Origin: a virus
IMG/VR virus record: IMGVR_UViG_3300020454_001183
Coordinates: 1 to 64,000 of that record
Strand: one strand, 5' to 3'
Length of the DNA: 64,000 nucleotides
The notes beneath the pieces are model-generated. The model made no database searches. It worked only from the letters and a program-made list of their open reading frames with translations, and was not told where the DNA came from. This document shows positions 1 through 64,000 of the stretch, one piece after another. Every line of letters starts with the position of its first letter. Within the stretch, counting starts at the first letter, position 1. The position numbers and the translations under genes were made by a program.

Positions 1-855
1 ATTTAATAAAGTATCTAAGTTATATTTTTCTCTATGTTCTTTTTGTACAACATAAACATAATTTGCTTTGATGTTTAAATTTTCAACTACCAACTGAATC
101 ATAGGTTTTCCTTTTACATCTATTAGTGGTTTTGGAAATGTATATCCAGCTTGTTGGAATCTACTTCCTGCTCCAGCCATTGGAATTAAAACTGTTAGAT
201 TTTCATCTCTCCATGCAGGTGTTGATTGTATCTCTCCCATATTGATTTGATTTAATTTATTTTTAATATTTTGTAATGTTGTTTCTTTTGTATTTTTAAC
301 TCTTAGTATATGTGATTTAGAACGAGATGCTGCAAGTAATCCATATGGTGAATCCTCAATGATTAAAGTTTCTTCAGGTAAACAACTCATCATTGATATT
401 GCTTTCCAATACATCTCTGGATGTGGTTTGGAATTCTTTACATCCTCATTAGATATTACCAAATCCATAAACTCCATAATACCTAACTTAGATAAAACTG
501 TCAAACAAGTTTTTCTAATTGAATTTGAACAAACTGCTATTTTATATCCACAGTCTACCAAATCACTCATTAGTTCTATTAAAACATTATTCTCTTCTAA
601 AGTTTTTAGTTTTTCTAAAGTTAGTTTTTGTTTAGTTTCCCAAATTTCAGAATGATATTCTGTTGGTAACTCTTTCTTTTCAGATAACATTTCTAATTTT
701 TGAACTGTTTTTAATCCATCATAAGTCGATAAATGTTCATTCCAACTGATAGCATATCTATCACCTAATGCTTCATTAAGTGCTTCATAGTGTATGTTCT
801 TAGCTTCAACTAATACACCATCTAAATCGAATATAACTAACTTTATTTTACTCAT
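1..855 (-). CDS. HAD phosphatase-sugar nucleotidyltransferase fusion (3' end beyond window)
   Basis: The frame is open for 285 codons from ATG at 855 to the window edge, so the C-terminus is missing. Residues 1-205 read as a HAD hydrolase of the beta-phosphoglucomutase type: DLDG at 10-13 (catalytic Asp pair), CSNS near 109, KPHP near 143 and IIEDSPYG near 165. From about residue 220 a second domain begins with the sugar-nucleotide transferase signature GAGSRF (228-233) and PKPLI (241-245). A likely role is making an activated sugar for the neighbouring glycosyltransferases, with the HAD part acting on a sugar phosphate. This is inference from the domains and from the five glycosyltransferases upstream. 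The start overlaps the GroES stop codon (TAATG), indicating co-translation. Confidence 0.85.
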   Translation of the reverse strand, partial: MSKIKLVIFDLDGVLVEAKNIHYEALNEALGDRYAISWNEHLSTYDGLKTVQKLEMLSEKKELPTEYHSEIWETKQKLTLEKLKTLEENNVLIELMSDLVDCGYKIAVCSNSIRKTCLTVLSKLGIMEFMDLVISNEDVKNSKPHPEMYWKAISMMSCLPEETLIIEDSPYGLLAASRSKSHILRVKNTKETTLQNIKNKLNQINMGEIQSTPAWRDENLTVLIPMAGAGSRFQQAGYTFPKPLIDVKGKPMIQLVVENLNIKANYVYVVQKEHREKYNLDTLLN

Positions 856-1157
856 TAATTTAAAATACCAAGCAATTGATGTTCATTAAATAGCCAATAT
901 TTATCATCACCCATCGTAATTTCATCTCCACCCATATCTTTAGTGTACATAACTTTATCACCAATCTTTACAGTCATTGGTATTCGTTCTCCGTTTTGCG
1001 AAAATATACCCGTTCCAACGGATACTACTTCACCATAAACTTTCTGTCCTCTTTGTGCACTATCTGCTATGATAATACCACCTTTTGTTTTCATTTCGGA
1101 TGATTCATTTGGTTTTACCAACACTCTATCACCCAATGGTCTAAATTTACCTTCCAT
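855..1157 (-). CDS. groES: GroES-like co-chaperonin (T4 gp31 counterpart)
   Basis: The 100-residue protein matches Cpn10/GroES along its length: RPLGDRVLVKP near the N-terminus, the mobile-loop region with TKGGIIIADSAQ, GEVVSVGTG, the VKIGDKVMY strand and the C-terminal LLGIL. GroES caps host GroEL. In T4 the unrelated-looking gp31 replaces it to fold the major capsid protein. Here the phage protein looks like ordinary bacterial GroES, suggesting capture from a host. No GroEL gene is in the window, so it presumably works with host GroEL. It overlaps the glycosyltransferase upstream by 11 bases and the HAD fusion downstream by one base. Confidence 0.93.
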   Translation of the reverse strand: MEGKFRPLGDRVLVKPNESSEMKTKGGIIIADSAQRGQKVYGEVVSVGTGIFSQNGERIPMTVKIGDKVMYTKDMGGDEITMGDDKYWLFNEHQLLGILN

Positions 1158-1887
1158 GTTTTTGTTCGTCTATATGACAAAATAGCCCTTCGCCGTGAGC
1201 TACTTTGTATGTTTGTTGTGCCCACCACTTTGAGATGTTACCCTCTAAAGCGATGCCTTCACCGGCGAATTGTTTTACTATTTCTAAATAAAAATCTTTT
1301 TTGTAGAGACAAGGATTATTAGTCCAATTAGCATAACGAGATGTTGTAATAAAATACTCTCCATCTCTTTTAATATGTTGTGGAAACTTATCAGCTGGAT
1401 TACACCAATGAACTGAATCTAAAAGATGTGGTGAAGTTACCTCAATCTCCTTATCATAATAATCTAATTCTCTACCTTGATATTGAAATGAAAAATGAGG
1501 AAAGCCAGGATTTGCTCTATGCCTGTATCTTACAACACTAAAATCATTTTCTAATAATTTTACACCACTCAATAATCTAGTCCTTAAAAGTTCTTTATCT
1601 TCAATTAATTTCCAATCATGCTCCAATATAAGAACATTATCTGTTTTAGCTTGTTCTGTTAACTCTATGAATGCCTGTCCAATACCTATATTAGAATCTT
1701 TTGCGATATATGGGATACCAAAATGTTCAGCTATTTTTTTATCTTCCTCAGAAAACTCTTGAAATAAAATACAAACATCATTTACTTGATGTAAAAATTC
1801 TCTTTCAAAATATGTTTGTAAAGTATTAACTAATACTTGCCCACTTTTCCAAGCTAATATTCCTATACTTACTGGGAGCTTTTCCAT
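1147..1887 (-). CDS. GT-A type glycosyltransferase
   Basis: This 246-residue protein opens with a beta-strand typical of family 2 nucleotide-sugar transferases (PVSIGILAWKSG). It has a central acidic motif EHDW near residue 109 after a hydrophobic strand (NVLILEHDW), the place where GT-A enzymes carry their metal-binding DxD-like motif. Aromatic-rich segments follow (HWCNPADKFP, WTNNPCLYKKDF) that could hold the acceptor. The sugar donor and acceptor cannot be read from sequence. It overlaps both neighbours by a few bases and is translated in the same run as three other glycosyltransferases and the HAD-nucleotidyltransferase. The family assignment is fairly safe; the role is unknown. Confidence 0.7.
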   Translation of the reverse strand: MEKLPVSIGILAWKSGQVLVNTLQTYFEREFLHQVNDVCILFQEFSEEDKKIAEHFGIPYIAKDSNIGIGQAFIELTEQAKTDNVLILEHDWKLIEDKELLRTRLLSGVKLLENDFSVVRYRHRANPGFPHFSFQYQGRELDYYDKEIEVTSPHLLDSVHWCNPADKFPQHIKRDGEYFITTSRYANWTNNPCLYKKDFYLEIVKQFAGEGIALEGNISKWWAQQTYKVAHGEGLFCHIDEQKHGR

Positions 1888-2771
1888 TCTTCAAATTTTT
1901 CAATAATAAAATCTACTCTCTGTATTTGGGTGTGATTATCCAAAACCTTTTCTAATCCATTTTCTGCTATTCTGTTTCTTTCTGTCTCATCAGCTGAGTA
2001 TTCATTCATTTTATTTATACAATCTACCATACCATCATAGTAAACTATATCTTCACCATCTGTAAATAACTCCTCTAATTTTTTTGATTTATCTAATCTA
2101 TCACATAAAACCATTTTACCACAAGCCATACCCTCAAAGATTCTACGAGTCACTTCACCCCATCGTGAATTTTGTATTACCATTTGGCCCGAATTTAAAA
2201 AGGCAGTATGTTCTTCAGGTCCCATTCCATTTTTATTACCCACTGCTCCATCAGCATGTTCTGTAAGTGTATCTAAAAATTGTGAACCACCTGGTCCTCT
2301 ACTGGTAACAGCTACATACGATGGGTCTAAGTCATCAATTGGATACTGAACTTTAGTATCAGCAAAGTGTGTCCACCAATATGCATTTATTCCCTTCTTC
2401 TGATATTCTTCTACAGAATCTGCATCAGGCGAAAGTGTCATATTAAATCTTACTGCTTTTGGAAAATTTCTATCAAAGTTTTGTGGGTCATCACCACTCT
2501 CCTGTATCCAAAATGCGGATGGTAGTTTTTCTTTATCTAAAAAGGGTGAATCAAATCTACCCCAATCCATAAATAAAACTATATCAGAGTCATCTTTTTC
2601 AAGTAACCATTTTTGAATATCATCATCATAGTATTCTTGGTTTCTATTTGAACCAATAGAAACTATACCAACATCCCAACCTCTTGCATCAAACTCTTCA
2701 GCTAATGCCAATGGTGTTGACCACTCTTCGTTTTCATATGCGTAAATAAAAGTAATCTTAGATTGTTTCAT
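1869..2771 (-). CDS. GT-B glycosyltransferase, CgeB-like
   Basis: I place the start at ATG 2771 (protein beginning MKQSKITFIYAY). The open frame continues upstream to 2861, but that part overlaps the previous gene and is not family-like. The 300-residue product has a C-terminal half typical of CgeB-like/Glyco_trans_1_2 enzymes: a segment with SRWGEVTRRIFEGMACGKMVLCD, where Glu and Gly of the donor-binding region lie, followed by a helix with HTQIQRVDFIIEKF. The first half includes VAVTSRGPGGS. It overlaps the upstream gene by 14 bases and the downstream one by 19. Donor and acceptor are unknown. Confidence 0.75.
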   Translation of the reverse strand: MKQSKITFIYAYENEEWSTPLALAEEFDARGWDVGIVSIGSNRNQEYYDDDIQKWLLEKDDSDIVLFMDWGRFDSPFLDKEKLPSAFWIQESGDDPQNFDRNFPKAVRFNMTLSPDADSVEEYQKKGINAYWWTHFADTKVQYPIDDLDPSYVAVTSRGPGGSQFLDTLTEHADGAVGNKNGMGPEEHTAFLNSGQMVIQNSRWGEVTRRIFEGMACGKMVLCDRLDKSKKLEELFTDGEDIVYYDGMVDCINKMNEYSADETERNRIAENGLEKVLDNHTQIQRVDFIIEKFEEWKSSQ

Positions 2772-3387
2772 AAAATTCGTTTTGTTTTTCTTGTCTATCA
2801 ATTTGTTTTGGATGATATAAACAATATTCTTCCATAGCTGGAAAGTTAGATACCGAATCATATCCAGTAATTCTTTCGTGAACTTTGTTCATCCACATAA
2901 TATCGTTTGTGTTTTTATAGATACGAGTTTGGTAATCAGGAAAATTAACCCAACCCTTATCATTTACTTGCCATCCCCATTTTTTTATATGAGAATCTGT
3001 CAAACCTTCTACAGTATTTACTCTTGGAATAAAGATTACATCAACATTATTACTACTTAAAATCTCATGTAAATTATCTAATAGATATTCATTTGGTACT
3101 TCGTCCGCATCAATCTGAAATATATAATCTCCATTACAATGTGATTTAAGATTATTTTTATATGTTGAAAAATCTTTATTGAGGGGAAATCCAATAACTT
3201 TTATGAAATCTTTGTGCATATTTTTCATTATGTTAAGATATTCCATAACAACATCCGTTACAGAATCCTCATCATATTGAATTACTATCTCATCACCTTC
3301 TCTTAACTTTTCTTTAAGAGTATCTACCAAGACTGCTATCTCAGTAATCTCATTACAAACTGTTATTGCGTAACTAATCGTTTTCAC
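2758..3387 (-). CDS. family 2 glycosyltransferase
   Basis: The 209-residue protein shows the canonical GT2 layout: N-terminal strand ISYAITVCNE, an acidic patch EIVIQYDEDS, then the DxD-like metal site in IFQIDADEVP near residue 95. The second half includes RIYKNTNDIMWMNKVHERI, resembling the acceptor-side region of GT2 enzymes from capsule and lipopolysaccharide loci. It ends with HPKQIDRQEKQNEFYE, a motif common in short bacterial GT2 proteins. It starts 14 bases inside the preceding unknown gene and runs 14 bases past the start of the next glycosyltransferase, so it belongs to the compact glycosyltransferase operon. Confidence 0.82.
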   Translation of the reverse strand: MKTISYAITVCNEITEIAVLVDTLKEKLREGDEIVIQYDEDSVTDVVMEYLNIMKNMHKDFIKVIGFPLNKDFSTYKNNLKSHCNGDYIFQIDADEVPNEYLLDNLHEILSSNNVDVIFIPRVNTVEGLTDSHIKKWGWQVNDKGWVNFPDYQTRIYKNTNDIMWMNKVHERITGYDSVSNFPAMEEYCLYHPKQIDRQEKQNEFYETI

Positions 3388-3889
3388 TTCTATCTTCTTT
3401 TATAACTTTTTGTGCACTTTCATTGAAATCTATATTTAACAACTTCCCTATCTCTTCGGTTTCTAATACAACCTCACTTACATATTGTAGTTTTTCTAAA
3501 AAATAAGTTCTATAATTACCTAATTTATAAGAGTAAACTGCTCTATTATTTTTAATAAATCCCTCAAATAATCTTTTACCTTCTTTATCAAATGATTTGA
3601 GTAATGATGCTAAATCAGTATAGTCTTTTATTTTTTTTGATGTATCTCTAAGTTCCCTTAGTAAATTTATTAGAGCTGGGGGTCTTACTTCGTTAATTTT
3701 AATACAATGTATTTTAATTTGTCCTTTATCAACTACCCTTCCTATTACAAATACATATCTTGCATTTATACCTCTTGTAGTATCACCACCATATCTAACA
3801 ATTCTGTAGATATTTCCCTGCTTCATTTGAGCTTTTGGAACTCTCTTTTCAGGTTTTAAAAATTGTAAATATTGACCAATAAAACTCAT
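3374..3889 (-). CDS. unknown protein in glycosyltransferase operon
   Basis: I do not recognise this 171-residue protein. It opens MSFIGQYLQFLKPEKR and has a beta-rich N-terminal half (GNIYRIVRYGGDTTRG, YVFVIGRVVDKGQIKIHCIKI), followed by a charged, helical C-terminal half rich in Lys and Glu. No catalytic motif, signal peptide or membrane segment is evident. The N-terminal part looks like a small beta-barrel, but that is only an impression. It shares one base with the stop of the upstream glycosyltransferase (TAATG) and overlaps the GT2 gene downstream, so it is embedded in the operon and is likely expressed with it. Confidence 0.7.
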   Translation of the reverse strand: MSFIGQYLQFLKPEKRVPKAQMKQGNIYRIVRYGGDTTRGINARYVFVIGRVVDKGQIKIHCIKINEVRPPALINLLRELRDTSKKIKDYTDLASLLKSFDKEGKRLFEGFIKNNRAVYSYKLGNYRTYFLEKLQYVSEVVLETEEIGKLLNIDFNESAQKVIKEDRSEND

Positions 3890-5151
3890 TATAACTTTTT
3901 AATTTCAGGTAATTTTAAACTTACAAATTCAGGTAATTTAACATACTCATCCATAATAACTTTAAACTTATCATGCATAGCTTTTAAAGAAAAGTTCTTT
4001 TTAGTATTTGCTATGAATCCTTTTGATTTAGATAAGTGTGTTGTGTATTTATTAAATACTTTATCTAATATACCAGCTGCATGTGAGTAATTCACTTGAA
4101 ACCACTTTGCTTCTTTTAATAAAAATTGGTCAGCTACACTTTGGTGGATTTCTTCTAATGCACCTTCTAAGAATTCAGTATTATTTTCAGGTAGAAAATC
4201 TACATGTCCACTCCACTTAGATACTAATATGGGTTTTCCTGTAAGTGTGAACTCACATAATGGTCTCCCATATCCCTCACCTTTTGTAAATGATATCATT
4301 GCTTTTACTTTTGGATGATGGTATAGTGATGCCATTTCATCATCACTTAAATCACCAAACAAAAGATAAATAGGTGGACAGTTTTTACCAAATTCATGTG
4401 TAATACCTTTTATTTTCTGAGATATATCTTCCCTATCCATTACAGAAAATCCTGCTGATGATGTTTTAAGAATTAAACCTGGTTGTTTTTTCTTTGGTGT
4501 ATTTTTAAATACAGTACAAAATGTTTTAATCATCATACCAACATCTTTTCTATCTTTACCTAAATCACCTTTTAACCAGTGACCTGTAAAAAGATAGTTC
4601 CAGTCGGTTTGTACACCATCTAAAACATCTACTTTAGTTTTTGGTTTAAGATATGTGGATAGTTCTACACCTTCATGTAATACTTCAATTGGTTTGGTAA
4701 TTTTATGTTGCTTAATTAATTGATTTGTTCTTTTATCCTTTTCATCATAAACAGTTTGTTCTAATACCTTTTTAGAGAATTCAGATGGAACTATAATTAA
4801 ATCCATTCTATTACATCCATCAATCCAATCTTTAGGTGCTAATGTAGATTCAATACCAGCCGTAATACCTATACTAAATTTCCCTTTCTTTTGGAATTCG
4901 TTTGGTACAGTCATCTGAATATGAACCTCTGCTTGTTTTGTAATCTGCTTACCAACAGTTGATAGTAATTGTTTTCCAAAATCAGTTGATGGATTAATTT
5001 GATTTTGTGGTGTATTACCCCAACGAGTTGGAATAGTAATCACATCAAATTTATCATATTCAAAAATAGATTTTAGAACATCTCTTGCATGGTCACCATA
5101 ACCACTTCTAGTTGCTACTGGCGCCTGATATATTAATAATGGTTTACTCAT
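3889..5151 (-). CDS. family 4-type glycosyltransferase (GT-B)
   Basis: The 420-residue protein begins with an N-terminal Rossmann strand (LLIYQAPVATRSGYGDHAR), where the glycine-rich turn is typical of GT4 acceptor domains. It carries the GT4 donor-site signature in FTKGEGYGRPLCEF, with Glu, Gly and the second Glu (E-G-Y-G-x7-type layout), followed by GKPILVSKWSGH. Between them is a linker with VLHEGVE, matching the conserved pre-donor-domain strand. The C-terminal 60 residues are basic. Acceptor and sugar are unknown. It joins the 5151-6533 glycosyltransferase by a one-base stop/start overlap, and the two are likely made in equal amounts. Confidence 0.82.
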   Translation of the reverse strand: MSKPLLIYQAPVATRSGYGDHARDVLKSIFEYDKFDVITIPTRWGNTPQNQINPSTDFGKQLLSTVGKQITKQAEVHIQMTVPNEFQKKGKFSIGITAGIESTLAPKDWIDGCNRMDLIIVPSEFSKKVLEQTVYDEKDKRTNQLIKQHKITKPIEVLHEGVELSTYLKPKTKVDVLDGVQTDWNYLFTGHWLKGDLGKDRKDVGMMIKTFCTVFKNTPKKKQPGLILKTSSAGFSVMDREDISQKIKGITHEFGKNCPPIYLLFGDLSDDEMASLYHHPKVKAMISFTKGEGYGRPLCEFTLTGKPILVSKWSGHVDFLPENNTEFLEGALEEIHQSVADQFLLKEAKWFQVNYSHAAGILDKVFNKYTTHLSKSKGFIANTKKNFSLKAMHDKFKVIMDEYVKLPEFVSLKLPEIKKL

Positions 5152-6533
5152 TATGCTATTTTATATAAGTTAAATCGTTTTTTAGGTTTAAAGTTTTTGA
5201 TTGCCTTTTCAATCCCATCTGCCATACATTTGTTTTGGTTATCAACACCTAAACCTATTTCATTTAAGAATGCGTTTCTACCAGCTTTACCTGCTTTATC
5301 CCTTCCCTTCTTACCTTTATCATACCAATATCTAATCGCTTCAGATGTTTCTGTTACATCTACTTTATCATCAATAATGTAAGGTGTTGGTACTGAGCCA
5401 GTCATTGTTTGAACTCTACTCCATACAGGTTTTACCCACTCACCATGTGTTACTTTATCTTCCCACTTTCTATAATCGTGAAGTGAACCGATTTCTTTGT
5501 AATCATCTGCGGTTAGATACTTACCATCTATTTTAAATCCACATTGGTCTTGTAACCCACCAGTAACATTTACGATGATTGGTGTTTCAGCCATTACTGA
5601 TTCAGCAGTTGTTAACCCAAATCCTTCATTACCTGCTATGTTAATTGTACAATCTGATAAGTTGTAAAGATAGTTTAGTTGTGTTGAATCTATTCTTGAT
5701 TGTGAAAATCTAACATCATAATCAGGACAAATAGCTTCCTTTACTTTAAATAAATCAGTACCATTTTGGTCAACCGCCGCAGTGTGCATTAGTAAACAAC
5801 AATCTTTTCTATCTTTTTCAGGTAATCCATCTACGAACTTTTTGTAAGCCCAAATAACATCTGATGGTTGTTTTCTTCTAATATTTCTATTCATCCAAAA
5901 CAGAACGAATTTGTAATCTTTATCACCCAAGGCTGCTTTTTTGAAATCAGCGGGTACTTCAGTTTTAAAACATTTTTTAGGATTGATACCATGTGGTACA
6001 TAATCTACCTGCCAATCTTCTAATGGTTTAATTGTTTCCGAATCTATATTACCAACTCTACTTACGATACCATAAGTTTGTCTTGATATACATCCCAACC
6101 AATCACAACTTTCATAGTAATTTCTATTATATTGTGGGTCAGGTAAATCATCCCAAATATGATAAAATAGAATTGGAATATTCTCTCTAATTTCTGCCTC
6201 TATTTCATATAACCATCTCCAATATCTTGGGTCTGTAAAGTGAAGTATCGCATCTGGTTGATGTCTCATTATAAGTTGTCTTAGTATATTAGCATCTCCA
6301 TATCCAGTCCAAGGAACTATCTTTAGTGAAGCATCTGCTATTCCGGTTTCCTTCCTAGCATCTTCACCTAAATCTATTTCTCTACCTTGGTCGGGATGTT
6401 TTACTGCTGCACCTAATTGAACCCAATGAAACTTATCCATAGTACCCATAACAAATTCTTTGGATACAGTTGCGATACCTGATGTCATCCTTAAGTCATC
6501 GGATAACAATAGAATCTTCTTTTTCTTTGCCAT
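5151..6533 (-). CDS. family 4-type glycosyltransferase (GT-B)
   Basis: The 460-residue protein starts with KKKKILLLSDDLRMTSGIATVSKEF, the Rossmann strand plus Gly-rich turn of GT4 enzymes. It contains the pre-donor motif VDYVPHGINPKKCF and the donor-site signature NIAGNEGFGLTTAESVMAETPIIV near residue 290, with both conserved glutamates. It is therefore likely to be catalytically complete. The C-terminus is helical and basic. It is the first of five glycosyltransferases in this run, lying 20 bases downstream of the small ribbon-helix-helix gene. Transcription probably starts at the AT-rich motif near 6775. Confidence 0.85.
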   Translation of the reverse strand: MAKKKKILLLSDDLRMTSGIATVSKEFVMGTMDKFHWVQLGAAVKHPDQGREIDLGEDARKETGIADASLKIVPWTGYGDANILRQLIMRHQPDAILHFTDPRYWRWLYEIEAEIRENIPILFYHIWDDLPDPQYNRNYYESCDWLGCISRQTYGIVSRVGNIDSETIKPLEDWQVDYVPHGINPKKCFKTEVPADFKKAALGDKDYKFVLFWMNRNIRRKQPSDVIWAYKKFVDGLPEKDRKDCCLLMHTAAVDQNGTDLFKVKEAICPDYDVRFSQSRIDSTQLNYLYNLSDCTINIAGNEGFGLTTAESVMAETPIIVNVTGGLQDQCGFKIDGKYLTADDYKEIGSLHDYRKWEDKVTHGEWVKPVWSRVQTMTGSVPTPYIIDDKVDVTETSEAIRYWYDKGKKGRDKAGKAGRNAFLNEIGLGVDNQNKCMADGIEKAIKNFKPKKRFNLYKIA

Positions 6534-6553
6534 TAATAGTTGTTTAAATTGTT

Positions 6554-6748
6554 CTAATATTGTGAACCACTTACTTCAAGAAGTGTGTACTCATTTATTT
6601 CTTTTCTAAAATCATCATCTTCAACATATTTATCAACTGCTCTGTTGACAAGTTTTTGAAGTGTTATGTCTGATTCAAATGATAATCTTTTAAACTTAGA
6701 ATAAACATTTTTGAGTATTTTTACTGTTGTTAATTTTGTTTCTACCAT
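6554..6748 (-). CDS. ribbon-helix-helix DNA-binding protein
   Basis: This 64-residue protein has the layout of a MetJ/Arc-type ribbon-helix-helix domain: a short N-terminal beta strand (TKLTTVKILKNVYSKFKRL), a first helix, then ITLQKLVNRAVDKYVED as the second helix. Such proteins dimerise and insert a beta ribbon into the DNA major groove; phage examples are usually transcriptional regulators. It heads the glycosyltransferase operon, so it may control it. Length and fold are typical, but no specific target is identifiable. The AT-rich motif at 6775-6784 lies 27 bases upstream. Confidence 0.72.
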   Translation of the reverse strand: MVETKLTTVKILKNVYSKFKRLSFESDITLQKLVNRAVDKYVEDDDFRKEINEYTLLEVSGSQY

Positions 6749-6774
6749 AATCTCTTTTATTGTATATAAGTATA

Positions 6775-6784
6775 TATAAATATA
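6775..6784 (-). promoter_or_regulatory. class B promoter-like motif TATATTTATA
   Basis: Read on the minus strand this is TATATTTATA, preceded by CCT and lying 27 bases before the ribbon-helix-helix start. The same ten-base element recurs before many structural genes of this phage. It resembles the Bacteroidota -7 box (TAnnTTTG) without a -33 TTGG at 19 bases. Promoter function is inferred from recurrence and position only. Confidence 0.45.
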
Positions 6785-6801
6785 AGGAAATTACAAAAAC
6801 A

Positions 6802-7662
6802 TCAATTCCAAGCAGAACAAAGTCCTCTTTGTTTAAATTCACACCAATCACATGGTTTACCTTTGTTAGTAAAGTAGTTACCATCTAATATATGTTTACC
6901 ATCTTCATCGAATACAGATTCAATGAAATTCATAAACCCATTCCATGCTTTATTGATGGAAGGTTTACCATTCGCTGGTACGAATGATGATATACGAGGA
7001 ATAGGAAATTCATAATCCTCATTTATTTTTCTTTTAAGTATTTGAAACTCTACTTTAATCTTATCCATAGGTACTCCATACTTATCTGAATATATCTTTT
7101 TATATAAAAGTATTTGAGATGTTTTTATCTTATCTGCTTTTTGATATTTATTCCAACCTCTAGTAGATGTTTTTAAATCAATAATAATAATAGAGTTATC
7201 ATATAGATTCCTAAGTACAATATCAACATATCCAATGAAATGTACATTAGGTTTTATCTCAGCGTTTAAAGGTAACTCTATAGCTTCTAATTTTTGATTC
7301 TTTTTAGAGTACCATTTAGCTAATTTAGATTTGAAGAACTTTAGAATCTGTCTACCATCACCAAAGAACTCTTCTAATTCTATTTGTGTAGTAGGTAATC
7401 TATCTCCTTGCTTTTTCTTTTCAGCATTAAATGCTTCTATGAGTTTATCTTTTAATAGTAAATCTAAATCAATTGACATAGCTTGTTTCTTTGTTACATT
7501 GTACATCACATCCAAAAAGTGTTGGATGGTTTCGTGCATTGCCGTACCAAAGATTGTGTGAATGTTACCTGAACTTTCACCTAACTTATCTATATAATTT
7601 AGTTTGTATTGTTGTGGACAAGAATTCCACATATTATATTGAGAAAAAGATACTCTACCCAT
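6802..7662 (-). CDS. Cas4/RecB-like PD-(D/E)XK nuclease with Fe-S cysteines
   Basis: The 286-residue protein has the ordered motifs of Cas4/AddB-type nucleases: SQYNMWNSCPQQYKL at the N-terminus with C15, GTAMHETIQ with the active-site His, GYVDIVLR with the metal Asp, IIIDLKTS with the D-x-K core, and QILLYKKIY as the Gln-motif helix. The C-terminal cysteines C271, C274 and C282 with C15 match the four-cysteine iron-sulfur cluster of that group. It probably cuts or resects DNA ends during recombination or host genome breakdown. It is preceded by a class A promoter and lies between the Mom genes and the regulator/glycosyltransferase run. Confidence 0.88.
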   Translation of the reverse strand: MGRVSFSQYNMWNSCPQQYKLNYIDKLGESSGNIHTIFGTAMHETIQHFLDVMYNVTKKQAMSIDLDLLLKDKLIEAFNAEKKKQGDRLPTTQIELEEFFGDGRQILKFFKSKLAKWYSKKNQKLEAIELPLNAEIKPNVHFIGYVDIVLRNLYDNSIIIIDLKTSTRGWNKYQKADKIKTSQILLYKKIYSDKYGVPMDKIKVEFQILKRKINEDYEFPIPRISSFVPANGKPSINKAWNGFMNFIESVFDEDGKHILDGNYFTNKGKPCDWCEFKQRGLCSAWN

Positions 7663-7679
7663 TTAATGATTTTACAGTA

Positions 7680-7710
7680 CTAATATACAAAAAATATTTT
7701 AATTATCCAA
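7680..7710 (-). promoter_or_regulatory. class A promoter, upstream of Cas4-like nuclease
   Basis: Minus strand: TTGG at 7710-7707, 19 bases, then TATATTAG at 7687-7680. This matches the Bacteroidota sigma factor form (-33 TTG, -7 TAnnTTTG). It is the only class A copy with TTTTTG instead of TTTTCG before the -7 box, apart from two other variants. The ATG lies 17 bases downstream of the box, giving a very short leader. Confidence 0.75.
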
Positions 7711-7715
7711 GGATT

Positions 7716-8516
7716 TTACCAAAAAGTTTTCTCTCTATCTGCATCAGGTTCGTAAGTAGTATGATGTACTACTTCCGTATTATATTCAGATGCTTCTTTA
7801 GGATAAGGTTTAGTCTCATGCTTTAACCTTTTTACCAAATCTCTTTTTTCTTTTTTAGATTGAGCAAGTATCTGTATGTATCTATGTTTTGGTGGCTCTT
7901 CTCTCCTCCAAAACTCTTTATAACCTTGCTTACCAATTTCTTTTCTAAGGTGTTCTAAGTTACCACTACCCCATAAATTAAATACACTTCTACTATGAAT
8001 CCAATCATGCGGGTCTTTAGTTAGTGATATACCCCAATTAGGCATTAGAGCAATATCAGTTGATAACCCTTGATATATCCAATTGGTTGCTTTGTAAATA
8101 CCACCAACATGTCCTTGTCCATTATCAGCATATGAAAGTAAAACTTTAATATTCTTATCATTTTCTTTTAACCATTGAAATGTTTTACCTAAAGCACAAC
8201 TCTCAATATTAGAACCATATCCATCATCAACATATAAACGAGTCAACTCTAAAATATTATCTTTACTTAATCCCTCACATACTGATGTAGATGCTTTTGC
8301 TCCTACTGGAAATCCATATACTGCTACTCCAATTAATTTGGAATCACCGAATTGTAATTTATCTTCAGTTTTATGATAAATACCTAACGGGTATCTACAC
8401 ATAGTCCAAGCATGGGTGTAATGTTTCTTAACTATAATATCCTTTGCTATAGATTTTGCTATAGGTGCTACATACACTTTAGATGCATCACAATAAAATT
8501 TACCCTCTTCTTTCAA
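7716..8516 (-). CDS. Mom-like DNA modification protein (second copy)
   Basis: The 266-residue protein resembles the phage Mu Mom family, GNAT-fold enzymes that convert adenine in DNA to a carbamoylmethyl-type derivative. Visible hallmarks are HYTHAW at 32-37 followed by PLGIY, LTRLYVDDGYGSNIES near 91-106, and the block at 128-150 containing SYAD, GQGHVGGIYKATNW and YQG. The C-terminal KHRYIQILA also matches its neighbour. It is clearly a paralog of the gene at 8500-9246, which it overlaps by 17 bases. Mom protects phage DNA from restriction. Whether the product here is the Mu modification is unknown, since the chemistry cannot be read from sequence. Confidence 0.78.
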   Translation of the reverse strand: MKEEGKFYCDASKVYVAPIAKSIAKDIIVKKHYTHAWTMCRYPLGIYHKTEDKLQFGDSKLIGVAVYGFPVGAKASTSVCEGLSKDNILELTRLYVDDGYGSNIESCALGKTFQWLKENDKNIKVLLSYADNGQGHVGGIYKATNWIYQGLSTDIALMPNWGISLTKDPHDWIHSRSVFNLWGSGNLEHLRKEIGKQGYKEFWRREEPPKHRYIQILAQSKKEKRDLVKRLKHETKPYPKEASEYNTEVVHHTTYEPDADREKTFW

Positions 8517-9246
8517 TCGGTTCTAATTTTTTAATTTCTAATTCATCCGTATCATTACTTTTTGGATAAGTTTCAGTTGGATGTTTTAATGTTTTTAATA
8601 TTTTTTTTCGTTCACCACCTTTTGCTAAGATGTAAACATATCTATGTTTTCTTGGTTCTTTACGAATCCAAAATGGTTTATCAACTTGTTCTTGTATTTT
8701 CTTTGGGTCATTTGTTCCATAATAAGGAAAGATAGTTCTACCATGCTGCCACTCACCATCTTCACTAAATTTAAAACTCCAACTATCATTATATCTAAGT
8801 GAGTTACCTTGATAAATCCAATTTGTAGCTTGGTAAATTGTACCAGCGTGTCCTTCTTTTGGGTCTGAGTATGATATTAATCCTTTAATTTGTGGTGTGT
8901 TTTCTCTTAACCATTTAAAACTTTGTCCTATAAACCAACTTTCTATATTTGAACCATAATCATCAAAGATAAAAACTCTAACTAACTCTAATACTTCTGT
9001 TCTTTCTAATAATGGTGATATTGATTGCCCACTTAATCTTCCGATAGGGTCTCCATAACATATTACACCGATGAGTTTTTCTGATGAATTAAAGAACTGA
9101 TGAGAATCATCTTCTATATATAATCCTAATGAATGTGATACTTTAGTCCAAAGATGTGAATAGTGATTCTTAACTATTATATCTTTAGCTACCGATTTAG
9201 AAATTTTTCTTACAGATAACTTTGAAGTATCACAATATTTTTTCAT
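8500..9246 (-). CDS. Mom-like DNA modification protein (first copy)
   Basis: The 248-residue protein shares the ordered Mom-family blocks with its downstream paralog: YCDTSKL at the N-terminus, KDIIVKNHYSHLW (HYSHLW 28-33), LGLY, VRVFIFDDYGSNIES near 90-103, and a block at 125-147 with SYSD, GHAGTIYQATNW and YQG. KHRYVYILAK ends the conserved region. Mu Mom is an acyltransferase-fold enzyme that modifies adenine N6 in DNA. The start overlaps the HTH gene stop (ATGA). Two diverged tandem copies suggest either two specificities or a heterodimer. Placement inside a ribonucleotide reductase and thioredoxin operon is unusual. Confidence 0.78.
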   Translation of the reverse strand: MKKYCDTSKLSVRKISKSVAKDIIVKNHYSHLWTKVSHSLGLYIEDDSHQFFNSSEKLIGVICYGDPIGRLSGQSISPLLERTEVLELVRVFIFDDYGSNIESWFIGQSFKWLRENTPQIKGLISYSDPKEGHAGTIYQATNWIYQGNSLRYNDSWSFKFSEDGEWQHGRTIFPYYGTNDPKKIQEQVDKPFWIRKEPRKHRYVYILAKGGERKKILKTLKHPTETYPKSNDTDELEIKKLEPIERRG

Positions 9247-9446
9247 AAACTACCAGACCAAAACTCATTAAGATGTTGCCAGGTCCGATTTTTTACAATT
9301 TTATTTATGTTAGCAGGTGATACCTTATTGTTACGAGCCATCACTTTTAAGTTGCGATGTCCCATTTTCCATAACCTTCTAATTGTTAAAACTTGCTCAT
9401 CCGTTAACTTTGCAGATGGATGAGTTTGACCTCTTCTTATTGGCAT
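9243..9446 (-). CDS. small helix-turn-helix protein
   Basis: This 67-residue protein begins MPIRRGQTHPSAKLTDEQV and continues through a helix pair ending in SPANINKIVKNRTWQHL. That pattern (AKLT-x-EQV, then VS-x-x-NI-x-x-IV-x-x-RTW) is the DNA-binding HTH found beside the HNH domain of phage homing-type endonucleases, but no HNH domain follows here. It may be a remnant, or a stand-alone DNA-binding protein. It sits between thioredoxin and the first Mom-like gene, overlapping the latter by four bases, so a role in delivering or regulating the Mom proteins is possible but unproven. Confidence 0.68.
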   Translation of the reverse strand: MPIRRGQTHPSAKLTDEQVLTIRRLWKMGHRNLKVMARNNKVSPANINKIVKNRTWQHLNEFWSGSL

Positions 9447-9710
9447 CTATAAATTTTCATTAATACTATTTGTATAAGCTAGTTCAGATTGTACTCCTAC
9501 AAATCTTTCAACTACTACATTATCTTTTACAATTAATACAGTAGGTACTGAACGAACATGGTATTGTTGAGCTTCTTCAAACTGCTCATCTATATCAATA
9601 TACGAAAAATTTACGGTATTTCCAAATTTTTGGGAAACATTTTCAAATATTGGTTTAAGTGCTTTGCAAGGACCACACCAACTAGCTTCAAATTTTTTTA
9701 CTTCTATCAT
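9447..9710 (-). CDS. trx: thioredoxin
   Basis: This short 87-residue thioredoxin has the WCGPC active site at residues 11-15, the cis-proline loop VRSVPT and the central strand FSYIDID. It lacks the extra N-terminal helix of E. coli thioredoxin. Thioredoxins reduce the C-terminal cysteine pair of class I ribonucleotide reductase, and NrdA here ends in such a pair (C589, C592). The gene is three reading frames downstream of nrdA in the same operon and overlaps the sulfotransferase-like gene by four bases (ATGA). T4 also carries its own reductant for this purpose (NrdC). Confidence 0.92.
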   Translation of the reverse strand: MIEVKKFEASWCGPCKALKPIFENVSQKFGNTVNFSYIDIDEQFEEAQQYHVRSVPTVLIVKDNVVVERFVGVQSELAYTNSINENL

Positions 9711-10318
9711 ATCAAATCTCCTTTGTTTTTTAAAATTCTTTCTTTTTTATCTTCTGATAAAAATTTATCTTTATATGTTTTACTAATTTTAAGTTTTAAA
9801 TAGTTTGATATCTTTTCCAAACCATCACCATAATATAAATCCTCATACCAAAAAATTGGTATATTATGAGTTTCTGATAACTCTTTTAGAGCTGATGAGT
9901 GATGTAAAAAATTCTTATAACATTCATTAACAACTCTTTTATCTATATTATCATATGGTTCTTTTGTACGATACTTAGAAAAATCATCACCATACTTAAT
10001 CTTTCTAAATGCCAAAGATTCTGATTGTTCTAATTTGTTTTTTCTATCAAACAAAATAACTTTATCAGATAACTTTATTATATCATTACCAAATTCACAT
10101 AAATCAGAATATCCACTTGGTAATCTGTGAATCATTAATTTATACAAATTATCTTTTTTCATTTTTAGATTTAAACTACCCTTCCAAGAAGGATTTAAAC
10201 CCATATTTTCCATATCATTCCCAAAAGGTGATATGATTAAATTTTTTTCTAAAACATTTTTTAGATATAACGATAGATTAGTTGCACCGCTTCGTGCAGT
10301 ACATAATATACTAACCAT
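9707..10318 (-). CDS. sulfotransferase-like P-loop protein
   Basis: I place the start at ATG 10318, with a GTG one codon earlier. The 203-residue product begins VSILCTARSGATNLSLYL, matching the 5'-phosphosulfate-binding loop of sulfotransferases (RSG[ST]T-type). Further on, VILFDRKNKLEQSESLAF matches the 3'-phosphate-binding region (R-x-N-x-x-x-Q-x-x-S). A late aromatic stretch IPIFWYEDLY also fits the family. Sulfotransferases move sulfate from PAPS to a hydroxyl or amine on sugars, peptides or small molecules. The acceptor is unknown. It overlaps the nrdA end by eight bases. The motifs are degenerate, so the family call is moderate. Confidence 0.6.
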   Translation of the reverse strand: MVSILCTARSGATNLSLYLKNVLEKNLIISPFGNDMENMGLNPSWKGSLNLKMKKDNLYKLMIHRLPSGYSDLCEFGNDIIKLSDKVILFDRKNKLEQSESLAFRKIKYGDDFSKYRTKEPYDNIDKRVVNECYKNFLHHSSALKELSETHNIPIFWYEDLYYGDGLEKISNYLKLKISKTYKDKFLSEDKKERILKNKGDLI

Positions 10319-12095
10319 CACACGCTACACAATCTGGGTCAACTGCTTTTGCTGCAATATCACCTCTGAGAACTGACTCTGTTCTCATATAGTATAATGT
10401 TTTAATACCTTGCTTCCAAGCTTCCATCGTAACTTGATTAATCCATTTAGGAGTAGCTATCGATGGGAATGCTAAGTTTAGTGAAACGGATTGGTCAATG
10501 TACTGTTGTCTAACACCAGCTTGTTTTACTAAATCCATTTGATTAATTTCTTTGAATGTTTTAAATACATCCTTTACTGGATATACTTTATCCCTATCAC
10601 CATTAGTTATATCTTTACAAAGAACCATTTTGTTATCTAAGTAACACCATTCATCTAATTCTTTTATACCTTGCACCGAACCACCATCTGCCATTATCTT
10701 ATCCCAAGTTTCTTTGTTGTTAATTTTTAACTTTCTTAATACCTTTTCTAATTCAGGATTTTTTCTAATAAATGTTCCTTTTGAAGTTTGTTCAGTAAAT
10801 ACATTAGCTGCCCAAGGCTCGATACCAGGTGATGAATTACCAGCTAATTTAGAGTTACTAACTGTTGGAGCAACTGCTCTGAGGTGAGTATTTCTAAATC
10901 CAGTTTCTTTACACCAAAGTGGTTCACCATATTCTGATGCTAAGTCTCTACTAGCTCTTTCTGATTCAATCTTTAACTGAGAAAAAATCTTACGAGTTTC
11001 AAATTGAGCTTCCATACCTTCAAATGGAATACCATTTTGTTGTAGGTAAGTGTGCCATCCTAAAACTCCTAATCCCAATGCTCTACCTTTTTCTGCTGAA
11101 CGAACTGAGTTTTCAAATCCTCTCATATTTTTTGCCTTTTGAATAAATTCTGAAAGTACTCCATCTAAAAACATAGTAGCTGTGTAAACTAAATCAGTAT
11201 TTTTCCACTCATTGTATTTAGCCAAGTTTAATGATGATAAACAACAAACAAATGAATGTGATTCATCTGTATGTAATACTATTTCAGAACAGATATTAGT
11301 CATAAAAACTTTTAATCCATTCTTTTTGTACATTTCAGGATTGTTTTTATTAGTATTACCTTTAAACATAATATAAGGTTCGCCCGTTGCTTTTCTTTTT
11401 TGTAGTAACTTTCCCCATTTTCTTCTAGCGTTTACCTCACCATCTTCTACCTTCCTCATAAACTTATCACCAACAACAGCACATTGATGAAGATTTAGAG
11501 ATTGTCTGTTTACATCTCCCTTTGGTTCTCTAATTTCTAACCAATCTTCAAAATCATCGTGTTCAATGTTAAGGTTTACGGATGCTGCTCCTCTTCTTAC
11601 TGAGCCTTGGTTAGTAGCAAGAATTGTAGAATCATAAATTTTAGCGAATGGTACTACACCATCAGATGTTCCATTACCAGTAATGTTAGAACCTGCTGGT
11701 CTAATTTGATTAATACCAATACCAACTCCACCGCCGTGTTTAGCAAGTAACATTAGTTCTAAGTTCTTTTTACCAATATCGTAAATGGAATCTGCCACAT
11801 CTATACCGAAACAAGAAATAGGTAATCCTCTATCAGTACCAGTGTTAGAAAGTACTGGTGTTGCTAAGTTTAACCAACCTTTCCATATATAATCAAAAAA
11901 CTTCGTTGCTAAAGCTGGTTTACCTAATCTCCTTGCAACAGTTGTTGCTACTCTCCAATAAGCATCTTTTGGCTTTTCACCTTCTAATAGATATCCTTTA
12001 GATATTGTTTTTACATATATTTCTGTGTTTGCCCAAGATGGAAAATCTACATCTAGTACCCAATCTAATTCAGCTCCGTAATTTGTTTTTGCCAT
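10311..12095 (-). CDS. nrdA: ribonucleotide reductase large subunit (class Ia)
   Basis: The 594-residue protein reduces ribonucleoside diphosphates together with NrdB. Key residues are visible: C95 in LPISCFGIDV, the N267-C269-E271 triad in TNICSEI, the active-site cysteine in FVCCLSSLNL (284-285), the radical-transfer tyrosine pair in KTLYYMRTES, and the terminal redox pair C589/C592 in DPDCVACDG. It is shorter than E. coli NrdA because the N-terminal ATP-cone is absent, so dATP feedback inhibition through that domain should be missing, as in several phages. A two-base gap separates it from the methyltransferase-dioxygenase gene. Confidence 0.97.
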   Translation of the reverse strand: MAKTNYGAELDWVLDVDFPSWANTEIYVKTISKGYLLEGEKPKDAYWRVATTVARRLGKPALATKFFDYIWKGWLNLATPVLSNTGTDRGLPISCFGIDVADSIYDIGKKNLELMLLAKHGGGVGIGINQIRPAGSNITGNGTSDGVVPFAKIYDSTILATNQGSVRRGAASVNLNIEHDDFEDWLEIREPKGDVNRQSLNLHQCAVVGDKFMRKVEDGEVNARRKWGKLLQKRKATGEPYIMFKGNTNKNNPEMYKKNGLKVFMTNICSEIVLHTDESHSFVCCLSSLNLAKYNEWKNTDLVYTATMFLDGVLSEFIQKAKNMRGFENSVRSAEKGRALGLGVLGWHTYLQQNGIPFEGMEAQFETRKIFSQLKIESERASRDLASEYGEPLWCKETGFRNTHLRAVAPTVSNSKLAGNSSPGIEPWAANVFTEQTSKGTFIRKNPELEKVLRKLKINNKETWDKIMADGGSVQGIKELDEWCYLDNKMVLCKDITNGDRDKVYPVKDVFKTFKEINQMDLVKQAGVRQQYIDQSVSLNLAFPSIATPKWINQVTMEAWKQGIKTLYYMRTESVLRGDIAAKAVDPDCVACDG

Positions 12096-12096
12096 T

Positions 12097-13212
12097 TTAT
12101 ATTAAATTTTTTTCTAAGTCTTTATTTTTTACTACAACCAATATTTGGTATTTTTTATTTTTGTTAACTTTCTTATAAGTTACATGCTGATAAGGTTTAT
12201 AAATCAAACACTCACCAACTTTTGGTTTTACGATTGAAAATGTTTTTCTATCATTCTTAAACCATTCATCATAAATTTCAACTTCACCACCTTCATAATC
12301 ATCATTTAATGTGAAATCATAAATCTGTTTAAATTGCTCATCATCACTAATAGGTAATCCTTTTATAGTTTCTATATGCCTATCATAACCATCACCCTCA
12401 TTATATTCGAAAAACCCACACCATACTTTTTTTAAATCAACAGCTTTGAAACTTAAAAATATAGTATCATTTAATAGTTTTTCAAATTCCTTATTATACT
12501 TTAGTTTGGTAAAATTAAATTTACGCTTATGTGATATTCCATCAATCTCTTTCTCAGCTTCGTAGTAATTTAAATTATTTTTATTATCAAAAATTATTTT
12601 ATTACATAGTTTTTTATTCAAAAGGGATTTTGATTCAAAATATTTTTCCTTTCTGAACTCATTAGCTACAAAGTATGTCCAACCTATTTTATGCGTTTTT
12701 GGTATTCTATAATCATTGCCCCAATAAACTTGAACTTCTTCTTTATTTAGATTAGTTCTAAATTTAGTGTATTCGAAAATACTTAAAACACAATTTTCAT
12801 TTGCAATAAGTTTTGCATACTTTTCAAAAGATTGATACTTGTCCCATTCATCAACTGATGGTGATGTGTGAAAATATTCCCATAATTTTTCATACTCTTC
12901 AAAAGTTTTTTTAGTACTAAAGTTTTCATCTTCAGGTGAAAAAGTATCCATATAGATACCATCAAATTTTTTACCTAATGATGGAATGATATCAATCCAA
13001 TCTCCAAAATGTAAATGAACATTTGGTTTATCCTTCGCCCATTCTTTGGCTCTTTGATAAACATCTTTTCTTTTTTCAATTATGGTTAACGATTTAACTC
13101 CCTTACTATAAAAGTACTTAGAGCTAATTCCCCATCCATAACCAACATCTAAAACATCTCCCCTCGTTTTCGAAATAATATCAAAAACAATTGGATTAAA
13201 ATTTTTTTCCAT
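12097..13212 (-). CDS. SAM methyltransferase-2OG/Fe(II) dioxygenase fusion
   Basis: The 371-residue protein joins two enzymes. Residues 1-100 have a SAM site DVGYGWG (22-28), an acidic strand ending TIIEK, and FDGIYMDTF (83-91), a pattern close to guanidinoacetate/arginine N-methyltransferase (GAMT/RMT2) enzymes. Residues 250-371 look like a prolyl-hydroxylase-type dioxygenase: H279-x-E281 as possible iron ligands, YEGGEVEIYDE, then GECLIY and the distal H343 with downstream Lys/Tyr (VNKNKKYQILVVV). The middle has no clear domain. Substrates are unknown; nucleotide, protein or small-molecule modification are all possible. Its position between nrdB and nrdA suggests a link to nucleotides, but this is inference. 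Confidence 0.75.
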   Translation of the reverse strand: MEKNFNPIVFDIISKTRGDVLDVGYGWGISSKYFYSKGVKSLTIIEKRKDVYQRAKEWAKDKPNVHLHFGDWIDIIPSLGKKFDGIYMDTFSPEDENFSTKKTFEEYEKLWEYFHTSPSVDEWDKYQSFEKYAKLIANENCVLSIFEYTKFRTNLNKEEVQVYWGNDYRIPKTHKIGWTYFVANEFRKEKYFESKSLLNKKLCNKIIFDNKNNLNYYEAEKEIDGISHKRKFNFTKLKYNKEFEKLLNDTIFLSFKAVDLKKVWCGFFEYNEGDGYDRHIETIKGLPISDDEQFKQIYDFTLNDDYEGGEVEIYDEWFKNDRKTFSIVKPKVGECLIYKPYQHVTYKKVNKNKKYQILVVVKNKDLEKNLI

Positions 13213-13216
13213 TTAC

Positions 13217-14212
13217 CTAAAATAAATCATCCCAGTCCTCACCTTCATTTGCTTTTGAATAATCAGTAGGTCTGATAGCGAAGAAATCAGTATGAGTGTG
13301 TCCACCTGTAAGATGGTAGAACCAGTCTAAATTAGATGCTTTATCTTTATCAAAATCAAAAATAGCAGTATATCCTAATTCTTTTAATTTTTGATTTGTT
13401 CTATCTTTTATAAATTCTTTTAAATCATCTGCTTTTAAATTTTCTAAATCACCCATCTCAAACATTTTATCAATAAATTTAAGTTCAAGTTCAACGATTA
13501 GATTAGCAGCTTCTTCTATGGAATCTTTACATTGTTCCTTTAGTTCGGGATATTCCTCACACATATGTCTGAACAATTGACAACCCATTCTACTGTGAAG
13601 TGATTCATCTCTTACACTCCACTTCATTTGTTGTCCAATTCCTTTTAATTTGTTTCTCATTTGAAATGAGTAAAGAACAGCAAAGGAAGAGTAGAGCGAT
13701 ACTCCTTCAGCAAATGCCGAAAATATCGCTAAGCTCCTACCAACTTCCTGTCTTGCTTTCTCATTAGTTTCTAAATCTGTGTGTTTCCACTCTGCAGAAG
13801 TTTGTGTTAGTAGCTCAAACTTTTCAGCTACCGCAGGTTCATGTAAGAACGCTGAGAAATCATCCAATCCTAAAGTTTCATTTAAATAAGAATAAGCAGT
13901 AGCATGAATGGTTTCTTGTGAACCAAACATCATTGCCATTTGTCTTATCTCATGTTTAGGAAACCAATCAGTTACCATATTAGTCCAATAGTCAGAAACT
14001 GCGCATTCTGTTTGTGCAAATCCTAATAGGATATTACCAACTAAATTCTTTTCAGCTTCTGTTAAAGTTTCATTCCAATCTTTAACATCCATCTGCATTG
14101 GAATCTCTGTATGTAACCAAAATGCTTGTGCTTGCTTTAACCAACCCTCATTGTAGTATATTGGGTATTCGAATGGTTTGAACGGTACTCGTTCTTTGAA
14201 TAATTTACTCAT
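13217..14212 (-). CDS. nrdB: ribonucleotide reductase small subunit (class Ia)
   Basis: The 331-residue ferritin-like subunit generates the tyrosyl radical used by NrdA. The expected metal ligands and radical residue are visible: E69 (in AQTEC, where E. coli has Asp84), E100 and H103 in SQETIHATAY, Tyr107 four residues after the His, E169 in FAEGVSLY, and E203/H206 in VRDESLHS. The C-terminus ends in EDWDDLF, the tail that docks on NrdA. A Glu instead of Asp at the first ligand position is a known variant among some small subunits. It is the first gene of the RNR operon, following the H1-like gene by 15 bases. Confidence 0.96.
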   Translation of the reverse strand: MSKLFKERVPFKPFEYPIYYNEGWLKQAQAFWLHTEIPMQMDVKDWNETLTEAEKNLVGNILLGFAQTECAVSDYWTNMVTDWFPKHEIRQMAMMFGSQETIHATAYSYLNETLGLDDFSAFLHEPAVAEKFELLTQTSAEWKHTDLETNEKARQEVGRSLAIFSAFAEGVSLYSSFAVLYSFQMRNKLKGIGQQMKWSVRDESLHSRMGCQLFRHMCEEYPELKEQCKDSIEEAANLIVELELKFIDKMFEMGDLENLKADDLKEFIKDRTNQKLKELGYTAIFDFDKDKASNLDWFYHLTGGHTHTDFFAIRPTDYSKANEGEDWDDLF

Positions 14213-14227
14213 GTCTTATAACCTTTA

Positions 14228-14398
14228 TTATTTGTTTTCTTCTACAGATGCTTTTCTATAATCTGTAACTAATTTTTTAATTTCCCCAATAGCTTTTCTA
14301 GCTCTACTTTTAGATGCTTTAGAAGTTCCATTGTGTTCTGTTTCAAATTGTAAATACAATTCTTTGATTTGTTCGAAAAGTTCATCTGATTTTGCCAT
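14228..14398 (-). CDS. histone H1-like protein (Hc1 type)
   Basis: This 56-codon gene starts at ATG 14398 with a good ribosome site (AAAGGAAAAAATT before the ATG) and ends at TAA 14228. The product runs MAKSDELFEQIKELYLQF and then continues with SKASKSRARKAIGEIKKL and TDYRKASVEENK. It closely follows the pattern of the short histone H1-like proteins common in Bacteroidota: an acidic/aromatic first helix, then an Arg/Lys-rich Ala-Arg-Lys-Ala helix, then YRK-x-S. Such proteins bind DNA non-specifically. A phage copy could compact phage DNA or compete with the host's protein. It is strong host evidence. Confidence 0.75.
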   Translation of the reverse strand: MAKSDELFEQIKELYLQFETEHNGTSKASKSRARKAIGEIKKLVTDYRKASVEENK

Positions 14399-14491
14399 AA
14401 TTTTTTCCTTTTGTTTTTAAGTGTTCGTAGATATAACTATTGTATATATTAGAAAAGATACACCTACATAAGTTAAATTTTTATCTTTCTT
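14399..14491 (-). promoter_or_regulatory. leader region before the H1-like gene
   Basis: This 93-base gap holds the ribosome site of the H1-like gene. Further upstream is an AT-rich stretch with TAATATATACAAT at about 14440 on the minus strand. It does not contain the 31-base class A promoter or the TATATTTATA motif. A promoter is expected here because the region separates helicase from the H1/RNR operon, but I cannot point to one. Confidence 0.3.
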
Positions 14492-15853
14492 CTAAAAGTT
14501 CATACTCTCCACATATTTTTTATGTAATAATTGCTTTCTTTCAATATTGCCACTAGCGGATTCTTTAGTTGAAAGTATCCCTTCGGTTGATGTTCCATCA
14601 TAAACTTCAATGAATCCAGTATTAGTATCCATTTTACAAGGAAATGTAATACCATCAGGTCCAAATCTATTTTTCATAATGTGGCATCTTGCAGTATTAT
14701 TGAGTTTATCTTTACTCTTTCTACTCCAACTCATAATGAAATCAGCATTCATTACTTTTGCGTAAGAATCTGAAATTTTATCGGCTTCTATAACCTCTGA
14801 ATCTATAGCTGAACGATTGGTTTGTGATGCAGTCCATATGGGAATACCATACTCACCACTCAAACCTCTCAAGTCGATGTAAACACCACCTTGCTCAGCA
14901 TATGTTGAATCAGTTTTGTTTGAATGTGATAGTAATAAATCTGCATAATCAATTAAGATTAAATCAGGTTTGTTATCATTAGCTATCATCTTATCAATAT
15001 GTTGTGCAACCTTTTTTGAAGATACTCCCTTTGGTGGAAAATACTTAATTAAAAGATTACCTTTTAATGATTTAATTTTTTCTATTACTTCATCTTTTCT
15101 TTCCTTTACATTGGCAGATGGTATTTTTGAGAATACTGTATCGTATCTTTGCCCTACATAGTGCTCAGAGAGTTCTAATGAGTAGTGAACAACACTCAAC
15201 CCCTGTCTTACTGCAGATGCTCCTAAAGCCGTTAGAATCCAAGTTTTACCAACACCTGATGGGGCTACTACAACACCTAACTCACCCGGCCCAAGTCCAC
15301 CATCCATTAAATCATTTACAGGTTGCCAATCAGAAGGTACTGTATCTCTTTTTACATCCTCTATACGAGATAAAAAATCATCTTTATAATCATGTCCTAA
15401 ATCAGTTTCAGTACCAACTTTCATAGCTTTATCCACCAAGTCTTTGATTCTATCAAAATTACCAGCTTTCAATAAATCAACGGATTGAAGGATTACTCCT
15501 TTTAAATTTTGGTTTCTACAAAATGCAGTAAATTCTTTTTTAATATAATCTAAATCTACATTACCAATCTGAGTATATACATGTCTAAGTTGTTCAACAA
15601 CTGTAGTTTTAAGAATCTCATTATCTAGTTTTGTTAACTTATGTTTGAAAACATCCATAGTTGGTGGTTTTCTAAACTCCTCATTATAATCTATGATTTC
15701 ATCAATAATCCACTTATTAGCCTCTGATTCAAAAAACTTTGGGGATAATATTTCGGAAAGTTTCTCTAAAAACTTACCATCGGTGAGTAATGCTGATACT
15801 ACTTTTGATTGAAATGAGTTACCAAATTTTGATAAATTATCTATTTCCTGCAT
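14492..15853 (-). CDS. gp41: replicative DNA helicase, DnaB/gp41-like
   Basis: This 453-residue protein has an N-terminal helical domain and a RecA-type ATPase core. The core carries a Walker A loop APSGVGKT at 197-204, a hydrophobic strand LILIDYADLLL as Walker B (Asp in DYAD), and the later arginine-finger region FIMSWSRK. It is the expected size for T4 gp41, the 5'-3' helicase hexamer that opens the fork and carries primase. No primase gene (T4 gp61) lies in this window. It has its own class A promoter just upstream and follows the clamp-loader small subunit by 55 bases. Confidence 0.9.
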   Translation of the reverse strand: MQEIDNLSKFGNSFQSKVVSALLTDGKFLEKLSEILSPKFFESEANKWIIDEIIDYNEEFRKPPTMDVFKHKLTKLDNEILKTTVVEQLRHVYTQIGNVDLDYIKKEFTAFCRNQNLKGVILQSVDLLKAGNFDRIKDLVDKAMKVGTETDLGHDYKDDFLSRIEDVKRDTVPSDWQPVNDLMDGGLGPGELGVVVAPSGVGKTWILTALGASAVRQGLSVVHYSLELSEHYVGQRYDTVFSKIPSANVKERKDEVIEKIKSLKGNLLIKYFPPKGVSSKKVAQHIDKMIANDNKPDLILIDYADLLLSHSNKTDSTYAEQGGVYIDLRGLSGEYGIPIWTASQTNRSAIDSEVIEADKISDSYAKVMNADFIMSWSRKSKDKLNNTARCHIMKNRFGPDGITFPCKMDTNTGFIEVYDGTSTEGILSTKESASGNIERKQLLHKKYVESMNF

Positions 15854-15873
15854 TTATAACTTTTATATTGTAA

Positions 15874-15904
15874 CAAATATACTAAAAATATTTGATATAT
15901 CCAA
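15874..15904 (-). promoter_or_regulatory. class A promoter, upstream of helicase
   Basis: Minus strand: TTGG at 15904-15901, 19 bases, then TATATTTG at 15881-15874. This copy is an exact match to the Bacteroidota -7 consensus TAnnTTTG, whereas most other copies read TATATTAG. ATG follows 20 bases downstream. Confidence 0.8.
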
Positions 15905-15908
15905 ATAT

Positions 15909-16358
15909 TTATACCTTTAATTTTAATTTGGTTATTTGTTTTTTCTCTGTTCCATATTTTTCACAAACATATTTAATGTGTTCTCTACCTTCTCTACTAT
16001 TGTATAGAATTTCTAAATACTCATTTGCTTCTTTCTTTGAACATTGGTAATCTGTAGTTATTAAATCTACTAACCAATCTTCATACTTATCTGTTTTCTT
16101 CCCTTTAACATATCTGAGATAATGTCTACCTTTTGGTAAAATACCAATATATGCCAAATATAACGCTTTAGGTGGAAGTGATTGTGTGTAAGGTTGTAAC
16201 TCTGCTATCAAATCTATCCAATCAGGATTCATCGAAAGGAATCTATGAATCATATAATTAGACCAAGTCTTCATATCCGCTTCTTCCAATGTATCAAAGT
16301 ACTTTGGATTCTGTTCATTTGTGATTGCCTTTATGTGGTCGAATAATGATTTAGCCAT
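15909..16358 (-). CDS. gp62: clamp loader small subunit, gp62-like
   Basis: The 149-residue protein is the right length and has the style of T4-type gp62 from marine phages: SLFDHIKAITNEQNPKYF at the start, TWSNYMIHRFLSMNPDW, then LPPKALYLAYIGILPKGRHYLRYVKGKK. It acts as the single delta-like subunit of the clamp loader with four gp44 subunits. Context supports the call: it follows gp44 with only a small zinc-ribbon gene between, in the same order as T4 (45-44-62). It overlaps that gene by eight bases. Confidence 0.82.
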   Translation of the reverse strand: MAKSLFDHIKAITNEQNPKYFDTLEEADMKTWSNYMIHRFLSMNPDWIDLIAELQPYTQSLPPKALYLAYIGILPKGRHYLRYVKGKKTDKYEDWLVDLITTDYQCSKKEANEYLEILYNSREGREHIKYVCEKYGTEKKQITKLKLKV

Positions 16359-16623
16359 TTTTCTTATCTAATTTTTTTACCTCAGGAGGTAATAAATCCT
16401 CATTAACTGCTCCACATTCACCACATAGATAAACTTCTATAGGTATCATTACATCTTGCGGAGTACCCGCTGCTAATCTTGATATTGTTCTAAACTTAGC
16501 TCCACTTATAAACACATCATAACCACAATGTTTACATACCATTGGTTTTGAGTTGTTCATATCTAATTTTGGTTGCTGAGGTGGTTGATTTCCCACACCT
16601 CCAGCTCCTATAATTTTTGCCAT
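16351..16623 (-). CDS. small zinc-ribbon protein between gp44 and gp62
   Basis: The 90-residue protein has two CxxC pairs, C30-x2-C33 (VCKHCGYDVF) and C67-x2-C70 (LCGECGAVNEDL), 33 residues apart, which should bind one zinc ion. The N-terminal 25 residues are Gly/Pro/Gln-rich and probably disordered; the rest is compact. It has no enzyme motif. Its position between the clamp loader subunits, with stop/start contacts on both sides, suggests a replication-linked role, for example protein-protein bridging. T4 has no gene at this position. Confidence 0.72.
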   Translation of the reverse strand: MAKIIGAGGVGNQPPQQPKLDMNNSKPMVCKHCGYDVFISGAKFRTISRLAAGTPQDVMIPIEVYLCGECGAVNEDLLPPEVKKLDKKNG

Positions 16624-16624
16624 A

Positions 16625-17575
16625 TTATTTGTTTATTGTTGATAAAATGTTTAGTATTGTAGCCATAAAGGGTATTTCCTTATCGACTGCTAACGCATCT
16701 CTATGTTGACCTTCTGCTAATACTAAAATAACTCCACTAACCTTACCTGAAGCATATTCATCTACTTTATCATATAGAAGAGAATACATTTCAGTAAAAT
16801 CTTGCACCTTTGAATCAGCTACAGTTTGTCTAACTTTTACATATTTGTTTCTACTATCATCTGATGATTTTAATATTTCTAATATCTTAGTTTTAAAATC
16901 AGAATCTAACAAATCATTCTTTGAAAGTTTTAATGTTCCCTTAACTGAATTTAGTTGACAAGTATTTATAACTTTTCTAATATCAGGATAAGATGAATCT
17001 ATAATTGGAACTAAATCATTTACATCATATTTTATATCTTCTGATTTTAGAATCTTATCTAATTGTACTGCTACCTCTTTTTTGGATGGTGGTACAATTT
17101 GAAAGGTTTGACATCTACTTTGAATAGGGTCAATAATCTTTTCAACATAATTACAGGTCAAAATAAACCTACAATGTTTAGAAAAAGTTTCCATTAAGTT
17201 TCTAAGTATCGCTTGTGCGTTTGGTGTCATATAATCAAACTCATCTAAGATGATAATCTTATATTTCTTAAAACCTTGCGATGATGCAAAGTTTTTAACT
17301 TTATTTCTAACTGTATCTACATTGTTTTCATCGGATGCGTTTATAATCATATAATCACACTCTATTGATTTAACAATAAGTTTAGCTAATGTTGTTTTAC
17401 CAGTACCAGCTCTACCAAATAGTAAAAGATGGGGAACATCTTTTGATTCGATATAACCACTTACTTTCTCTTTTAGATGTTCGTTACCAACATAATCATC
17501 TAATTTTATCGGTCTATATTTTTCAACCCAAAGTGAGTTGTCAACCATTTCTTCTTTTTGTTCAAAAAAACTCAT
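16625..17575 (-). CDS. gp44: clamp loader large subunit, gp44-like
   Basis: This 316-residue AAA+ ATPase begins with the typical WVEKYRP, has Walker A GRAGTGKT at 54-61, Walker B with the DE-box in IIILDEFDYM, sensor-1 LTCNYVEKI and the arginine-finger SRC motif (QSRCQTF). Sensor-2 follows in PDIRKVINTCQ. Four gp44 subunits plus gp62 load the gp45 clamp using ATP. It lies two bases downstream of the DUF4338-like gene and two bases before the zinc-ribbon gene. All catalytic residues appear intact. Confidence 0.96.
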   Translation of the reverse strand: MSFFEQKEEMVDNSLWVEKYRPIKLDDYVGNEHLKEKVSGYIESKDVPHLLLFGRAGTGKTTLAKLIVKSIECDYMIINASDENNVDTVRNKVKNFASSQGFKKYKIIILDEFDYMTPNAQAILRNLMETFSKHCRFILTCNYVEKIIDPIQSRCQTFQIVPPSKKEVAVQLDKILKSEDIKYDVNDLVPIIDSSYPDIRKVINTCQLNSVKGTLKLSKNDLLDSDFKTKILEILKSSDDSRNKYVKVRQTVADSKVQDFTEMYSLLYDKVDEYASGKVSGVILVLAEGQHRDALAVDKEIPFMATILNILSTINK

Positions 17576-17576
17576 A

Positions 17577-18788
17577 TTATCTTCCTACTTCTTTTAAGTA
17601 ATTATTTTTCATTTTATCCCAATCCATACCAATAGCATCTATATAGTATAAATGTTCTGGCTTTAATCTATTGGAATCATATAACTTAGTGTATCTTTTA
17701 ATAGCTTGTCTTTTCCACCACTTATTAATGTAATCAATACCCTCAGTAAATTTCTTCTTCATCTTTAAATCTTTTTCTTCGATTTGTGAACGAAGGAACT
17801 CAGGTCCGTTTTCATACATCATAGCAAGATACACTCCTCTTTTAAATCCATGATGATAACTAGATTGTTTGATACCACACTCTTTAAAGATTTGTCCTAA
17901 AATCTTTTGTTTGATACCACTAACAGGTCCGTTTCTTTCATAACCCATACTCTTACCATTTCTTTCTCTTTCTTCGGTAATATGTTTCTTATACCAATCT
18001 TCTCTGTTTTCTTTCAACCATTGGTGCCACGGGTCATAAAACTCATCATCTGGTTTGATTGATATCTTTCCAGCTGATTCACCTAAAGTTTTAAAATGTG
18101 GGATACCATTATACTGAGAATGAATACCATATAAAGAAGTTGTACCAACTGCTATAAGAGTTTGTCCATATTTCTTTTTCCAATATTCTCTAACCTCAGG
18201 TACAGTAGTCATCATAGCAGTAAGTTTACCTCCTAAGAAATTATATCCCAAAGGTTGTGTACAAACAATCGTTGATGCGATTGTTGTAAAGTTTAGTTTA
18301 CCTTTTTTGAATTTATCTTCCTTAGTCCAACCAATATATTTATCCCTCACACCCATTGATGTAACATCAGATGCAAGTGATACCATACCTAAAAGTTTAC
18401 CACTCTTTTTATCTTTAATAAATAACTTAACATTTCGACCAGGATTAGCTGTCCAGCTCATTGTATGAATCATTCTTCTAAGATGAGTCCACTTTGTAGA
18501 TTCATTCTTATCTTCAACGATTTCAACATATGGTTCTAATTCCTCAATCTCTTTAATTGTAAGTTCTTTATTATTAATATCTGTAGGTTTCCACTGCCAA
18601 TCATAATAAGATGCTATAGTAGATTTATCTCTAAGCATAGAATCTTCTTGCAACTCTACCCACTTTTTGTACAGAGTTTGTTCCTCTACACTCATCTGCA
18701 TGAGGTAATCCATATTTTCAATGAGTTTTCGTTTCTCATCTTCAAATACAAATTGAGGTTTGGCTGGTTCTGTATCCCAAAAACTCAT
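17577..18788 (-). CDS. DUF4338-like protein inside the clamp/clamp-loader operon
   Basis: The 403-residue protein has a central region that recalls DUF4338, known from DruA-type proteins: GKLLGMVSLASD, then RDKYIGW, GYNFLGGKLTAMM, VREYWKKKYGQTLIAVGTTSLYG. The N-terminal 100 residues are helical and the C-terminal 120 basic and aromatic. DUF4338 proteins occur in the Druantia defence system and in phages; their biochemical activity is not settled. It overlaps the clamp gene stop by one base (TAATG) and precedes gp44 by two bases. In T4 these two genes are adjacent. The family assignment is from pattern recall and is moderate. Confidence 0.55.
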   Translation of the reverse strand: MSFWDTEPAKPQFVFEDEKRKLIENMDYLMQMSVEEQTLYKKWVELQEDSMLRDKSTIASYYDWQWKPTDINNKELTIKEIEELEPYVEIVEDKNESTKWTHLRRMIHTMSWTANPGRNVKLFIKDKKSGKLLGMVSLASDVTSMGVRDKYIGWTKEDKFKKGKLNFTTIASTIVCTQPLGYNFLGGKLTAMMTTVPEVREYWKKKYGQTLIAVGTTSLYGIHSQYNGIPHFKTLGESAGKISIKPDDEFYDPWHQWLKENREDWYKKHITEERERNGKSMGYERNGPVSGIKQKILGQIFKECGIKQSSYHHGFKRGVYLAMMYENGPEFLRSQIEEKDLKMKKKFTEGIDYINKWWKRQAIKRYTKLYDSNRLKPEHLYYIDAIGMDWDKMKNNYLKEVGR

Positions 18789-19483
18789 TACTTAATCTCC
18801 ACCAAGTAATAGTTAGAAGTATAATCACCATCTTCGAAAGCTACATGCGCTAATCCTTTTGATGAAATTTTAAGTGATGATTTATTTGAACCTTTGTTTG
18901 CAGTTAATATTTCTTTTAAATATTTAGCTGAAAATGCTATAGGGTCTATATCATTATCACAACTACAATTTACAGAAATAGAAATTCTGTTTGAATTGAT
19001 TGATGAATATCCTAAGATGATTTCACCTTTGTTGTTTTTACAAGTAAATGTAAATGTATCTGCATCTGCTAATGCTCCTTTTGATTTGATGTATTTATTA
19101 ATAAACTCATCATCTAAAGTGATATCAGCATCAAACGGAGGAAGTTCTTTTAAATCAGGTACTGCTGGGATAACAGATGGTGCAGCTAACATATACTGTA
19201 CCTTTGTTCCATTATCACTAAATTTTATAGCGCCTGTTGTTTCTTCTACTTTTATTGATGAATCTAATACACTTAATAATCCTTTTAGTTGAGAAGTGGT
19301 ATATATACCAAACTCACCTGTTGGGAAGTCCTTTTCAGATACAGTAACATCACCTAATAAAGTTTTGTCATCTGAAATCATTTTAACCGATACTGAATCA
19401 TCGGTTGAGTTTAACATTACAGATTCAACCTCACCACCGAGATTGTATCTATTAATGAAGCCATTTAATTTTGCTTTTTCCAT
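18788..19483 (-). CDS. gp45: sliding clamp, gp45-like
   Basis: The 231-residue protein is the size of T4 gp45 and has the repeated beta-alpha pattern of sliding clamps. Visible segments include MLNSTDDSVSVKMISDD, FGIYTTSQLKGLLSVLDSSI and IAFSAKYLKEILTANKG (the last two being the helices lining the ring). It forms a trimeric ring that tethers the polymerase and, in T4, also activates late transcription. Identity is supported by position: directly upstream of gp44/gp62 and downstream of polymerase gp43. It has a ribosome site (AAAGG) and its own class A promoter. Confidence 0.88.
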   Translation of the reverse strand: MEKAKLNGFINRYNLGGEVESVMLNSTDDSVSVKMISDDKTLLGDVTVSEKDFPTGEFGIYTTSQLKGLLSVLDSSIKVEETTGAIKFSDNGTKVQYMLAAPSVIPAVPDLKELPPFDADITLDDEFINKYIKSKGALADADTFTFTCKNNKGEIILGYSSINSNRISISVNCSCDNDIDPIAFSAKYLKEILTANKGSNKSSLKISSKGLAHVAFEDGDYTSNYYLVEIK

Positions 19484-19516
19484 AATTATCCTTTTACTAA
19501 TTTTAATTTATTTATA

Positions 19517-19547
19517 CTAATATACGAAAAATTTTCCACATTTCCAA
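19517..19547 (-). promoter_or_regulatory. class A promoter, upstream of sliding clamp
   Basis: Minus strand: TTGG at 19547-19544, 19 bases, TATATTAG at 19524-19517, with TTTTTCG immediately before the -7 box. It lies in the 65-base gap between polymerase and clamp genes, 33 bases from the clamp ATG. Confidence 0.75.
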
Positions 19548-19548
19548 A

Positions 19549-22068
19549 TTAAAATGAAAAAAACTTTTCTGCTGTTTTGGTTGAGGATAAAACTTCACCC
19601 CAATCCATTGCGTTATAAAAATCTTCTAACTTTTTTAATAATTCTCTTTCGAAGATTTTATCATAATCAATGTATGTATTGACTAATTCCATTATTTCCT
19701 TTGGGTCATCGTAACCTTTAAATGCTACTCCATCTAATCCCATTGGATTTTGTTTCAAATAAACCCACTTTACTTTATCACCATTTTTCATAGGTTCATA
19801 TTTCATCTCACATTTAAAATGAGATAATAATTGATTGAAAGCAATAGCTGCTTTTACATGCGCTGGTGTTCCCAACTTAAATTGAAACATTCTTTGTTGT
19901 TTACCTTTGGGTAAATACTTTGTTAGATTTTTAACTGATGTATTTTTTGCTATTTGTACAACATTCATTTCGGATAAACCTTTTTTGAATCCCCAAATTT
20001 TATCAGTTAACTCATTCTCTGTATTACCTTTTAGAATATCGATAAGTACTTCACTCATAAACTTCCTAAAAGCCGCTGGATAAGATGACCTAACAACATC
20101 TAATCCCTTTACATCTAACTTGTCAACAGCTACCCCATTATCAGAAATAATCCACTGTGCGTACCGTTTCTTTGCTATCCATATTCCACTCTTTGAAACA
20201 TATTCTTTTTTAATTTCAAATCGATGTTTATCTTTATCAACATTAAAAACCTTTTCGGATAAAATATCATAGAATCCATTTAGATAATCTTGCATTTCTT
20301 CAGCTATCTCATTTACGAAACCAGCTATTGTATCTTGCTCATTATCTTTCCAATCGGGTATTCTCTTATCTAATAAAGGTACTGCTGAAAAGAATACAGA
20401 ATCAGTATCGATGTATATGTTAGAATCCAAAGTACTATCACCAAGCTCCTTATTGTACTTGATGTTAGCCATATCAGCAGTTGATTTAATAACTGTCTGT
20501 CCTGTCGTGGTAACAGCGGTAGCATTATCAACATCATAGAACCGAAAGGCAGGAAGACCAAGCACCCCATATAAAGAGTTAAGTAGAATCTTCTGTACCA
20601 ACTGACGTTTTTTATACCATTCGTATTTAGCTTTGTTTCCAGCTTTTCCATATTTTTTCATTTCGTTTTTGAACTCTACCCTCTGATTAAACCAAATATC
20701 TAAGATATCAGGTATACAACCAACTGTATCTGTTCTATATAATACACCATTTGATGCTACTGAAAACTTTGATTTATCAAAAAACTTTTTAAGGTTCTCT
20801 TGAGTAATCGTATCTCCATTGATAATCCATTTATCTCTTTTATTTTTTACAAATTCTTCTGCACTCCAATCTTGGATTTTACCAACTTTAGTTTCAGGTG
20901 AAATATTAATACTCATAATAATAGAGGGATATAGAGAAGTTAAATCCAAATCATAAATCCATTCGTACTTACCAACAATAGGTGCCTTCACATATGCTCC
21001 AATGAATTTTTCTTCATTATTATCCCTAAGAGCTTGCATTCTTTCTTGTCTATCAGCAGGTTTGTTCGGTGCTACGATACCTTTCCTCTTTAGGTAACAT
21101 AGTAATGCTCCCTCTAAGTATTTTGAAGAATAAACAAAATCCTCATATGGAACGTGGCCTGCATGACAGATACCTCTAGCAGTGTCGATGAATTGCAACT
21201 TCTTATCCATATCTACAACTAATTCAACATCTACTAAGTTGTACTCAATGAACTTCTCTATATCATCTCTGAATAGTTGGTCTAAGTTACCTTGATATTC
21301 TATTTTACCTCTACCAACTTCTTTTTTTGCAATAGAATCCAATCGGTAATTATCCAACTCTGTATAAGTAAAGTTTTTATAAAGTGCTAAATAATCTAAA
21401 TATGATACACCAGCCATAAAGAATCTTTTTCTATAAGGTGACCAGAAACATTCACCAATAGGTGATAACCTATTTGCTTGTCTCTTACCTAATAGATTTT
21501 TAATTCTATTGTAAAGATATGGTGTATCAAAGTAATCAATATTCCAACCCGTAACAATTGATGGGTTGATATATTCATATAGTTCTAAATATTTTTCTAA
21601 GAGTTCAGCTTCACTTCTAAATGGTAAAACAATTGCTTTATCAGTTTTCTTATTTGATAAACCACCCTCCTTATCTAAAACTAAAACATAATACTGATTG
21701 GTTGCCGAATCATGCAAAGCAATAGAGGTTATCTCATTCTTAGCTTCTTGCATATCGGGCAAACCAGTTTCCATTTCAACCTCAATATCATATGTAAGGG
21801 TAACATGACCGATTGATGGTTCATCTGATTCAGTATAAGTATCTACCAAAACTCTAGTGGTTTCGGGTACATCGGATTCAAATAAATTATGATTATCTTT
21901 TTGGAATTTATAGATTTTAGTTAATCTATCTCCATACAAAGATATATGTTCCCCATTCTGTGCTTTCTCATAAGCATATCTTGTGTAAGGAAAAGTTCTA
22001 TATCCTAATTTATCATCCCATAAATGGATGAGATTTTTTTCTCTCTGATAATATACATTTTGGTACAT
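19549..22068 (-). CDS. gp43: family B DNA polymerase, gp43-like
   Basis: The 839-residue replicative polymerase has a complete exonuclease and polymerase. Exo I is DIE at 94-96, Exo II GWNIDYFD near 174-181, and Exo III YNLVDVELV near 276-284. The polymerase motifs are A DLTSLYPSI (from 375), B around KKRQLVQKILLNSLYG (486-501), and C YIDTDSVF (552-559). It is the expected size for T4 gp43, and no frame break or intein is seen. It overlaps the upstream glycosyltransferase stop by one base, so the two are co-translated, which is unusual for a core replication gene. Confidence 0.97.
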   Translation of the reverse strand: MYQNVYYQREKNLIHLWDDKLGYRTFPYTRYAYEKAQNGEHISLYGDRLTKIYKFQKDNHNLFESDVPETTRVLVDTYTESDEPSIGHVTLTYDIEVEMETGLPDMQEAKNEITSIALHDSATNQYYVLVLDKEGGLSNKKTDKAIVLPFRSEAELLEKYLELYEYINPSIVTGWNIDYFDTPYLYNRIKNLLGKRQANRLSPIGECFWSPYRKRFFMAGVSYLDYLALYKNFTYTELDNYRLDSIAKKEVGRGKIEYQGNLDQLFRDDIEKFIEYNLVDVELVVDMDKKLQFIDTARGICHAGHVPYEDFVYSSKYLEGALLCYLKRKGIVAPNKPADRQERMQALRDNNEEKFIGAYVKAPIVGKYEWIYDLDLTSLYPSIIMSINISPETKVGKIQDWSAEEFVKNKRDKWIINGDTITQENLKKFFDKSKFSVASNGVLYRTDTVGCIPDILDIWFNQRVEFKNEMKKYGKAGNKAKYEWYKKRQLVQKILLNSLYGVLGLPAFRFYDVDNATAVTTTGQTVIKSTADMANIKYNKELGDSTLDSNIYIDTDSVFFSAVPLLDKRIPDWKDNEQDTIAGFVNEIAEEMQDYLNGFYDILSEKVFNVDKDKHRFEIKKEYVSKSGIWIAKKRYAQWIISDNGVAVDKLDVKGLDVVRSSYPAAFRKFMSEVLIDILKGNTENELTDKIWGFKKGLSEMNVVQIAKNTSVKNLTKYLPKGKQQRMFQFKLGTPAHVKAAIAFNQLLSHFKCEMKYEPMKNGDKVKWVYLKQNPMGLDGVAFKGYDDPKEIMELVNTYIDYDKIFERELLKKLEDFYNAMDWGEVLSSTKTAEKFFSF

Positions 22069-23195
22069 TAAGTATTTAATTGTTTATGAAGTTCTTTAAT
22101 CATTTTACCTTCGTTTGTAGATAATTCTTTTGCTCTTTCTAAAGAACGAAGTTCGTGGGTAAATCTAAATATATCATCATCCAACATTTTATCTAATAAA
22201 TCGAAAAATTCTTTTTTCTTTGTAAAAAATAAACCATTTGGGTCTATCTCTCTATAACATAATGAGTCTTGGAATATCATCGGAGTACCATTCATCATAC
22301 AATCAGTACCACTAACACTCCAACCATAGTTTGTTTGTCTCATCTGAACACCAACTTTACAATTTTGTAACCTTTCATAATATTCGTGCTTTGGTACTTT
22401 TGTATTATCAATCCAATTTTCAGGTGATTTACCAGCTAATTGTGGCACCCAAACTACAAAATCCTCTCTTTGTTTTCTGTACTCTCTCATTAACTTTATA
22501 AAAGCTGGATATCCTTTATAACCAGCTGCTCTATGATTGAATACAATAATATTTCTTTTTTCATCTGATGGTTTCTCAATTATCTTAGATTTATCTACAC
22601 CTAAATTCCAAACCTTTAGAATATTATCTAAATCAGAAACAACCTCTTTACTAAAGGTTTCACTAGCTTCTTCCAATACTCTGTTCTTTTGGTCTTGTGT
22701 ATTAAGATAACAAGTATCCATTTGTGATACTCCTAATAATTCTATAGGTAACCACATCCATTTTGCTTTACCTGCTCTTCTATCAACCCCATTAGCAGAT
22801 TTCATTTCCCACCAATGACAGTATCCAATTATTTTTGTATCAATTTTATTTCTATATCTACCAACTTGAACCCAATCTGGTAAGTGTGAATAGATAACAT
22901 CGTAATCAACATCCTTCATTATTTTAATTAAATCAGGTGGGAATGCTCTTTGATTCATCATATCACCTGAGAATGGTAGGATGTGTTGTTTTACATTTTC
23001 TAAGTTTAGTTTCCTAACGGGTTTTGGTAAGATTACATTCCAATAGTATTCTCCCTCTCTATCGAGTGCGATAATGTGATTATACAGAACATCTACGAAA
23101 GAATCCTTTTCAATGCTACCAGCATTGGTGATATTTGGTATCACCAACACCTTTCTAGCATCTTTGTAATCTATTTTAGTTTCCCAGAAACTCAT
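22068..23195 (-). CDS. GT-B glycosyltransferase in the replication operon
   Basis: The 375-residue protein reads as a GT-B fold enzyme: an N-terminal Rossmann strand ARKVLVIPNITNAG, a central FNHRAAGYKGYPAFIKLM with the typical inter-domain helix, and a donor-site segment VGVQMRQTNYGWSVSGTDCMMNGTPMIFQD, in which the usual Glu-rich signature is replaced by Ser/Asp. Acceptor and sugar are unknown. It lies between the DUF262-HNH gene and the DNA polymerase, overlapping each by one base (TAATG). Location within replication genes raises the possibility that it glycosylates modified DNA bases, as T4 alpha- and beta-glucosyltransferases do. That is inference only. Confidence 0.68.
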   Translation of the reverse strand: MSFWETKIDYKDARKVLVIPNITNAGSIEKDSFVDVLYNHIIALDREGEYYWNVILPKPVRKLNLENVKQHILPFSGDMMNQRAFPPDLIKIMKDVDYDVIYSHLPDWVQVGRYRNKIDTKIIGYCHWWEMKSANGVDRRAGKAKWMWLPIELLGVSQMDTCYLNTQDQKNRVLEEASETFSKEVVSDLDNILKVWNLGVDKSKIIEKPSDEKRNIIVFNHRAAGYKGYPAFIKLMREYRKQREDFVVWVPQLAGKSPENWIDNTKVPKHEYYERLQNCKVGVQMRQTNYGWSVSGTDCMMNGTPMIFQDSLCYREIDPNGLFFTKKKEFFDLLDKMLDDDIFRFTHELRSLERAKELSTNEGKMIKELHKQLNT

Positions 23196-24895
23196 TATCC
23201 AATAACCATTTCTTTAACATTTTTAATTTGAGATTCACTTAAAGTAATCGAACCTTTTAAAATGTACTTAGATAATCCATCGAAATCTTCATAGCCATAT
23301 TTTTCACATAAGTACTCAACATCATTAATATCCATTCCACTTGATTTCATATCATTTGCAGATTTGGATAAAATCTGTCCATTTTTAACATCGGTAGGTC
23401 CACCAAATGCGTATGGTAAAATATGGTCTACCGCATATTCGGTTTTATTTAAATCAACTCCTGTCTGTTTACATTTACCATCTTGTTCAGCCCATAAATA
23501 GTCAAATTGCTTTTGACTGAATGTTCTAGCATCATCTTTAGAATTTGTTTTCAAACCAAAAGTATTTGAACCTTTAGTAAGAAAATGATAATAGATGTAT
23601 TGAAGGTCATCAACTCTCGCTCCCCCAGTAAATACTGATGGGAACATATGAGTTTCATGATACTTTACATTAGTTGGTTGTTCTGATTTTGGAAGAGGGA
23701 CAACCTTACCATTATCTAATTTATAAAGTTGATGTGGATTGTGCTTTACCTTTGATTTCAAAAGTTCAGTATAAGCTTGTTTTAATTCTTTATAGAATTT
23801 TTTTGCATTTGGATTGTATTTACTAAATCCTCCTGCATTTTTAGCTGATTCTGCTATCAACATTATCAACTTTTTGATAGCTCCTTTACCCCATGTTCCG
23901 TTTCTTTTTTCGGATAATCTACCACATTTAATAACATCATTTAGTATAGTAAGTAGTTTATCCAAATCACTTGATAAAGAATCATCTTCATTCTTTAATC
24001 GTTTGATAAGATTTTCATCACGATACATTTTATTCAATTCAGGTTGAGATTCCAAACCTATAAATCCATCGGTGAAAATACCACCGTTATATAGATAGTA
24101 AAGAGCGAATGATATCATTTCATCAGTTGCTCTTCTAGTGATAGGAACTGAAACATTAGCTAATGTTTTACCTTTTGAATTTGTTAAAATTTCTTTAAAT
24201 ATACTGAGTGCATGTTTAGAATCAACTGCTCCTTTATTTCTACAAATATCAGCTACTATATTATCAATAGCGTTTCTTTTATCAGCATGAGACATATCAT
24301 GCAAATCATTCAACTTCAGAAATAAATCCTCAGCTTCTTTATCAGTAATACCTCTGTATTCATATATTTCAAATTTTAGATTCCAAATATATGTTTCTAA
24401 AAATGGATAGTTTACAATAATATCCTTAAATGTCATATTAGATAAATCAAAATGTTTACCATTTACATCGGTTAAAATAGTACCCTCTGGTAATCTAACA
24501 TATCCATTTAAGAATTTATATACTGTACGAGTTCTGTGTCCTCCATCAACAATTTCCCAAATTCCATCTTTTAATCTTAAATGGACTGGTTGGAATGGAT
24601 TATCCATAAGGATATCCCTCATCAAATTCTTTTGCCATTGGTTACCCTCTCCAAAGAGTAACATAGTACCATCAACATCTGGTCTTTGATACTTAGGTTT
24701 ATCATTTACAGTTTTGTTACCAAATGATTGGTACATTTTAGTAAAAGTCCAATCATTATGATTTGGAGTAACTTTACTTTTCATTGGTACAAACACATAC
24801 TTTACTTCAGTATTTGTACTTTCATCCACTACTATAGTGGGATTTTTAATTGTTCGGCGAGTTTTACGATTTGCCGAAATCTCAATTGTGTTCAT
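23195..24895 (-). CDS. DUF262-HNH protein (GmrSD-like)
   Basis: The 566-residue protein combines an N-terminal DUF262-type nucleotide-binding domain (FQPVHLRLKDGIWEIVDGGH, with the D-G-G-H-R-T-R-T motif near 118-125) with a C-terminal HNH nuclease (YAVDHILPYAFGG followed by NGQILSKSANDMKSS, with the DH pair and later N). DUF262 is also the GmrS fold of the GmrSD type IV restriction enzyme, which cuts glucosylated DNA. It may cut rival phage or host DNA. It begins one base inside the glycosyltransferase stop and is preceded by a leader hairpin and class A promoter. Confidence 0.85.
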   Translation of the reverse strand: MNTIEISANRKTRRTIKNPTIVVDESTNTEVKYVFVPMKSKVTPNHNDWTFTKMYQSFGNKTVNDKPKYQRPDVDGTMLLFGEGNQWQKNLMRDILMDNPFQPVHLRLKDGIWEIVDGGHRTRTVYKFLNGYVRLPEGTILTDVNGKHFDLSNMTFKDIIVNYPFLETYIWNLKFEIYEYRGITDKEAEDLFLKLNDLHDMSHADKRNAIDNIVADICRNKGAVDSKHALSIFKEILTNSKGKTLANVSVPITRRATDEMISFALYYLYNGGIFTDGFIGLESQPELNKMYRDENLIKRLKNEDDSLSSDLDKLLTILNDVIKCGRLSEKRNGTWGKGAIKKLIMLIAESAKNAGGFSKYNPNAKKFYKELKQAYTELLKSKVKHNPHQLYKLDNGKVVPLPKSEQPTNVKYHETHMFPSVFTGGARVDDLQYIYYHFLTKGSNTFGLKTNSKDDARTFSQKQFDYLWAEQDGKCKQTGVDLNKTEYAVDHILPYAFGGPTDVKNGQILSKSANDMKSSGMDINDVEYLCEKYGYEDFDGLSKYILKGSITLSESQIKNVKEMVIG

Positions 24896-24933
24896 ATAAA
24901 TTTATTTATGCCCGTTAATTATTTTATAGTATC

Positions 24934-24951
24934 AGAACTTGGGCTAGTTCT
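24934..24951 (-). promoter_or_regulatory. leader hairpin of the DUF262-HNH transcript
   Basis: A perfect 6-bp inverted repeat (AGAACT ... AGTTCT) with a six-base loop lies in the leader between the class A promoter and the DUF262-HNH ATG. There is no U-tract, so it is not a terminator. It could be a translational operator or mRNA-stability element. The function is untested. Confidence 0.35.
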
Positions 24952-24973
24952 TCAACCTTTTTTAAATCTACTA

Positions 24974-25004
24974 CTAATATACGAAAAATATTTGAAACTA
25001 CCAA
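24974..25004 (-). promoter_or_regulatory. class A promoter, upstream of DUF262-HNH
   Basis: Minus strand: TTGG at 25004-25001, 19 bases, TATATTAG at 24981-24974, preceded by TTTTCG. It begins right after the stop of the FEN-type nuclease gene and drives the DUF262-HNH, glycosyltransferase and polymerase run. The ATG lies 78 bases downstream, so this is the longest class A leader. Confidence 0.75.
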
Positions 25005-25005
25005 A

Positions 25006-26052
25006 TTATTTTGTAATAATATTTCCAAATGTATCTCGTAACCAATCATTAAAGTTTTTTCCGAATGCATCAGTAACTTTATATTTCACTAATACTTTCA
25101 TAATATTTAACTTATTGACTGGATTTATTTCTTCATCGTATCTACCCAAAATACTCATCTTAATGTTACCACTAATGTCTGGGTCATCTAATTGCATTAG
25201 TTCTCTATTCATTAAGATTTGTTCTTTAGATTTTAGTATATCATCATAAATTTTAATCTTTCCTTTCTTTTCTTCAGCTAAGCTGAGTAAATCATCTACC
25301 GAAAGTTTTTTATTTTCGGTGATTTCAGGAAATCTTTTAACTAATGTTTTTATACCACATCCATGAACTCCTGGTATATTATCTGATTTATCTCCATCTA
25401 AAACTCTGTATAGAAGTAGATTCTTAGATTCAATACCATACTCTTCTTTTACTAACTCTTTATTATAAAGTTTCTTTTTGGTAGGAGACCAAACGATGGT
25501 CGTATCATCTACTAATTGTAGGAAATCCTTATCAGTAGACATGACCACCGCTTGTTCGTTCTCTTTTAATAATTGTGTACTGATGTATGCCATGACATCA
25601 TCAGCTTCACAACCATCATAAATCATCGTTGTCATAGGTAGGTAATTCATAATGTCAGCCAACCAAACAAATTGTCTTTTCATGCTTTCTCTTTCATCCT
25701 CTTCGTTCATTAAATCAGCGTATTGTCTATTGACTCTTAACTTATTCTTTGAACGCTCAGATTTATACCCACTAAAACGCTTCTTTCTTTTTTGAGAACC
25801 TCCCTTACCATCAAAAACTACAATGACTCTCGTCGGTTGAGTATTTCTAATTGCGTAACCTATTGATTTCAGAACACCAGTTACACCACCGACATGGTCA
25901 CCATCATCATTCATTGTAGGAATGGATGACCAACATCTGATAAATGTATTTAAACCATCGATAATTAGAACTCGGTCATTTCGTTTCCTATCGATATTTT
26001 GGTCGTGTGCTCTCTCAACCGAATTGAGAATATCTTTGTAGAGTTTCTTCAT
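25006..26052 (-). CDS. rnh: FEN-type 5'-3' exonuclease (T4 RNase H-like)
   Basis: I use ATG 26052, since an earlier ATG at 26088 overlaps the preceding gene; translation gives about 348 residues. Motifs of the flap endonuclease family are ordered: IIDGLNTFIR with the first Asp, FDGKGGSQKRKKR with the clamp Lys/Arg, YDGCEADDVMAY, STDKDFLQL, and GDKSDNIPGV, the helix-hairpin-helix metal and DNA region. It removes RNA primers and flaps during lagging-strand synthesis, as T4 rnh does. It sits beside uvsX and gp32, between two regulatory gaps. Catalytic acidic residues appear complete. Confidence 0.9.
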   Translation of the reverse strand: MKKLYKDILNSVERAHDQNIDRKRNDRVLIIDGLNTFIRCWSSIPTMNDDGDHVGGVTGVLKSIGYAIRNTQPTRVIVVFDGKGGSQKRKKRFSGYKSERSKNKLRVNRQYADLMNEEDERESMKRQFVWLADIMNYLPMTTMIYDGCEADDVMAYISTQLLKENEQAVVMSTDKDFLQLVDDTTIVWSPTKKKLYNKELVKEEYGIESKNLLLYRVLDGDKSDNIPGVHGCGIKTLVKRFPEITENKKLSVDDLLSLAEEKKGKIKIYDDILKSKEQILMNRELMQLDDPDISGNIKMSILGRYDEEINPVNKLNIMKVLVKYKVTDAFGKNFNDWLRDTFGNIITK

Positions 26053-26053
26053 A

Positions 26054-26314
26054 CTAAGTAGTTGTAGTTGTATAGGTTGGACCTTCATTTAAAGTATCTT
26101 TACCACTAAAGTACTTTTCTAAAGTTTCTAACCTCTCATCAGCAGATGCTAATAATTTTAAAGATTCCGTTGCGTTATCCCAAAAATCCTTTGTGGAGTG
26201 GTCTCCAATTCCAGCAGGGAAACTACCAAGTAGTTCTAACGATAATAGAGCTTTATTCTTATCAGCTATTGCTTCTGATTTTAACATTTCATAAATTTTC
26301 TTATCTATTTTCAT
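26054..26314 (-). CDS. small helical protein between UvsX and the 5' nuclease
   Basis: I do not recognise this 86-residue protein. It begins MKIDKKIYEMLKSEAIADK, is mostly helical and acidic, and ends in a run of threonines (TYTTTTT) caused by ACA/ACT repeats that overlap the next gene's alternative start region. No motif for an enzyme, zinc or membrane is seen. The gene is in the uvsX operon, 15 bases downstream of uvsX, so a recombination or replication accessory role is plausible. Its stop is one base before the nuclease ATG. Confidence 0.6.
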   Translation of the reverse strand: MKIDKKIYEMLKSEAIADKNKALLSLELLGSFPAGIGDHSTKDFWDNATESLKLLASADERLETLEKYFSGKDTLNEGPTYTTTTT

Positions 26315-26329
26315 AATTATTTTTAAAAT

Positions 26330-27448
26330 TTAATCATTTTCTCCAGCCAACTCAGTATCAATTTCCATAGCTTCGATATCTAAAGTATCTGATTTGTATT
26401 GTAAGATAGTTGATTCACAAATCTTTTTGTAAATCTGTTCTCTTACATCAACTCTATCATCCATTAATAAGATAAAATCTTTTGATTGGAATTTGAGTTC
26501 TTCACCAGTTTCAGTATCAACATATGTGTACCAAGCGCCAGCTTGTTTTACCAATTTGTTATCTTTCATAACTCGTAACCAAGAACCATAGTTATCTATA
26601 CCCCTATCGAAGTAGATTTCAAAATCTGCTGCTCTTAGTGGTGGTCCCATTCTATTCTTAATTACTTGGCATCTCACTTTCATACCCACAACCTTATCCA
26701 ATCCATTCACTTTCATTTTGATTTGCCCCATACCTTTCAATCTCAGTCTAACTGAAGAGTGGAAAGCAAGTGCTTTACCACCTGAAGTAGTCCAAGGGTC
26801 ACCAAACATAGCGTTCATTTTTTGTCTAAGTTGATTTGTAAATACTAATGAGATTTTCTGTCTACCAATCATATTGGTAATCTTTCTCATCGCCTTAGAA
26901 ATAATAATAGCTTTATCGGTAGCATATCCATCTTTATTGTAATCAGCTGCTAACTCATTCTTAGTTGAAGCTGCTGCTACTGAATCTACTACGATTGTAA
27001 CTAATTTATCTCTTGAGGTTTGTCTAACCTTTTCAATGATAGTTTCTGTAAAATCAAAGATTTGTTCTACAGAGTCTGCCGATACATAAAGAAGTTTAGA
27101 AACATCAACACCGATAGCTTCTAAAAATTCTCTACTTACTGCAGTTTCAGTATCTATTAATACAGCCACACCACCTTGCTTTTGTGTTTCAGCAAGTAAG
27201 TGAGCAGATACTAATGATTTACCACTCTGTTCCAAACCAGTAATTTCTGTGATTCTACCAACAGGTAATCCACCATACGGGCGATTAGAAATTGCTACAT
27301 CCAACATAGCACATCCAGTCGAAATCCAACCTTCAACATTTGTTGGGGCTTCATCCGAATCTAAGAAGAATGCTACTTTCTGGTCTTTTGCTGTTTTATT
27401 CAGCTCGCCAGCTAGGATATCTGCTAAATCTAAATCTTTCTTTGCCAT
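26330..27448 (-). CDS. uvsX: UvsX/RecA-like recombinase
   Basis: The 372-residue protein has a RecA/UvsX core: Walker A GLEQSGKS near 70-77, the loop region VAVLIDTETAVS, Walker B IVVDSVAAAS, and the L2-like TNQLRQKMNAMFGDPWTTSGGKALAFHSSVRLRL. It should polymerise on ssDNA to drive strand exchange for recombination-dependent replication. Size and motif spacing fit T4 UvsX. It lies between gp32 and the nuclease gene, 12 bases from gp32. The start has no Shine-Dalgarno sequence (CCCCTAT before the ATG). Confidence 0.93.
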   Translation of the reverse strand: MAKKDLDLADILAGELNKTAKDQKVAFFLDSDEAPTNVEGWISTGCAMLDVAISNRPYGGLPVGRITEITGLEQSGKSLVSAHLLAETQKQGGVAVLIDTETAVSREFLEAIGVDVSKLLYVSADSVEQIFDFTETIIEKVRQTSRDKLVTIVVDSVAAASTKNELAADYNKDGYATDKAIIISKAMRKITNMIGRQKISLVFTNQLRQKMNAMFGDPWTTSGGKALAFHSSVRLRLKGMGQIKMKVNGLDKVVGMKVRCQVIKNRMGPPLRAADFEIYFDRGIDNYGSWLRVMKDNKLVKQAGAWYTYVDTETGEELKFQSKDFILLMDDRVDVREQIYKKICESTILQYKSDTLDIEAMEIDTELAGEND

Positions 27449-27460
27449 ATAGGGGTTTTA

Positions 27461-28291
27461 TTAGTTGTTAAACAAATCATCAAATGCCGCTGCAACATCA
27501 TCTGTTTTCTTAGTTGCTTTTGGCTTATCTTCATCTACATCAAAAGGTAAATCATTAGGTTTTTCTTCTGATTTAACTTCTTTCTTAGATAATGTTTCTT
27601 CTGCTACAGAAGGTTCACCATCTTCATTTTTTTCTGAAGTAGGATTTAACCATCCTTCTAACACTCCTTTTAATTCATCATAAGATAATTCAGAATAAAG
27701 GTCTGTGATTTCAGTTTGGCCTTCTAAGAACTTAGTAACATCATCTGCAGTTTCAGATAATGGTGTCTGATTTGGTTTAACTCTAATAGTTGTAACAGGA
27801 TATGAAGTTCCTGCTTCTTCAGCGGATTGATACTCTATTGTAATATCTCTACCACTCTTCGGGTCTGTAATATCACCATAATCTGGGTCAGCTATGTAAC
27901 CTAAGATTTCTTGATATACAGTCTTACCAAATCCCCAAAATTTAACTCCTTCACCTTCTTGTCCTCTCACTAAGATAGGAACGAAAGTTCTAAGTTTCGG
28001 CTCCATCTGCTTTGCAGCTTTCCAATCTTCCTTATCACCCATTCTTTTTAATCTATCAGCGAACTCAACTATAGGGTCAGGTCTACCAAATGATTGTGGT
28101 GAGAGATAAGTTTTATTGTTAATGTTGTAGTGAAAATACAATTCGATGAAAGGATTATCTTTGTCGAATTTGTAAGGAACGATTCTGACTTGATGTTTAC
28201 CAGGTGTTGGTTTCCATAAATTGTCAGACTTCTTTTGTGTGTTTTGTAGTTTGTTCAGTCTACCTCTGATTGCGTCAATATTAATTGCCAT
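27461..28291 (-). CDS. gp32: single-stranded DNA-binding protein, gp32-like
   Basis: The 276-residue protein matches the T4-type gp32 plan: a basic N-terminal LAST-like region (INIDAIRGRLNKLQNTQKK), an OB-fold core (GKHQVRIVPYKF, IELYFHYNI, FWGFGKTVY), a flexible segment and a strongly acidic C-terminal tail ending AAAFDDLFNN. The zinc site of T4 gp32 is absent because the protein contains no cysteine, as in other marine T4-like gp32 proteins. Binds ssDNA cooperatively and recruits partners through the acidic tail. It has a good SD (AAAGGAG) and a long leader carrying a repeated element. Confidence 0.88.
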   Translation of the reverse strand: MAINIDAIRGRLNKLQNTQKKSDNLWKPTPGKHQVRIVPYKFDKDNPFIELYFHYNINNKTYLSPQSFGRPDPIVEFADRLKRMGDKEDWKAAKQMEPKLRTFVPILVRGQEGEGVKFWGFGKTVYQEILGYIADPDYGDITDPKSGRDITIEYQSAEEAGTSYPVTTIRVKPNQTPLSETADDVTKFLEGQTEITDLYSELSYDELKGVLEGWLNPTSEKNEDGEPSVAEETLSKKEVKSEEKPNDLPFDVDEDKPKATKKTDDVAAAFDDLFNN

Positions 28292-28339
28292 AATTTACTC
28301 CTTTAAGTTATTAAAATTTAAGTTTTATAGTTTAGTTTA

Positions 28340-28359
28340 ACATGCGTTTCTTACATGCG
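28340..28359 (-). repeat. gp32 leader direct repeat
   Basis: The 76-base leader of the gp32 gene holds two copies of a seven-base element, acatgcg on the plus strand at 28340-28346 and 28353-28359, spaced by 13 bases start to start. They lie just downstream of the TATATTTATA motif. T4 gp32 represses its own translation by binding leader RNA; these repeats could serve such a role, but that is inference. Confidence 0.4.
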
Positions 28360-28367
28360 GTGTTATA

Positions 28368-28377
28368 TATAAATATA
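28368..28377 (-). promoter_or_regulatory. class B promoter-like motif, upstream of gp32
   Basis: TATATTTATA on the minus strand, about 77 bases before the gp32 ATG and before the direct-repeat element. The same motif precedes sheath, tube, tail and fibre genes. The gp32 gene lacks a class A promoter. Confidence 0.45.
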
Positions 28378-28400
28378 GTGTTTTTACAAAAACATAACAT

Positions 28401-28748
28401 TTATTTTGCCCATTTATTTCTGGACACAATTTGTGATATCACACCATAAACAGACAGGTCTTGATAGGTATCTTCTATTGCTTCACCTACCTCATCTGGC
28501 TGTCCTTTTACCACTAATTGTAATAATCTTTGAATCTTGTCATTCTTTCTGAACCAAAGTCCAGTAAGTGCTATATTTCTATCTTCATCAGTTTCCAAAC
28601 TTGAACCTACTGATATATTACCAGGTCCATAGTTTCTCTGTTTCTTACAGAAAGTTTCATACATTTCATCAAGGATTTCTTTAAATTCGGTTGTAGTTTG
28701 TGGGAACTTTTCCTCACAATACTGGATTGCAGTTTGTTCTTTTGCCAT
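28401..28748 (-). CDS. DUF1599/Nmad1-type protein
   Basis: The 115-residue protein has the characteristic pattern FCKKQRNYGPGNIS, then GLWFRKNDKIQRLLQLV, then EAIEDTYQDLSVYGVI, which I assign to the DUF1599 family (nucleotide modification associated domain 1). This group was proposed to act in nucleotide or DNA-base modification, on genomic-context grounds, and has a MazG-like helical fold. An adjacent class A promoter 20 bases upstream drives it as a single gene. It belongs with Mom and the glycosyltransferases as possible modification genes. Confidence 0.68.
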   Translation of the reverse strand: MAKEQTAIQYCEEKFPQTTTEFKEILDEMYETFCKKQRNYGPGNISVGSSLETDEDRNIALTGLWFRKNDKIQRLLQLVVKGQPDEVGEAIEDTYQDLSVYGVISQIVSRNKWAK

Positions 28749-28768
28749 AACTTTTTAAAATATTTGTA

Positions 28769-28799
28769 CTAATATACGAAAAAGATTTCATATATCCAA
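28769..28799 (-). promoter_or_regulatory. class A promoter, upstream of DUF1599
   Basis: Minus strand: TTGG at 28799-28796, 19 bases, TATATTAG at 28776-28769, with TTTTTCG before the -7 box. ATG follows 20 bases downstream. Confidence 0.75.
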
Positions 28800-28817
28800 G
28801 GAAAAATTAAATTATTT

Positions 28818-29213
28818 TTAAGAAAATTTAATTACATCAAATACTCTCGTATTTATTTTTTTTGTTCCTTCAACATTGGTTACTATAATTGAGTTTTTAA
28901 ATTTATCCCAATCTATGGAAAATGATTTATCCAATACACCATTGTTTTCTTCTTTTACTAATTCATTAAGAGCGTTTATAGTGTATAGAGTATTAGATTG
29001 TTTTTTTCTATGTACCAATATTGTATCGCTTAATGGTTTTTCTGGCTTAAATGCCGTATCTATATTATAAGTTACAAACAATTCATCTAAATCAGACTTA
29101 TTCTGAAGAACATAAATATAGTTATAAACTATATGATATGTTTCTCTTATCTGTTGTAGAGTTGTTTGTAATTTTTCTTTTGTTGTGAATGTGCACAATA
29201 ATTGTGTTTTCAT
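28818..29213 (-). CDS. unknown short protein
   Basis: I do not recognise this 131-residue protein. It begins MKTQLLCTFTTKEKL and contains helical and mixed segments rich in Lys and Asn, with no cysteine pairs or membrane segments. The N-terminal part (residues 1-40) looks like an alpha/beta fold with a YIYVLQNK strand; the C-terminal part contains FSIDWDKFKNSIIVTNVEG. It is preceded by a class B motif at 29243 and followed by a class A promoter, so it appears to be a single-gene unit. Confidence 0.55.
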   Translation of the reverse strand: MKTQLLCTFTTKEKLQTTLQQIRETYHIVYNYIYVLQNKSDLDELFVTYNIDTAFKPEKPLSDTILVHRKKQSNTLYTINALNELVKEENNGVLDKSFSIDWDKFKNSIIVTNVEGTKKINTRVFDVIKFS

Positions 29214-29242
29214 CTAATCTCTCTAACTTATATTTATTCATC

Positions 29243-29252
29243 TATAAATATA
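29243..29252 (-). promoter_or_regulatory. class B promoter-like motif TATATTTATA
   Basis: Located 30 bases before the 28818-29213 gene start and after the stop of the large 29266 gene. Minus strand sequence TATATTTATA, preceded by TC. Function inferred from recurrence only. Confidence 0.4.
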
Positions 29253-29265
29253 GAATTTGAAAAGA

Positions 29266-31137
29266 TTAATCAGATTCTATCTCTTCGATATCCTTTTTGA
29301 ACCTTTCTAAAGATTTTTCATCCCACTCATCAGTATTAAATGTTCCCATCTTCAAAGCGTGTGCCATAAATGGTGTCTGCAACATTTCCATAGTAGGTGA
29401 AGCACCTATACCTCTAGCTCTACCTTGTAATTTAAATAAAGGAAACTTTTTATTTGATTCATGTCTGAATAAAATTTCACCTGATTCGTAATCGATTTCA
29501 ATTGAATCTGAAATAAATTGTTCTAACTCAGAATATTCTTTGTTACCATCTCTTACTTCTTGTATCTGTTCTTGTAACATAGATTGGAAATTAGAACCAA
29601 ACAAACTTACTAATGTTTGTTCATTCAATACAGCTCCATCTGGCTCTATACCATACATTGTTTGGAATCCATCTACACCACCCTCTTTTACTCTTTGATT
29701 TAATCCTAATGTTTCGGATATGTGCATTGATTTAATAATATGTTTATTCATACCATTTTTTGCTTCTGTATCACTATTCAATACATCAAATGTTCTTTGT
29801 GTTAGTGCCCCTTCAGATTTTCTCAGATGGTCATATTCTTCTTTATGATAAGATTGTGTTAGTTTAGCTACTACCTTTTGGTCATACTTACTCATAGTAC
29901 CATTAATCATTCTTTCATATAATGCTTTTGGATTTTCTAAAATTCTGAAATAAGTTGGTTGATTAGAACCTCCGAAATATTTCTTTATCATTACCTCATC
30001 ATTTTTAAGTTTTTCAAAATCCTCTCTAATAACATCTTCAGTAATAGTACCTCCAACAAATTTAAATCTTTCAGTTAAATCATCATCATATGCTTTAATT
30101 GACATTGCTTCAGATAATCTTGTATGTGATTCTTCACCCATTTGTTCCTTCAAATCACCTAATAGTATTTTTGATTGTTTAGCCCAACCACCATTATTTA
30201 AGAATACATTTCCATCTTTTTTCAAAGATAATCCTAAGTTTTTACCATCTTTTGTTCTTACAAACATATCAGATGAAGTTTCTAAGTTAGGGTCTACTCC
30301 TATCGCCATTCTACCAGCATCAGTATCCCATGCAACAGTTTCGATATTTTCTGTACCAATTGTTTCTTCAATCTTTTTAATTGATGACATTGTTGCTCCT
30401 ACCCACTTTTTACCTGTTTTAGAATTTAATATATGGTCATCTGAATTTACTAATTTATTAAACTCAGCTTCAATTTCATCTAACGATTTACCTTCTTGTA
30501 TTAACCTTAAACCTTTATGAACCATAGCTTCACCAGCTCTTGATTCTGCAGTACCAGCCCCTACATTTTGTATTTCACCAGCTTTTGTTCTTTTAGCTTG
30601 AGCTTTAGCTTCTGTTTTAGTTATCATAAGAGACTTATCAGCTGAATTGTGGTCTATTTTGGTTTTTTCTTCTTTAGGTAATCCTTCAAACCTTTTTAAC
30701 TTTTCATCTCTAGTTTCTTTTGTTTTATCTACTTCTTTTTCCTTTTTCTTATCCTTAGTATAATCAAAATCTTTAGATGTTAATTTTGTTGTATCTTTTT
30801 CAGGTTCTTCTTTACTATCCTTATCAACTTTTACTAACTTACCATCAACATTTTTGTGAGTTATACCTTTACCATCATCTTTTCCATATCCCTTACCCAA
30901 CCATTTGAGACCCATTTTTTCTGCTTTTTCTTTTTCTCTAGCATCTAATGGTTTTTCATCTTCTTCTTTTAATAGATTTTTGATTAGTTCAAATTTAACA
31001 TCAGTCAGTCCCCAATCAGTAAGTATCTCACTTAATAATGTGATATGTTCGGGTTTACTGAGATTAGGATATCCTTCTTTTGAACGATATGATAATTCGT
31101 TAAGTATATCTTCGAAAAATTGATTACTATCTGCCAT
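29266..31137 (-). CDS. large unknown protein with possible PD-(D/E)XK core
   Basis: The frame starts at 31185, but that overlaps the nuclease gene; I prefer ATG 31137 (MADSNQFF), giving 623 residues. Residues 60-180 are a charged Lys/Glu linker; the rest is globular. A possible nuclease core lies near residues 270-320: a conserved Glu/Asp region followed by SSDMFV and GLSLKKDGNVFLNNGG, resembling the D ... (E/Q)xK arrangement of restriction-endonuclease folds. No close family comes to mind. It follows the exported endonuclease. Role unknown; the core assignment is tentative. Confidence 0.65.
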   Translation of the reverse strand: MADSNQFFEDILNELSYRSKEGYPNLSKPEHITLLSEILTDWGLTDVKFELIKNLLKEEDEKPLDAREKEKAEKMGLKWLGKGYGKDDGKGITHKNVDGKLVKVDKDSKEEPEKDTTKLTSKDFDYTKDKKKEKEVDKTKETRDEKLKRFEGLPKEEKTKIDHNSADKSLMITKTEAKAQAKRTKAGEIQNVGAGTAESRAGEAMVHKGLRLIQEGKSLDEIEAEFNKLVNSDDHILNSKTGKKWVGATMSSIKKIEETIGTENIETVAWDTDAGRMAIGVDPNLETSSDMFVRTKDGKNLGLSLKKDGNVFLNNGGWAKQSKILLGDLKEQMGEESHTRLSEAMSIKAYDDDLTERFKFVGGTITEDVIREDFEKLKNDEVMIKKYFGGSNQPTYFRILENPKALYERMINGTMSKYDQKVVAKLTQSYHKEEYDHLRKSEGALTQRTFDVLNSDTEAKNGMNKHIIKSMHISETLGLNQRVKEGGVDGFQTMYGIEPDGAVLNEQTLVSLFGSNFQSMLQEQIQEVRDGNKEYSELEQFISDSIEIDYESGEILFRHESNKKFPLFKLQGRARGIGASPTMEMLQTPFMAHALKMGTFNTDEWDEKSLERFKKDIEEIESD

Positions 31138-31151
31138 ACTTATAAGTATCT

Positions 31152-31778
31152 TTAAAAAAGAGTTTTCTCTCTCTTTATTTGACATTGGATTTCATATTCA
31201 CTCCAATGTTTTGTCGGAACTGAATTAGGAAAATAAAAACATTCTTTTCTTCCATTAGGAAATGTTATATACTTCCAATATCCATTTGGTACATGCCCAC
31301 CAGTTTCTAAAACTAAATGATTCTGTTCAAAATGTAAAACCACTCTTACTTTTAAAGTACCATATTTTTTAGCCCATGCTCTTTCTTGAGCTTCTAACTC
31401 TCTCCATGCTCCTCTATTTAGTTTATCAAATTGTAAAGAGCAATTTAAATAAGAGAATGTTGTTTTTAACTTTTCTTTGGTATCTGTAAAAGCAGCGGCT
31501 GGTGCCATATGCCCTTTATCCCAAACATTATTTTTATAATCATTGTTATCTGATGTATAAACTCCTTTTGGTGTATAGAAATCCATACTACCTCTATCAA
31601 ACTTTTTAATGATATTTCTAACTTCATACTCTAACCAATTTGGTTGTTCCAATGTTTCGTTATACGAAACACTAAATACATCATTTTCAACTCTTACATC
31701 TGTTCTATCTTGTCCAAAGCTACTTTGAAACACTCCTACGCATAATAGTAGGGATAAGCTTACAATAAATTTATTCAT
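31152..31778 (-). CDS. exported DNA/RNA non-specific endonuclease (NUC1 type)
   Basis: This 208-residue protein begins with an N-terminal signal sequence (FIVSLSLLLCVGVFQ core) and a likely cleavage site after SFGQ, typical of Bacteroidota secreted proteins. The mature part has the beta-beta-alpha-metal NS nuclease signature WDKGHMAPAAAF (D-K-G-H in place of D-R-G-H), followed by TFSYLNCSLQFDKLNRGAWRELE, which includes the metal Asn. It should cut DNA and RNA in the periplasm or outside the cell, which could scavenge nucleotides or block DNA entering from other phages. The TATAAATATT at 31782 is only four bases upstream. Confidence 0.88.
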   Translation of the reverse strand: MNKFIVSLSLLLCVGVFQSSFGQDRTDVRVENDVFSVSYNETLEQPNWLEYEVRNIIKKFDRGSMDFYTPKGVYTSDNNDYKNNVWDKGHMAPAAAFTDTKEKLKTTFSYLNCSLQFDKLNRGAWRELEAQERAWAKKYGTLKVRVVLHFEQNHLVLETGGHVPNGYWKYITFPNGRKECFYFPNSVPTKHWSEYEIQCQIKREKTLF

Positions 31779-31789
31779 ATATATAAATA

Positions 31790-33046
31790 TTATAGTTTTG
31801 AGTAATCGTTACCAAATTCAACTTTAGTCGGATATCCAAAACTTTCGAGAACGGATTTCACTTCCTTAACTATATTCTTTTCCTCAGGTGAAAACTCAAA
31901 GAGAAACGAATCGTATGTATATAGAATCGGAAGAGGTAAGTCGTTTTCTTTTAATCTTTTCATAGCTTCAATGTTAAGTTCAGTTTCAGTTGCTTGTAAA
32001 AGATAATTGAAGTACTTCTGTCCTGTCGGTTGTTCAATCCAACCTATGGGTATCTTTCTACCTTTTGGTGTTTTGATATAACCATTCTTTACTGCTTCTT
32101 CTTGCATCTTTACAATAAACCTATCAACCTTATCAAAGAATGGAATCTTTCTATCTTCCTCACTTACCCCACCATAAAGAATTCTAAATGTTCTTCCTTT
32201 TGATTCGTCGTATTCACAATTATATTGATTAGCAAGCCATTGATGTACCGATGTTTCCGGCAAATCATATTTAATCATCTTACCAATTAATCTAACATGA
32301 TATGCATCGTAATCGAATTGTACGAATGATTTACCCTTTTGTGGAACGAATACCTCCCTACTACCATCTTTCTTATTAAGAGCACTATAATTAATCCCTA
32401 AGTGCCTATTGGAAGGTCTGCTTGTTATAGTATATGGATGGTATTCTGTAAATGTTCGAGAGAACCAAAGTGATTTCTTATTATCTTTCCATCTATCAAG
32501 AAATTTTTCCCTATCGACTTGAATCCCCTTTCGTTCTACATCTGAAAGGATAGGAATCATAGTATCATCTATCCAACCGAAAGTAGGAGTAAGTTCTCCA
32601 AATTCATCTACAATACCCTCTAATACTTCCATAAACTTCATTATAGGAATAGATTTTCCTAAATCATCCTTTCTACCCAATCGTTTGTAAAAGTTCGTTA
32701 AAACCTCTATTTTATCACGCATTGGATATGATTTATTATGATTAAAGAAAAGAGATGTTTGTATATCCTTTTGATTTTGTATTCCTAAATCAGTTTGAAG
32801 TAATGCTTTTTTATTCCATACCCATTTTTCTTGCTTTGATTTAGATAAGTCTATATCAATTGATTCACAATCATTATGCTTATATGGAATAACAAAATGT
32901 ATATTTTTAAATGCTACATACAAAAAAGACAAATCACAAGTCATCGGGTGCCTTTCCAAATCTTCCCAAATAGGTATAACTATTGAGGATTCATTACCCC
33001 AATAGTCAAGAAATTGTTCTTTCTCACTATGTGATTCAACAATCAT
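31790..33046 (-). CDS. family A DNA polymerase-like protein
   Basis: This 418-residue protein carries PolA motifs without an exonuclease domain: TSRPSNRHLGINYSALN (motif near 212-228), A-motif QFDYDAYHVRLIG, the O-helix region SKGRTFRILYGG and motif C-like LYTYDSFLFEF. Catalytic Asp in motif A is present; the motif C His is replaced by Tyr (YDS for HDE), so activity must be tested. It stands alongside the family B polymerase gp43, a rare combination in one T4-like phage. Possible roles are gap filling, repair or lesion bypass. Class A promoter lies only four bases before the ATG. Confidence 0.82.
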   Translation of the reverse strand: MIVESHSEKEQFLDYWGNESSIVIPIWEDLERHPMTCDLSFLYVAFKNIHFVIPYKHNDCESIDIDLSKSKQEKWVWNKKALLQTDLGIQNQKDIQTSLFFNHNKSYPMRDKIEVLTNFYKRLGRKDDLGKSIPIMKFMEVLEGIVDEFGELTPTFGWIDDTMIPILSDVERKGIQVDREKFLDRWKDNKKSLWFSRTFTEYHPYTITSRPSNRHLGINYSALNKKDGSREVFVPQKGKSFVQFDYDAYHVRLIGKMIKYDLPETSVHQWLANQYNCEYDESKGRTFRILYGGVSEEDRKIPFFDKVDRFIVKMQEEAVKNGYIKTPKGRKIPIGWIEQPTGQKYFNYLLQATETELNIEAMKRLKENDLPLPILYTYDSFLFEFSPEEKNIVKEVKSVLESFGYPTKVEFGNDYSKL

Positions 33047-33050
33047 ATTA

Positions 33051-33081
33051 CTAATATACGAAAATTATTTTAATTATCCAA
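33051..33081 (-). promoter_or_regulatory. class A promoter for PolA-like gene, near leaderless
   Basis: Minus strand: TTGG at 33081-33078, 19 bases, TATATTAG at 33058-33051. Only TAAT separates the -7 box from the ATG at 33046, so the transcript would begin at or within a few bases of the start codon, implying leaderless translation. Confidence 0.75.
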
Positions 33082-33313
33082 ATCTTTTATCAGAAATTTC
33101 ATAATTGTAAAGTGCTCCACAATCATCATCATCATCTACAAGATTTTCTGTAACTGTTAAATAATCTGGCAATAGTTTTTTCAATCCATCTAAATTAACA
33201 GAATTCCAATATCCAAATCTTATTGTTAGTGCATTTGTATCATATCCGATTTCGAAATCAGATGAACCATACCATTTTTTAATTTCTTTAAATTTTTTAT
33301 ATCCTAATCTCAT
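33074..33313 (-). CDS. unknown short protein
   Basis: A 79-residue protein of unrecognised family. It contains YKKFKEIKKWYGSSDFEIGYD and ends with an acidic, Asp-rich stretch DDDDCGALYNYE. No motifs for known folds are evident. The start overlaps the stop of the LPD29-like gene upstream by four bases (ATGA), and its C-terminus overlaps the PolA promoter. It may be the partner of the upstream protein, both coming from one class A promoter at 33883. Confidence 0.6.
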   Translation of the reverse strand: MRLGYKKFKEIKKWYGSSDFEIGYDTNALTIRFGYWNSVNLDGLKKLLPDYLTVTENLVDDDDDCGALYNYEISDKRFG

Positions 33314-33846
33314 ATTCCGTTTGATATTGCTAATTTAACTTTATCTTCAATTCCTTTACCCATATAGGTAATATTATCTTCTAATTTTTCACCAAGCGTT
33401 ACAATCTTATCATACCAATACTCAACTGAATCCCACTTAGGTTTATTCTCAATAAATATATAAGAAGGGAAATACTTTAATGGAGTTCCATTATCAGTAG
33501 TAGGTTTATCTTCTCTACTTTCGTACATATCAATCATACCATTGAAAGAACCACCTTTCAATACATACTCCCACTCTTTGATATTATCATAGATAATAGA
33601 ATCAACAGATGAACCATCTTTGTTAGAAACATTAACTCTTACAGAAGAACCACCACTATAAACATCAGAACCAGCCCATACTTTAATATCAGGATAATAT
33701 TGTTTTACATATTGTTTGATTACTGAAGCCGCTGATTTAGCGTTCATATAGATATATTTCCCACCATCATAAGAGTCATCTCTTATTTGAGCGATAGGAA
33801 GTTGGAACTCAGTTCCTTTAATTGAAAATTTAAATTTTTTACTCAT
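33310..33846 (-). CDS. LPD29-like protein
   Basis: The 178-residue protein has a central block resembling the large polyvalent protein-associated domain 29 (LPD29): MNAKSAASVIKQYVKQYYPDIKVWAG, then YSGGSSVRVNV and a following strand. The Y-S-G-G-S-S-x-R-V segment is the clearest match. LPD domains are short modules found in phage and plasmid polyvalent proteins; their biochemical role is unsettled. The C-terminal half is acidic and aromatic. A class A promoter ends 36 bases upstream. Confidence 0.55.
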   Translation of the reverse strand: MSKKFKFSIKGTEFQLPIAQIRDDSYDGGKYIYMNAKSAASVIKQYVKQYYPDIKVWAGSDVYSGGSSVRVNVSNKDGSSVDSIIYDNIKEWEYVLKGGSFNGMIDMYESREDKPTTDNGTPLKYFPSYIFIENKPKWDSVEYWYDKIVTLGEKLEDNITYMGKGIEDKVKLAISNGI

Positions 33847-33882
33847 AGTTTTAAGGTTTATTGTTTTAACTTATTTACATAG

Positions 33883-33913
33883 TAAATATACGAAAAATTC
33901 CTGAGAAATCCAA
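33883..33913 (-). promoter_or_regulatory. class A promoter, LPD29-like gene
   Basis: Minus strand: TTGG at 33913-33910, 19 bases, TATATTTA at 33890-33883, with TTTTTCG before the box. The final base is A rather than G. Lies between the 33931 gene and the LPD29-like gene. Confidence 0.72.
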
Positions 33914-33930
33914 GGTTTTTCGTAATTTTT

Positions 33931-34272
33931 TTACACATATGAACTCAAATCTTTGTATCCTACAAATTTATAGGGAACATCATCTACCAAGCCATCTTTT
34001 ACTGCGAATGGATAATTATCATTTAACCAATAGTTCTGAACATTATCAACTTCGGATAAAGTATCCTTATATAGTTCAGATATATCATATCCATCACCAT
34101 ATTTGATACCTCCACATAAATCCATTAGTTCATTAAGGTTATCCCAATTATTTTTATTTTTATTAATAGATTTGATGATATTGTTTTTCATCATATCTGC
34201 TACCTTATCATTGTAATCGTACATATCTTTTGACCAAGGTTTTGTTACTTTAGGTTTTATTAGAACTTTCAT
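33931..34272 (-). CDS. unknown short protein
   Basis: A 113-residue protein with no recognised family. It starts MKVLIKPKVTKPWSKDMYDYND and is rich in Asn, Lys, Asp and aromatic residues; the C-terminal segment has NYWLNDNYPFAVKDGL. It lacks signal, membrane or metal motifs. It is a single-gene unit: a class A promoter lies 19 bases upstream, and the class A promoter of the LPD29 gene lies after its stop. Confidence 0.6.
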   Translation of the reverse strand: MKVLIKPKVTKPWSKDMYDYNDKVADMMKNNIIKSINKNKNNWDNLNELMDLCGGIKYGDGYDISELYKDTLSEVDNVQNYWLNDNYPFAVKDGLVDDVPYKFVGYKDLSSYV

Positions 34273-34291
34273 ATATCAATTATTTACATAG

Positions 34292-34322
34292 TAAATATAC
34301 GAAAAAAAATTGAATTATCCAA
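34292..34322 (-). promoter_or_regulatory. class A promoter, gene 33931
   Basis: Minus strand: TTGG at 34322-34319, 19 bases, TATATTTA at 34299-34292, with TTTTTTTTCG in front of the box. It is the eighth class A copy and lies 19 bases from the downstream ATG. Confidence 0.72.
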
Positions 34323-34340
34323 GGAAAAAGTGAATTATTT

Positions 34341-34730
34341 TTAAAGTTTTTTTGAATATGTGTGGAGTGATTCATTTTGAACTTTAACCCAATCTTCAAT
34401 CTTTACCTTAATACCCAATTCATTAGCGAATAGTAATCCCTTTTCCCAAGCATTGATTTCGTTAATATATTGGTGAAACTTAAACTTTTTAGGTTCTTTA
34501 TCCTCATCTATGGTTTTAAAGTAATTATCTTCATCAGTTTGAAGAACATGTCCTACTTCATGTAAAAGAGAATATAATCCGTTTTTTTCTAAATTGTGAT
34601 TATGGTGAATAAATATCTTTTTATTCTTATGCCCCATAAAAGCAGTTATTTGTCCAAGTAATACATCTATTTCAAATTTCTCTTTGAGATAATCTGAAAC
34701 TTTCTTAAATTGTTTAGGGTATTTTTTCAT
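34341..34730 (-). CDS. small HEVGH metallopeptidase-like protein
   Basis: The 129-residue protein carries the zinc peptidase motif HEVGH (in SLLHEVGHVLQ) followed by helical acidic sequence, with a possible third ligand in the ENINAW-type segment near residue 90. The length and layout recall the IrrE/ImmA N-terminal domain family, which cleaves repressors. Catalytic function is not shown. It is preceded by its own class A promoter 12 bases upstream and is in the accessory cluster. Possible role is proteolysis of a host or phage regulator. Confidence 0.65.
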   Translation of the reverse strand: MKKYPKQFKKVSDYLKEKFEIDVLLGQITAFMGHKNKKIFIHHNHNLEKNGLYSLLHEVGHVLQTDEDNYFKTIDEDKEPKKFKFHQYINEINAWEKGLLFANELGIKVKIEDWVKVQNESLHTYSKKL

Positions 34731-34742
34731 AACTTTCTACCC

Positions 34743-34773
34743 TAAATATAAGTAATTTCTTTTACAAATCCAA
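34743..34773 (-). promoter_or_regulatory. class A promoter, HEVGH gene
   Basis: Minus strand: TTGG at 34773-34770, 19 bases, TATATTTA at 34750-34743, with ATTACT instead of TTTTCG in front of the box. It lies 12 bases before the ATG and overlaps the stop region of the PhyH-like gene, showing dense packing. Confidence 0.7.
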
Positions 34774-35535
34774 GGAAAGTTGAGATAATTTTGCTGAACC
34801 CACATCTATTGGTTCTCTTTTCATATGATTACCTTTAGCAAAATTAGCACCTTCTTTTATATAACCTGTTAGGAATGCTCTTCTGAATCTTTGGGATTTA
34901 TTTTCTTCAGAACCATGTATTACATTGGAATGAAGTAATGCAACCTGTCCTTTTCTTAAATACCCATCTATATGTGGAAAGTTATGGTCATCTGGTAATA
35001 CACAAGGTTTTCCTCTTTCGTTTCTCCAATTCTTAGGATTTGAACCTGCTCTCATTTCATCTACTTCAATAGGTAATTTTCCTAATCTATGTGAACCTTC
35101 TAAATACCAAACAGAACCATTATTAGGGTCGTGATTATCTAAAGCAATTGAAACATTTATTATTTCATTTGATTTACATTGTGTATAAAATATGTTTTGA
35201 TGCATATCCCTACCTAATTGACCAGGTGGTTTAAAATATGCCCAAGTTTGTACACCAAAAACTTTTCCACTCATAAGAAGTTCACAAGCTTCTACAACTT
35301 TTGGATGTTTCATTAAACCAGTAAGCTTTTTTGATTCTTTATGTGGATACATAAATGGGTCATATTCACCCCATTCACCATTTGAATCATTTTCTTGTCT
35401 TTTAACTCTGATTCGTTCTAATTCATCTCCCATAGAATCAGCTTCTGAATCTGTTAGGAGGTTTAATATAGATACTCCTTTGTATCTCCAATCAAATATT
35501 AATTGTTGTTTTTCTAAATCGGTAAGGTAACTCAT
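34762..35535 (-). CDS. PhyH-like 2OG/Fe(II) dioxygenase (HxN variant)
   Basis: The 257-residue protein matches phytanoyl-CoA dioxygenase-type enzymes: an N-terminal helix region, GRDMHQNIFY near 108-117 as the first iron-binding motif, a central strand NGSVWYLEGSHRLGK, and VIHGS (H207) with RFRRAFLTGYI for the distal His and oxoglutarate-binding Arg. The usual HxD is HxN (H112-x-N114), so the carboxylate ligand is lost or replaced. It could be altered in activity. Substrate unknown. The gene is in an accessory cluster before the baseplate genes and has no clear promoter match upstream. Confidence 0.8.
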   Translation of the reverse strand: MSYLTDLEKQQLIFDWRYKGVSILNLLTDSEADSMGDELERIRVKRQENDSNGEWGEYDPFMYPHKESKKLTGLMKHPKVVEACELLMSGKVFGVQTWAYFKPPGQLGRDMHQNIFYTQCKSNEIINVSIALDNHDPNNGSVWYLEGSHRLGKLPIEVDEMRAGSNPKNWRNERGKPCVLPDDHNFPHIDGYLRKGQVALLHSNVIHGSEENKSQRFRRAFLTGYIKEGANFAKGNHMKREPIDVGSAKLSQLSLDL

Positions 35536-35562
35536 TATAACTTATTTATTTACTTATATATA

Positions 35563-35925
35563 TTACTTTTTTGAATATTCTACTAAATTTACTAGTCTAT
35601 TTTTTAATTGTGGCATTGGTTTTAACTTTTCAGAAATACTTGTCCTATTAGAGTTCTTTATTTCTTCAGTTGTACCAGTTAATCTCCATCTAAGTGATAT
35701 ATTTCTATAAAGAGGATTAGTTCTAATTCTATTTAAACCACTTTGGGATATTTCAATAATAGGTGAAAAATCATCATTTACTTTTTGTGCAAAGTGTCTA
35801 ACTATATATCCTCTATTAAAATCTTTTTTATCTAATTTTGGTTTATATGGTAAAGGAGTACCTATTATTCTTGAGTCTCTTTTTCCTTTTTTAGCTTTAT
35901 TATATTGTTTTATTATATCTTCCAT
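35563..35925 (-). CDS. unknown protein next to baseplate genes
   Basis: A 120-residue basic protein I do not recognise. It starts MEDIIKQYNKAKKGKRDSR and contains a beta-rich segment GYIVRHFAQKVNDDFSPI and SLRWRLTG. Its position two bases downstream of the 789-residue baseplate gene suggests a small structural or assembly protein, possibly at the baseplate. No motif supports a specific T4 counterpart. Confidence 0.6.
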   Translation of the reverse strand: MEDIIKQYNKAKKGKRDSRIIGTPLPYKPKLDKKDFNRGYIVRHFAQKVNDDFSPIIEISQSGLNRIRTNPLYRNISLRWRLTGTTEEIKNSNRTSISEKLKPMPQLKNRLVNLVEYSKK

Positions 35926-35927
35926 AA

Positions 35928-38297
35928 TTATTCTTCACTATCAGCACCAGCTTCAGTAGTAGCACCTGACCTATATTGACCTTCTATAGATGTTGTCCAA
36001 ACCATTTGATTAACGGAATGTTCTACATTTGTAACTTGGAAAAATCCTGTTTTTGAATATACACTTGGTATTCCAATAATATTAAAAGTATCACCATGCG
36101 TAATTCCACTATTACCATGTATTTCAAAGTTATATTTTAGCATCCCAATTAAAACACCAGCTCCCTTTGGTTTTTTATCATCACCAGCTTTTAAGTTTGG
36201 ATTATCCTCTGACATTAACCTTTTAAATAAACCTTGGTCATCATATGTTGGATAAAACAATATTTCTTGTGCACCAACAGTTTCACCCGAATCAAAGGTT
36301 CTTTGCCAAAAATTATCATCTAAGTTAAACTCACCATCTTTACGAAGTGGATAACATCCGACTTTATTTAAAAATGAATTATAAATAGCTGCTATTACAT
36401 CTTCTTCATCTGCAACTTCTTTTTGTGTTGCTATTTTATTAGTACCTGTTTTCTTTTCTTTATCTTCCTTTTTGACTCTAGCTTCTTCATTTAGTGTATC
36501 CAATACACTATCTCTTATTTCTTCTTTATTTATTGGGAATCCACCTGCATCAGCTCCTTCGGGTGATACATCAACACTTCCACCACCATCTAATTTTTTT
36601 CTATCAGCTATAATTGAATTCATCATTTCACCAGGTAAATCAATATCTAATGTTCCATTTAAAAAAAATGAACCTTCACCATTATGTACTAATTTTTTAG
36701 ATGATAATTTTTTTTCAGTTGTACAATTCATCTCAACTATTTGTGAAATATTCTCACCTTTTTTTAAACCATATTTTGTTGCCATAGCTTGAGAGCATGC
36801 TTTTTCTACTATTTGAAATTCCCATATTGAATTAACTGCAGTTGATAATCCATTACACAATTCTAAGATAGCATCAGCATAGGTTAAATTTTCGGCTTCT
36901 ATTATAGATGTTGCAAAATCGAAATTAATATATAAATCATCTAAAAATCCCCAACTTCCAGCTGAACGACTTAATCCTTCAAATCCGTTACTTTTAGGTT
37001 CATTTAATGCTTCTTGTTTTGGAAATTGAACTTTTTCACCACCTGCTGTTAATTGACTACAATCATTATTACCAATTTCAAAACTAGCAGCTTCACCTTT
37101 TAGTGCTTTTAAAAATCCAAAATCTGGAGTATTTGGGTTTGGTATAACTAATCTATCTTTTGCAGTTGAAAAAATTCTATTAAATGCATTACATATAGTT
37201 TCATCTGTATAAATTTTTATTGGTAAGGAATTTCCACCTACTGAATTTGCGTTATCCGTTTCAATAATATCATTTGTATCAATTATTTTTTTAAATGTAC
37301 CAAATCTAATAAATCGTTCATCACCTATTAATTTAGTTCCCTTTGGTATAGCTATCCTTTCACTCTCAATATCTATTTTATTCTGACCACTATCCTGTCC
37401 TTCAGTTTCATCAGCTATAGATTGTTTTGTTTTTTCATTAAAATTGATAAAGTTTTCTTCTTTACCCAATTCATCAATTAATTTTTTTACAGATGCTATT
37501 TGTTTATGGCTCGGCAATTCATTAAACATATACTTAAAGTTTTTCTTACCAATATCTTCTTCCTTTAAAATATCTGTAGGACTATATGTTAAACTTGTTT
37601 GTGATTCTGTTTTATTATTTCCATCATTATCATCTTCCACATGCTTATGTATTTTTAGTGTTGATGGTATTTCACCTAAACCTTTAAGGGTTATATCTAA
37701 TTTATACTTATCACCATCACTACCAACTTTAAAACCAGTTATAAATCCAAAGAAATTAGCATAATCACCTTTTGAGTTTTTTCGTTTCTTTAAAACATTA
37801 GAAAAATTATTTAATCCGGCAATTGATGGTGCATTTAAAGGAACTTTTTCATTGTGAGCTCGTTCTAAATCCCAACCAAATTCTACTAAAGCAGTAAAAC
37901 CAGGTTGACCAAAATACAGTTGTAAAACATCTACTTGACCAGGTGTAAAAGCGGTTATTGAAAAATTACATTCTCTTGTAATTCCCATTGTACCATTTTT
38001 TACACTTAACCCTTCAATGATAGGTGAAGGTCTTAATCCTCTATCATCACCAGTAACTTTTACAAATTCACCATCCCAATTCTTTCCAACAATACCAGGT
38101 AATGATGCATTACCATAAACACTACTTTCTCCCACAATTGGAACATCTGGATTACTTTGAAGTACTAATCCAGCACCAGCATTACCTGTTACTCTAATCC
38201 ATGAATTTAATCGTGAAGTATAAATCTGATTTTTTTTAAGATTCAGATTATCTATTACATATTGTTGTATGGGTCTATATCTTGGAAACTCACTCAT
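35928..38297 (-). CDS. baseplate hub-like structural protein
   Basis: This 789-residue protein reads as a baseplate or tail hub component. The N-terminus has beta-rich segments (GIVGKNWDGEFVKVTGD, ALVEFGWDLER, FFGFITGFKVG). The C-terminus has GDTFNIIGIPSVYSKTGFFQVTNVEH followed by VWTTSIEGQYR, the layout of tail-hub/late-control D-type proteins, where it forms the tube-adapter end. The middle is variable. It overlaps the gp53-like gene by eight bases and lies at the end of the tail gene run. Specific T4 equivalence (gp27 or other) is not certain. Confidence 0.65.
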   Translation of the reverse strand: MSEFPRYRPIQQYVIDNLNLKKNQIYTSRLNSWIRVTGNAGAGLVLQSNPDVPIVGESSVYGNASLPGIVGKNWDGEFVKVTGDDRGLRPSPIIEGLSVKNGTMGITRECNFSITAFTPGQVDVLQLYFGQPGFTALVEFGWDLERAHNEKVPLNAPSIAGLNNFSNVLKKRKNSKGDYANFFGFITGFKVGSDGDKYKLDITLKGLGEIPSTLKIHKHVEDDNDGNNKTESQTSLTYSPTDILKEEDIGKKNFKYMFNELPSHKQIASVKKLIDELGKEENFINFNEKTKQSIADETEGQDSGQNKIDIESERIAIPKGTKLIGDERFIRFGTFKKIIDTNDIIETDNANSVGGNSLPIKIYTDETICNAFNRIFSTAKDRLVIPNPNTPDFGFLKALKGEAASFEIGNNDCSQLTAGGEKVQFPKQEALNEPKSNGFEGLSRSAGSWGFLDDLYINFDFATSIIEAENLTYADAILELCNGLSTAVNSIWEFQIVEKACSQAMATKYGLKKGENISQIVEMNCTTEKKLSSKKLVHNGEGSFFLNGTLDIDLPGEMMNSIIADRKKLDGGGSVDVSPEGADAGGFPINKEEIRDSVLDTLNEEARVKKEDKEKKTGTNKIATQKEVADEEDVIAAIYNSFLNKVGCYPLRKDGEFNLDDNFWQRTFDSGETVGAQEILFYPTYDDQGLFKRLMSEDNPNLKAGDDKKPKGAGVLIGMLKYNFEIHGNSGITHGDTFNIIGIPSVYSKTGFFQVTNVEHSVNQMVWTTSIEGQYRSGATTEAGADSEE

Positions 38298-38586
38298 TGG
38301 TCTCTATTCTTATTATCTCCGTATGGTCTTTGGGGATTCTAAGAATTGTACCATCTTCTAATCCCAACTTACCATCATGTATGTTATTAGCATTAGCAAT
38401 AATCCACCAATAAGCTGGCGAACCATAGTATTGGTTGGCAAGTAAATCTAATCTATCACCAGTTTGAGTTGCAACATATATATCATCATTTTTTAAAGGT
38501 ATTTTTTTTAACCTTTTAGTTTTATATACAGTTGTACCCTCTCCTGTTTTTTTCTTTTCGTTATTTAAATATCTACTTACAGCCAT
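38290..38586 (-). CDS. gp53: gp53-like LysM baseplate wedge protein
   Basis: The 98-residue protein has a single LysM-like fold: DIYVATQTGDRLDLLANQYYGSPAYWWIIANANN followed by LEDGTILRIPKD, matching the tail LysM unit and the equivalent part of T4 gp53, which joins wedges of the baseplate. It is shorter than T4 gp53. Neighbouring genes are tape measure, a second baseplate protein and the hub-like protein, which fits. Confidence 0.72.
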   Translation of the reverse strand: MAVSRYLNNEKKKTGEGTTVYKTKRLKKIPLKNDDIYVATQTGDRLDLLANQYYGSPAYWWIIANANNIHDGKLGLEDGTILRIPKDHTEIIRIETNE

Positions 38587-38587
38587 C

Positions 38588-40174
38588 TTAATATGTTATT
38601 GATTTAAAACTATATAACTTTGTTCTATCTTCTGTATTATTTCTTTGTTCTAAGAACTTCAATGATATCGCAACTTCTACTAAATGAGGTAATTTATATC
38701 CTTTATCTACATCTACTTTTGTACCACCATTTTCACTAAAAAATGCTTCTGAACTTTCATAATCTTTTTGTTTTCCATCTAACTGCCAATTTGAATTATC
38801 AGGTATTGTATATTGTAGTGAATCTATAAAAGAAACCCTATCTTTATATAAATCACCCATAGTAAAATATACGATTGGTGCTCTTACTGAACCAATATCT
38901 CCACTCTGATATCCCAATGGATATGCTAACGATGTTAAAAATTCTATTTTAGTCCAATTGTTTGCTAACTCAGCTGAGTTCATTGGATAAATTGTAAAGT
39001 TAAAAGTTACACTTCGTTCAATACCCGTATAAGTGTAAAAATTAAATGGATTACCAGCAAACTTAGCTGAATCCCAAGTTGGTGATACAGTTTCAGAAAG
39101 TCCAGTTATTGTTCCTCTAAAGTGTACAGTTTCACCCGTTACTATGTTTCTAAAATAAAGTGGTATAAAATCTTTAGTATCTAATTCATGCTTTATAGCT
39201 GTTTCTTTATCAGTACCACCTTTGTAAATACCACTTTGATTTATTACATCATCTGTATTTGAGAATCCTTTAGCTACTGATAATTCATCCTTAGCATCTC
39301 TTATTCTTTCATCTCTATCTTTTACTATATCTACTGTTAAATCTTCTTTACTAGTGACATTTCTCTCAACTTTATTTGTTATTTTTAGTTTATTGTTAAA
39401 TCCAACTTTTAAAGCTGCTACTCTATCACCTAAACTTGCATATTTTGATAAATTAGTTTCTTCTGAACCATCACCTGTTAAGCCATCTGAGTTTTCATCA
39501 TTTACTTGTGTATAACTTCCAATACCAGGATTATAAGTCTTTGTAAATTCTGAATCAGGATTATTTGTTCCCATCCCAGCAGGCGAACCAAATAAAGCTC
39601 CTCTTATTTCACTTTTTACTTTATCTAATACTTTACCAGCTGCTTGTTGAGCTGCTGTTCTTGGATTTCCTGTAGGTAAACCTGATTGTAATAATCCACT
39701 ACCACCTAAATCACCTTTTAAATCAGAAAGTGCTTTAGGATATCCTAATTGTATATTATCAATTGATTTAAGTTCTTCTAAAATAGATGATGGGTTGGTA
39801 TCACCTGGTGGTTTACCAACAATCTTCGATAAATTTTGTCCTACTTTAGATTCTTTAAATTTATTAAACTTATCTTTTACTTTTCCAGCAAACTTAGATT
39901 TCCCTAAACTTTTTATTCCTTTTTGAATTGCACCATCTGTTGCATCAGTACCACCATCAGCTCCCACATTACGAAGTTCAATCATCTTATCTTTCATCTT
40001 CGTACTACGATTAGCTATTCTGAAAGTATCCGTCCCATAAATAAGTGGATTGTTTATTTCTACCGCAGATTTAATTCTAATACCAGTAACTTCTTGTTCA
40101 ACGCCAGTTAACCTATCTGGTTTAACTTGTCCACTTAAAGTACTATTCTGAAATAATTCTAATATTGTTGGCAT
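38588..40174 (-). CDS. baseplate or tail-tube-end structural protein
   Basis: The 528-residue protein has a low-complexity, charged first half (residues 90-260, with GKSKFAGKVKDKFNKFKES and repeated Gly/Asn/Ser), then a beta-rich C-terminal half including FRNIVTGETVHFRGTITGL, SAKFAGNPFNFYTYTGIERSV and FTIYPMNSAELANNWTK. The end resembles a tail-tube-like or tube-cap fold, as in T4 gp48/gp54, but no exact match is claimed. It starts three bases after the tape measure stop, just as tube initiator or cap genes follow the tape measure in many myophages. Confidence 0.6.
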   Translation of the reverse strand: MPTILELFQNSTLSGQVKPDRLTGVEQEVTGIRIKSAVEINNPLIYGTDTFRIANRSTKMKDKMIELRNVGADGGTDATDGAIQKGIKSLGKSKFAGKVKDKFNKFKESKVGQNLSKIVGKPPGDTNPSSILEELKSIDNIQLGYPKALSDLKGDLGGSGLLQSGLPTGNPRTAAQQAAGKVLDKVKSEIRGALFGSPAGMGTNNPDSEFTKTYNPGIGSYTQVNDENSDGLTGDGSEETNLSKYASLGDRVAALKVGFNNKLKITNKVERNVTSKEDLTVDIVKDRDERIRDAKDELSVAKGFSNTDDVINQSGIYKGGTDKETAIKHELDTKDFIPLYFRNIVTGETVHFRGTITGLSETVSPTWDSAKFAGNPFNFYTYTGIERSVTFNFTIYPMNSAELANNWTKIEFLTSLAYPLGYQSGDIGSVRAPIVYFTMGDLYKDRVSFIDSLQYTIPDNSNWQLDGKQKDYESSEAFFSENGGTKVDVDKGYKLPHLVEVAISLKFLEQRNNTEDRTKLYSFKSITY

Positions 40175-40177
40175 ATC

Positions 40178-42538
40178 TTATACTGCTACTCCGAAATCGT
40201 TTGTATTACTTCTTTGATTAACTTTTGTAACCCCTTCTGCTAGTTTTCTTCCATCTAAATTAACAACAATTTGTAATGCTTGAATATCAGCACTTAATTT
40301 TTCTATAGCGGATACTACTGCTCCACTTCCACCACCACCCATAAGGTTAGTTCCAGCTACAACATCATCTTGATTATTTAATGCTAATGTACCAGCTGCA
40401 CTTGTAATCGTTCTACTTCCATATCCACTAGCTCCTCCACCCGGTGAAAACATATCATCTGCTTTTCCAACATATCCCATACCTAAAGCGAGTGCAGCAG
40501 CAGCGGCTGCAGCACCTAATATAGGTCCTATGAATGGAATTTTTGCTGCGGATGCGAATGCACTTGATGCCATTTCATAAACCGATGCAAGTAATCCCTG
40601 TCTTTTCTTTGCATTACCAAGTGATATTAAACCATTATAAACAGCAGTTACAGCGTTTTTTGCCGTTTCATATCCTAATTGTAGTTTGGATTGTATCACA
40701 CTAGCTTTTTGTATCCCAAGAATTGTTGTGAATCCAACTGCAGCGGCTGCAGCCACATCTTTAAACTCTGTCATAAACTCAACTAATCTTCCTAATTGGG
40801 TTGCTAAGAATGTTACTGGTGATAGGATTAATTTAAATAAACCAACTATACCTTTTAGAACAGGTATTGTTAATTTAATTAATGGTGCTAAAGCCATACC
40901 TATCTCAGTACCTAATGCACCAAATTGATTTTTTATTTGGTCAACTTGAGATTGGAATTCCTGTTGTTTAGCTACTCTAGCCGTTTCTGATGCTAATTGG
41001 TCTTTACTAATATTTTTTATTTCATTACCTTTGGCTGCTAATGATTCTAAAGCTTTTTGTTGAGTTGCATTAAGACCACCAAACTTTTTTCTAATTTCTA
41101 ATTGTTTCTGAAGTTCTCCTACTTCCATTCCACTAGCTTTAGCTATACTTTGTAATTGGAATGTATTTAATCTATTTAAATCTACATTTTTTTCTAAGTT
41201 ATCTAATACCGATTGCTGAGCTCCTAATATATCACCATTAGCGGCTAATTCTCTTGCTTTGTTAAAGTTAATAGATTGACCCAACATCGAAGAAGCTTCC
41301 AATTCAGCATTGATACTACTTTCAAAATCTAATAAGTTATTTGCTACTGCAGCTGCTTGTGTAAGTGATGTACCTAATCTAGCTGCTTCTACCGCTGCTT
41401 TTGCCAAATCACCAACCGAACCTTGAAAGAACATAGCAGCTGTTTCAGCGTTTTCAGCTAAATCTTTTATTACTTTATCAGGTGATACTCCTACTAATTT
41501 TGCTGCTTCAGCAGTTGATGTTATAAGTGATTGTGCAGCTTCTTCTGATAATCCACCAATACTTTGGAACATTAAGTTTACCTTAGCTGCTCCATCAGCT
41601 GCTACACCAAAGTTTTTTTCTAAAGCTACTACATTAGCTAATGTTTCTTTTGATGGCTGTACAACCCCCTCAAACACATTGGTAAACGATGCTGCTGCTT
41701 GTGCTACATCTTCAGCCGATGCTCCTAATGCAGCCGTTTCCATAGTAACTTTTCTAATGTTACTTTGTAATTCTTGTGTTTGTGAATTTAAGAGACCTGT
41801 TTCATTTCTGAAAGATTTACCAGCTTCATCTAATTTAATAAATGAACCTACAAGTGCTATAATACCCGCCGCAACCGCAGCTACTGCAATTCCTGCTAAC
41901 ACCATTGGATTGGCAAGAGCTGCCATTACACTACCTCCAAATGTTTTCATAGAGGCGGTCATATTTTTAAGACTCATATTACCTCCAGCAAATTGAGTCA
42001 CCATTTCTTTTCCAGCATCTGTTACTTTACTTCTTAAACCATCAAATGCCCCACCAAATACTTGTGAAAATAATCCTCCAACAATCGGTATATTACTTCC
42101 AAACTCCTCTATTGCATCAATTTGATTTAATATACCACCAGCAACACCTTTTTGAACTTTATCAAGCTCTTCAGCAGCCGCTATTCTTTCATACTCTAAC
42201 TTTAATCCTTCTATTGCAAAATTGTTATTTTTAATTTTTGCATCAACTTCCTTTTTATTAAATCCATTTTTAGATTTTGAAAGAATTACATTTTGTTTTT
42301 CAATTTTAACTATTTCTTTTGCTGCATCTTCTGATGATTGGATATTAGATAATGATGATGTTAATTCTTTATTGTATTCTCTAATTGATTTACCAATCTT
42401 TGTTCTAGCATCTACACCTTTATTTATTTCTTTATTTATATCCCTTTGAATTTGGGCAGAAAAACTTGTCGCTTGTTGATATTCCTTCTCCAAACGAATA
42501 GATTCTTTTTGTCTATTTAATTGGTCTTTACTAGCCAT
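40178..42538 (-). CDS. tape measure protein
   Basis: The 786-residue protein has the tape measure layout: an N-terminal charged coiled region (MASKDQLNRQKESIRLEKEY), a long Ala/Ser-rich helical part with repeated ASAEDVAQAAASF-type segments, two hydrophobic stretches (VLAGIAVAAVAAGIIALVG near 210-230 and LGAAAAAAALALGMG near 700), and a Gly-rich tail. It sets tail length and may reach through the membrane when DNA enters. Length fits a mid-sized contractile tail. It follows the tail assembly chaperone candidates and precedes the baseplate genes. Confidence 0.85.
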   Translation of the reverse strand: MASKDQLNRQKESIRLEKEYQQATSFSAQIQRDINKEINKGVDARTKIGKSIREYNKELTSSLSNIQSSEDAAKEIVKIEKQNVILSKSKNGFNKKEVDAKIKNNNFAIEGLKLEYERIAAAEELDKVQKGVAGGILNQIDAIEEFGSNIPIVGGLFSQVFGGAFDGLRSKVTDAGKEMVTQFAGGNMSLKNMTASMKTFGGSVMAALANPMVLAGIAVAAVAAGIIALVGSFIKLDEAGKSFRNETGLLNSQTQELQSNIRKVTMETAALGASAEDVAQAAASFTNVFEGVVQPSKETLANVVALEKNFGVAADGAAKVNLMFQSIGGLSEEAAQSLITSTAEAAKLVGVSPDKVIKDLAENAETAAMFFQGSVGDLAKAAVEAARLGTSLTQAAAVANNLLDFESSINAELEASSMLGQSINFNKARELAANGDILGAQQSVLDNLEKNVDLNRLNTFQLQSIAKASGMEVGELQKQLEIRKKFGGLNATQQKALESLAAKGNEIKNISKDQLASETARVAKQQEFQSQVDQIKNQFGALGTEIGMALAPLIKLTIPVLKGIVGLFKLILSPVTFLATQLGRLVEFMTEFKDVAAAAAVGFTTILGIQKASVIQSKLQLGYETAKNAVTAVYNGLISLGNAKKRQGLLASVYEMASSAFASAAKIPFIGPILGAAAAAAALALGMGYVGKADDMFSPGGGASGYGSRTITSAAGTLALNNQDDVVAGTNLMGGGGSGAVVSAIEKLSADIQALQIVVNLDGRKLAEGVTKVNQRSNTNDFGVAV

Positions 42539-42549
42539 TGGTTAATTTT

Positions 42550-42804
42550 TTATCTTTTTCCTTTTAGATAATTTTTATATAAATCAGGTACTTCTTCACC
42601 CCTAGCTTCCATATCTTTCACCTTTTTAGCTATTCTTTCCATTGATGAATCAACTTGTTTAGCTAATTTTACAAATTCTTTATCTTTTAGTGCTTTTCTA
42701 AACATGGCTTGTTTTACTAAAGATTTGAAAAAACCAAATTCGTTTAGGTTATGCTTTCTAGCAATTTCCTTTACTATATTTTGAGTCTCTTTACTTAGTT
42801 TCAT
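42550..42804 (-). CDS. small basic protein before tape measure
   Basis: I place the start at ATG 42804 (MKLSKETQN), as it has a strong SD (AAAGGAG, eight bases before ATG); an earlier in-frame codon at 42837 lacks one. The 84-residue product is helical and Lys-rich (IARKHNLNEFGFFKSLVKQAMFRKA) with no recognised family. It lies between the tail assembly chaperone candidates and the tape measure protein, with a class B motif upstream. It may be a third chaperone or tape-measure partner. Confidence 0.65.
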   Translation of the reverse strand: MKLSKETQNIVKEIARKHNLNEFGFFKSLVKQAMFRKALKDKEFVKLAKQVDSSMERIAKKVKDMEARGEEVPDLYKNYLKGKR

Positions 42805-42838
42805 AATTTTTTCTCCTTTATGGATATTATTGTACAAC

Positions 42839-42848
42839 TATAAATATA
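42839..42848 (-). promoter_or_regulatory. class B promoter-like motif, upstream of gene 42550
   Basis: TATATTTATA on the minus strand, lying between the terminator hairpin of the previous gene and the SD of the 84-residue gene. This promoter-after-terminator arrangement would make a separate unit containing the small gene and tape measure. Confidence 0.5.
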
Positions 42849-42850
42849 AG

Positions 42851-42882
42851 GTAAAAAAAAAGTGAGGAATTATTTCCTCACT
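42851..42882 (-). terminator. Rho-independent terminator after tail chaperone ORF
   Basis: Perfect 9-bp inverted repeat AGTGAGGAA/TTCCTCACT with a four-base loop, followed on the minus strand by eight T residues (42853-42860). The stop codon of the 42870 ORF lies inside the loop. It closes the sheath/tube/chaperone transcripts, next to a new promoter-like motif at 42839. Confidence 0.8.
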
Positions 42883-43109
42883 CTCACGTTTGGTTTACCA
42901 ACTGATGGTGATGATTTCTTCATCGCCTTATCGTGTGCTTCCTGTTCTTTTTTCTTAGCTTCCATTAATTTTTTGAAGTGGAATAACCTAATGTGAACAG
43001 GCATCTGATATACATCTTTAAATGTGAACCCATTTCCATAGTAACACATTTCAAATATCTGATTATGTATTTCAGCTGAATAGTTATTCGGAAGGGTAAA
43101 AAAACCCAA
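42870..43109 (-). CDS. second tail assembly chaperone ORF (probably made by frameshift)
   Basis: The 79-residue frame has no ATG start; the only initiation codon is TTG at 43109 with no SD. It overlaps the end of the gp26-like gene by 26 bases in a different frame (+1 or -2). The overlap contains seven T residues (GGG TTT TTT TAC). The product has MCYYGNGFTFKDVYQMPVHIRL and a Lys-rich tail. Position immediately before the tape measure region is where tail assembly chaperone G/GT pairs lie, so it is likely read by ribosomal slippage to give a fusion with the upstream protein. This is inference. Confidence 0.6.
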   Translation of the reverse strand: MGFFTLPNNYSAEIHNQIFEMCYYGNGFTFKDVYQMPVHIRLFHFKKLMEAKKKEQEAHDKAMKKSSPSVGKPNVRVRK

Positions 43110-43851
43110 CCCCCATCGGGATTGTCATTCTCTCCTTCTCTCCACTTTCAGGGTTATCGTATTCGAAACTCATATCCATATCAGGTTGGAGGTCTGATAA
43201 ATGATTTCTAAACGCTCTAGTATCCCTAGATAAAAATTTGTTATTGATAAAATTTACAATTGATTTGGTATCTTCTTTACCATCTACAGATTTAATCATA
43301 TATCTGTATCTTGTGGTTAGTTCTTGAGATACACCACCTTTGTTTAATCTATCTAAAGCTCTTACATCTGTATCAACTTTTTTCTCATCACCATGCGTAA
43401 GTAATTTAAATTTTAAAACATTTTTACCTGTAGGAGTTACAAACTCATATAAATTATCTCTTTTTAATTGCTTATAATCAATATCTTTTGTTTGTACTTT
43501 AGATAAATCAATAATAATATCTTCATTTTCACCAAATTCGTTTGGCATTTGAATTTTGTATTCAGGCCCATAACCTAAAATACGAGTTGCTAATACAATA
43601 GCATTTTTATCACCAATAACGATATCATCTATTTTAAGTGTTTTATCAGCTATAATAGATTCAAATAACATATCTAAAACTACACCTTTTTTTATTAAGT
43701 TTTGAGAAGATAAAATTTCTTCTTCTTTAGCTGTCATATACTTAATTTCTACTTCACCACTTGCTAATGGGTGTCCTTCTGGATAACATTTACCTTGTGA
43801 TGGAAGTGTGATTACTTCCGTTGGAAAGTCATATTTTTTATTTTCTGCCAT
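43084..43851 (-). CDS. gp26: gp26-like protein / tail assembly chaperone candidate
   Basis: The 255-residue protein resembles the T4 baseplate gp26 family (T4_baseplate): TEVITLPSQGKCYPEGHPLASGEVEIKYMTAKEEEIL at the N-terminus, then IIADKTLKIDDIVIGDKNAIVLATRILGYG. T4 gp26 is a hub/assembly protein with unclear action; this gene lies between tail tube and tape measure, where myophages usually encode the tail assembly chaperone. The gene ends over a slippery 7-T run shared with the 79-residue frame at 42870. A class B motif lies 23 bases upstream. Confidence 0.72.
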   Translation of the reverse strand: MAENKKYDFPTEVITLPSQGKCYPEGHPLASGEVEIKYMTAKEEEILSSQNLIKKGVVLDMLFESIIADKTLKIDDIVIGDKNAIVLATRILGYGPEYKIQMPNEFGENEDIIIDLSKVQTKDIDYKQLKRDNLYEFVTPTGKNVLKFKLLTHGDEKKVDTDVRALDRLNKGGVSQELTTRYRYMIKSVDGKEDTKSIVNFINNKFLSRDTRAFRNHLSDLQPDMDMSFEYDNPESGEKERMTIPMGVGFFYPSE

Positions 43852-43873
43852 AATTAACCTTTATTTGTTTGTA

Positions 43874-43883
43874 TATAAATATA
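43874..43883 (-). promoter_or_regulatory. class B promoter-like motif, upstream of gp26-like gene
   Basis: TATATTTATA on the minus strand 23 bases before the ATG, located right after the tail-tube terminator. It supports a separate transcript for the chaperone genes. Confidence 0.5.
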
Positions 43884-43911
43884 TAAGAATGAAAAAATTA
43901 GAAATTAGAGC

Positions 43912-43940
43912 AAAAAAAAAGTTCTCACATAGAGAACTTT
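43912..43940 (-). terminator. Rho-independent terminator after tail tube gene
   Basis: Nine-base inverted repeat AAAGTTCTC/GAGAACTTT around a five-base loop, followed on the minus strand by nine T residues (43912-43920). It lies 21 bases after the tail tube stop codon. High tube levels and lower chaperone levels could be set by this element. Confidence 0.8.
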
Positions 43941-43960
43941 CTTTCTTCAGTATTTATTTT

Positions 43961-44449
43961 TTAGAATTCAAGTATTGCGTAATCGTAAGATAACGTCAAA
44001 GTAATTTCAGCTGGGTCATTTGAAGCCCAATCTAAATCATTAAATGCAGCTGATGTTATAAATGCACCTTTAAGAGTCCATTGTTCTATTTTATCACCTA
44101 CAGGCCCTAACATAAAGAAGTTTACATCTTTCTTATAGAAATCTGCGTATCCATCTCTACCAGTTAGTGATTCATGTGAAGTTCTCACCCACTCCATCAC
44201 TTGTTGTGCTCCTGAAGGAACAATCGGGTCATATAGAGTAATCTCTACATCTTGCCACTCACCTTTACCTTTTAGTTTTCTCTTAACATTGATATGGTCT
44301 AATGTTACAGGTTCAAACTGAATAGTAGGTCTGTTGGCTGTTTTAATTAAATATGAGTCTATACCATCGATGTTCATGATGAATCTGTTCTTCATCTTCG
44401 GTTCGAAGTTGGTATAAAACATTTCGTTGAATTCTAATACTTCTGCCAT
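43961..44449 (-). CDS. gp19: tail tube protein, gp19-like
   Basis: The 162-residue protein is typical of T4-type tail tube monomers: MAEVLEFNEMFYTNFEPKMKNRF, then VTLDHINVKRKLKGKGEWQDVEITLYDP, and DWASNDPAEITLTLSYDYAILEF at the end. It stacks as hexameric rings to form the inner tube. It lies directly downstream of the sheath gene, has a strong SD (TAGGAG) and is followed by a terminator, which suits a highly expressed gene. Confidence 0.93.
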   Translation of the reverse strand: MAEVLEFNEMFYTNFEPKMKNRFIMNIDGIDSYLIKTANRPTIQFEPVTLDHINVKRKLKGKGEWQDVEITLYDPIVPSGAQQVMEWVRTSHESLTGRDGYADFYKKDVNFFMLGPVGDKIEQWTLKGAFITSAAFNDLDWASNDPAEITLTLSYDYAILEF

Positions 44450-44469
44450 TTTTTTTCTCCTATTACTAT

Positions 44470-44479
44470 TATAAATATA
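44470..44479 (-). promoter_or_regulatory. class B promoter-like motif, upstream of tail tube
   Basis: TATATTTATA on the minus strand 21 bases before the tube ATG, in the short gap after the sheath stop. It suggests an internal late promoter for the abundant tube protein. Confidence 0.5.
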
Positions 44480-44496
44480 TAGTTTCTAAATTTTCA

Positions 44497-46842
44497 TTAT
44501 GCTGAGAACGATGCACCTGTTGGTAGAATGTTGAAATCAATTACTATGAATTCAGCCGTCTTAGTAGGTTGTAAAAATATTTGACCTGCTAAGATGTTTC
44601 TATCAATTACATCAGGAGTGTTGTTTGTCTCGTCCATCACCACTTTGAATGCGTATAACCCTTGTCTTTGTTGTACACCTTCTAAATAAGGTTGTACAGT
44701 GTTTATAAATCTGTTTCTAGTCTGTGCCGTATTTTGTTCGAATACTAAGAATCTTGAAGTACTTGCTACAAACTTTTTAACTTTAATCAACAATCTACGA
44801 ACATTGATTCTATCTAAAGCGGATGCTTTATCTTGCAATGTCTTTTGTCCAAATGCTACAATACCTTCACCAGGGAATGATGCGATTGGATTAACTTTGT
44901 TTTCATAAAGTGTATCTCTTTCAGCGTGCGTTAATCTGTTTAATACTGAAACTGCTCCTACGATTCCACCTCTGTTTAAACCAGCAGGTGCGAACCACTC
45001 AGCTGCTAATCTATCGTTAGCTGCAAATATACCTGGCATCAATACTGATGGTGGTACTGCGGTTAGTTTGTTTGTATTAATATCGATTGTTTTAACCCAA
45101 GGATAGTAAGAACCAACATAGTTAGAATCTACTGCATCTGCTTGAGTTGTTGCTTGTGCTATTGTATCATTTACTGAAGTTATATCTCCAATAAAGAATG
45201 CATCTTGTCTATCCTCTACCATATCAACAACTTTACCAAACACATAAGAGTGTAATCTTCTGATAACACCCGGTGCTGATACTAAGTTGATATCAAAGTC
45301 ATCAGGATTAGATACTGCGTTAATTGCTTTCACATATGCTACTGAACCACTAGCGGTTGAAGAAGATAAGTTAAATCCTTGCGAGTTACCTGCTGAGATA
45401 TTTGAACCTAATTTCTTTCTAATCGTTGGTGATACACCATCAAATCCACTTTGGAATGCCACAGTGAATTGTCTTTTTGCTATATCAACTGCAGATGAAC
45501 CAGTCATTTCATAAGATAGTTGTGAATCAAATGCGAATACTGAGTTTGAACCCGTTCCAGCGTTAGTAGGAATAGGTGATAAGTAATTAACATTATCAAT
45601 CTTAACAGTTGTTGTTTCCACATCTATACCAGAGTAATTTATCTTATTAGATGAAGTGTTAGAATCAGAACCACTCTTAAATGTTACAGGTGGTACGATT
45701 TTTTCTTCTGGTGAAAGTGAACTTACAACTGCTATTGGATTAACATATGCAGAGTGTCCAAATGGTGCTGCTGTAATTGGGAACGAACCTTCTTCACTAC
45801 ATTCTACATAGATGTATGAAGAGTAGTTAGCGTAATCACCAGTTTCAGTTTGTTTACCATTTGCATCAATACTTACAACTCTATCACCGATTACTTTCTT
45901 AATGTAATTAGGTGAAGCTGGGTCTAAGTTAACATTGTTGAATGTTTCTAATACATTCTTTCTCTTATCAGTATCACTAAATTTTCTAATCGCTACTGAG
46001 AATGTTGCGTAATCTGTAGCTGCTGAACTTCCTGCAGGTTTTACATTAAAGATAGAAATCTTAAACTCTTGGTTCGTATCAGTACCATGAGCTAATGTAT
46101 GGAATCTAAATAGATTGTGTCTTTCACCTGAGATAAGTTGTGATTGAATGTAAGGAGTAGTTGCTCTAGTAGTATCGAAATTCAATGCTTGGTCAGCTAA
46201 TGAAACTAATTCTACTTTAGAACCACTTTCTAAGAAGTATCCTGTTGCATCTGTAGCTCCTTGCTCAAAGTATTTATAAACATATGCGTTTTTACTTCCA
46301 AGCGGTGAGTCACCAAATACATCTGATATATCACTACCTGATGATGGTACAACTGATGCTGATACTGCAGTTCCTAATTCAGAACCACTAATGTTAAAAG
46401 TAGAAGAAGAAAGTTGACAACTGATTGAGTTTGTTGCTGATGGAAATCCAGTTGATTCAGTACCATTTTCAGTAGCAAATAATGCTCCTAATAATTGTCT
46501 ACCACCTCCACTACCAGATGCGTTACCTGATAATGAACCCGATACAACAATACCGACTGGGTCAACGTGAGTATATCCTCCAACATGTCCAACTCTAACA
46601 ATTGTTACAGTTCCTGCTTCTCTTAAATAATTTTGTACGGTATATCCTGTATAGTATGTTCCATCAGGTGTACCGAATATTTCTTCAAATTCTGATTGGG
46701 TATTTACGATTGTGGGTACAAATGCTGGTCCTTTCTTAAAAGGTCCAATCACTGCGGCTCCGATTTCTCCTATTCCTTGTGAAATAAAAGATAAATCATT
46801 CTCTCTTGTAAATACGCCAGGTGATACGATTTTTTCTGCCAT
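44497..46842 (-). CDS. gp18: tail sheath protein, gp18-like
   Basis: The 781-residue protein has the N-terminal contractile sheath signature VSPGVFTRENDLSF and GEIGAAVIGPFKKGPAFVPTIV, followed by the domain IFGTPDGTYYTGYTVQNYLREAGTV. The C-terminal region has SASKFVASTSRFLVFEQNTAQTRNRFINTVQPYLEG and FIVIDFNILPTGASF, the handshake arms. It is larger than T4 gp18 (659 residues) because of extra surface domains in the middle. It contracts to drive the tube through the envelope. Strong SD (AAAGGAG). Confidence 0.95.
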   Translation of the reverse strand: MAEKIVSPGVFTRENDLSFISQGIGEIGAAVIGPFKKGPAFVPTIVNTQSEFEEIFGTPDGTYYTGYTVQNYLREAGTVTIVRVGHVGGYTHVDPVGIVVSGSLSGNASGSGGGRQLLGALFATENGTESTGFPSATNSISCQLSSSTFNISGSELGTAVSASVVPSSGSDISDVFGDSPLGSKNAYVYKYFEQGATDATGYFLESGSKVELVSLADQALNFDTTRATTPYIQSQLISGERHNLFRFHTLAHGTDTNQEFKISIFNVKPAGSSAATDYATFSVAIRKFSDTDKRKNVLETFNNVNLDPASPNYIKKVIGDRVVSIDANGKQTETGDYANYSSYIYVECSEEGSFPITAAPFGHSAYVNPIAVVSSLSPEEKIVPPVTFKSGSDSNTSSNKINYSGIDVETTTVKIDNVNYLSPIPTNAGTGSNSVFAFDSQLSYEMTGSSAVDIAKRQFTVAFQSGFDGVSPTIRKKLGSNISAGNSQGFNLSSSTASGSVAYVKAINAVSNPDDFDINLVSAPGVIRRLHSYVFGKVVDMVEDRQDAFFIGDITSVNDTIAQATTQADAVDSNYVGSYYPWVKTIDINTNKLTAVPPSVLMPGIFAANDRLAAEWFAPAGLNRGGIVGAVSVLNRLTHAERDTLYENKVNPIASFPGEGIVAFGQKTLQDKASALDRINVRRLLIKVKKFVASTSRFLVFEQNTAQTRNRFINTVQPYLEGVQQRQGLYAFKVVMDETNNTPDVIDRNILAGQIFLQPTKTAEFIVIDFNILPTGASFSA

Positions 46843-46881
46843 TTTTTATTCTCCTTTAGTGATAATGTAATATTATACACA

Positions 46882-46891
46882 TATAAGTATT
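46882..46891 (-). promoter_or_regulatory. class B-like motif (variant), upstream of sheath
   Basis: AATACTTATA on the minus strand, one base different from the class B core, 40 bases before the sheath ATG. Weaker than the other examples, included because the sheath should have a strong late promoter. Confidence 0.3.
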
Positions 46892-46909
46892 AAATTCTTT
46901 TTCAAAAAC

Positions 46910-47185
46910 TTATTTTTTTTCTTCTGTAGATGGTATAAATTCACCAGTTGTAGGTTCTATAGTGCCATCTCCATACTTTTCATTCAATTTTTTATATAAC
47001 TCATTTTCTTTTTCAACTAAGTTATCATGTTGTTCTTCTAACTTCTCTTCATCTAAATCAATTTGTGCATTTGCATTTCTTCTTCTGATTGCAATTCTAC
47101 CCAAATCAAAGAAAATTTGAGATGCTTCATTTCTAATTGAACTAATTTGTTCTAATTCTTCTTTACTTAACTTTTTGTTTGCCAT
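46910..47185 (-). CDS. small coiled-coil protein upstream of sheath
   Basis: This 91-residue protein is a predicted long alpha-helix with heptad-like Glu, Leu and Asn spacing (KEELEQISSIRNEASQIFFDLGRIAIRRRN), ending in an acidic Thr/Pro tail (EPTTGEFIPSTEEKK). No family is recognised. It is a single-gene unit with a class B motif upstream. Its place between the sheath and the fibre-region genes suggests a structural or assembly role. Confidence 0.7.
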   Translation of the reverse strand: MANKKLSKEELEQISSIRNEASQIFFDLGRIAIRRRNANAQIDLDEEKLEEQHDNLVEKENELYKKLNEKYGDGTIEPTTGEFIPSTEEKK

Positions 47186-47220
47186 TTTTGTAAAATTTAA
47201 TATAACATTGTTTTTATATA

Positions 47221-47230
47221 TATAAATATA
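47221..47230 (-). promoter_or_regulatory. class B promoter-like motif, upstream of gene 46910
   Basis: TATATTTATA on the minus strand 36 bases before the ATG, in the gap after the Hint-domain gene. Matches the other class B copies well. Confidence 0.5.
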
Positions 47231-47257
47231 TAGTTTTTTTCGAAACAGTCATTTTTT

Positions 47258-48571
47258 CTATGGTTCAGAGAATGTAAATGTCAATGTTCCATAAGTTCCA
47301 GCTAAACCTTGGTCAATAGCTCTTACTCTGAAATAATAAGTACCATTACTTAAAGTAATACCTTGTCCAGGTAAACTGATACTGGTTGCTGACCATTCTG
47401 TTTCGTTTCCATTGGTTACAGGTGAGCTAAAATCAGAATTATTATCAATAGCCCAATCATAAGCCGTAATACCACCTGTTCCAACTGATGATGGTGCTGT
47501 CCAACTTAATACAAATGTACTATTATTCCATGTTATACTTGTTGGTGCACCAGGTGCTGCTAAATCAGTAAACGAATTAGTACCCTTATTGTGAGTTACA
47601 TATCCATTAACTAAATAAGTATCTTGCTCTTCTACATCTAAAGATACTATTTCAACATCAGATGATTCTAAATTTATAGATACTACATCTATTTCACTTA
47701 AAGAACCATCAACTTTCTTTATAAGTTTATCACCAATTTCTAACAACATTAATTCCTTAAACCTATATAACCCATCCGTAGCATCTTTAATTAACATAGG
47801 ATGCTCTCCAGTACCTTTTATTTCACCATCATTAATATTGTATATCTTATTACTAAATGAATAAGTTAAATTTACTACTTTTACATCTTTTTCTGTTTCT
47901 CCTATAGTATTTGATGACCATTCTAAGAAGTTTGAGTCTGAATCTTCCGATAAACCTGCTAATGAATAGCCCTTCAGTACATCTCCTTCATTTAAATCAC
48001 CAACTTCAACCATTGTTCCATCTGCTTTTTCTATAGGTGAATCAGACACCAAACAAAGTGCAGCTGCGTTTCCATCATATGAATCAACAGAATATACTGT
48101 TTTAGTTCTACTACTATTATAATTTGTAGCGTGGTCATTAAATCCATCTGCAAACTTAACACCTAATGTGTGAGATGTAGCACCAATTAATGCTGTTTGA
48201 GTACCAGCATTTTTCATTTCTCCAGCAGATATAGTTAATGAACCACTACCAGCTGCTGCTTGTGAATAGGATGCAGAGGTAAAATAAATAGTACCCCCAC
48301 CAGTTATACTCCAATCAAAATTTCTTTTTTTCTCTCTAATCTTTACAAATCTTCCACCATCCCCTCCAAATCCTAAAACATAATCCTCTGATGTGTTTTC
48401 AACAACATATGTAAATCCAGTAACTGCTCCTACACTATCTATTGCGAATGCTGACATCGATATTGGAGTTGCTGTACTACCTGCTACCGTACCCATTGAT
48501 TTGGTACTTTGGTCTGTAGCCGTTGCTAAATTGTTTAAAGATAAAGTATCTCCTGATGATAGTGTTGCCAT
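47258..48571 (-). CDS. structural protein with internal Hint (intein-like) domain and FN3 domain
   Basis: The 437-residue protein has three parts. Residues 1-172 form a virion-type beta domain with Gly/Ser/Thr-rich sequence. Residues 173-328 are a Hint domain: start Cys173 (CLVSDSPIEKADG), GDLNEGDVL, block B GTGEHPML with His257, and block F/G DTYLVNGYVTHN ending His327-Asn328. The next residue is Lys329, not the Cys, Ser or Thr needed for protein splicing, so it resembles a bacterial intein-like domain that may cleave or crosslink rather than splice. Residues 340-437 look like a fibronectin type III domain. Strong SD (TAGGAG). Confidence 0.82.
   Translation of the reverse strand: MATLSSGDTLSLNNLATATDQSTKSMGTVAGSTATPISMSAFAIDSVGAVTGFTYVVENTSEDYVLGFGGDGGRFVKIREKKRNFDWSITGGGTIYFTSASYSQAAAGSGSLTISAGEMKNAGTQTALIGATSHTLGVKFADGFNDHATNYNSSRTKTVYSVDSYDGNAAALCLVSDSPIEKADGTMVEVGDLNEGDVLKGYSLAGLSEDSDSNFLEWSSNTIGETEKDVKVVNLTYSFSNKIYNINDGEIKGTGEHPMLIKDATDGLYRFKELMLLEIGDKLIKKVDGSLSEIDVVSINLESSDVEIVSLDVEEQDTYLVNGYVTHNKGTNSFTDLAAPGAPTSITWNNSTFVLSWTAPSSVGTGGITAYDWAIDNNSDFSSPVTNGNETEWSATSISLPGQGITLSNGTYYFRVRAIDQGLAGTYGTLTFTFSEP
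47588..48055 (-). other. Hint/BIL-like domain, region encoding residues 173-328
   Basis: 156 codons from Cys173 to Asn328. All splice-associated blocks are visible: the first Cys, the block B His in T-G-E-H, the penultimate His and terminal Asn. No homing endonuclease is inserted (156 residues is mini-intein size). The downstream Lys at +1 makes self-splicing unlikely, so cleavage at one or both ends is the more likely activity. Confidence 0.78.
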
Positions 48572-48578
48572 AATTCTC

Positions 48579-49574
48579 CTATATGTTATAAATATTCAAT
48601 AATGAATCAATCCACAATTGTTTATCAGAATAATTATCAATCATATAGCTTTTAATTTTTTTGAACCAATGATTTTTTGTTTCGTATGTATCACTACATA
48701 TCTTATTATAAATATCTACAAATTCATTTTTAGATGAAACTCTGTATGGATATTCAAAATCTTTACACCAAGTTGTGTGTAAAATAGGTAGTTTTCCTTT
48801 ATCTACTGCTTCAAAAATACCATATCCAAATGGTTCTGATGTAAATGCTGAATGTGATACTCCCCAATCCATATTATAAAATTTATCTTTAAAGTTACCA
48901 TAATAATGATAAATTTTTGCTTTATCATAATTTCCACCAACCGCATTTTTCCAAAATGTGTTAAACTCAAAAGAGTTTGTAAAAATAAAACAATCTAAAT
49001 TTTCTAAATAATGTGGGTTTTTTCTACCTTCACATCTAGCAGCAAATCCTAATCTGTTTGATTTACTTAAAGGTAAATTGTGTTTAAATTCATAATAATT
49101 ATTTATTACTTCATTCTTTATCAGAATATCAAATAATCCCACCCATATAGAATGAGTTGCCCATTCATTTACTTCCTTTTCCCATTTTGAATCCAACCAC
49201 GGATGCCAACCAATTCTAGCATCTGTAACAACTTGTGATTTTAAAATATGGTCTACTGAGTTGTGTAATATATTTGAGTGAATTTTATCTTTGTTATTTA
49301 CTATAGCTTTCATTGGAGTATAATGTCCATGTAATATATTGATTCTTCTAGCTCCATCACATATCTTTTCAAATTCACCAACATTATCACCTTGCCAATG
49401 AGTTTCTATTGGAAATTCAAAATCTTCAAATCCTTTTGGTTTGTTTCGGTGGATTAGTAAAACTGGTCTTACTTTTAAATGTGGTACAATATTTTCTAAA
49501 AAATCATTTACCCACAAATCAGTTCCAGCGTTGACCCAAGGACCACCACCAGTTGTGTAATAAACATCGTACAT
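48579..49574 (-). CDS. glycosyltransferase in the tail-fibre region
   Basis: The 331-residue protein looks like a GT-B glycosyltransferase: MYDVYYTTGGGPWVNAGTDLW at the N-terminus is a sugar-binding loop, INILHGHYTPMKAIV is a strand-helix core, and HSAFTSEPFGYGIFEAVDKGKLPILHT is the donor-site helix with its glutamates. It is one base downstream of the 1491-residue fibre gene and eight bases before the Hint-domain gene. That position suggests glycosylation of fibre or appendage proteins, though the acceptor is unknown. Confidence 0.78.
   Translation of the reverse strand: MYDVYYTTGGGPWVNAGTDLWVNDFLENIVPHLKVRPVLLIHRNKPKGFEDFEFPIETHWQGDNVGEFEKICDGARRINILHGHYTPMKAIVNNKDKIHSNILHNSVDHILKSQVVTDARIGWHPWLDSKWEKEVNEWATHSIWVGLFDILIKNEVINNYYEFKHNLPLSKSNRLGFAARCEGRKNPHYLENLDCFIFTNSFEFNTFWKNAVGGNYDKAKIYHYYGNFKDKFYNMDWGVSHSAFTSEPFGYGIFEAVDKGKLPILHTTWCKDFEYPYRVSSKNEFVDIYNKICSDTYETKNHWFKKIKSYMIDNYSDKQLWIDSLLNIYNI
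48587..48596 (-). promoter_or_regulatory. class B-like motif, upstream of Hint-domain gene
   Basis: AATATTTATA on the minus strand 16 bases before the ATG, close enough to overlap the end of the upstream glycosyltransferase gene. One base differs from the class B core. Confidence 0.4.
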
Positions 49575-52500
49575 TTATTTGATTTTTGATTCTAACTCTT
49601 CTACTCTTTTGATAAGTTCTTTGTTTGATTCAATAAGTAGAGCTACTATCTTTTCGTATTTTACGGCTTTATATCCGTTATCTCTTGTTTCTACAATCTC
49701 TGGTAAAACTTTTTCTACCTCTTGTGCAATTACACCGATATCTTTTTTACCTTTGAATACTTCGTGCTTATCATTCCATACGAATGTGTTACCACTTAGT
49801 AATTTAATTTTTTCATTTGGATTCTCAATTGGTGTTATTAAATCCTTATATCTCTCATCCGAAGAAGCATATGCTACAACATCTTCACCAACATTAAGTG
49901 TTTTTGCGATACCAACACCACCATCTATTACTACAGTACCACTTGTTTTGGAAGTTGATTGTGTAGTACCATTAAAGTTAACTGTTCCAGCCATATCAGA
50001 ACCACCAGATGTTGTTTTGATTCTTTCAACATTATTGTACCTAAGTTCTGCATAGGTTGCTGATGTATTTCCCGTATCTGTACCTAATATTAATGTATTT
50101 TGGTTTGTACCACTTCCGTTTTCGTTTTGGAAATAAACTTCCCCACCATGTCTTGTTGATTTGAATAAAGTATCTGAACCGTCATCTTCAATTATAAAAT
50201 CAGCTCCAGTACCTAATTTTATAGTATCACTATCATTAAGTTGAATACCTGCGGTAAAAGTAGCTTCAGAACTAAATGTTTTAGCCCCACTAAATGTTTG
50301 AGTTCCACTTAAATGTGCTGTATCTGAATCTAAATTAGCTGATGGTAACACACCTGTTACATCTGCTGTTAAATCAATTTGATTTCTTGTAATTGTTTGT
50401 CCACTAATTGTTATATAATCAGGTGTACCACTTAAACTTACATTAGTTGAATTATCAGTTCCTGCAGCATCTACTCCTAAGTTTGTTCTTGCCCCAGCTG
50501 CATCTGTTGCACCAGTACCTCCTTTATTTACTGCTAAAGTACCAGTTGTTGAACCAATTGAAACTTGTGATGAACCCGATACTACCCCTCCAATCAATTC
50601 AGCTGAAATAGTATCACCAGTTAAAATCATATTAACTTCTGATGTATCGGATACTGCTAAGTTTGTATTACTACTTATATCAATAGATGATAAAGTTGCT
50701 AATGAACCCAATCCTAAATTATCCCTTGCATCACTTACAGAGTCTACATCATCTAAATTCTGTGCTGGTCTTAAAAAGTTACTTTGTAATTGAGTTGAAC
50801 CTGATATTACACCAGTTCCTCCGAATAGAGTTTCATCAGTTATACTACTACCCAATGATACAGATGTTCCACTAATTGTAATTGCTGAATTTGCTAATTT
50901 ACCATTTGCTATTGAACCTGCTAATTGTGAGTTAGTTATTGTACCACTTAAATTAGAAGTTTGATATCCTGTAGCGTCTGCTAAGTTGAAAGCTGGTGTA
51001 GAATCAGATGAACCTAAGTTTACGGATACTCCACCAAATGATACTGATTTATTAGAAATACTTGAACCATCAATTTGAGATGAACCAGAAACTACTCCAT
51101 TTGTAGCTGCTATTGAACCAGTAATACTAAAACCTGTTATACTACCTCCAGTAGTTGCGGCGATAATACTTCCACCACTATAAACAGTAAAGTCACCAGT
51201 TAAATCTCCACCAGCCGAAGTAGTTACTACTCTATTGTTACCTGCATATTTTAATCCAGCTGCGTTACTATTTGCGAATATTTTTTCTGTATTGTTTGTG
51301 TTGACTTTAAAAACATCATTTCCATTAAATCCAAAATTTGTGTTCGTATCACCTTGATGAAAAATAAATGAATCTAATTCTACATTTCCACTACCTTGAT
51401 TTAGAATAATATCTTCTAAAGTTAAACCACTAATTTGAGCCGCACCTGATATTATTCCACTACCTACCTGTTCAAATGCTGAAGTAAGTTGTGCTGAACC
51501 AGTTACTACACCAACTCCCCCAAATAAAGTTTCATCGGTGATTGAACCACCAAGTGATACAGATGTTCCACTAATGGTAATTGCTGAATTTGCTAATTTA
51601 CCATTTGCTATTGAACCAGCAAGTTGTGAATTAGTTATTGTACCATCTAATTCACTTGTTAAATATCCAGTTGCATCTGACAAATCAAATGCTGGTGTTG
51701 CATCTGAAGCTCCTAAAGCCACACTTACACCACCAAATGATACTGAACTATTACTAAGTTTAGAATTTGCTATTGAACCAGCTAAATCAGAATTTGTAAT
51801 AGAGCCAGATTGAATTCCACTACCACCAGTTACAGTTTCTAAAGATATTTGTGAAGAACCTGATACAACCCCACCGATTAGTTCAGCAGAAAGTGTATCT
51901 CCACTAAGAATCATATTTACTTCTGATGTATCTGATACTGCTAAGTTTGTATCATCACCAATATCAATAGTATTTCTTGTAATTTCTTGTCCACTAATTG
52001 TTATATAATTAGGTGTACCTGCTAAGGTTACATTTGTTGAATTATCAGTTCCTGCTGCATCTACACCTAAATTACTTCTTGCAGTTGATGCATTTGATAA
52101 ATCGGATAAGTTACTTGTTTTAGCTAACTTTCCAGCTACTACTGTTGTTAAAGAATCAAGTGCACCACTATCAGCGGCTAACGAAGCAGATATTTCACCA
52201 AGAGTATCAAATGCTGCTGGAGCATTTCCAACTAAATCAGTAAGTTCTGTTTGAACATAAGCCGTAGTTGCTATTTTTGTTGAATTATCATTTGAACTTG
52301 GTGTTGGTGCTGCTGTTGTTCCTGTAAATGTAGGGTCAGTAAACATTGTTGCTTTTGATTCATTTGTTACATTACCTAAACTTAAATTAGCTGCGGTTAG
52401 TGTTCTTGTTGAAACACTACCATTTGCATCTGTTACAAGTCCACTTGTATTTGTTGTTATATTGAAATCTAAATCAGAGATTACAGTAGCTCCAGTTAAT

Positions 52501-54050
52501 GCACCTGTATCAACATCTATATCATCACCAGCTAAGTTAGTTGGTAAAGTATAATTTACTGTTCCTGCTGCATCTACTCCAAGTGTTGTTCTAACTGCAG
52601 CTGCATCTGCATCATCTAATATTGTTTGTGCGAATGTTGTAGCAATTTGGTCTGAACCAGATACTACACCCTGTCCTAATTTTTTTGTAAATAAAGTATC
52701 TGATTCTGTTTCAGTATAATATCTACCATCTAAATTTACTGTACCAGCAGTAGCAGTAGTTACATGACCATTTGAGTCTAATTGAATATCTAAATCTTGT
52801 AATACAGTTCCATTTGAGTTATCTTGTGATATATCTGAACCTGCACTTATGTTTGGGTGAGCGGTTAAATATGAACCAGTTGCTGCATTTAGTGATGTAT
52901 TAGCATTTGATGCAGTAAATGTGTTTAATGATGTATTAGCATTTGATGCCGTAAATGTGTTTAATGAAGTATTTTTATAATCATCATCCACATTTAAAGT
53001 TCTTGTTGAAGCTATAGTACCACCACCATTTAAACCAGTACCAGCAGTTATAGAAACTGAGGAGTGGTCTATGTGTTCATTTGCTACGAACCCACTTAGA
53101 TTATCGTGAACAATTTCTGAATCAGTAGTTGATAAAGTATCACCAGTCAATGTAATACCAGTTCCACCAGCTAAGTTTGTATCATCAGATATATCTACTG
53201 TTGTTAAGTAAGAACCAGTTGCTGCGTTTAGTGATGTATTAGCATTTGATGCAGTAAATGAGTTTAGTGATGTATTTTTATAATCGGAATCAACATTTAA
53301 AGTTCTTGTAGATACTATTGTTCCACCACCATTAAGTCCTGTACCAGCAGTTATACTTACTCCACTATGGTCAATGTGTTCGTTTGCTACAAATCCACTT
53401 AGGTTATCGTGAACAATTGCACTATCATCAGTAGATATTGTGGCTGTACCTGAACCATCGAATGAGAAGTCAGCTATACCAGTTCCATCGGTAAGTGCAT
53501 TTGAAGTTGTACCAATTGTTGTGGATGTAAATGCGTTTGAACCTAATTCTCTTGTTCCAACTACATTTGAACCATTTATCATTAATGCGGTTGCTTCTGA
53601 GTTTTGTGCTGATAAATTAGTAAATTTTAAGTTTGTCGGTCCAATATTAACATTAGTACCTCTTTCTGTTGTGTCTGGGTCAGCTTCACCAATTTTAATA
53701 GTTGGTGAATTTATATGTAATGTTTGAGATTGTCCACCAACTAAGGCAGTTTTATTAAAGATAAAAAAGTTATCGTTAGCACTATCACCTACTATTTGTA
53801 AACTTCCCGTACCACTACCTAATACTACTTTAGAACCAGCTGAAGTTCCATCATTATCACTTAGTTGGATTGAACCTGTAGTTATAGAATCAGTAGTTAC
53901 TATATGTTGTATGGTAGCCGAACCATCGTTCTTTTCAAAGAATACTCTACCATCGTTTGTGTTTATTGCTATTTCACCTAAAGCAAGTTGTGAAGTAGTG
54001 GGTACTTTACCACTGGTTGATGAGCGTTTTAACTTTATTGTCTGTGCCAT
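49575..54050 (-). CDS. long tail fibre protein with S74 intramolecular chaperone
   Basis: The 1491-residue protein begins MAQTIKLKRSSTSGKVPTTS and continues LALGEIAINTNDG, an N-terminal module common to phage fibres (Mtd-like attachment). The middle is made of repeats such as SLNTFTASNANTS and GSIANGKLANSAITISG. The C-terminal 105 residues form an S74 self-cleaving chaperone: the Ser-Ser-Asp-Glu-Arg motif near 1396 (SSDERYKD), IGVIAQEVEKVLPEIV and a C-terminal coiled coil (ELIKRVEELESK). The chaperone trimerises the fibre then cuts itself off. No start motif other than the gene before it. Confidence 0.85.
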   Translation of the reverse strand: MAQTIKLKRSSTSGKVPTTSQLALGEIAINTNDGRVFFEKNDGSATIQHIVTTDSITTGSIQLSDNDGTSAGSKVVLGSGTGSLQIVGDSANDNFFIFNKTALVGGQSQTLHINSPTIKIGEADPDTTERGTNVNIGPTNLKFTNLSAQNSEATALMINGSNVVGTRELGSNAFTSTTIGTTSNALTDGTGIADFSFDGSGTATISTDDSAIVHDNLSGFVANEHIDHSGVSITAGTGLNGGGTIVSTRTLNVDSDYKNTSLNSFTASNANTSLNAATGSYLTTVDISDDTNLAGGTGITLTGDTLSTTDSEIVHDNLSGFVANEHIDHSSVSITAGTGLNGGGTIASTRTLNVDDDYKNTSLNTFTASNANTSLNTFTASNANTSLNAATGSYLTAHPNISAGSDISQDNSNGTVLQDLDIQLDSNGHVTTATAGTVNLDGRYYTETESDTLFTKKLGQGVVSGSDQIATTFAQTILDDADAAAVRTTLGVDAAGTVNYTLPTNLAGDDIDVDTGALTGATVISDLDFNITTNTSGLVTDANGSVSTRTLTAANLSLGNVTNESKATMFTDPTFTGTTAAPTPSSNDNSTKIATTAYVQTELTDLVGNAPAAFDTLGEISASLAADSGALDSLTTVVAGKLAKTSNLSDLSNASTARSNLGVDAAGTDNSTNVTLAGTPNYITISGQEITRNTIDIGDDTNLAVSDTSEVNMILSGDTLSAELIGGVVSGSSQISLETVTGGSGIQSGSITNSDLAGSIANSKLSNSSVSFGGVSVALGASDATPAFDLSDATGYLTSELDGTITNSQLAGSIANGKLANSAITISGTSVSLGGSITDETLFGGVGVVTGSAQLTSAFEQVGSGIISGAAQISGLTLEDIILNQGSGNVELDSFIFHQGDTNTNFGFNGNDVFKVNTNNTEKIFANSNAAGLKYAGNNRVVTTSAGGDLTGDFTVYSGGSIIAATTGGSITGFSITGSIAATNGVVSGSSQIDGSSISNKSVSFGGVSVNLGSSDSTPAFNLADATGYQTSNLSGTITNSQLAGSIANGKLANSAITISGTSVSLGSSITDETLFGGTGVISGSTQLQSNFLRPAQNLDDVDSVSDARDNLGLGSLATLSSIDISSNTNLAVSDTSEVNMILTGDTISAELIGGVVSGSSQVSIGSTTGTLAVNKGGTGATDAAGARTNLGVDAAGTDNSTNVSLSGTPDYITISGQTITRNQIDLTADVTGVLPSANLDSDTAHLSGTQTFSGAKTFSSEATFTAGIQLNDSDTIKLGTGADFIIEDDGSDTLFKSTRHGGEVYFQNENGSGTNQNTLILGTDTGNTSATYAELRYNNVERIKTTSGGSDMAGTVNFNGTTQSTSKTSGTVVIDGGVGIAKTLNVGEDVVAYASSDERYKDLITPIENPNEKIKLLSGNTFVWNDKHEVFKGKKDIGVIAQEVEKVLPEIVETRDNGYKAVKYEKIVALLIESNKELIKRVEELESKIK
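52870..53430 (-). repeat. tandem repeat of about 303 bases in fibre gene
   Basis: Two near-identical copies of about 101 residues containing NLSGFVANEHIDHS, SITAGTGLNGGGTI and NTSLN, plus an extra 36-base copy of LNTFTASNANTS at 52917-52975. It lies within the 49575 fibre gene and suggests expansion by unequal recombination. Confidence 0.8.
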
Positions 54051-54064
54051 ATTAAACTAAAATT

Positions 54065-57000
54065 CTATTTAGATTTCAGTTCCTCAATTTCTTTTTTCAA
54101 CTCTTTTATTGATTCAATCAGTAAAGGAACAATTTTATCATATTTAACTGCTAAGTATCCGTTTTCTCTTGTATCTACAAGTTCAGGCATCACTTTTTGG
54201 ATTTCCTGTGCGATTACTCCGTAGTCTTTTCCATTATAAATATTCTGTTTTTCACTATTCCAATCAAAAGTGTTACCACTTATTTGAGAAACTTTATCTA
54301 AAGCTCCTTCGATTGGTTTAATATTATCTTTTAATCTTTCATCTGATGATGCGAATGCGATTACATCACCACCAGCATTTATTGTATTTAATACACCTAA
54401 ACCACCAGCCACAACTAATGCTCCAGTAGTTTTAGATGTTGAATCAGTACCAGCCCCAACTCCTATATCATTTGTTGTATTTGAGCCACTATCAGTAACT
54501 TGCTGAAGTGTACCAACTCCACCACCTCCTCCACCTCCAGAGGAATTAATTGTTAAGGTATTACTTCCAGAACTAATTGTTATATTAGTACCAGGTACTA
54601 AATTAGAAGCTATCCAATTTGGATGTTTAGTTGCATCACTAGCAGTTATAAATCCTAATCCACCTATTTGTGATGAACCACTTACTATTCCATGTCCATC
54701 TAATAATGTTAAAATTTCATTTGATTCAATACCACTTCCTAATGATGCCGTTATACCACTTGAAACAATCGCTGGTCTTTCATAATTTTCCGTTAGTTGT
54801 ACATCTACTTGCGTAGAACCACTTATCACTCCATTAGTTGCTAATATATGTCCAGAAACTCTTCCGAATGAACCTGTTTCATGTACAGTTAAATCACCAA
54901 ATTTAATTTCTTGAGTACCACTTACTATCAAACTTCCACTAACATCCAATACTGCATGTGGGATTGTATGATTACTACCGATTGCTACTTTCTCATTATT
55001 ATCAATGTGAATAGCCATTTCATTGTGGGTATTACTTTGACCTATACCAATAGTATCTGTACTTCCTAAGTAAGAGAATCTAGCTCCCTCACCATTTACA
55101 TCTTTTAGAACTATTTTAGCTGCTGCATCTGTAGATTCAAATGTTGCTAAAATGTTTTCACTACTTGTTACATTTAATCTCTCAGCTCTTACTACACCAT
55201 CTACAGTTACATTATCAGTTACCTTTACATCTTTAAATGAACCACTAGCAGTTGCAGTAATACTCTGAACACCAGTAATATTATTACTATTTAAATTTAG
55301 CGTATCATCTATCGTTAGAGGTGAACCACCAGGTGCTAATATTGAAGAAGCTGATATAAGAATATTACCAACTGAAAGAGAGTTCGATGCATTTACATTT
55401 AAAAATGAACCACTAGCTGAACCACTAACATTAGAGGTAAAATGACCTCCCGAACCAGATATATTTCCAGTAGCGAAAACAACACCTGTAACATCAATAC
55501 CACCATTTGTAGTTATTAGTTTTGTATTGTTTTGGAAATCTAAATAAGTACCACCATCACCCCCACCTAATAAAGTTCCATTAGTATTTTGGAATATAAA
55601 GTTTTCTGCATCTATATTAAGATTAGCATTTGCTTGAATTCTTAAAGTTCCACCACTAGTATCGGTGTACATTCTATTATCGTTAGTTCCAAAATATAAA
55701 ACACCTACACCACTTGGTGTACCTGAATTTGTACCTGTTTTAGGTATAGTAATATTTCCACCAACATCTAAGTCATCAGCTACACTTACATCTTTAAATG
55801 AACCTGATGCTGAACCACTTAAATTACCAGTAATTTCTTGTGTACCAGTTATTCTTAATATTGAACCATCGAATGTTAAGTTTGCTGATGAATCTACTCC
55901 ATGTGTACCTGTAAATGTTGTGATTTGATTATTTGTACCACTACCACTAATTATAGAATCACCATTATTTAGTAATATAGTTTGTTCTGAACCACTTTGT
56001 CCAGCAATCCATCTATCAGTTGTTCCATTCCAAAGGATTGAACCTGATAATACATTTGGTGCAGTTACATCATTAGCGTAAAGTCCAGCATATACAGATG
56101 AACCTCCGTAGTTAATGTTTATAATATTATCTGCTACATCTAATGTAGCTGTATTTGTAAATGTTCTAGTTCCATTTACTGTTAAGTCACCAGTAATAAT
56201 TGTATTATCATCAATGGTAACAGTACCTCCAGCTGAATCTATAGTTAGATTTCCACTATCGGTATCAATTTCGTTATCACCCGTAATACCAACATTGATA
56301 TTACCAGCATTTAAACCTGATGTTGTTATATCAGCACTTGAGGATATTTCTCCAGAAGAACTTAAAGCTCCTTGGATGAAACCACCGTGTTCTCCGAGTT
56401 TTAAATATCCGATTATATCAACATCTGGGTCAAGCTTACTACCACCCTCTTGTGGAAAACTCACATCTTGATTTGCATCAACATTTATGGCTACCACACC
56501 ACTTTCTTCTAATGAAATTCCATTATTAGATTTTAATCTTATCCCATCAGTTGAATCTACATCAAATGTAGTAGAATCTATATTAACTGGCTTGTCTGAA
56601 GTTGTACCAATATTGATTGATGTTTCAGAATCTATACTTAAAGCGCCTGATGAGGAAATAGCGGTTGAACCTTCACCATTAATTGTAATGTTTCCACTAG
56701 CATCTATATCTAAAGTGGTTGAATCAATGTCTATAGGTTTATCAGCGTTTGTACCAATTCCAATTGAAGTAGCTGAATCAATAGTTAATGCTCCACTTGC
56801 ATCCACATCGAATGTACTAGCATCTATATCGATTGGTACATCTTGAGCAGTTCCAATAAACATACCTGTACCGGCATCTACTCTAATATTACCACCAGCA
56901 TCAATATCAATATTACTAGCACCACTACCACTAATTGTAATGTGACTACTTGCATCTATATCTAAAGTAGAGGAGTCTATATCTATTGGTTTATCATTAT

Positions 57001-58075
57001 CAGTACCGATTGAGATTGATGTATCTGAATCTAATGTTAATGCTCCAGCAGCGTTTACATCAAATACACCACTACCACTAATAGTGATTGCACCACTTGC
57101 ATCTATATCTAAAGTTGATGAATCTACATCAATTGGTACATCAGCTTCTACACCGATATCAATACCTGTAGAACCATCTAATGTTAATTTTCCTCCATCT
57201 GCATCTACATCTACATTTTGTGAACCATTTACATTTACTGAAGTACCTTCTATTCTTACTGGTACTCTTTCTTCTAATCCTATATGAATACCTTCTTCTG
57301 CATCTATCGATGCCGTAGTACCAGCAGTTATTGCTATTTTAGAATTTGTTGCATCTATAGTAATATCGCCTGTTGTATCGATATCTAAAGTACTAGCATC
57401 TACATCTATTGGTTTATCTGTTGTAGTACCAATATTAATTTGTGTTTGTGAATCTAAGGTAAGTGCGCCAGATGATGATATATGTGTAGTACTTTCACCA
57501 TTTAGTGTTATAGCGCCTGTAACATCAACATCTAAGTAGCTACCAACTTTTAAATGTGTAAATGTACCAGCTGATGCTGATATATATGTATCTGAATGTA
57601 AATCAATTGGTCCACCATCTACGAAAAGTGAACCCGATAAGTTTAAGTTGGATAAATATCCATTTTGCCATCTTTGTGAATTCGAACCTAAATCAAATGA
57701 ATCATCATTGTTTGGTATGAATGATGAACTTATATCAGCTTTAAATACAACATTATCATCGGATGCATCACCAAAATCGAGTCCACTACCACCCATTGTG
57801 ATGTTTCCTCTTACTGTTGCGTTACCATCTAAAAATAAGTTAGATGCACTTACATCACCCGATACTAAGAATGAACCTGTGTTAATTGAATCAATCGTTG
57901 CTATCCTATAACCTACATTTCCAGCTGAAATACTGGGTGTAACTTCAGTATTTGTATATGTACTAACTCCACCACTTATGATTAAAGTGTTAGCGTCAGT
58001 AAAGAAAATTGGTTCTGCGTATGCTAACGAGCCCGTTTCGGTATAATTACCCTGTTTGAATATCAGTACTGCCAT
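54065..58075 (-). CDS. second long tail fibre protein with S74 chaperone and 43-residue repeats
   Basis: The 1336-residue protein starts MAVLIFKQGNYTETGSLAY, with many Ser/Gly/Asp beta-repeats. Residues about 195-510 hold roughly eight copies of a unit of about 43 residues (DKPIDIDSSTLDIDASG, then ITISGSG and ALTLDS). The C-terminal 97 residues are an S74 intramolecular chaperone: ASSDERLKDNIKPIEG (Ser near 1243), YGVIAQEIQKVMPELVDTRENGY and a coiled coil. It probably forms a trimeric fibre whose receptor tip is near the chaperone. It lies between a class B motif and the next fibre gene. Confidence 0.85.
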   Translation of the reverse strand: MAVLIFKQGNYTETGSLAYAEPIFFTDANTLIISGGVSTYTNTEVTPSISAGNVGYRIATIDSINTGSFLVSGDVSASNLFLDGNATVRGNITMGGSGLDFGDASDDNVVFKADISSSFIPNNDDSFDLGSNSQRWQNGYLSNLNLSGSLFVDGGPIDLHSDTYISASAGTFTHLKVGSYLDVDVTGAITLNGESTTHISSSGALTLDSQTQINIGTTTDKPIDVDASTLDIDTTGDITIDATNSKIAITAGTTASIDAEEGIHIGLEERVPVRIEGTSVNVNGSQNVDVDADGGKLTLDGSTGIDIGVEADVPIDVDSSTLDIDASGAITISGSGVFDVNAAGALTLDSDTSISIGTDNDKPIDIDSSTLDIDASSHITISGSGASNIDIDAGGNIRVDAGTGMFIGTAQDVPIDIDASTFDVDASGALTIDSATSIGIGTNADKPIDIDSTTLDIDASGNITINGEGSTAISSSGALSIDSETSINIGTTSDKPVNIDSTTFDVDSTDGIRLKSNNGISLEESGVVAINVDANQDVSFPQEGGSKLDPDVDIIGYLKLGEHGGFIQGALSSSGEISSSADITTSGLNAGNINVGITGDNEIDTDSGNLTIDSAGGTVTIDDNTIITGDLTVNGTRTFTNTATLDVADNIININYGGSSVYAGLYANDVTAPNVLSGSILWNGTTDRWIAGQSGSEQTILLNNGDSIISGSGTNNQITTFTGTHGVDSSANLTFDGSILRITGTQEITGNLSGSASGSFKDVSVADDLDVGGNITIPKTGTNSGTPSGVGVLYFGTNDNRMYTDTSGGTLRIQANANLNIDAENFIFQNTNGTLLGGGDGGTYLDFQNNTKLITTNGGIDVTGVVFATGNISGSGGHFTSNVSGSASGSFLNVNASNSLSVGNILISASSILAPGGSPLTIDDTLNLNSNNITGVQSITATASGSFKDVKVTDNVTVDGVVRAERLNVTSSENILATFESTDAAAKIVLKDVNGEGARFSYLGSTDTIGIGQSNTHNEMAIHIDNNEKVAIGSNHTIPHAVLDVSGSLIVSGTQEIKFGDLTVHETGSFGRVSGHILATNGVISGSTQVDVQLTENYERPAIVSSGITASLGSGIESNEILTLLDGHGIVSGSSQIGGLGFITASDATKHPNWIASNLVPGTNITISSGSNTLTINSSGGGGGGGVGTLQQVTDSGSNTTNDIGVGAGTDSTSKTTGALVVAGGLGVLNTINAGGDVIAFASSDERLKDNIKPIEGALDKVSQISGNTFDWNSEKQNIYNGKDYGVIAQEIQKVMPELVDTRENGYLAVKYDKIVPLLIESIKELKKEIEELKSK
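56540..57500 (-). repeat. block of about eight 43-residue repeats in fibre gene
   Basis: Each unit reads approximately INIGT, DKPIDIDS(S/T)TLDIDASG, ITI, then (A/S)L(T/S)(L/I)DS. Variation between copies is in the Gly/Ser spacers and hydrophobic positions. Beta-helix-like or stacked beta structure is plausible. Boundaries are approximate. Confidence 0.65.
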
Positions 58076-58105
58076 TTATTTGTAAACCCCTATAAGTTCT
58101 ATAGT

Positions 58106-58115
58106 AATAAATATA
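58106..58115 (-). promoter_or_regulatory. class B promoter-like motif, upstream of fibre gene 54065
   Basis: TATATTTATT on the minus strand (58115-58106), 31 bases before the ATG, just after the terminator of the preceding fibre gene. It supports separate transcription of the long fibre. Confidence 0.45.
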
Positions 58116-58132
58116 TAGAATATAAATTAACC

Positions 58133-58165
58133 AAAAAAAATCCCCAATCTTTCGAAAGGGGATTT
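58133..58165 (-). terminator. Rho-independent terminator after gene 58188
   Basis: Inverted repeat AAATCCCC/GGGGATTT with a twelve-base loop containing TTTCGAAAG, followed on the minus strand by eight T residues (58133-58140). It lies 23 bases after the 58188 gene stop and is followed by a class B motif. GC-rich stem in an AT-rich genome makes the call firm. Confidence 0.82.
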
Positions 58166-58187
58166 CTTATTATTATCATTTTACTGA

Positions 58188-59909
58188 TTAAAACTCACCA
58201 CCATCTAAGGTTAATGTTAGAGATGATATGTCTGTTGATGATACTAATTGTTTAGAACCATTAGTAACAACTAACTGAGAAGCGGTTAATCCACTTAGTA
58301 CTAAATCATTTGCGATTGTTACAGTTGTACCACTTTCAGTAATAATAGAGTCGGTAATTACACCATCAGCTGAAAACTTAGTAATCGTTCCAGCAGTATC
58401 AGTACCATTTCCTAAAATTACTCTAGCTTCTGAACCTAATGCTCCAGCAATCCAATAATCTGCGGATGCATCCCATACTAATGAACCTGAAGTTCCTGTA
58501 CCTACTGCATCTTTTACTAAAATACCAGCATCAGCCGCAGTACCAGCGTAGTTCAACTCTAATATATTATCACCAATGTTTAGATTGGATGATGAAATAT
58601 AAGTTGTTGTCCCATTTACAGTTAAATCACCAGCAACTGTTACTCCACCACTAAATGTAGCGGTATCAGATGATTGGTTACCAATTGTAAAGTTACCACC
58701 TAAGTCAGCGTTTAATGCAGTTGCTATTTCTGCACCTGTTTGGTCTGCAGTTGCTCCATCTTCTACATTTATAATAGTTCTAACTTGTGTTGCAGTTAAT
58801 GCTTGAGGTGCACCTGCACCACCACCATTTGCTCTACCTTGAATTCTATCAGCGGCCATATTAGCTTGTTTTGCTAATGTAATACCAGCATCTTTTACTC
58901 TAAGTGCATCAGAGTTGGTTTCGATTGTTGAATCATCAACTTCAACTGTTAATGTTACTGCTCCACTTGAACCACCACCAGATAAACCATCACCAGCAGT
59001 TACACCAGTAATATCACCAGCAACTCCTACTAATTGATTCGAGGATACTGATAAGTTAGCACCTGCTATAGCAGTTAAGAAATCACCAATTGCTTCTCTT
59101 TTAACACCACTATCAGTGCCATCAAAGAATACAAGTGAATCTTCACCTTCTGCGATAGCCGTATCTGATATTCCAGCTGCGGTTAAAAATGAACCAGTTG
59201 CTGAGTTAAGAGATGTATTAGCGTTACTCGCTGTAAATGAGTTTAATGATGTATTTAAAAGTGCATCACCTGCTTTAAGTCCACTAGCACCTACTGATAA
59301 GGTTGAACCATCTAAATCAATGGATAACGCTGAACCAGCACCACCAGTTAAACCATTACCAGCTGCAGCCGCTGCGATTCTTAAATTTTCTGAACCATCA
59401 GCTTCTAAACCAGTTCCTGCAAAGTCTGATGCATCAATATCAAAAGTTATTGTTGAATCACCAGAAGCGTTCAATGTAAATGAACCACCAGTTTTTAAAC
59501 CATCACCAGCAGTTAATGTTATTGTTGAATCATTAACACTTGCTAATTCAGAAACCTGTGAAGATGAGGATACAATACCTGAACCTCTCAAGTCTAATGA
59601 ATTAGTTGTAAATTCTACATTTGTGTTACCTCCGTGCCCAAGAATATGTAATTTCTTAGCATCGGTTTCATAGTACGGAATACCATCGACTGAGTGGTCA
59701 AAAGAACCACCTGTTACATCTAAGGTTGCCGAACCTGTTAATATTTTGTTAGAGGGAGTTAATACATTTCCTTCAACCCCAACAAATAGTAAACCCTCTT
59801 GGTGTACTGATAAGTCAGAACCCGAAGCGATGATTAACTCACCATTAATCGGGGTTATGCTTGCTATACTCTCGAGTTTACCTCTTCTATGTTTAATAGT
59901 TTGAGCCAT
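58188..59909 (-). CDS. tail fibre or appendage protein
   Basis: The 573-residue protein opens MAQTIKHRRGKLESIASITPINGELIIASG, related to the N-terminus of the 49575 fibre, so probably attaches to the same site. The rest is beta-rich with Gly/Ser/Thr/Asp repeats (LNSFTASNANTSLNSATGSFL, ADLGGNFTIGNQSSD and ISSSNLNIGDNILELNYAG). Its end resembles the start of the repeat regions of the 54065 fibre (SGSLVWDASADYWIAG). There is no S74 domain, and it is followed by the terminator at 58133. Ribosome site GGAAAA precedes the ATG. Confidence 0.75.
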   Translation of the reverse strand: MAQTIKHRRGKLESIASITPINGELIIASGSDLSVHQEGLLFVGVEGNVLTPSNKILTGSATLDVTGGSFDHSVDGIPYYETDAKKLHILGHGGNTNVEFTTNSLDLRGSGIVSSSSQVSELASVNDSTITLTAGDGLKTGGSFTLNASGDSTITFDIDASDFAGTGLEADGSENLRIAAAAAGNGLTGGAGSALSIDLDGSTLSVGASGLKAGDALLNTSLNSFTASNANTSLNSATGSFLTAAGISDTAIAEGEDSLVFFDGTDSGVKREAIGDFLTAIAGANLSVSSNQLVGVAGDITGVTAGDGLSGGGSSGAVTLTVEVDDSTIETNSDALRVKDAGITLAKQANMAADRIQGRANGGGAGAPQALTATQVRTIINVEDGATADQTGAEIATALNADLGGNFTIGNQSSDTATFSGGVTVAGDLTVNGTTTYISSSNLNIGDNILELNYAGTAADAGILVKDAVGTGTSGSLVWDASADYWIAGALGSEARVILGNGTDTAGTITKFSADGVITDSIITESGTTVTIANDLVLSGLTASQLVVTNGSKQLVSSTDISSLTLTLDGGEF

Positions 59910-59977
59910 AATTTTTATTTTCCTTTTTTAATAATTAAATCGTAACATTTTTTAAAGAGTATATACCCCGATTAAAA

Positions 59978-59991
59978 ACTCTATATAGAGT
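59978..59991. other. 14-base perfect palindrome in a leader region
   Basis: The sequence actctatatagagt is a perfect palindrome in the 103-base gap between 60013 and 59909. On the minus strand it is followed by five T residues. It is between the TATATTTATA motif at 60002 and the start of gene 58188, so it might be an attenuator or operator. Confidence 0.35.
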
Positions 59992-60001
59992 CCATATTTA
60001 A

Positions 60002-60011
60002 TATAAATATA
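60002..60011 (-). promoter_or_regulatory. class B promoter-like motif, upstream of gene 58188
   Basis: TATATTTATA on the minus strand 93 bases before the ATG, a longer leader than other class B copies, containing a palindrome at 59978. Confidence 0.45.
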
Positions 60012-60012
60012 A

Positions 60013-60612
60013 CTAAAATTCAGAACCATCTAAATCAGAGCTCTGAACTCCACCTTGGAAGTGTGTTGAACCAGTATCTAAACCAATATTTCCACTTCCT
60101 GTTGTTAATCCTAATCCAGCTAATGAACCACTATCAACACCAATTACTACATCACCACTAGCTCCTCCGCCTAAAATTCCACTACCTGCAGTTACTGCAG
60201 TTATATCTCCACTACCTCCACCTCCTCCAGAACCAGTCAACGCTGATAAATCAACAGACATTGATATTTGTTCTGAACCTGATAATTCTTGTCCAAATAA
60301 TGTTAAGGTATTAGTACCATCAAATGATGCTGATACAAATGAACCTGTTACATAACTAAATGGTTTAAAGGTTACAGTATCAACAAAAGAGTTTGGTGGG
60401 TCTGCTGGAGTCACTGTTGCTTGAAATAAAGAACCACTATCTTCTACATAAACAATTTGCCCATCCGAAAAATAATTTACAGATGTTGCATTCATTGTTG
60501 ATGCTGATACATAAGTTTTAAATGCACCTTTTATTCTATCTACATCAGCAAGCACTATATTGTTACTCTGTGCAGTTGATGATAATTGTAATTTTGAACT
60601 AAACGATGGCAT
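60013..60612 (-). CDS. small tail appendage protein
   Basis: The 199-residue protein begins MPSFSSKLQLSSTAQSNNIVLADVDRIKGAF and has a long Gly/Ser-rich half (GSGGGGGSGDITAV, GSGILGGGASGDVVIG) with repeated Ser-Gly beta strands and SGSEQISMSVD. It shares this (I/V)SGSEQI motif with the neighbouring fibre proteins. No family is recognised, and no S74 domain is present. It lies between the 60641 and 58188 genes and has a class B motif just upstream, so it belongs to the same appendage set. Confidence 0.7.
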   Translation of the reverse strand: MPSFSSKLQLSSTAQSNNIVLADVDRIKGAFKTYVSASTMNATSVNYFSDGQIVYVEDSGSLFQATVTPADPPNSFVDTVTFKPFSYVTGSFVSASFDGTNTLTLFGQELSGSEQISMSVDLSALTGSGGGGGSGDITAVTAGSGILGGGASGDVVIGVDSGSLAGLGLTTGSGNIGLDTGSTHFQGGVQSSDLDGSEF

Positions 60613-60631
60613 TTTATCTTTTTCCTTTTAT

Positions 60632-60641
60632 ATATAAATAT
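60632..60641 (-). promoter_or_regulatory. class B-like motif, upstream of gene 60013
   Basis: AATATTTATA on the minus strand 20 bases before the ATG, overlapping the stop of the 60641 gene. One base differs from the class B core. Confidence 0.4.
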
Positions 60642-63600
60642 TAAGCTCCTCCAGAACCTGATGATGGGTTTAATCCTAAATTAAAGTTTGTTGAACTTGC
60701 AATTTGATTTGCTGCCCCCACCATAAACCATTTTGTATAACCTACATGAGATGTTGCTAGTGTCATCTGATTTATTTCTGATGATTCTAATGTATTTGAA
60801 CCATCAATCGTACTACCGTCAGTACCTACCTCTAAAACATATTCGCCAGTAGTTGAACCACCATATGAATCTGTTGTTGTTGTTGGAATTCCTCCCATAT
60901 CTGAACCACTTGGGAATAAAATCACAAAGTGTTTAGATGAATTTCTTGATATAGTTCCACTACTACCCATACTTCTTAATACAGTATGTAAGTTAGAACC
61001 ACTTGCTTCTGCTAATTTTGTTGCAGTTTGTGAACCACCATAAGAATATGTAAATGTTGAATCACCAATTACATCATCATCTATAATTTTATCTAAGAAT
61101 CCAATATCCGTAAATGGAGTTGCAACTGGTGGAGTTGAACCATCCTCACTTGTAATACCAACTGCGGTATTATAAGTTGCGTTGTTAAATCCAACATCGT
61201 AAACAAATACTCTACCATAATCAGCCGATGTTGCTACAGTGAAACTCCTATCACTATAAGTTTGTGATTTACCAAATTGGTCTGTAATTGTTACACTATA
61301 GAAATATTCTCTAGCAGTTGCGTTTTCAGTTAAATGTAATCCAATTGATGATGAATTAGCGTTTGAATATACTAATTGTAAATCAGAACCACTTAATGAT
61401 GCACTAAATGGAGTATCAGATTCATCATCACTTACACTCATACTTACCATACACACACCATTTAATGCTAAATCAGTTTCAAATTTAGCCGTTTGGTTTG
61501 TAAATGCTATTGATGGTGCTTGGTTAGCTGCTACACTTGCTGTAAATGCGGTTTCTGTAGTCGTACCGAATGTATTAGTTGCTATTGAACTTCCACTTAA
61601 TAAAGCTCCACTTGATGTTGTAGAACCACTTAAATCAGTTTTTATAGATAATCTACCATTTGAAGAATTTATATCAAATACTCCACTACCACTATTTAAA
61701 GTCCAAGTTACTGATTGATTCGCTGAAAATGCTGCTATCGTACCACTTCTACCATTTGAACTAATATAAACACTTGCTCCACTTACTGCTGATTCGATAA
61801 CATATGGAGTAGTCCAGTTATCACTAACAGTCGGAGGTGTATCATCTGAAATTGGAATTGTAACTATTGCTTCGTTAGATGCGGTATTGTATGAATCTCT
61901 AATTCTTACTGTATATTGATATTCATTTATTAAATCAGAATTTATATATACACCATTTTTTCTTGTTACTTGCCCAGTACCACTACATTGGAATGCGTTA
62001 TTTGTTGGGTCACTTTGTGATGTTCCACCATATGAACTACTTGCAACATTTGCATCATCTAATTCTAATTTATATAATGTGAAATCACTAAATGTTATTG
62101 TATCTCCTTCATTATCTGTAGCTGATATTGTTGCTACTACTGCTCCATTTGAACTATTTTCACTTATTGATGAAAGAGTTTGATTATTTATTGTTGGGTG
62201 AACATTATCAGTTACACTTACAGATACAGGTAAAATAGTTTGTCCAACTGTACCTTGCGATGCTGATAAGAAATGTTCATCAGATGCAGTTACTGCGAAA
62301 GTGTATAATGATTGAGATTCATAATCTAATGAAGCTGTATTTTGTCTAATATCAAAGTAGTTTGAAGAAACTGTAATATCAAAGTGTTCACCATCAATAG
62401 AACTTGATGTAATTGTTATTGTATCAGTTTCATCATCCGTAAAGTAAACTCTTTTTACTAAAGTATCATCTGATGAATTTTCATTGAAACTTGCAGTTAC
62501 GGATGTAATTACAGTTCCTCCAGCAGAACCTTCTCTAAATTTAGGTGCGGTATTAGGTGTTACTCTAATATGAATTGTTTTATTTGTTGTCCCACCAAAT
62601 GTATCAGTAGCTTTTATTAAGAATGGATGCGCTCCACCAGCGTAAACAGATGTATCTGTATTTATAGATGATGTTGTTCTCGCTCTTGCAGTAATAACTG
62701 CAGTTGATGAATTTATTGCGAATTTATCTGAGCTATATCCACTTTGAGTAGCGTATGTTATTGTTTGTCCTTCTGAATCTGTAGCAGAAACAGTTCCTAC
62801 AATAGAATCTATATCTTCAAATTCATCTATACTAAATGATACTGAATTAATTACAGGTGCTGTATTTGGGAAAAATACTGATTCTAAGAAATTTTGTATT
62901 GAACCAGATGTTCCAAAGTTGTTGTTATAAACTCCACTTGGTAAATCAGTATTTGATACAGTTCTATTACCATCAAATCCTATTGATGATGAAACTTGTG
63001 ATGCACTAATGTATCCTAAAGCTCCAATCTGACCTGCTCCACTAACTATACCACTATCTAAACTAGTCAAATATGAACCACTTACTGATTCAATACTACC
63101 AACTCTTTGATTTAACGATGCGGTAGTAGAATGTATATTTGTAATATTAATATCATTAGAAGAAGTGTATGTGTTCAATGATGAAATATCAGTTGAACCA
63201 CCACTACTACCAGATACATGCGAAACGAATATCGCACCTCCCATATTACCATGTGCAGTACATTGGTAATAAAGAACATCAGGTGCTTCCATTGGTACAT
63301 CAAAGATAAGAGTACCATTTGAAACATCATTATTTGTAATACCATTACTATATGCAGTACCAGCTGAACCATTCGCAGTTGTTTGGATTCGGAATGGATG
63401 GGCACCCATATTATTGGTAAATTTATATTTTTGTCCTCTAACTAAGTAAATGTTAGGGTCTGATGCTGAACCAGTAAATCCTGGTCCTTGAAATACATAA
63501 TGATTTGAACCATCTGCGGTTAGATTCCATTCAGATGTATATTCAGCTATTGAAGCTGAATTAACTGCCATCGATGCCGTATCTGAGTTTGATATATACG

Positions 63601-64000
63601 AACCACTTTCTGATTCAATACTATCTAATCTTTGGTCTAATGAAGAAGTTGTTGATTCTAAATTAGTTAATCTAATGTTAGCTGATGATGTATATGTATT
63701 TAATGATGTTGTTGAGTCTGATGATGAAATGAATCCAAAATCAGTAATCTGTTCTGAACCACTAATAGTTCCACTTGGTGTACTACTTTCAGAAACAAAA
63801 CCTAATGCGGTTATTTGAGCTGAAGAACTAAGTAATACTGAACCTGTAAATGTTTCTAAATTTGTTAGTTGAACCGTAGCCGAAGATGTAAATGCATTTA
63901 AAGATGAATTTTCACCTCCACTTTCTGATACAAATCCAAACGCTGTTATCTGTGCCGATGAACTAATAGTACCAGCATCTGATTGAGATACAAATCCTAA
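60641..64000 (-). CDS. giant tail appendage protein with cupredoxin-like and cadherin-like domains (5' end beyond window)
   Basis: The frame is open from 64000 to the stop at 60641, so it is at least 1119 residues and its N-terminus is outside the window; the ATG at 63571 is internal. The upstream part is made of repeats with SSSAQITAFGFVSES and LTNLE. Next is a cupredoxin-like domain with HPFRI, then YYQCTAHGNMGG (Cys, His and Met of a type 1 copper site). The rest contains cadherin-like repeats (SATDSEGQTI, SATDNEGDTITF) and C-terminal Gly/Ser sequence. It probably forms a large tail appendage binding the host surface. Confidence 0.82.
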   Translation of the reverse strand, partial: LGFVSQSDAGTISSSAQITAFGFVSESGGENSSLNAFTSSATVQLTNLETFTGSVLLSSSAQITALGFVSESSTPSGTISGSEQITDFGFISSSDSTTSLNTYTSSANIRLTNLESTTSSLDQRLDSIESESGSYISNSDTASMAVNSASIAEYTSEWNLTADGSNHYVFQGPGFTGSASDPNIYLVRGQKYKFTNNMGAHPFRIQTTANGSAGTAYSNGITNNDVSNGTLIFDVPMEAPDVLYYQCTAHGNMGGAIFVSHVSGSSGGSTDISSLNTYTSSNDINITNIHSTTASLNQRVGSIESVSGSYLTSLDSGIVSGAGQIGALGYISASQVSSSIGFDGNRTVSNTDLPSGVYNNNFGTSGSIQNFLESVFFPNTAPVINSVSFSIDEFEDIDSIVGTVSATDSEGQTITYATQSGYSSDKFAINSSTAVITARARTTSSINTDTSVYAGGAHPFLIKATDTFGGTTNKTIHIRVTPNTAPKFREGSAGGTVITSVTASFNENSSDDTLVKRVYFTDDETDTITITSSSIDGEHFDITVSSNYFDIRQNTASLDYESQSLYTFAVTASDEHFLSASQGTVGQTILPVSVSVTDNVHPTINNQTLSSISENSSNGAVVATISATDNEGDTITFSDFTLYKLELDDANVASSSYGGTSQSDPTNNAFQCSGTGQVTRKNGVYINSDLINEYQYTVRIRDSYNTASNEAIVTIPISDDTPPTVSDNWTTPYVIESAVSGASVYISSNGRSGTIAAFSANQSVTWTLNSGSGVFDINSSNGRLSIKTDLSGSTTSSGALLSGSSIATNTFGTTTETAFTASVAANQAPSIAFTNQTAKFETDLALNGVCMVSMSVSDDESDTPFSASLSGSDLQLVYSNANSSSIGLHLTENATAREYFYSVTITDQFGKSQTYSDRSFTVATSADYGRVFVYDVGFNNATYNTAVGITSEDGSTPPVATPFTDIGFLDKIIDDDVIGDSTFTYSYGGSQTATKLAEASGSNLHTVLRSMGSSGTISRNSSKHFVILFPSGSDMGGIPTTTTDSYGGSTTGEYVLEVGTDGSTIDGSNTLESSEINQMTLATSHVGYTKWFMVGAANQIASSTNFNLGLNPSSGSGGA
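63218..63529 (-). other. cupredoxin-like domain within giant appendage protein
   Basis: Using residue numbers from the internal ATG at 63571, His58 (GAHPFRI), Cys104, His107 and Met110 (CTAHGNM) form a blue-copper-like set on a beta-barrel-like pattern. The Cys-x2-His-x2-Met spacing is shorter than plastocyanin. Copper binding is not demonstrated. Confidence 0.6.

Follow-up and report, generated by a model that had tools for sequence, protein, structure and literature searches.

A Hint domain with an invariant +1 lysine in a predicted virion-appendage protein is paired with a glycosyltransferase gene in uncultured phages

Hint domains form a thioester at their first cysteine (Cys1) with the assistance of a block B histidine, and their terminal asparagine cyclises. 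Type A bacterial intein-like domains (BILs), which have no nucleophile at the +1 position, undergo cleavage and in some cases also ligation, by way of the amine that is set free (PMC4031507; PMC7664689), and splicing through a lysine side chain to an isopeptide bond has been reported for BIL2 of Tetrahymena (PMC8616854). The phage inteins that we found in the literature behave selfishly and interrupt terminases or enzymes of replication; within a partial coverage of the literature, no Hint domain in a phage virion protein, and none accompanied by a glycosyltransferase (GT), was found. The Hint domain described here lies in the 437-aa product of a gene (47258..48571, minus strand) of the IMG/VR virus record IMGVR_UViG_3300020454_001183. 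The whole record is 66.7 kb, and the window, i.e., the entire stretch of DNA analysed, comprises its first 64,000 nucleotides.

The virus is a contractile-tail phage: the window encodes a tail sheath, a tail tube, tail fibres with S74 chaperone domains, and a T4-like wedge-fibre connector, and the nearest sheaths from isolates are those of Microcystis phage Mel-JY01 and the Flavobacterium 'immuto' phages. Upstream of the Hint gene, at a distance of 7 nt, is a GT gene (331 aa, 48579..49574, minus strand), which is preceded by a tail fibre gene with an S74 chaperone domain (49575..54050, minus strand). Downstream are a syntenic gene for a conserved small protein of 91 aa (46910..47185, minus strand) and the tail sheath gene (44497..46842, minus strand). 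This order (fibre, GT, Hint, small protein, sheath, tube) recurs in the majority of loci, whereas in the group 2 loci the Hint-GT pair is found amid GT7 enzymes, LamG-GT7 fusions, methyltransferases, and a UDP-sugar dehydrogenase. Genes for a galactosyltransferase-like GT7 fused to Laminin_G_3, which are phage-encoded, were seen beside the pair in L066 (7894-9324), L070 (6777-8348), and L077 (5353-6936). PHROG 38766, annotated as 'virion structural protein', matches residues 169-329 of the 437-aa protein (E=1e-7). The tail-region setting suggested by a sequence-only reading of this DNA is thus borne out by the gene order with the sheath and S74 fibre and by the PHROG match, and we infer from homology and gene order that the ORF encodes a virion protein, putatively of an appendage.

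The Hint/BIL-like domain spans residues 173-328 (~156 aa; 47588..48055, minus strand), as judged by HMM, profile, and AF2 model. With single-sequence HMMs the call is sub-threshold (Pfam Intein_splicing, E=0.0023; NCBIfam intein_Nterm, E=0.011); a 10-sequence profile compared with solved BILs and inteins matched 6y75 (E=1.2e-9) and 2lwy (E=7e-8). In the AF2 model of the 437-aa protein (pLDDT 87, mostly >90 in the Hint part), residues 173-328 adopt a Hint fold, and the top structure match is BIL2 (6y75, E=8.7e-10, TM 0.80 on target); other matches are CthBIL4 (2lwy, TM 0.81) and the SspDnaB intein (1mi8, TM 0.78). The likeness to bacterial intein-like domains that had been noticed from the letters is therefore upheld by the model. 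Alignment placed Cys173 (48053..48055), the predicted N-S acyl shift nucleophile, in block A; His257 (47801..47803) in block B, T254-x-x-H257; and His327 (47591-47593) and Asn328 (47588-47590), at which cyclisation is predicted, in block G. These are followed by Lys329 (47585..47587), and all five residues, encoded on the minus strand, stand in the ORF exactly as the sequence-only reading had placed them. Across 86 diverse full-length homologues with a mean column identity of 33%, C173, G185, G196, N247, H257, E307, V313, H327, N328, and K329 are invariant (86/86), T254 is Thr in 85, and G330 is Gly in 82. Because the His, Asn, and Lys codons vary synonymously among homologues, the conservation reflects purifying selection and not recent copying. 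A chance resemblance to Hint domains is ruled out by the fold match together with the residue invariance. Frame-broken Hint genes were observed in L063 (3843-5194) and in L303/L418, in each case inside the Hint domain and by either a real change or an assembly error; in L063, a short stretch is repeated inside the domain. As in type A BILs, we found a Hint fold with Cys1 and the block B TxxH, a C-terminal HN without an obligatory Cys/Ser/Thr at +1 (Lys instead), no homing endonuclease insertion within the ~156 aa, a position between domains of a non-housekeeping protein, and variable C-exteins.

The Hint domain lies between an N-extein (residues 1-172; 48056..48571, minus strand), identified as a conserved beta-rich domain by the model and an ORF survey, and a C-extein (residues 329-437; 47261..47587, minus strand), which consists of a Lys-Gly linker and an fnIII-like domain matched by the Pfam family SusE (25.6 bits, cut-off 25.2). 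The N-extein is fused in frame to Hint in 304 of the 305 ORFs that have the same N-terminal domain, the exception being a frameshift inside Hint; such inseparability argues that the domain is not a selfish intein. The part that follows Lys-Gly varies: it is fnIII-like (SusE family) in the window and a Laminin_G_3 lectin in L276, and just 4-27 residues follow the Asn in L066-L073, L077, and L260-L263. Since the lysine is kept while the C-part is exchanged, it goes with the Hint chemistry and not with any single C-part. The earlier proposal that Hint parts the beta-rich domain from fnIII is correct for the 437-aa protein but does not extend to a conserved function, and fnIII release was rejected as the general core function, given how many relatives end 4-27 residues past the Asn. 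A pretoxin identity was likewise rejected, as no toxin domain follows Hint.

The +1 residue was surveyed with two scans that were baited with the GT gene alone and are therefore blind to the Hint sequence. HNK is present in 152 of the 155 loci recovered in total (117 distinct sequences), in a sample that is dominated by metagenomic contigs and in which kinship among sequences inflates counts; the remaining loci are either cut by contig ends (two) or broken in frame (one). Lys329 had been read as incompatible with standard splicing, and it is indeed non-canonical; however, it is not a lost nucleophile: it never varies across the hundreds of loci and is a plausible acceptor. Lysine also occurs in every one of the 43 distinct short tails (≤12 residues), none of which contains Arg (46 Lys and 0 Arg in 292 residues), and its position differs by lineage (+1, +2, +3, +4, or about +9). 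Lysine elsewhere in the tail is seen in other Hint proteins (VHDK, TFHDK, GKGE, AGKAP, YKEAY, and TDIVAQAEKT). When eight tail types are treated as independent and real C-termini serve as background, the chance of Lys in all short tails is ~1e-4. A composition-only background (~1e-27) was discarded as overly optimistic, because the actual C-termini of these loci abound in Lys, which is the last residue in 17.5% of C-termini in these AT-rich phages; the chance thus falls no lower than ~1e-4. The tails are thus suggestive, favouring a role for Lys without amounting to proof.

Hint proteins without Lys at +1 do exist, with Thr, Val, or Ala in Erwinia, Yersinia, and NCTB phages, and a small, unsystematic set of polymorphic-toxin Hints sampled from genomes had Q, C, A, or G but never Lys at this position. 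Two GT-adjacent Hint paralogues lack a tail altogether and stop at HQ or RQ. A second Hint protein is located upstream of the GT gene in L260, L261, L262, L263, L266, L068, L072, L077, and L079, where the tails are VHDK, VHGK, VHAK, TFHDK, or GKGE, or the protein has the tailless HQ/RQ end. Several further arrangements were observed: bacterial Hint proteins that end exactly in ...VHNK, with Lys last (L175, L176, L177, L351, and L356); Lentisphaerae proteins with tandem Hint domains and HNKG linkers between them, reminiscent of polyprotein processing (L169 and L171); and Flavobacterium C-terminal Hint proteins with HN[YFIVM]K tails, many of which have a Gly-rich linker before Cys1 (L154-L168).

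The GT partner gene and its obligate pairing with the Hint gene were missed by the sequence-only reading and are new here. No Pfam family scores above its cut-off for the GT protein; its AF2 model (pLDDT 92) has a GT-B fold, and the top 50 PDB matches are all glycosyltransferases. An EX7E-type motif (E247...E255), in which E247-P-F-G is invariant and Gln may stand in for the second E, follows the GT4 pattern, making the protein GT4-like. In the GT-bait scans, the Hint gene is adjacent in 75/75 close and 80/80 distant GT relatives, and the pairing holds down to 35-41% GT identity and with unrelated Hint C-parts, be it fnIII, a lectin, or an 8-residue tail. Viewed from the Hint bait, GT lies within -42 to +36 nt in every group 1 or 2 locus that has upstream sequence, except for one that is frame-broken. 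Among the 50,697 phage records of INPHARED, the GT occurs in a single one, the uncultured jumbo phage LR756508, where it adjoins a Hint protein ending in HNKH; the order is reversed and the N-part has no match to the N-extein profile, which indicates that the GT-Hint link outlives synteny. In L078 (3825-5480), a phage protein with Ig/LCCL domains terminates in a Hint with HNK, and no glycosyltransferase lies nearby. A search, run without a positive control, found no GT of this family in four bacterial genomes with Hint loci. GT distances correlate with N-extein distances given the sheath (partial r 0.59; Hint against its own N-extein, 0.47), and this co-variation beyond sheath ancestry hints that the N-extein is the GT target. 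Collectively, these results indicate that the GT and Hint genes form an obligate two-gene pair. The two genes could simply be inherited together, with no chemistry connecting them; we nevertheless consider it likely that the GT acts on the Hint-containing protein.

Taken together, the data point, on balance, to a domesticated, type-A-BIL-like autoprocessing domain whose thioester would be resolved by Lys329 and whose partner GT would modify the same appendage. That the Hint domain is autocatalytically active is very probable from its conserved residues. Cys173 would attack the preceding peptide bond, with His257 assisting, to yield an N-terminal thioester, which the invariant Lys329 would then resolve, most simply through its side-chain amine to give an isopeptide bond; alternatively, Asn328 may cyclise before the new alpha-amine of Lys329 takes the acyl group. 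The outcome would be an excised Hint domain and an N-terminal virion domain that is either joined to, or parted from, the Lys-Gly-led C-part, while the adjacent GT-B enzyme would modify the same appendage, most likely at the N-terminal domain. Lys329 is a plausible acceptor because Lys+1 is invariant and because BIL2 makes a Lys isopeptide bond. Acyl capture by Lys329 appears the most economical reading of the fixed Lys+1, and by analogy direct capture by one or the other of its amines is slightly favoured, the side chain specifically being a tentative assignment. That the GT and a self-splicing virion protein cooperate, such that an exchangeable adhesion part is joined through an isopeptide bond at Lys+1 in step with glycosylation, is a speculative extension.

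The main competitor to capture by Lys329 is that Hint cuts at its N-side, its C-side, or both without rejoining, Lys+1 merely favouring Asn cyclisation. Type A BILs do yield mostly cleavage products (PMC4031507; PMC7664689), and where the tail is 4-10 residues long, as in many homologues, ligation would add little beyond removal of Hint; however, a simple leaving group would not have to be Lys, and Lys+1 is invariant in the GT-linked family, with Lys at varying positions in the tails and Arg absent. Cleavage alone is therefore a possible but doubtful account of the locus, although nearly as likely as an isopeptide product. Transfer of the N-extein thioester to an external nucleophile, in the manner of Hedgehog, would leave the N-part covalently bound to its acceptor, for example a sugar or glycan that the GT synthesises or attaches, or a lysine in a different virion protein. 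It would fit the obligate GT pairing, the sugar-related company of the group 2 pair, the co-variation of GT with the N-extein, and the HQ/RQ-ending paralogues, which have no C-extein to join. Hog uses the N-S acyl shift alone (PMC7664689), whereas the block G His-Asn is fully conserved here, and no sterol- or sugar-binding module follows Hint in the short-tail forms; we regard such transfer as unlikely.

Less probable still is a catalytically silent Hint module that serves as a folding or assembly spacer in a protein that stays intact in virions. The placement of Hint between independently folded domains would suit a spacer, but Cys1, TxxH, and HN are invariant or nearly so in the diverse, 33%-identical homologues. 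Least probable by far is a mobile intein recently stripped of its homing endonuclease and +1 nucleophile, despite a fold and sequence like those of DnaB-type mini-inteins: no intein-free allele exists among the 305 ORFs, Lys takes the place of the +1 Cys/Ser/Thr of canonical class 1 inteins, and the domain occupies the same site across very distant relatives beside a fixed partner gene. It was the absence of intein-free alleles that led us to reject a mobile intein.

If the reading built on Lys329 is true, the locus would encode a phage part that processes itself and is possibly self-crosslinking and possibly glycosylated. Together with the invariant lysine, the constant company of one glycosyltransferase family suggests that the two genes act as a system for maturing or cross-linking the appendages of many uncultured phages from aquatic settings. 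Were Lys the acceptor, isopeptide protein splicing would extend from a ciliate to viruses, and protein ligation would gain a compact tool that needs no ATP and carries Lys in place of Cys/Ser/Thr at +1. The pairing also offers a testable function for a glycosyltransferase family outside all Pfam models.

Among known systems, BIL2 of Tetrahymena thermophila BUBL1 (6y75, 6tmm) is the best structural and profile match to the phage Hint, with which it shares Cys1, the block B His, the C-terminal HN, and a position between independent domains. BIL2 is reported to form a Lys side-chain isopeptide bond (PMC8616854); unlike the phage Hint, it resides in a ciliate polyubiquitin locus, has ubiquitin-like exteins, is zinc-responsive, and has no reported glycosyltransferase partner. 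Type A BILs such as CthBIL4 (2lwy) share the Hint fold, Cys1, the HN end, and the lack of a +1 nucleophile, but they belong to bacterial proteins and give mostly cleaved products, whereas the phage Hint is in a tail-region protein, its Lys+1 never varies, and a GT gene is its obligate companion. In Erwinia and Yersinia jumbo phages and phage NCTB, proteins annotated as tail or virion structural likewise have Hint close to their C-terminus; these differ in their +1 residues and in having unrelated N-parts (collagen-like or other), and no GT of this family was found near their Hint genes within the fetched flanks. Pretoxin-HINT of polymorphic toxins has weak Pfam PT-HINT similarity to the phage Hint, which differs from it in carrying fnIII, a lectin, or a short tail instead of a toxin and in its Lys+1 as against varied residues. 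In the Hedgehog Hog domain, a sterol-recognition region follows; here, HN is invariant and what follows is one of these same C-parts. Finally, the partner GT shares its predicted fold and EX7E-like motif with GT4-type GT-B enzymes (6eji, HepE, and PimA), from which it differs in reaching the cut-off of no Pfam family and in occurring only beside Hint genes.
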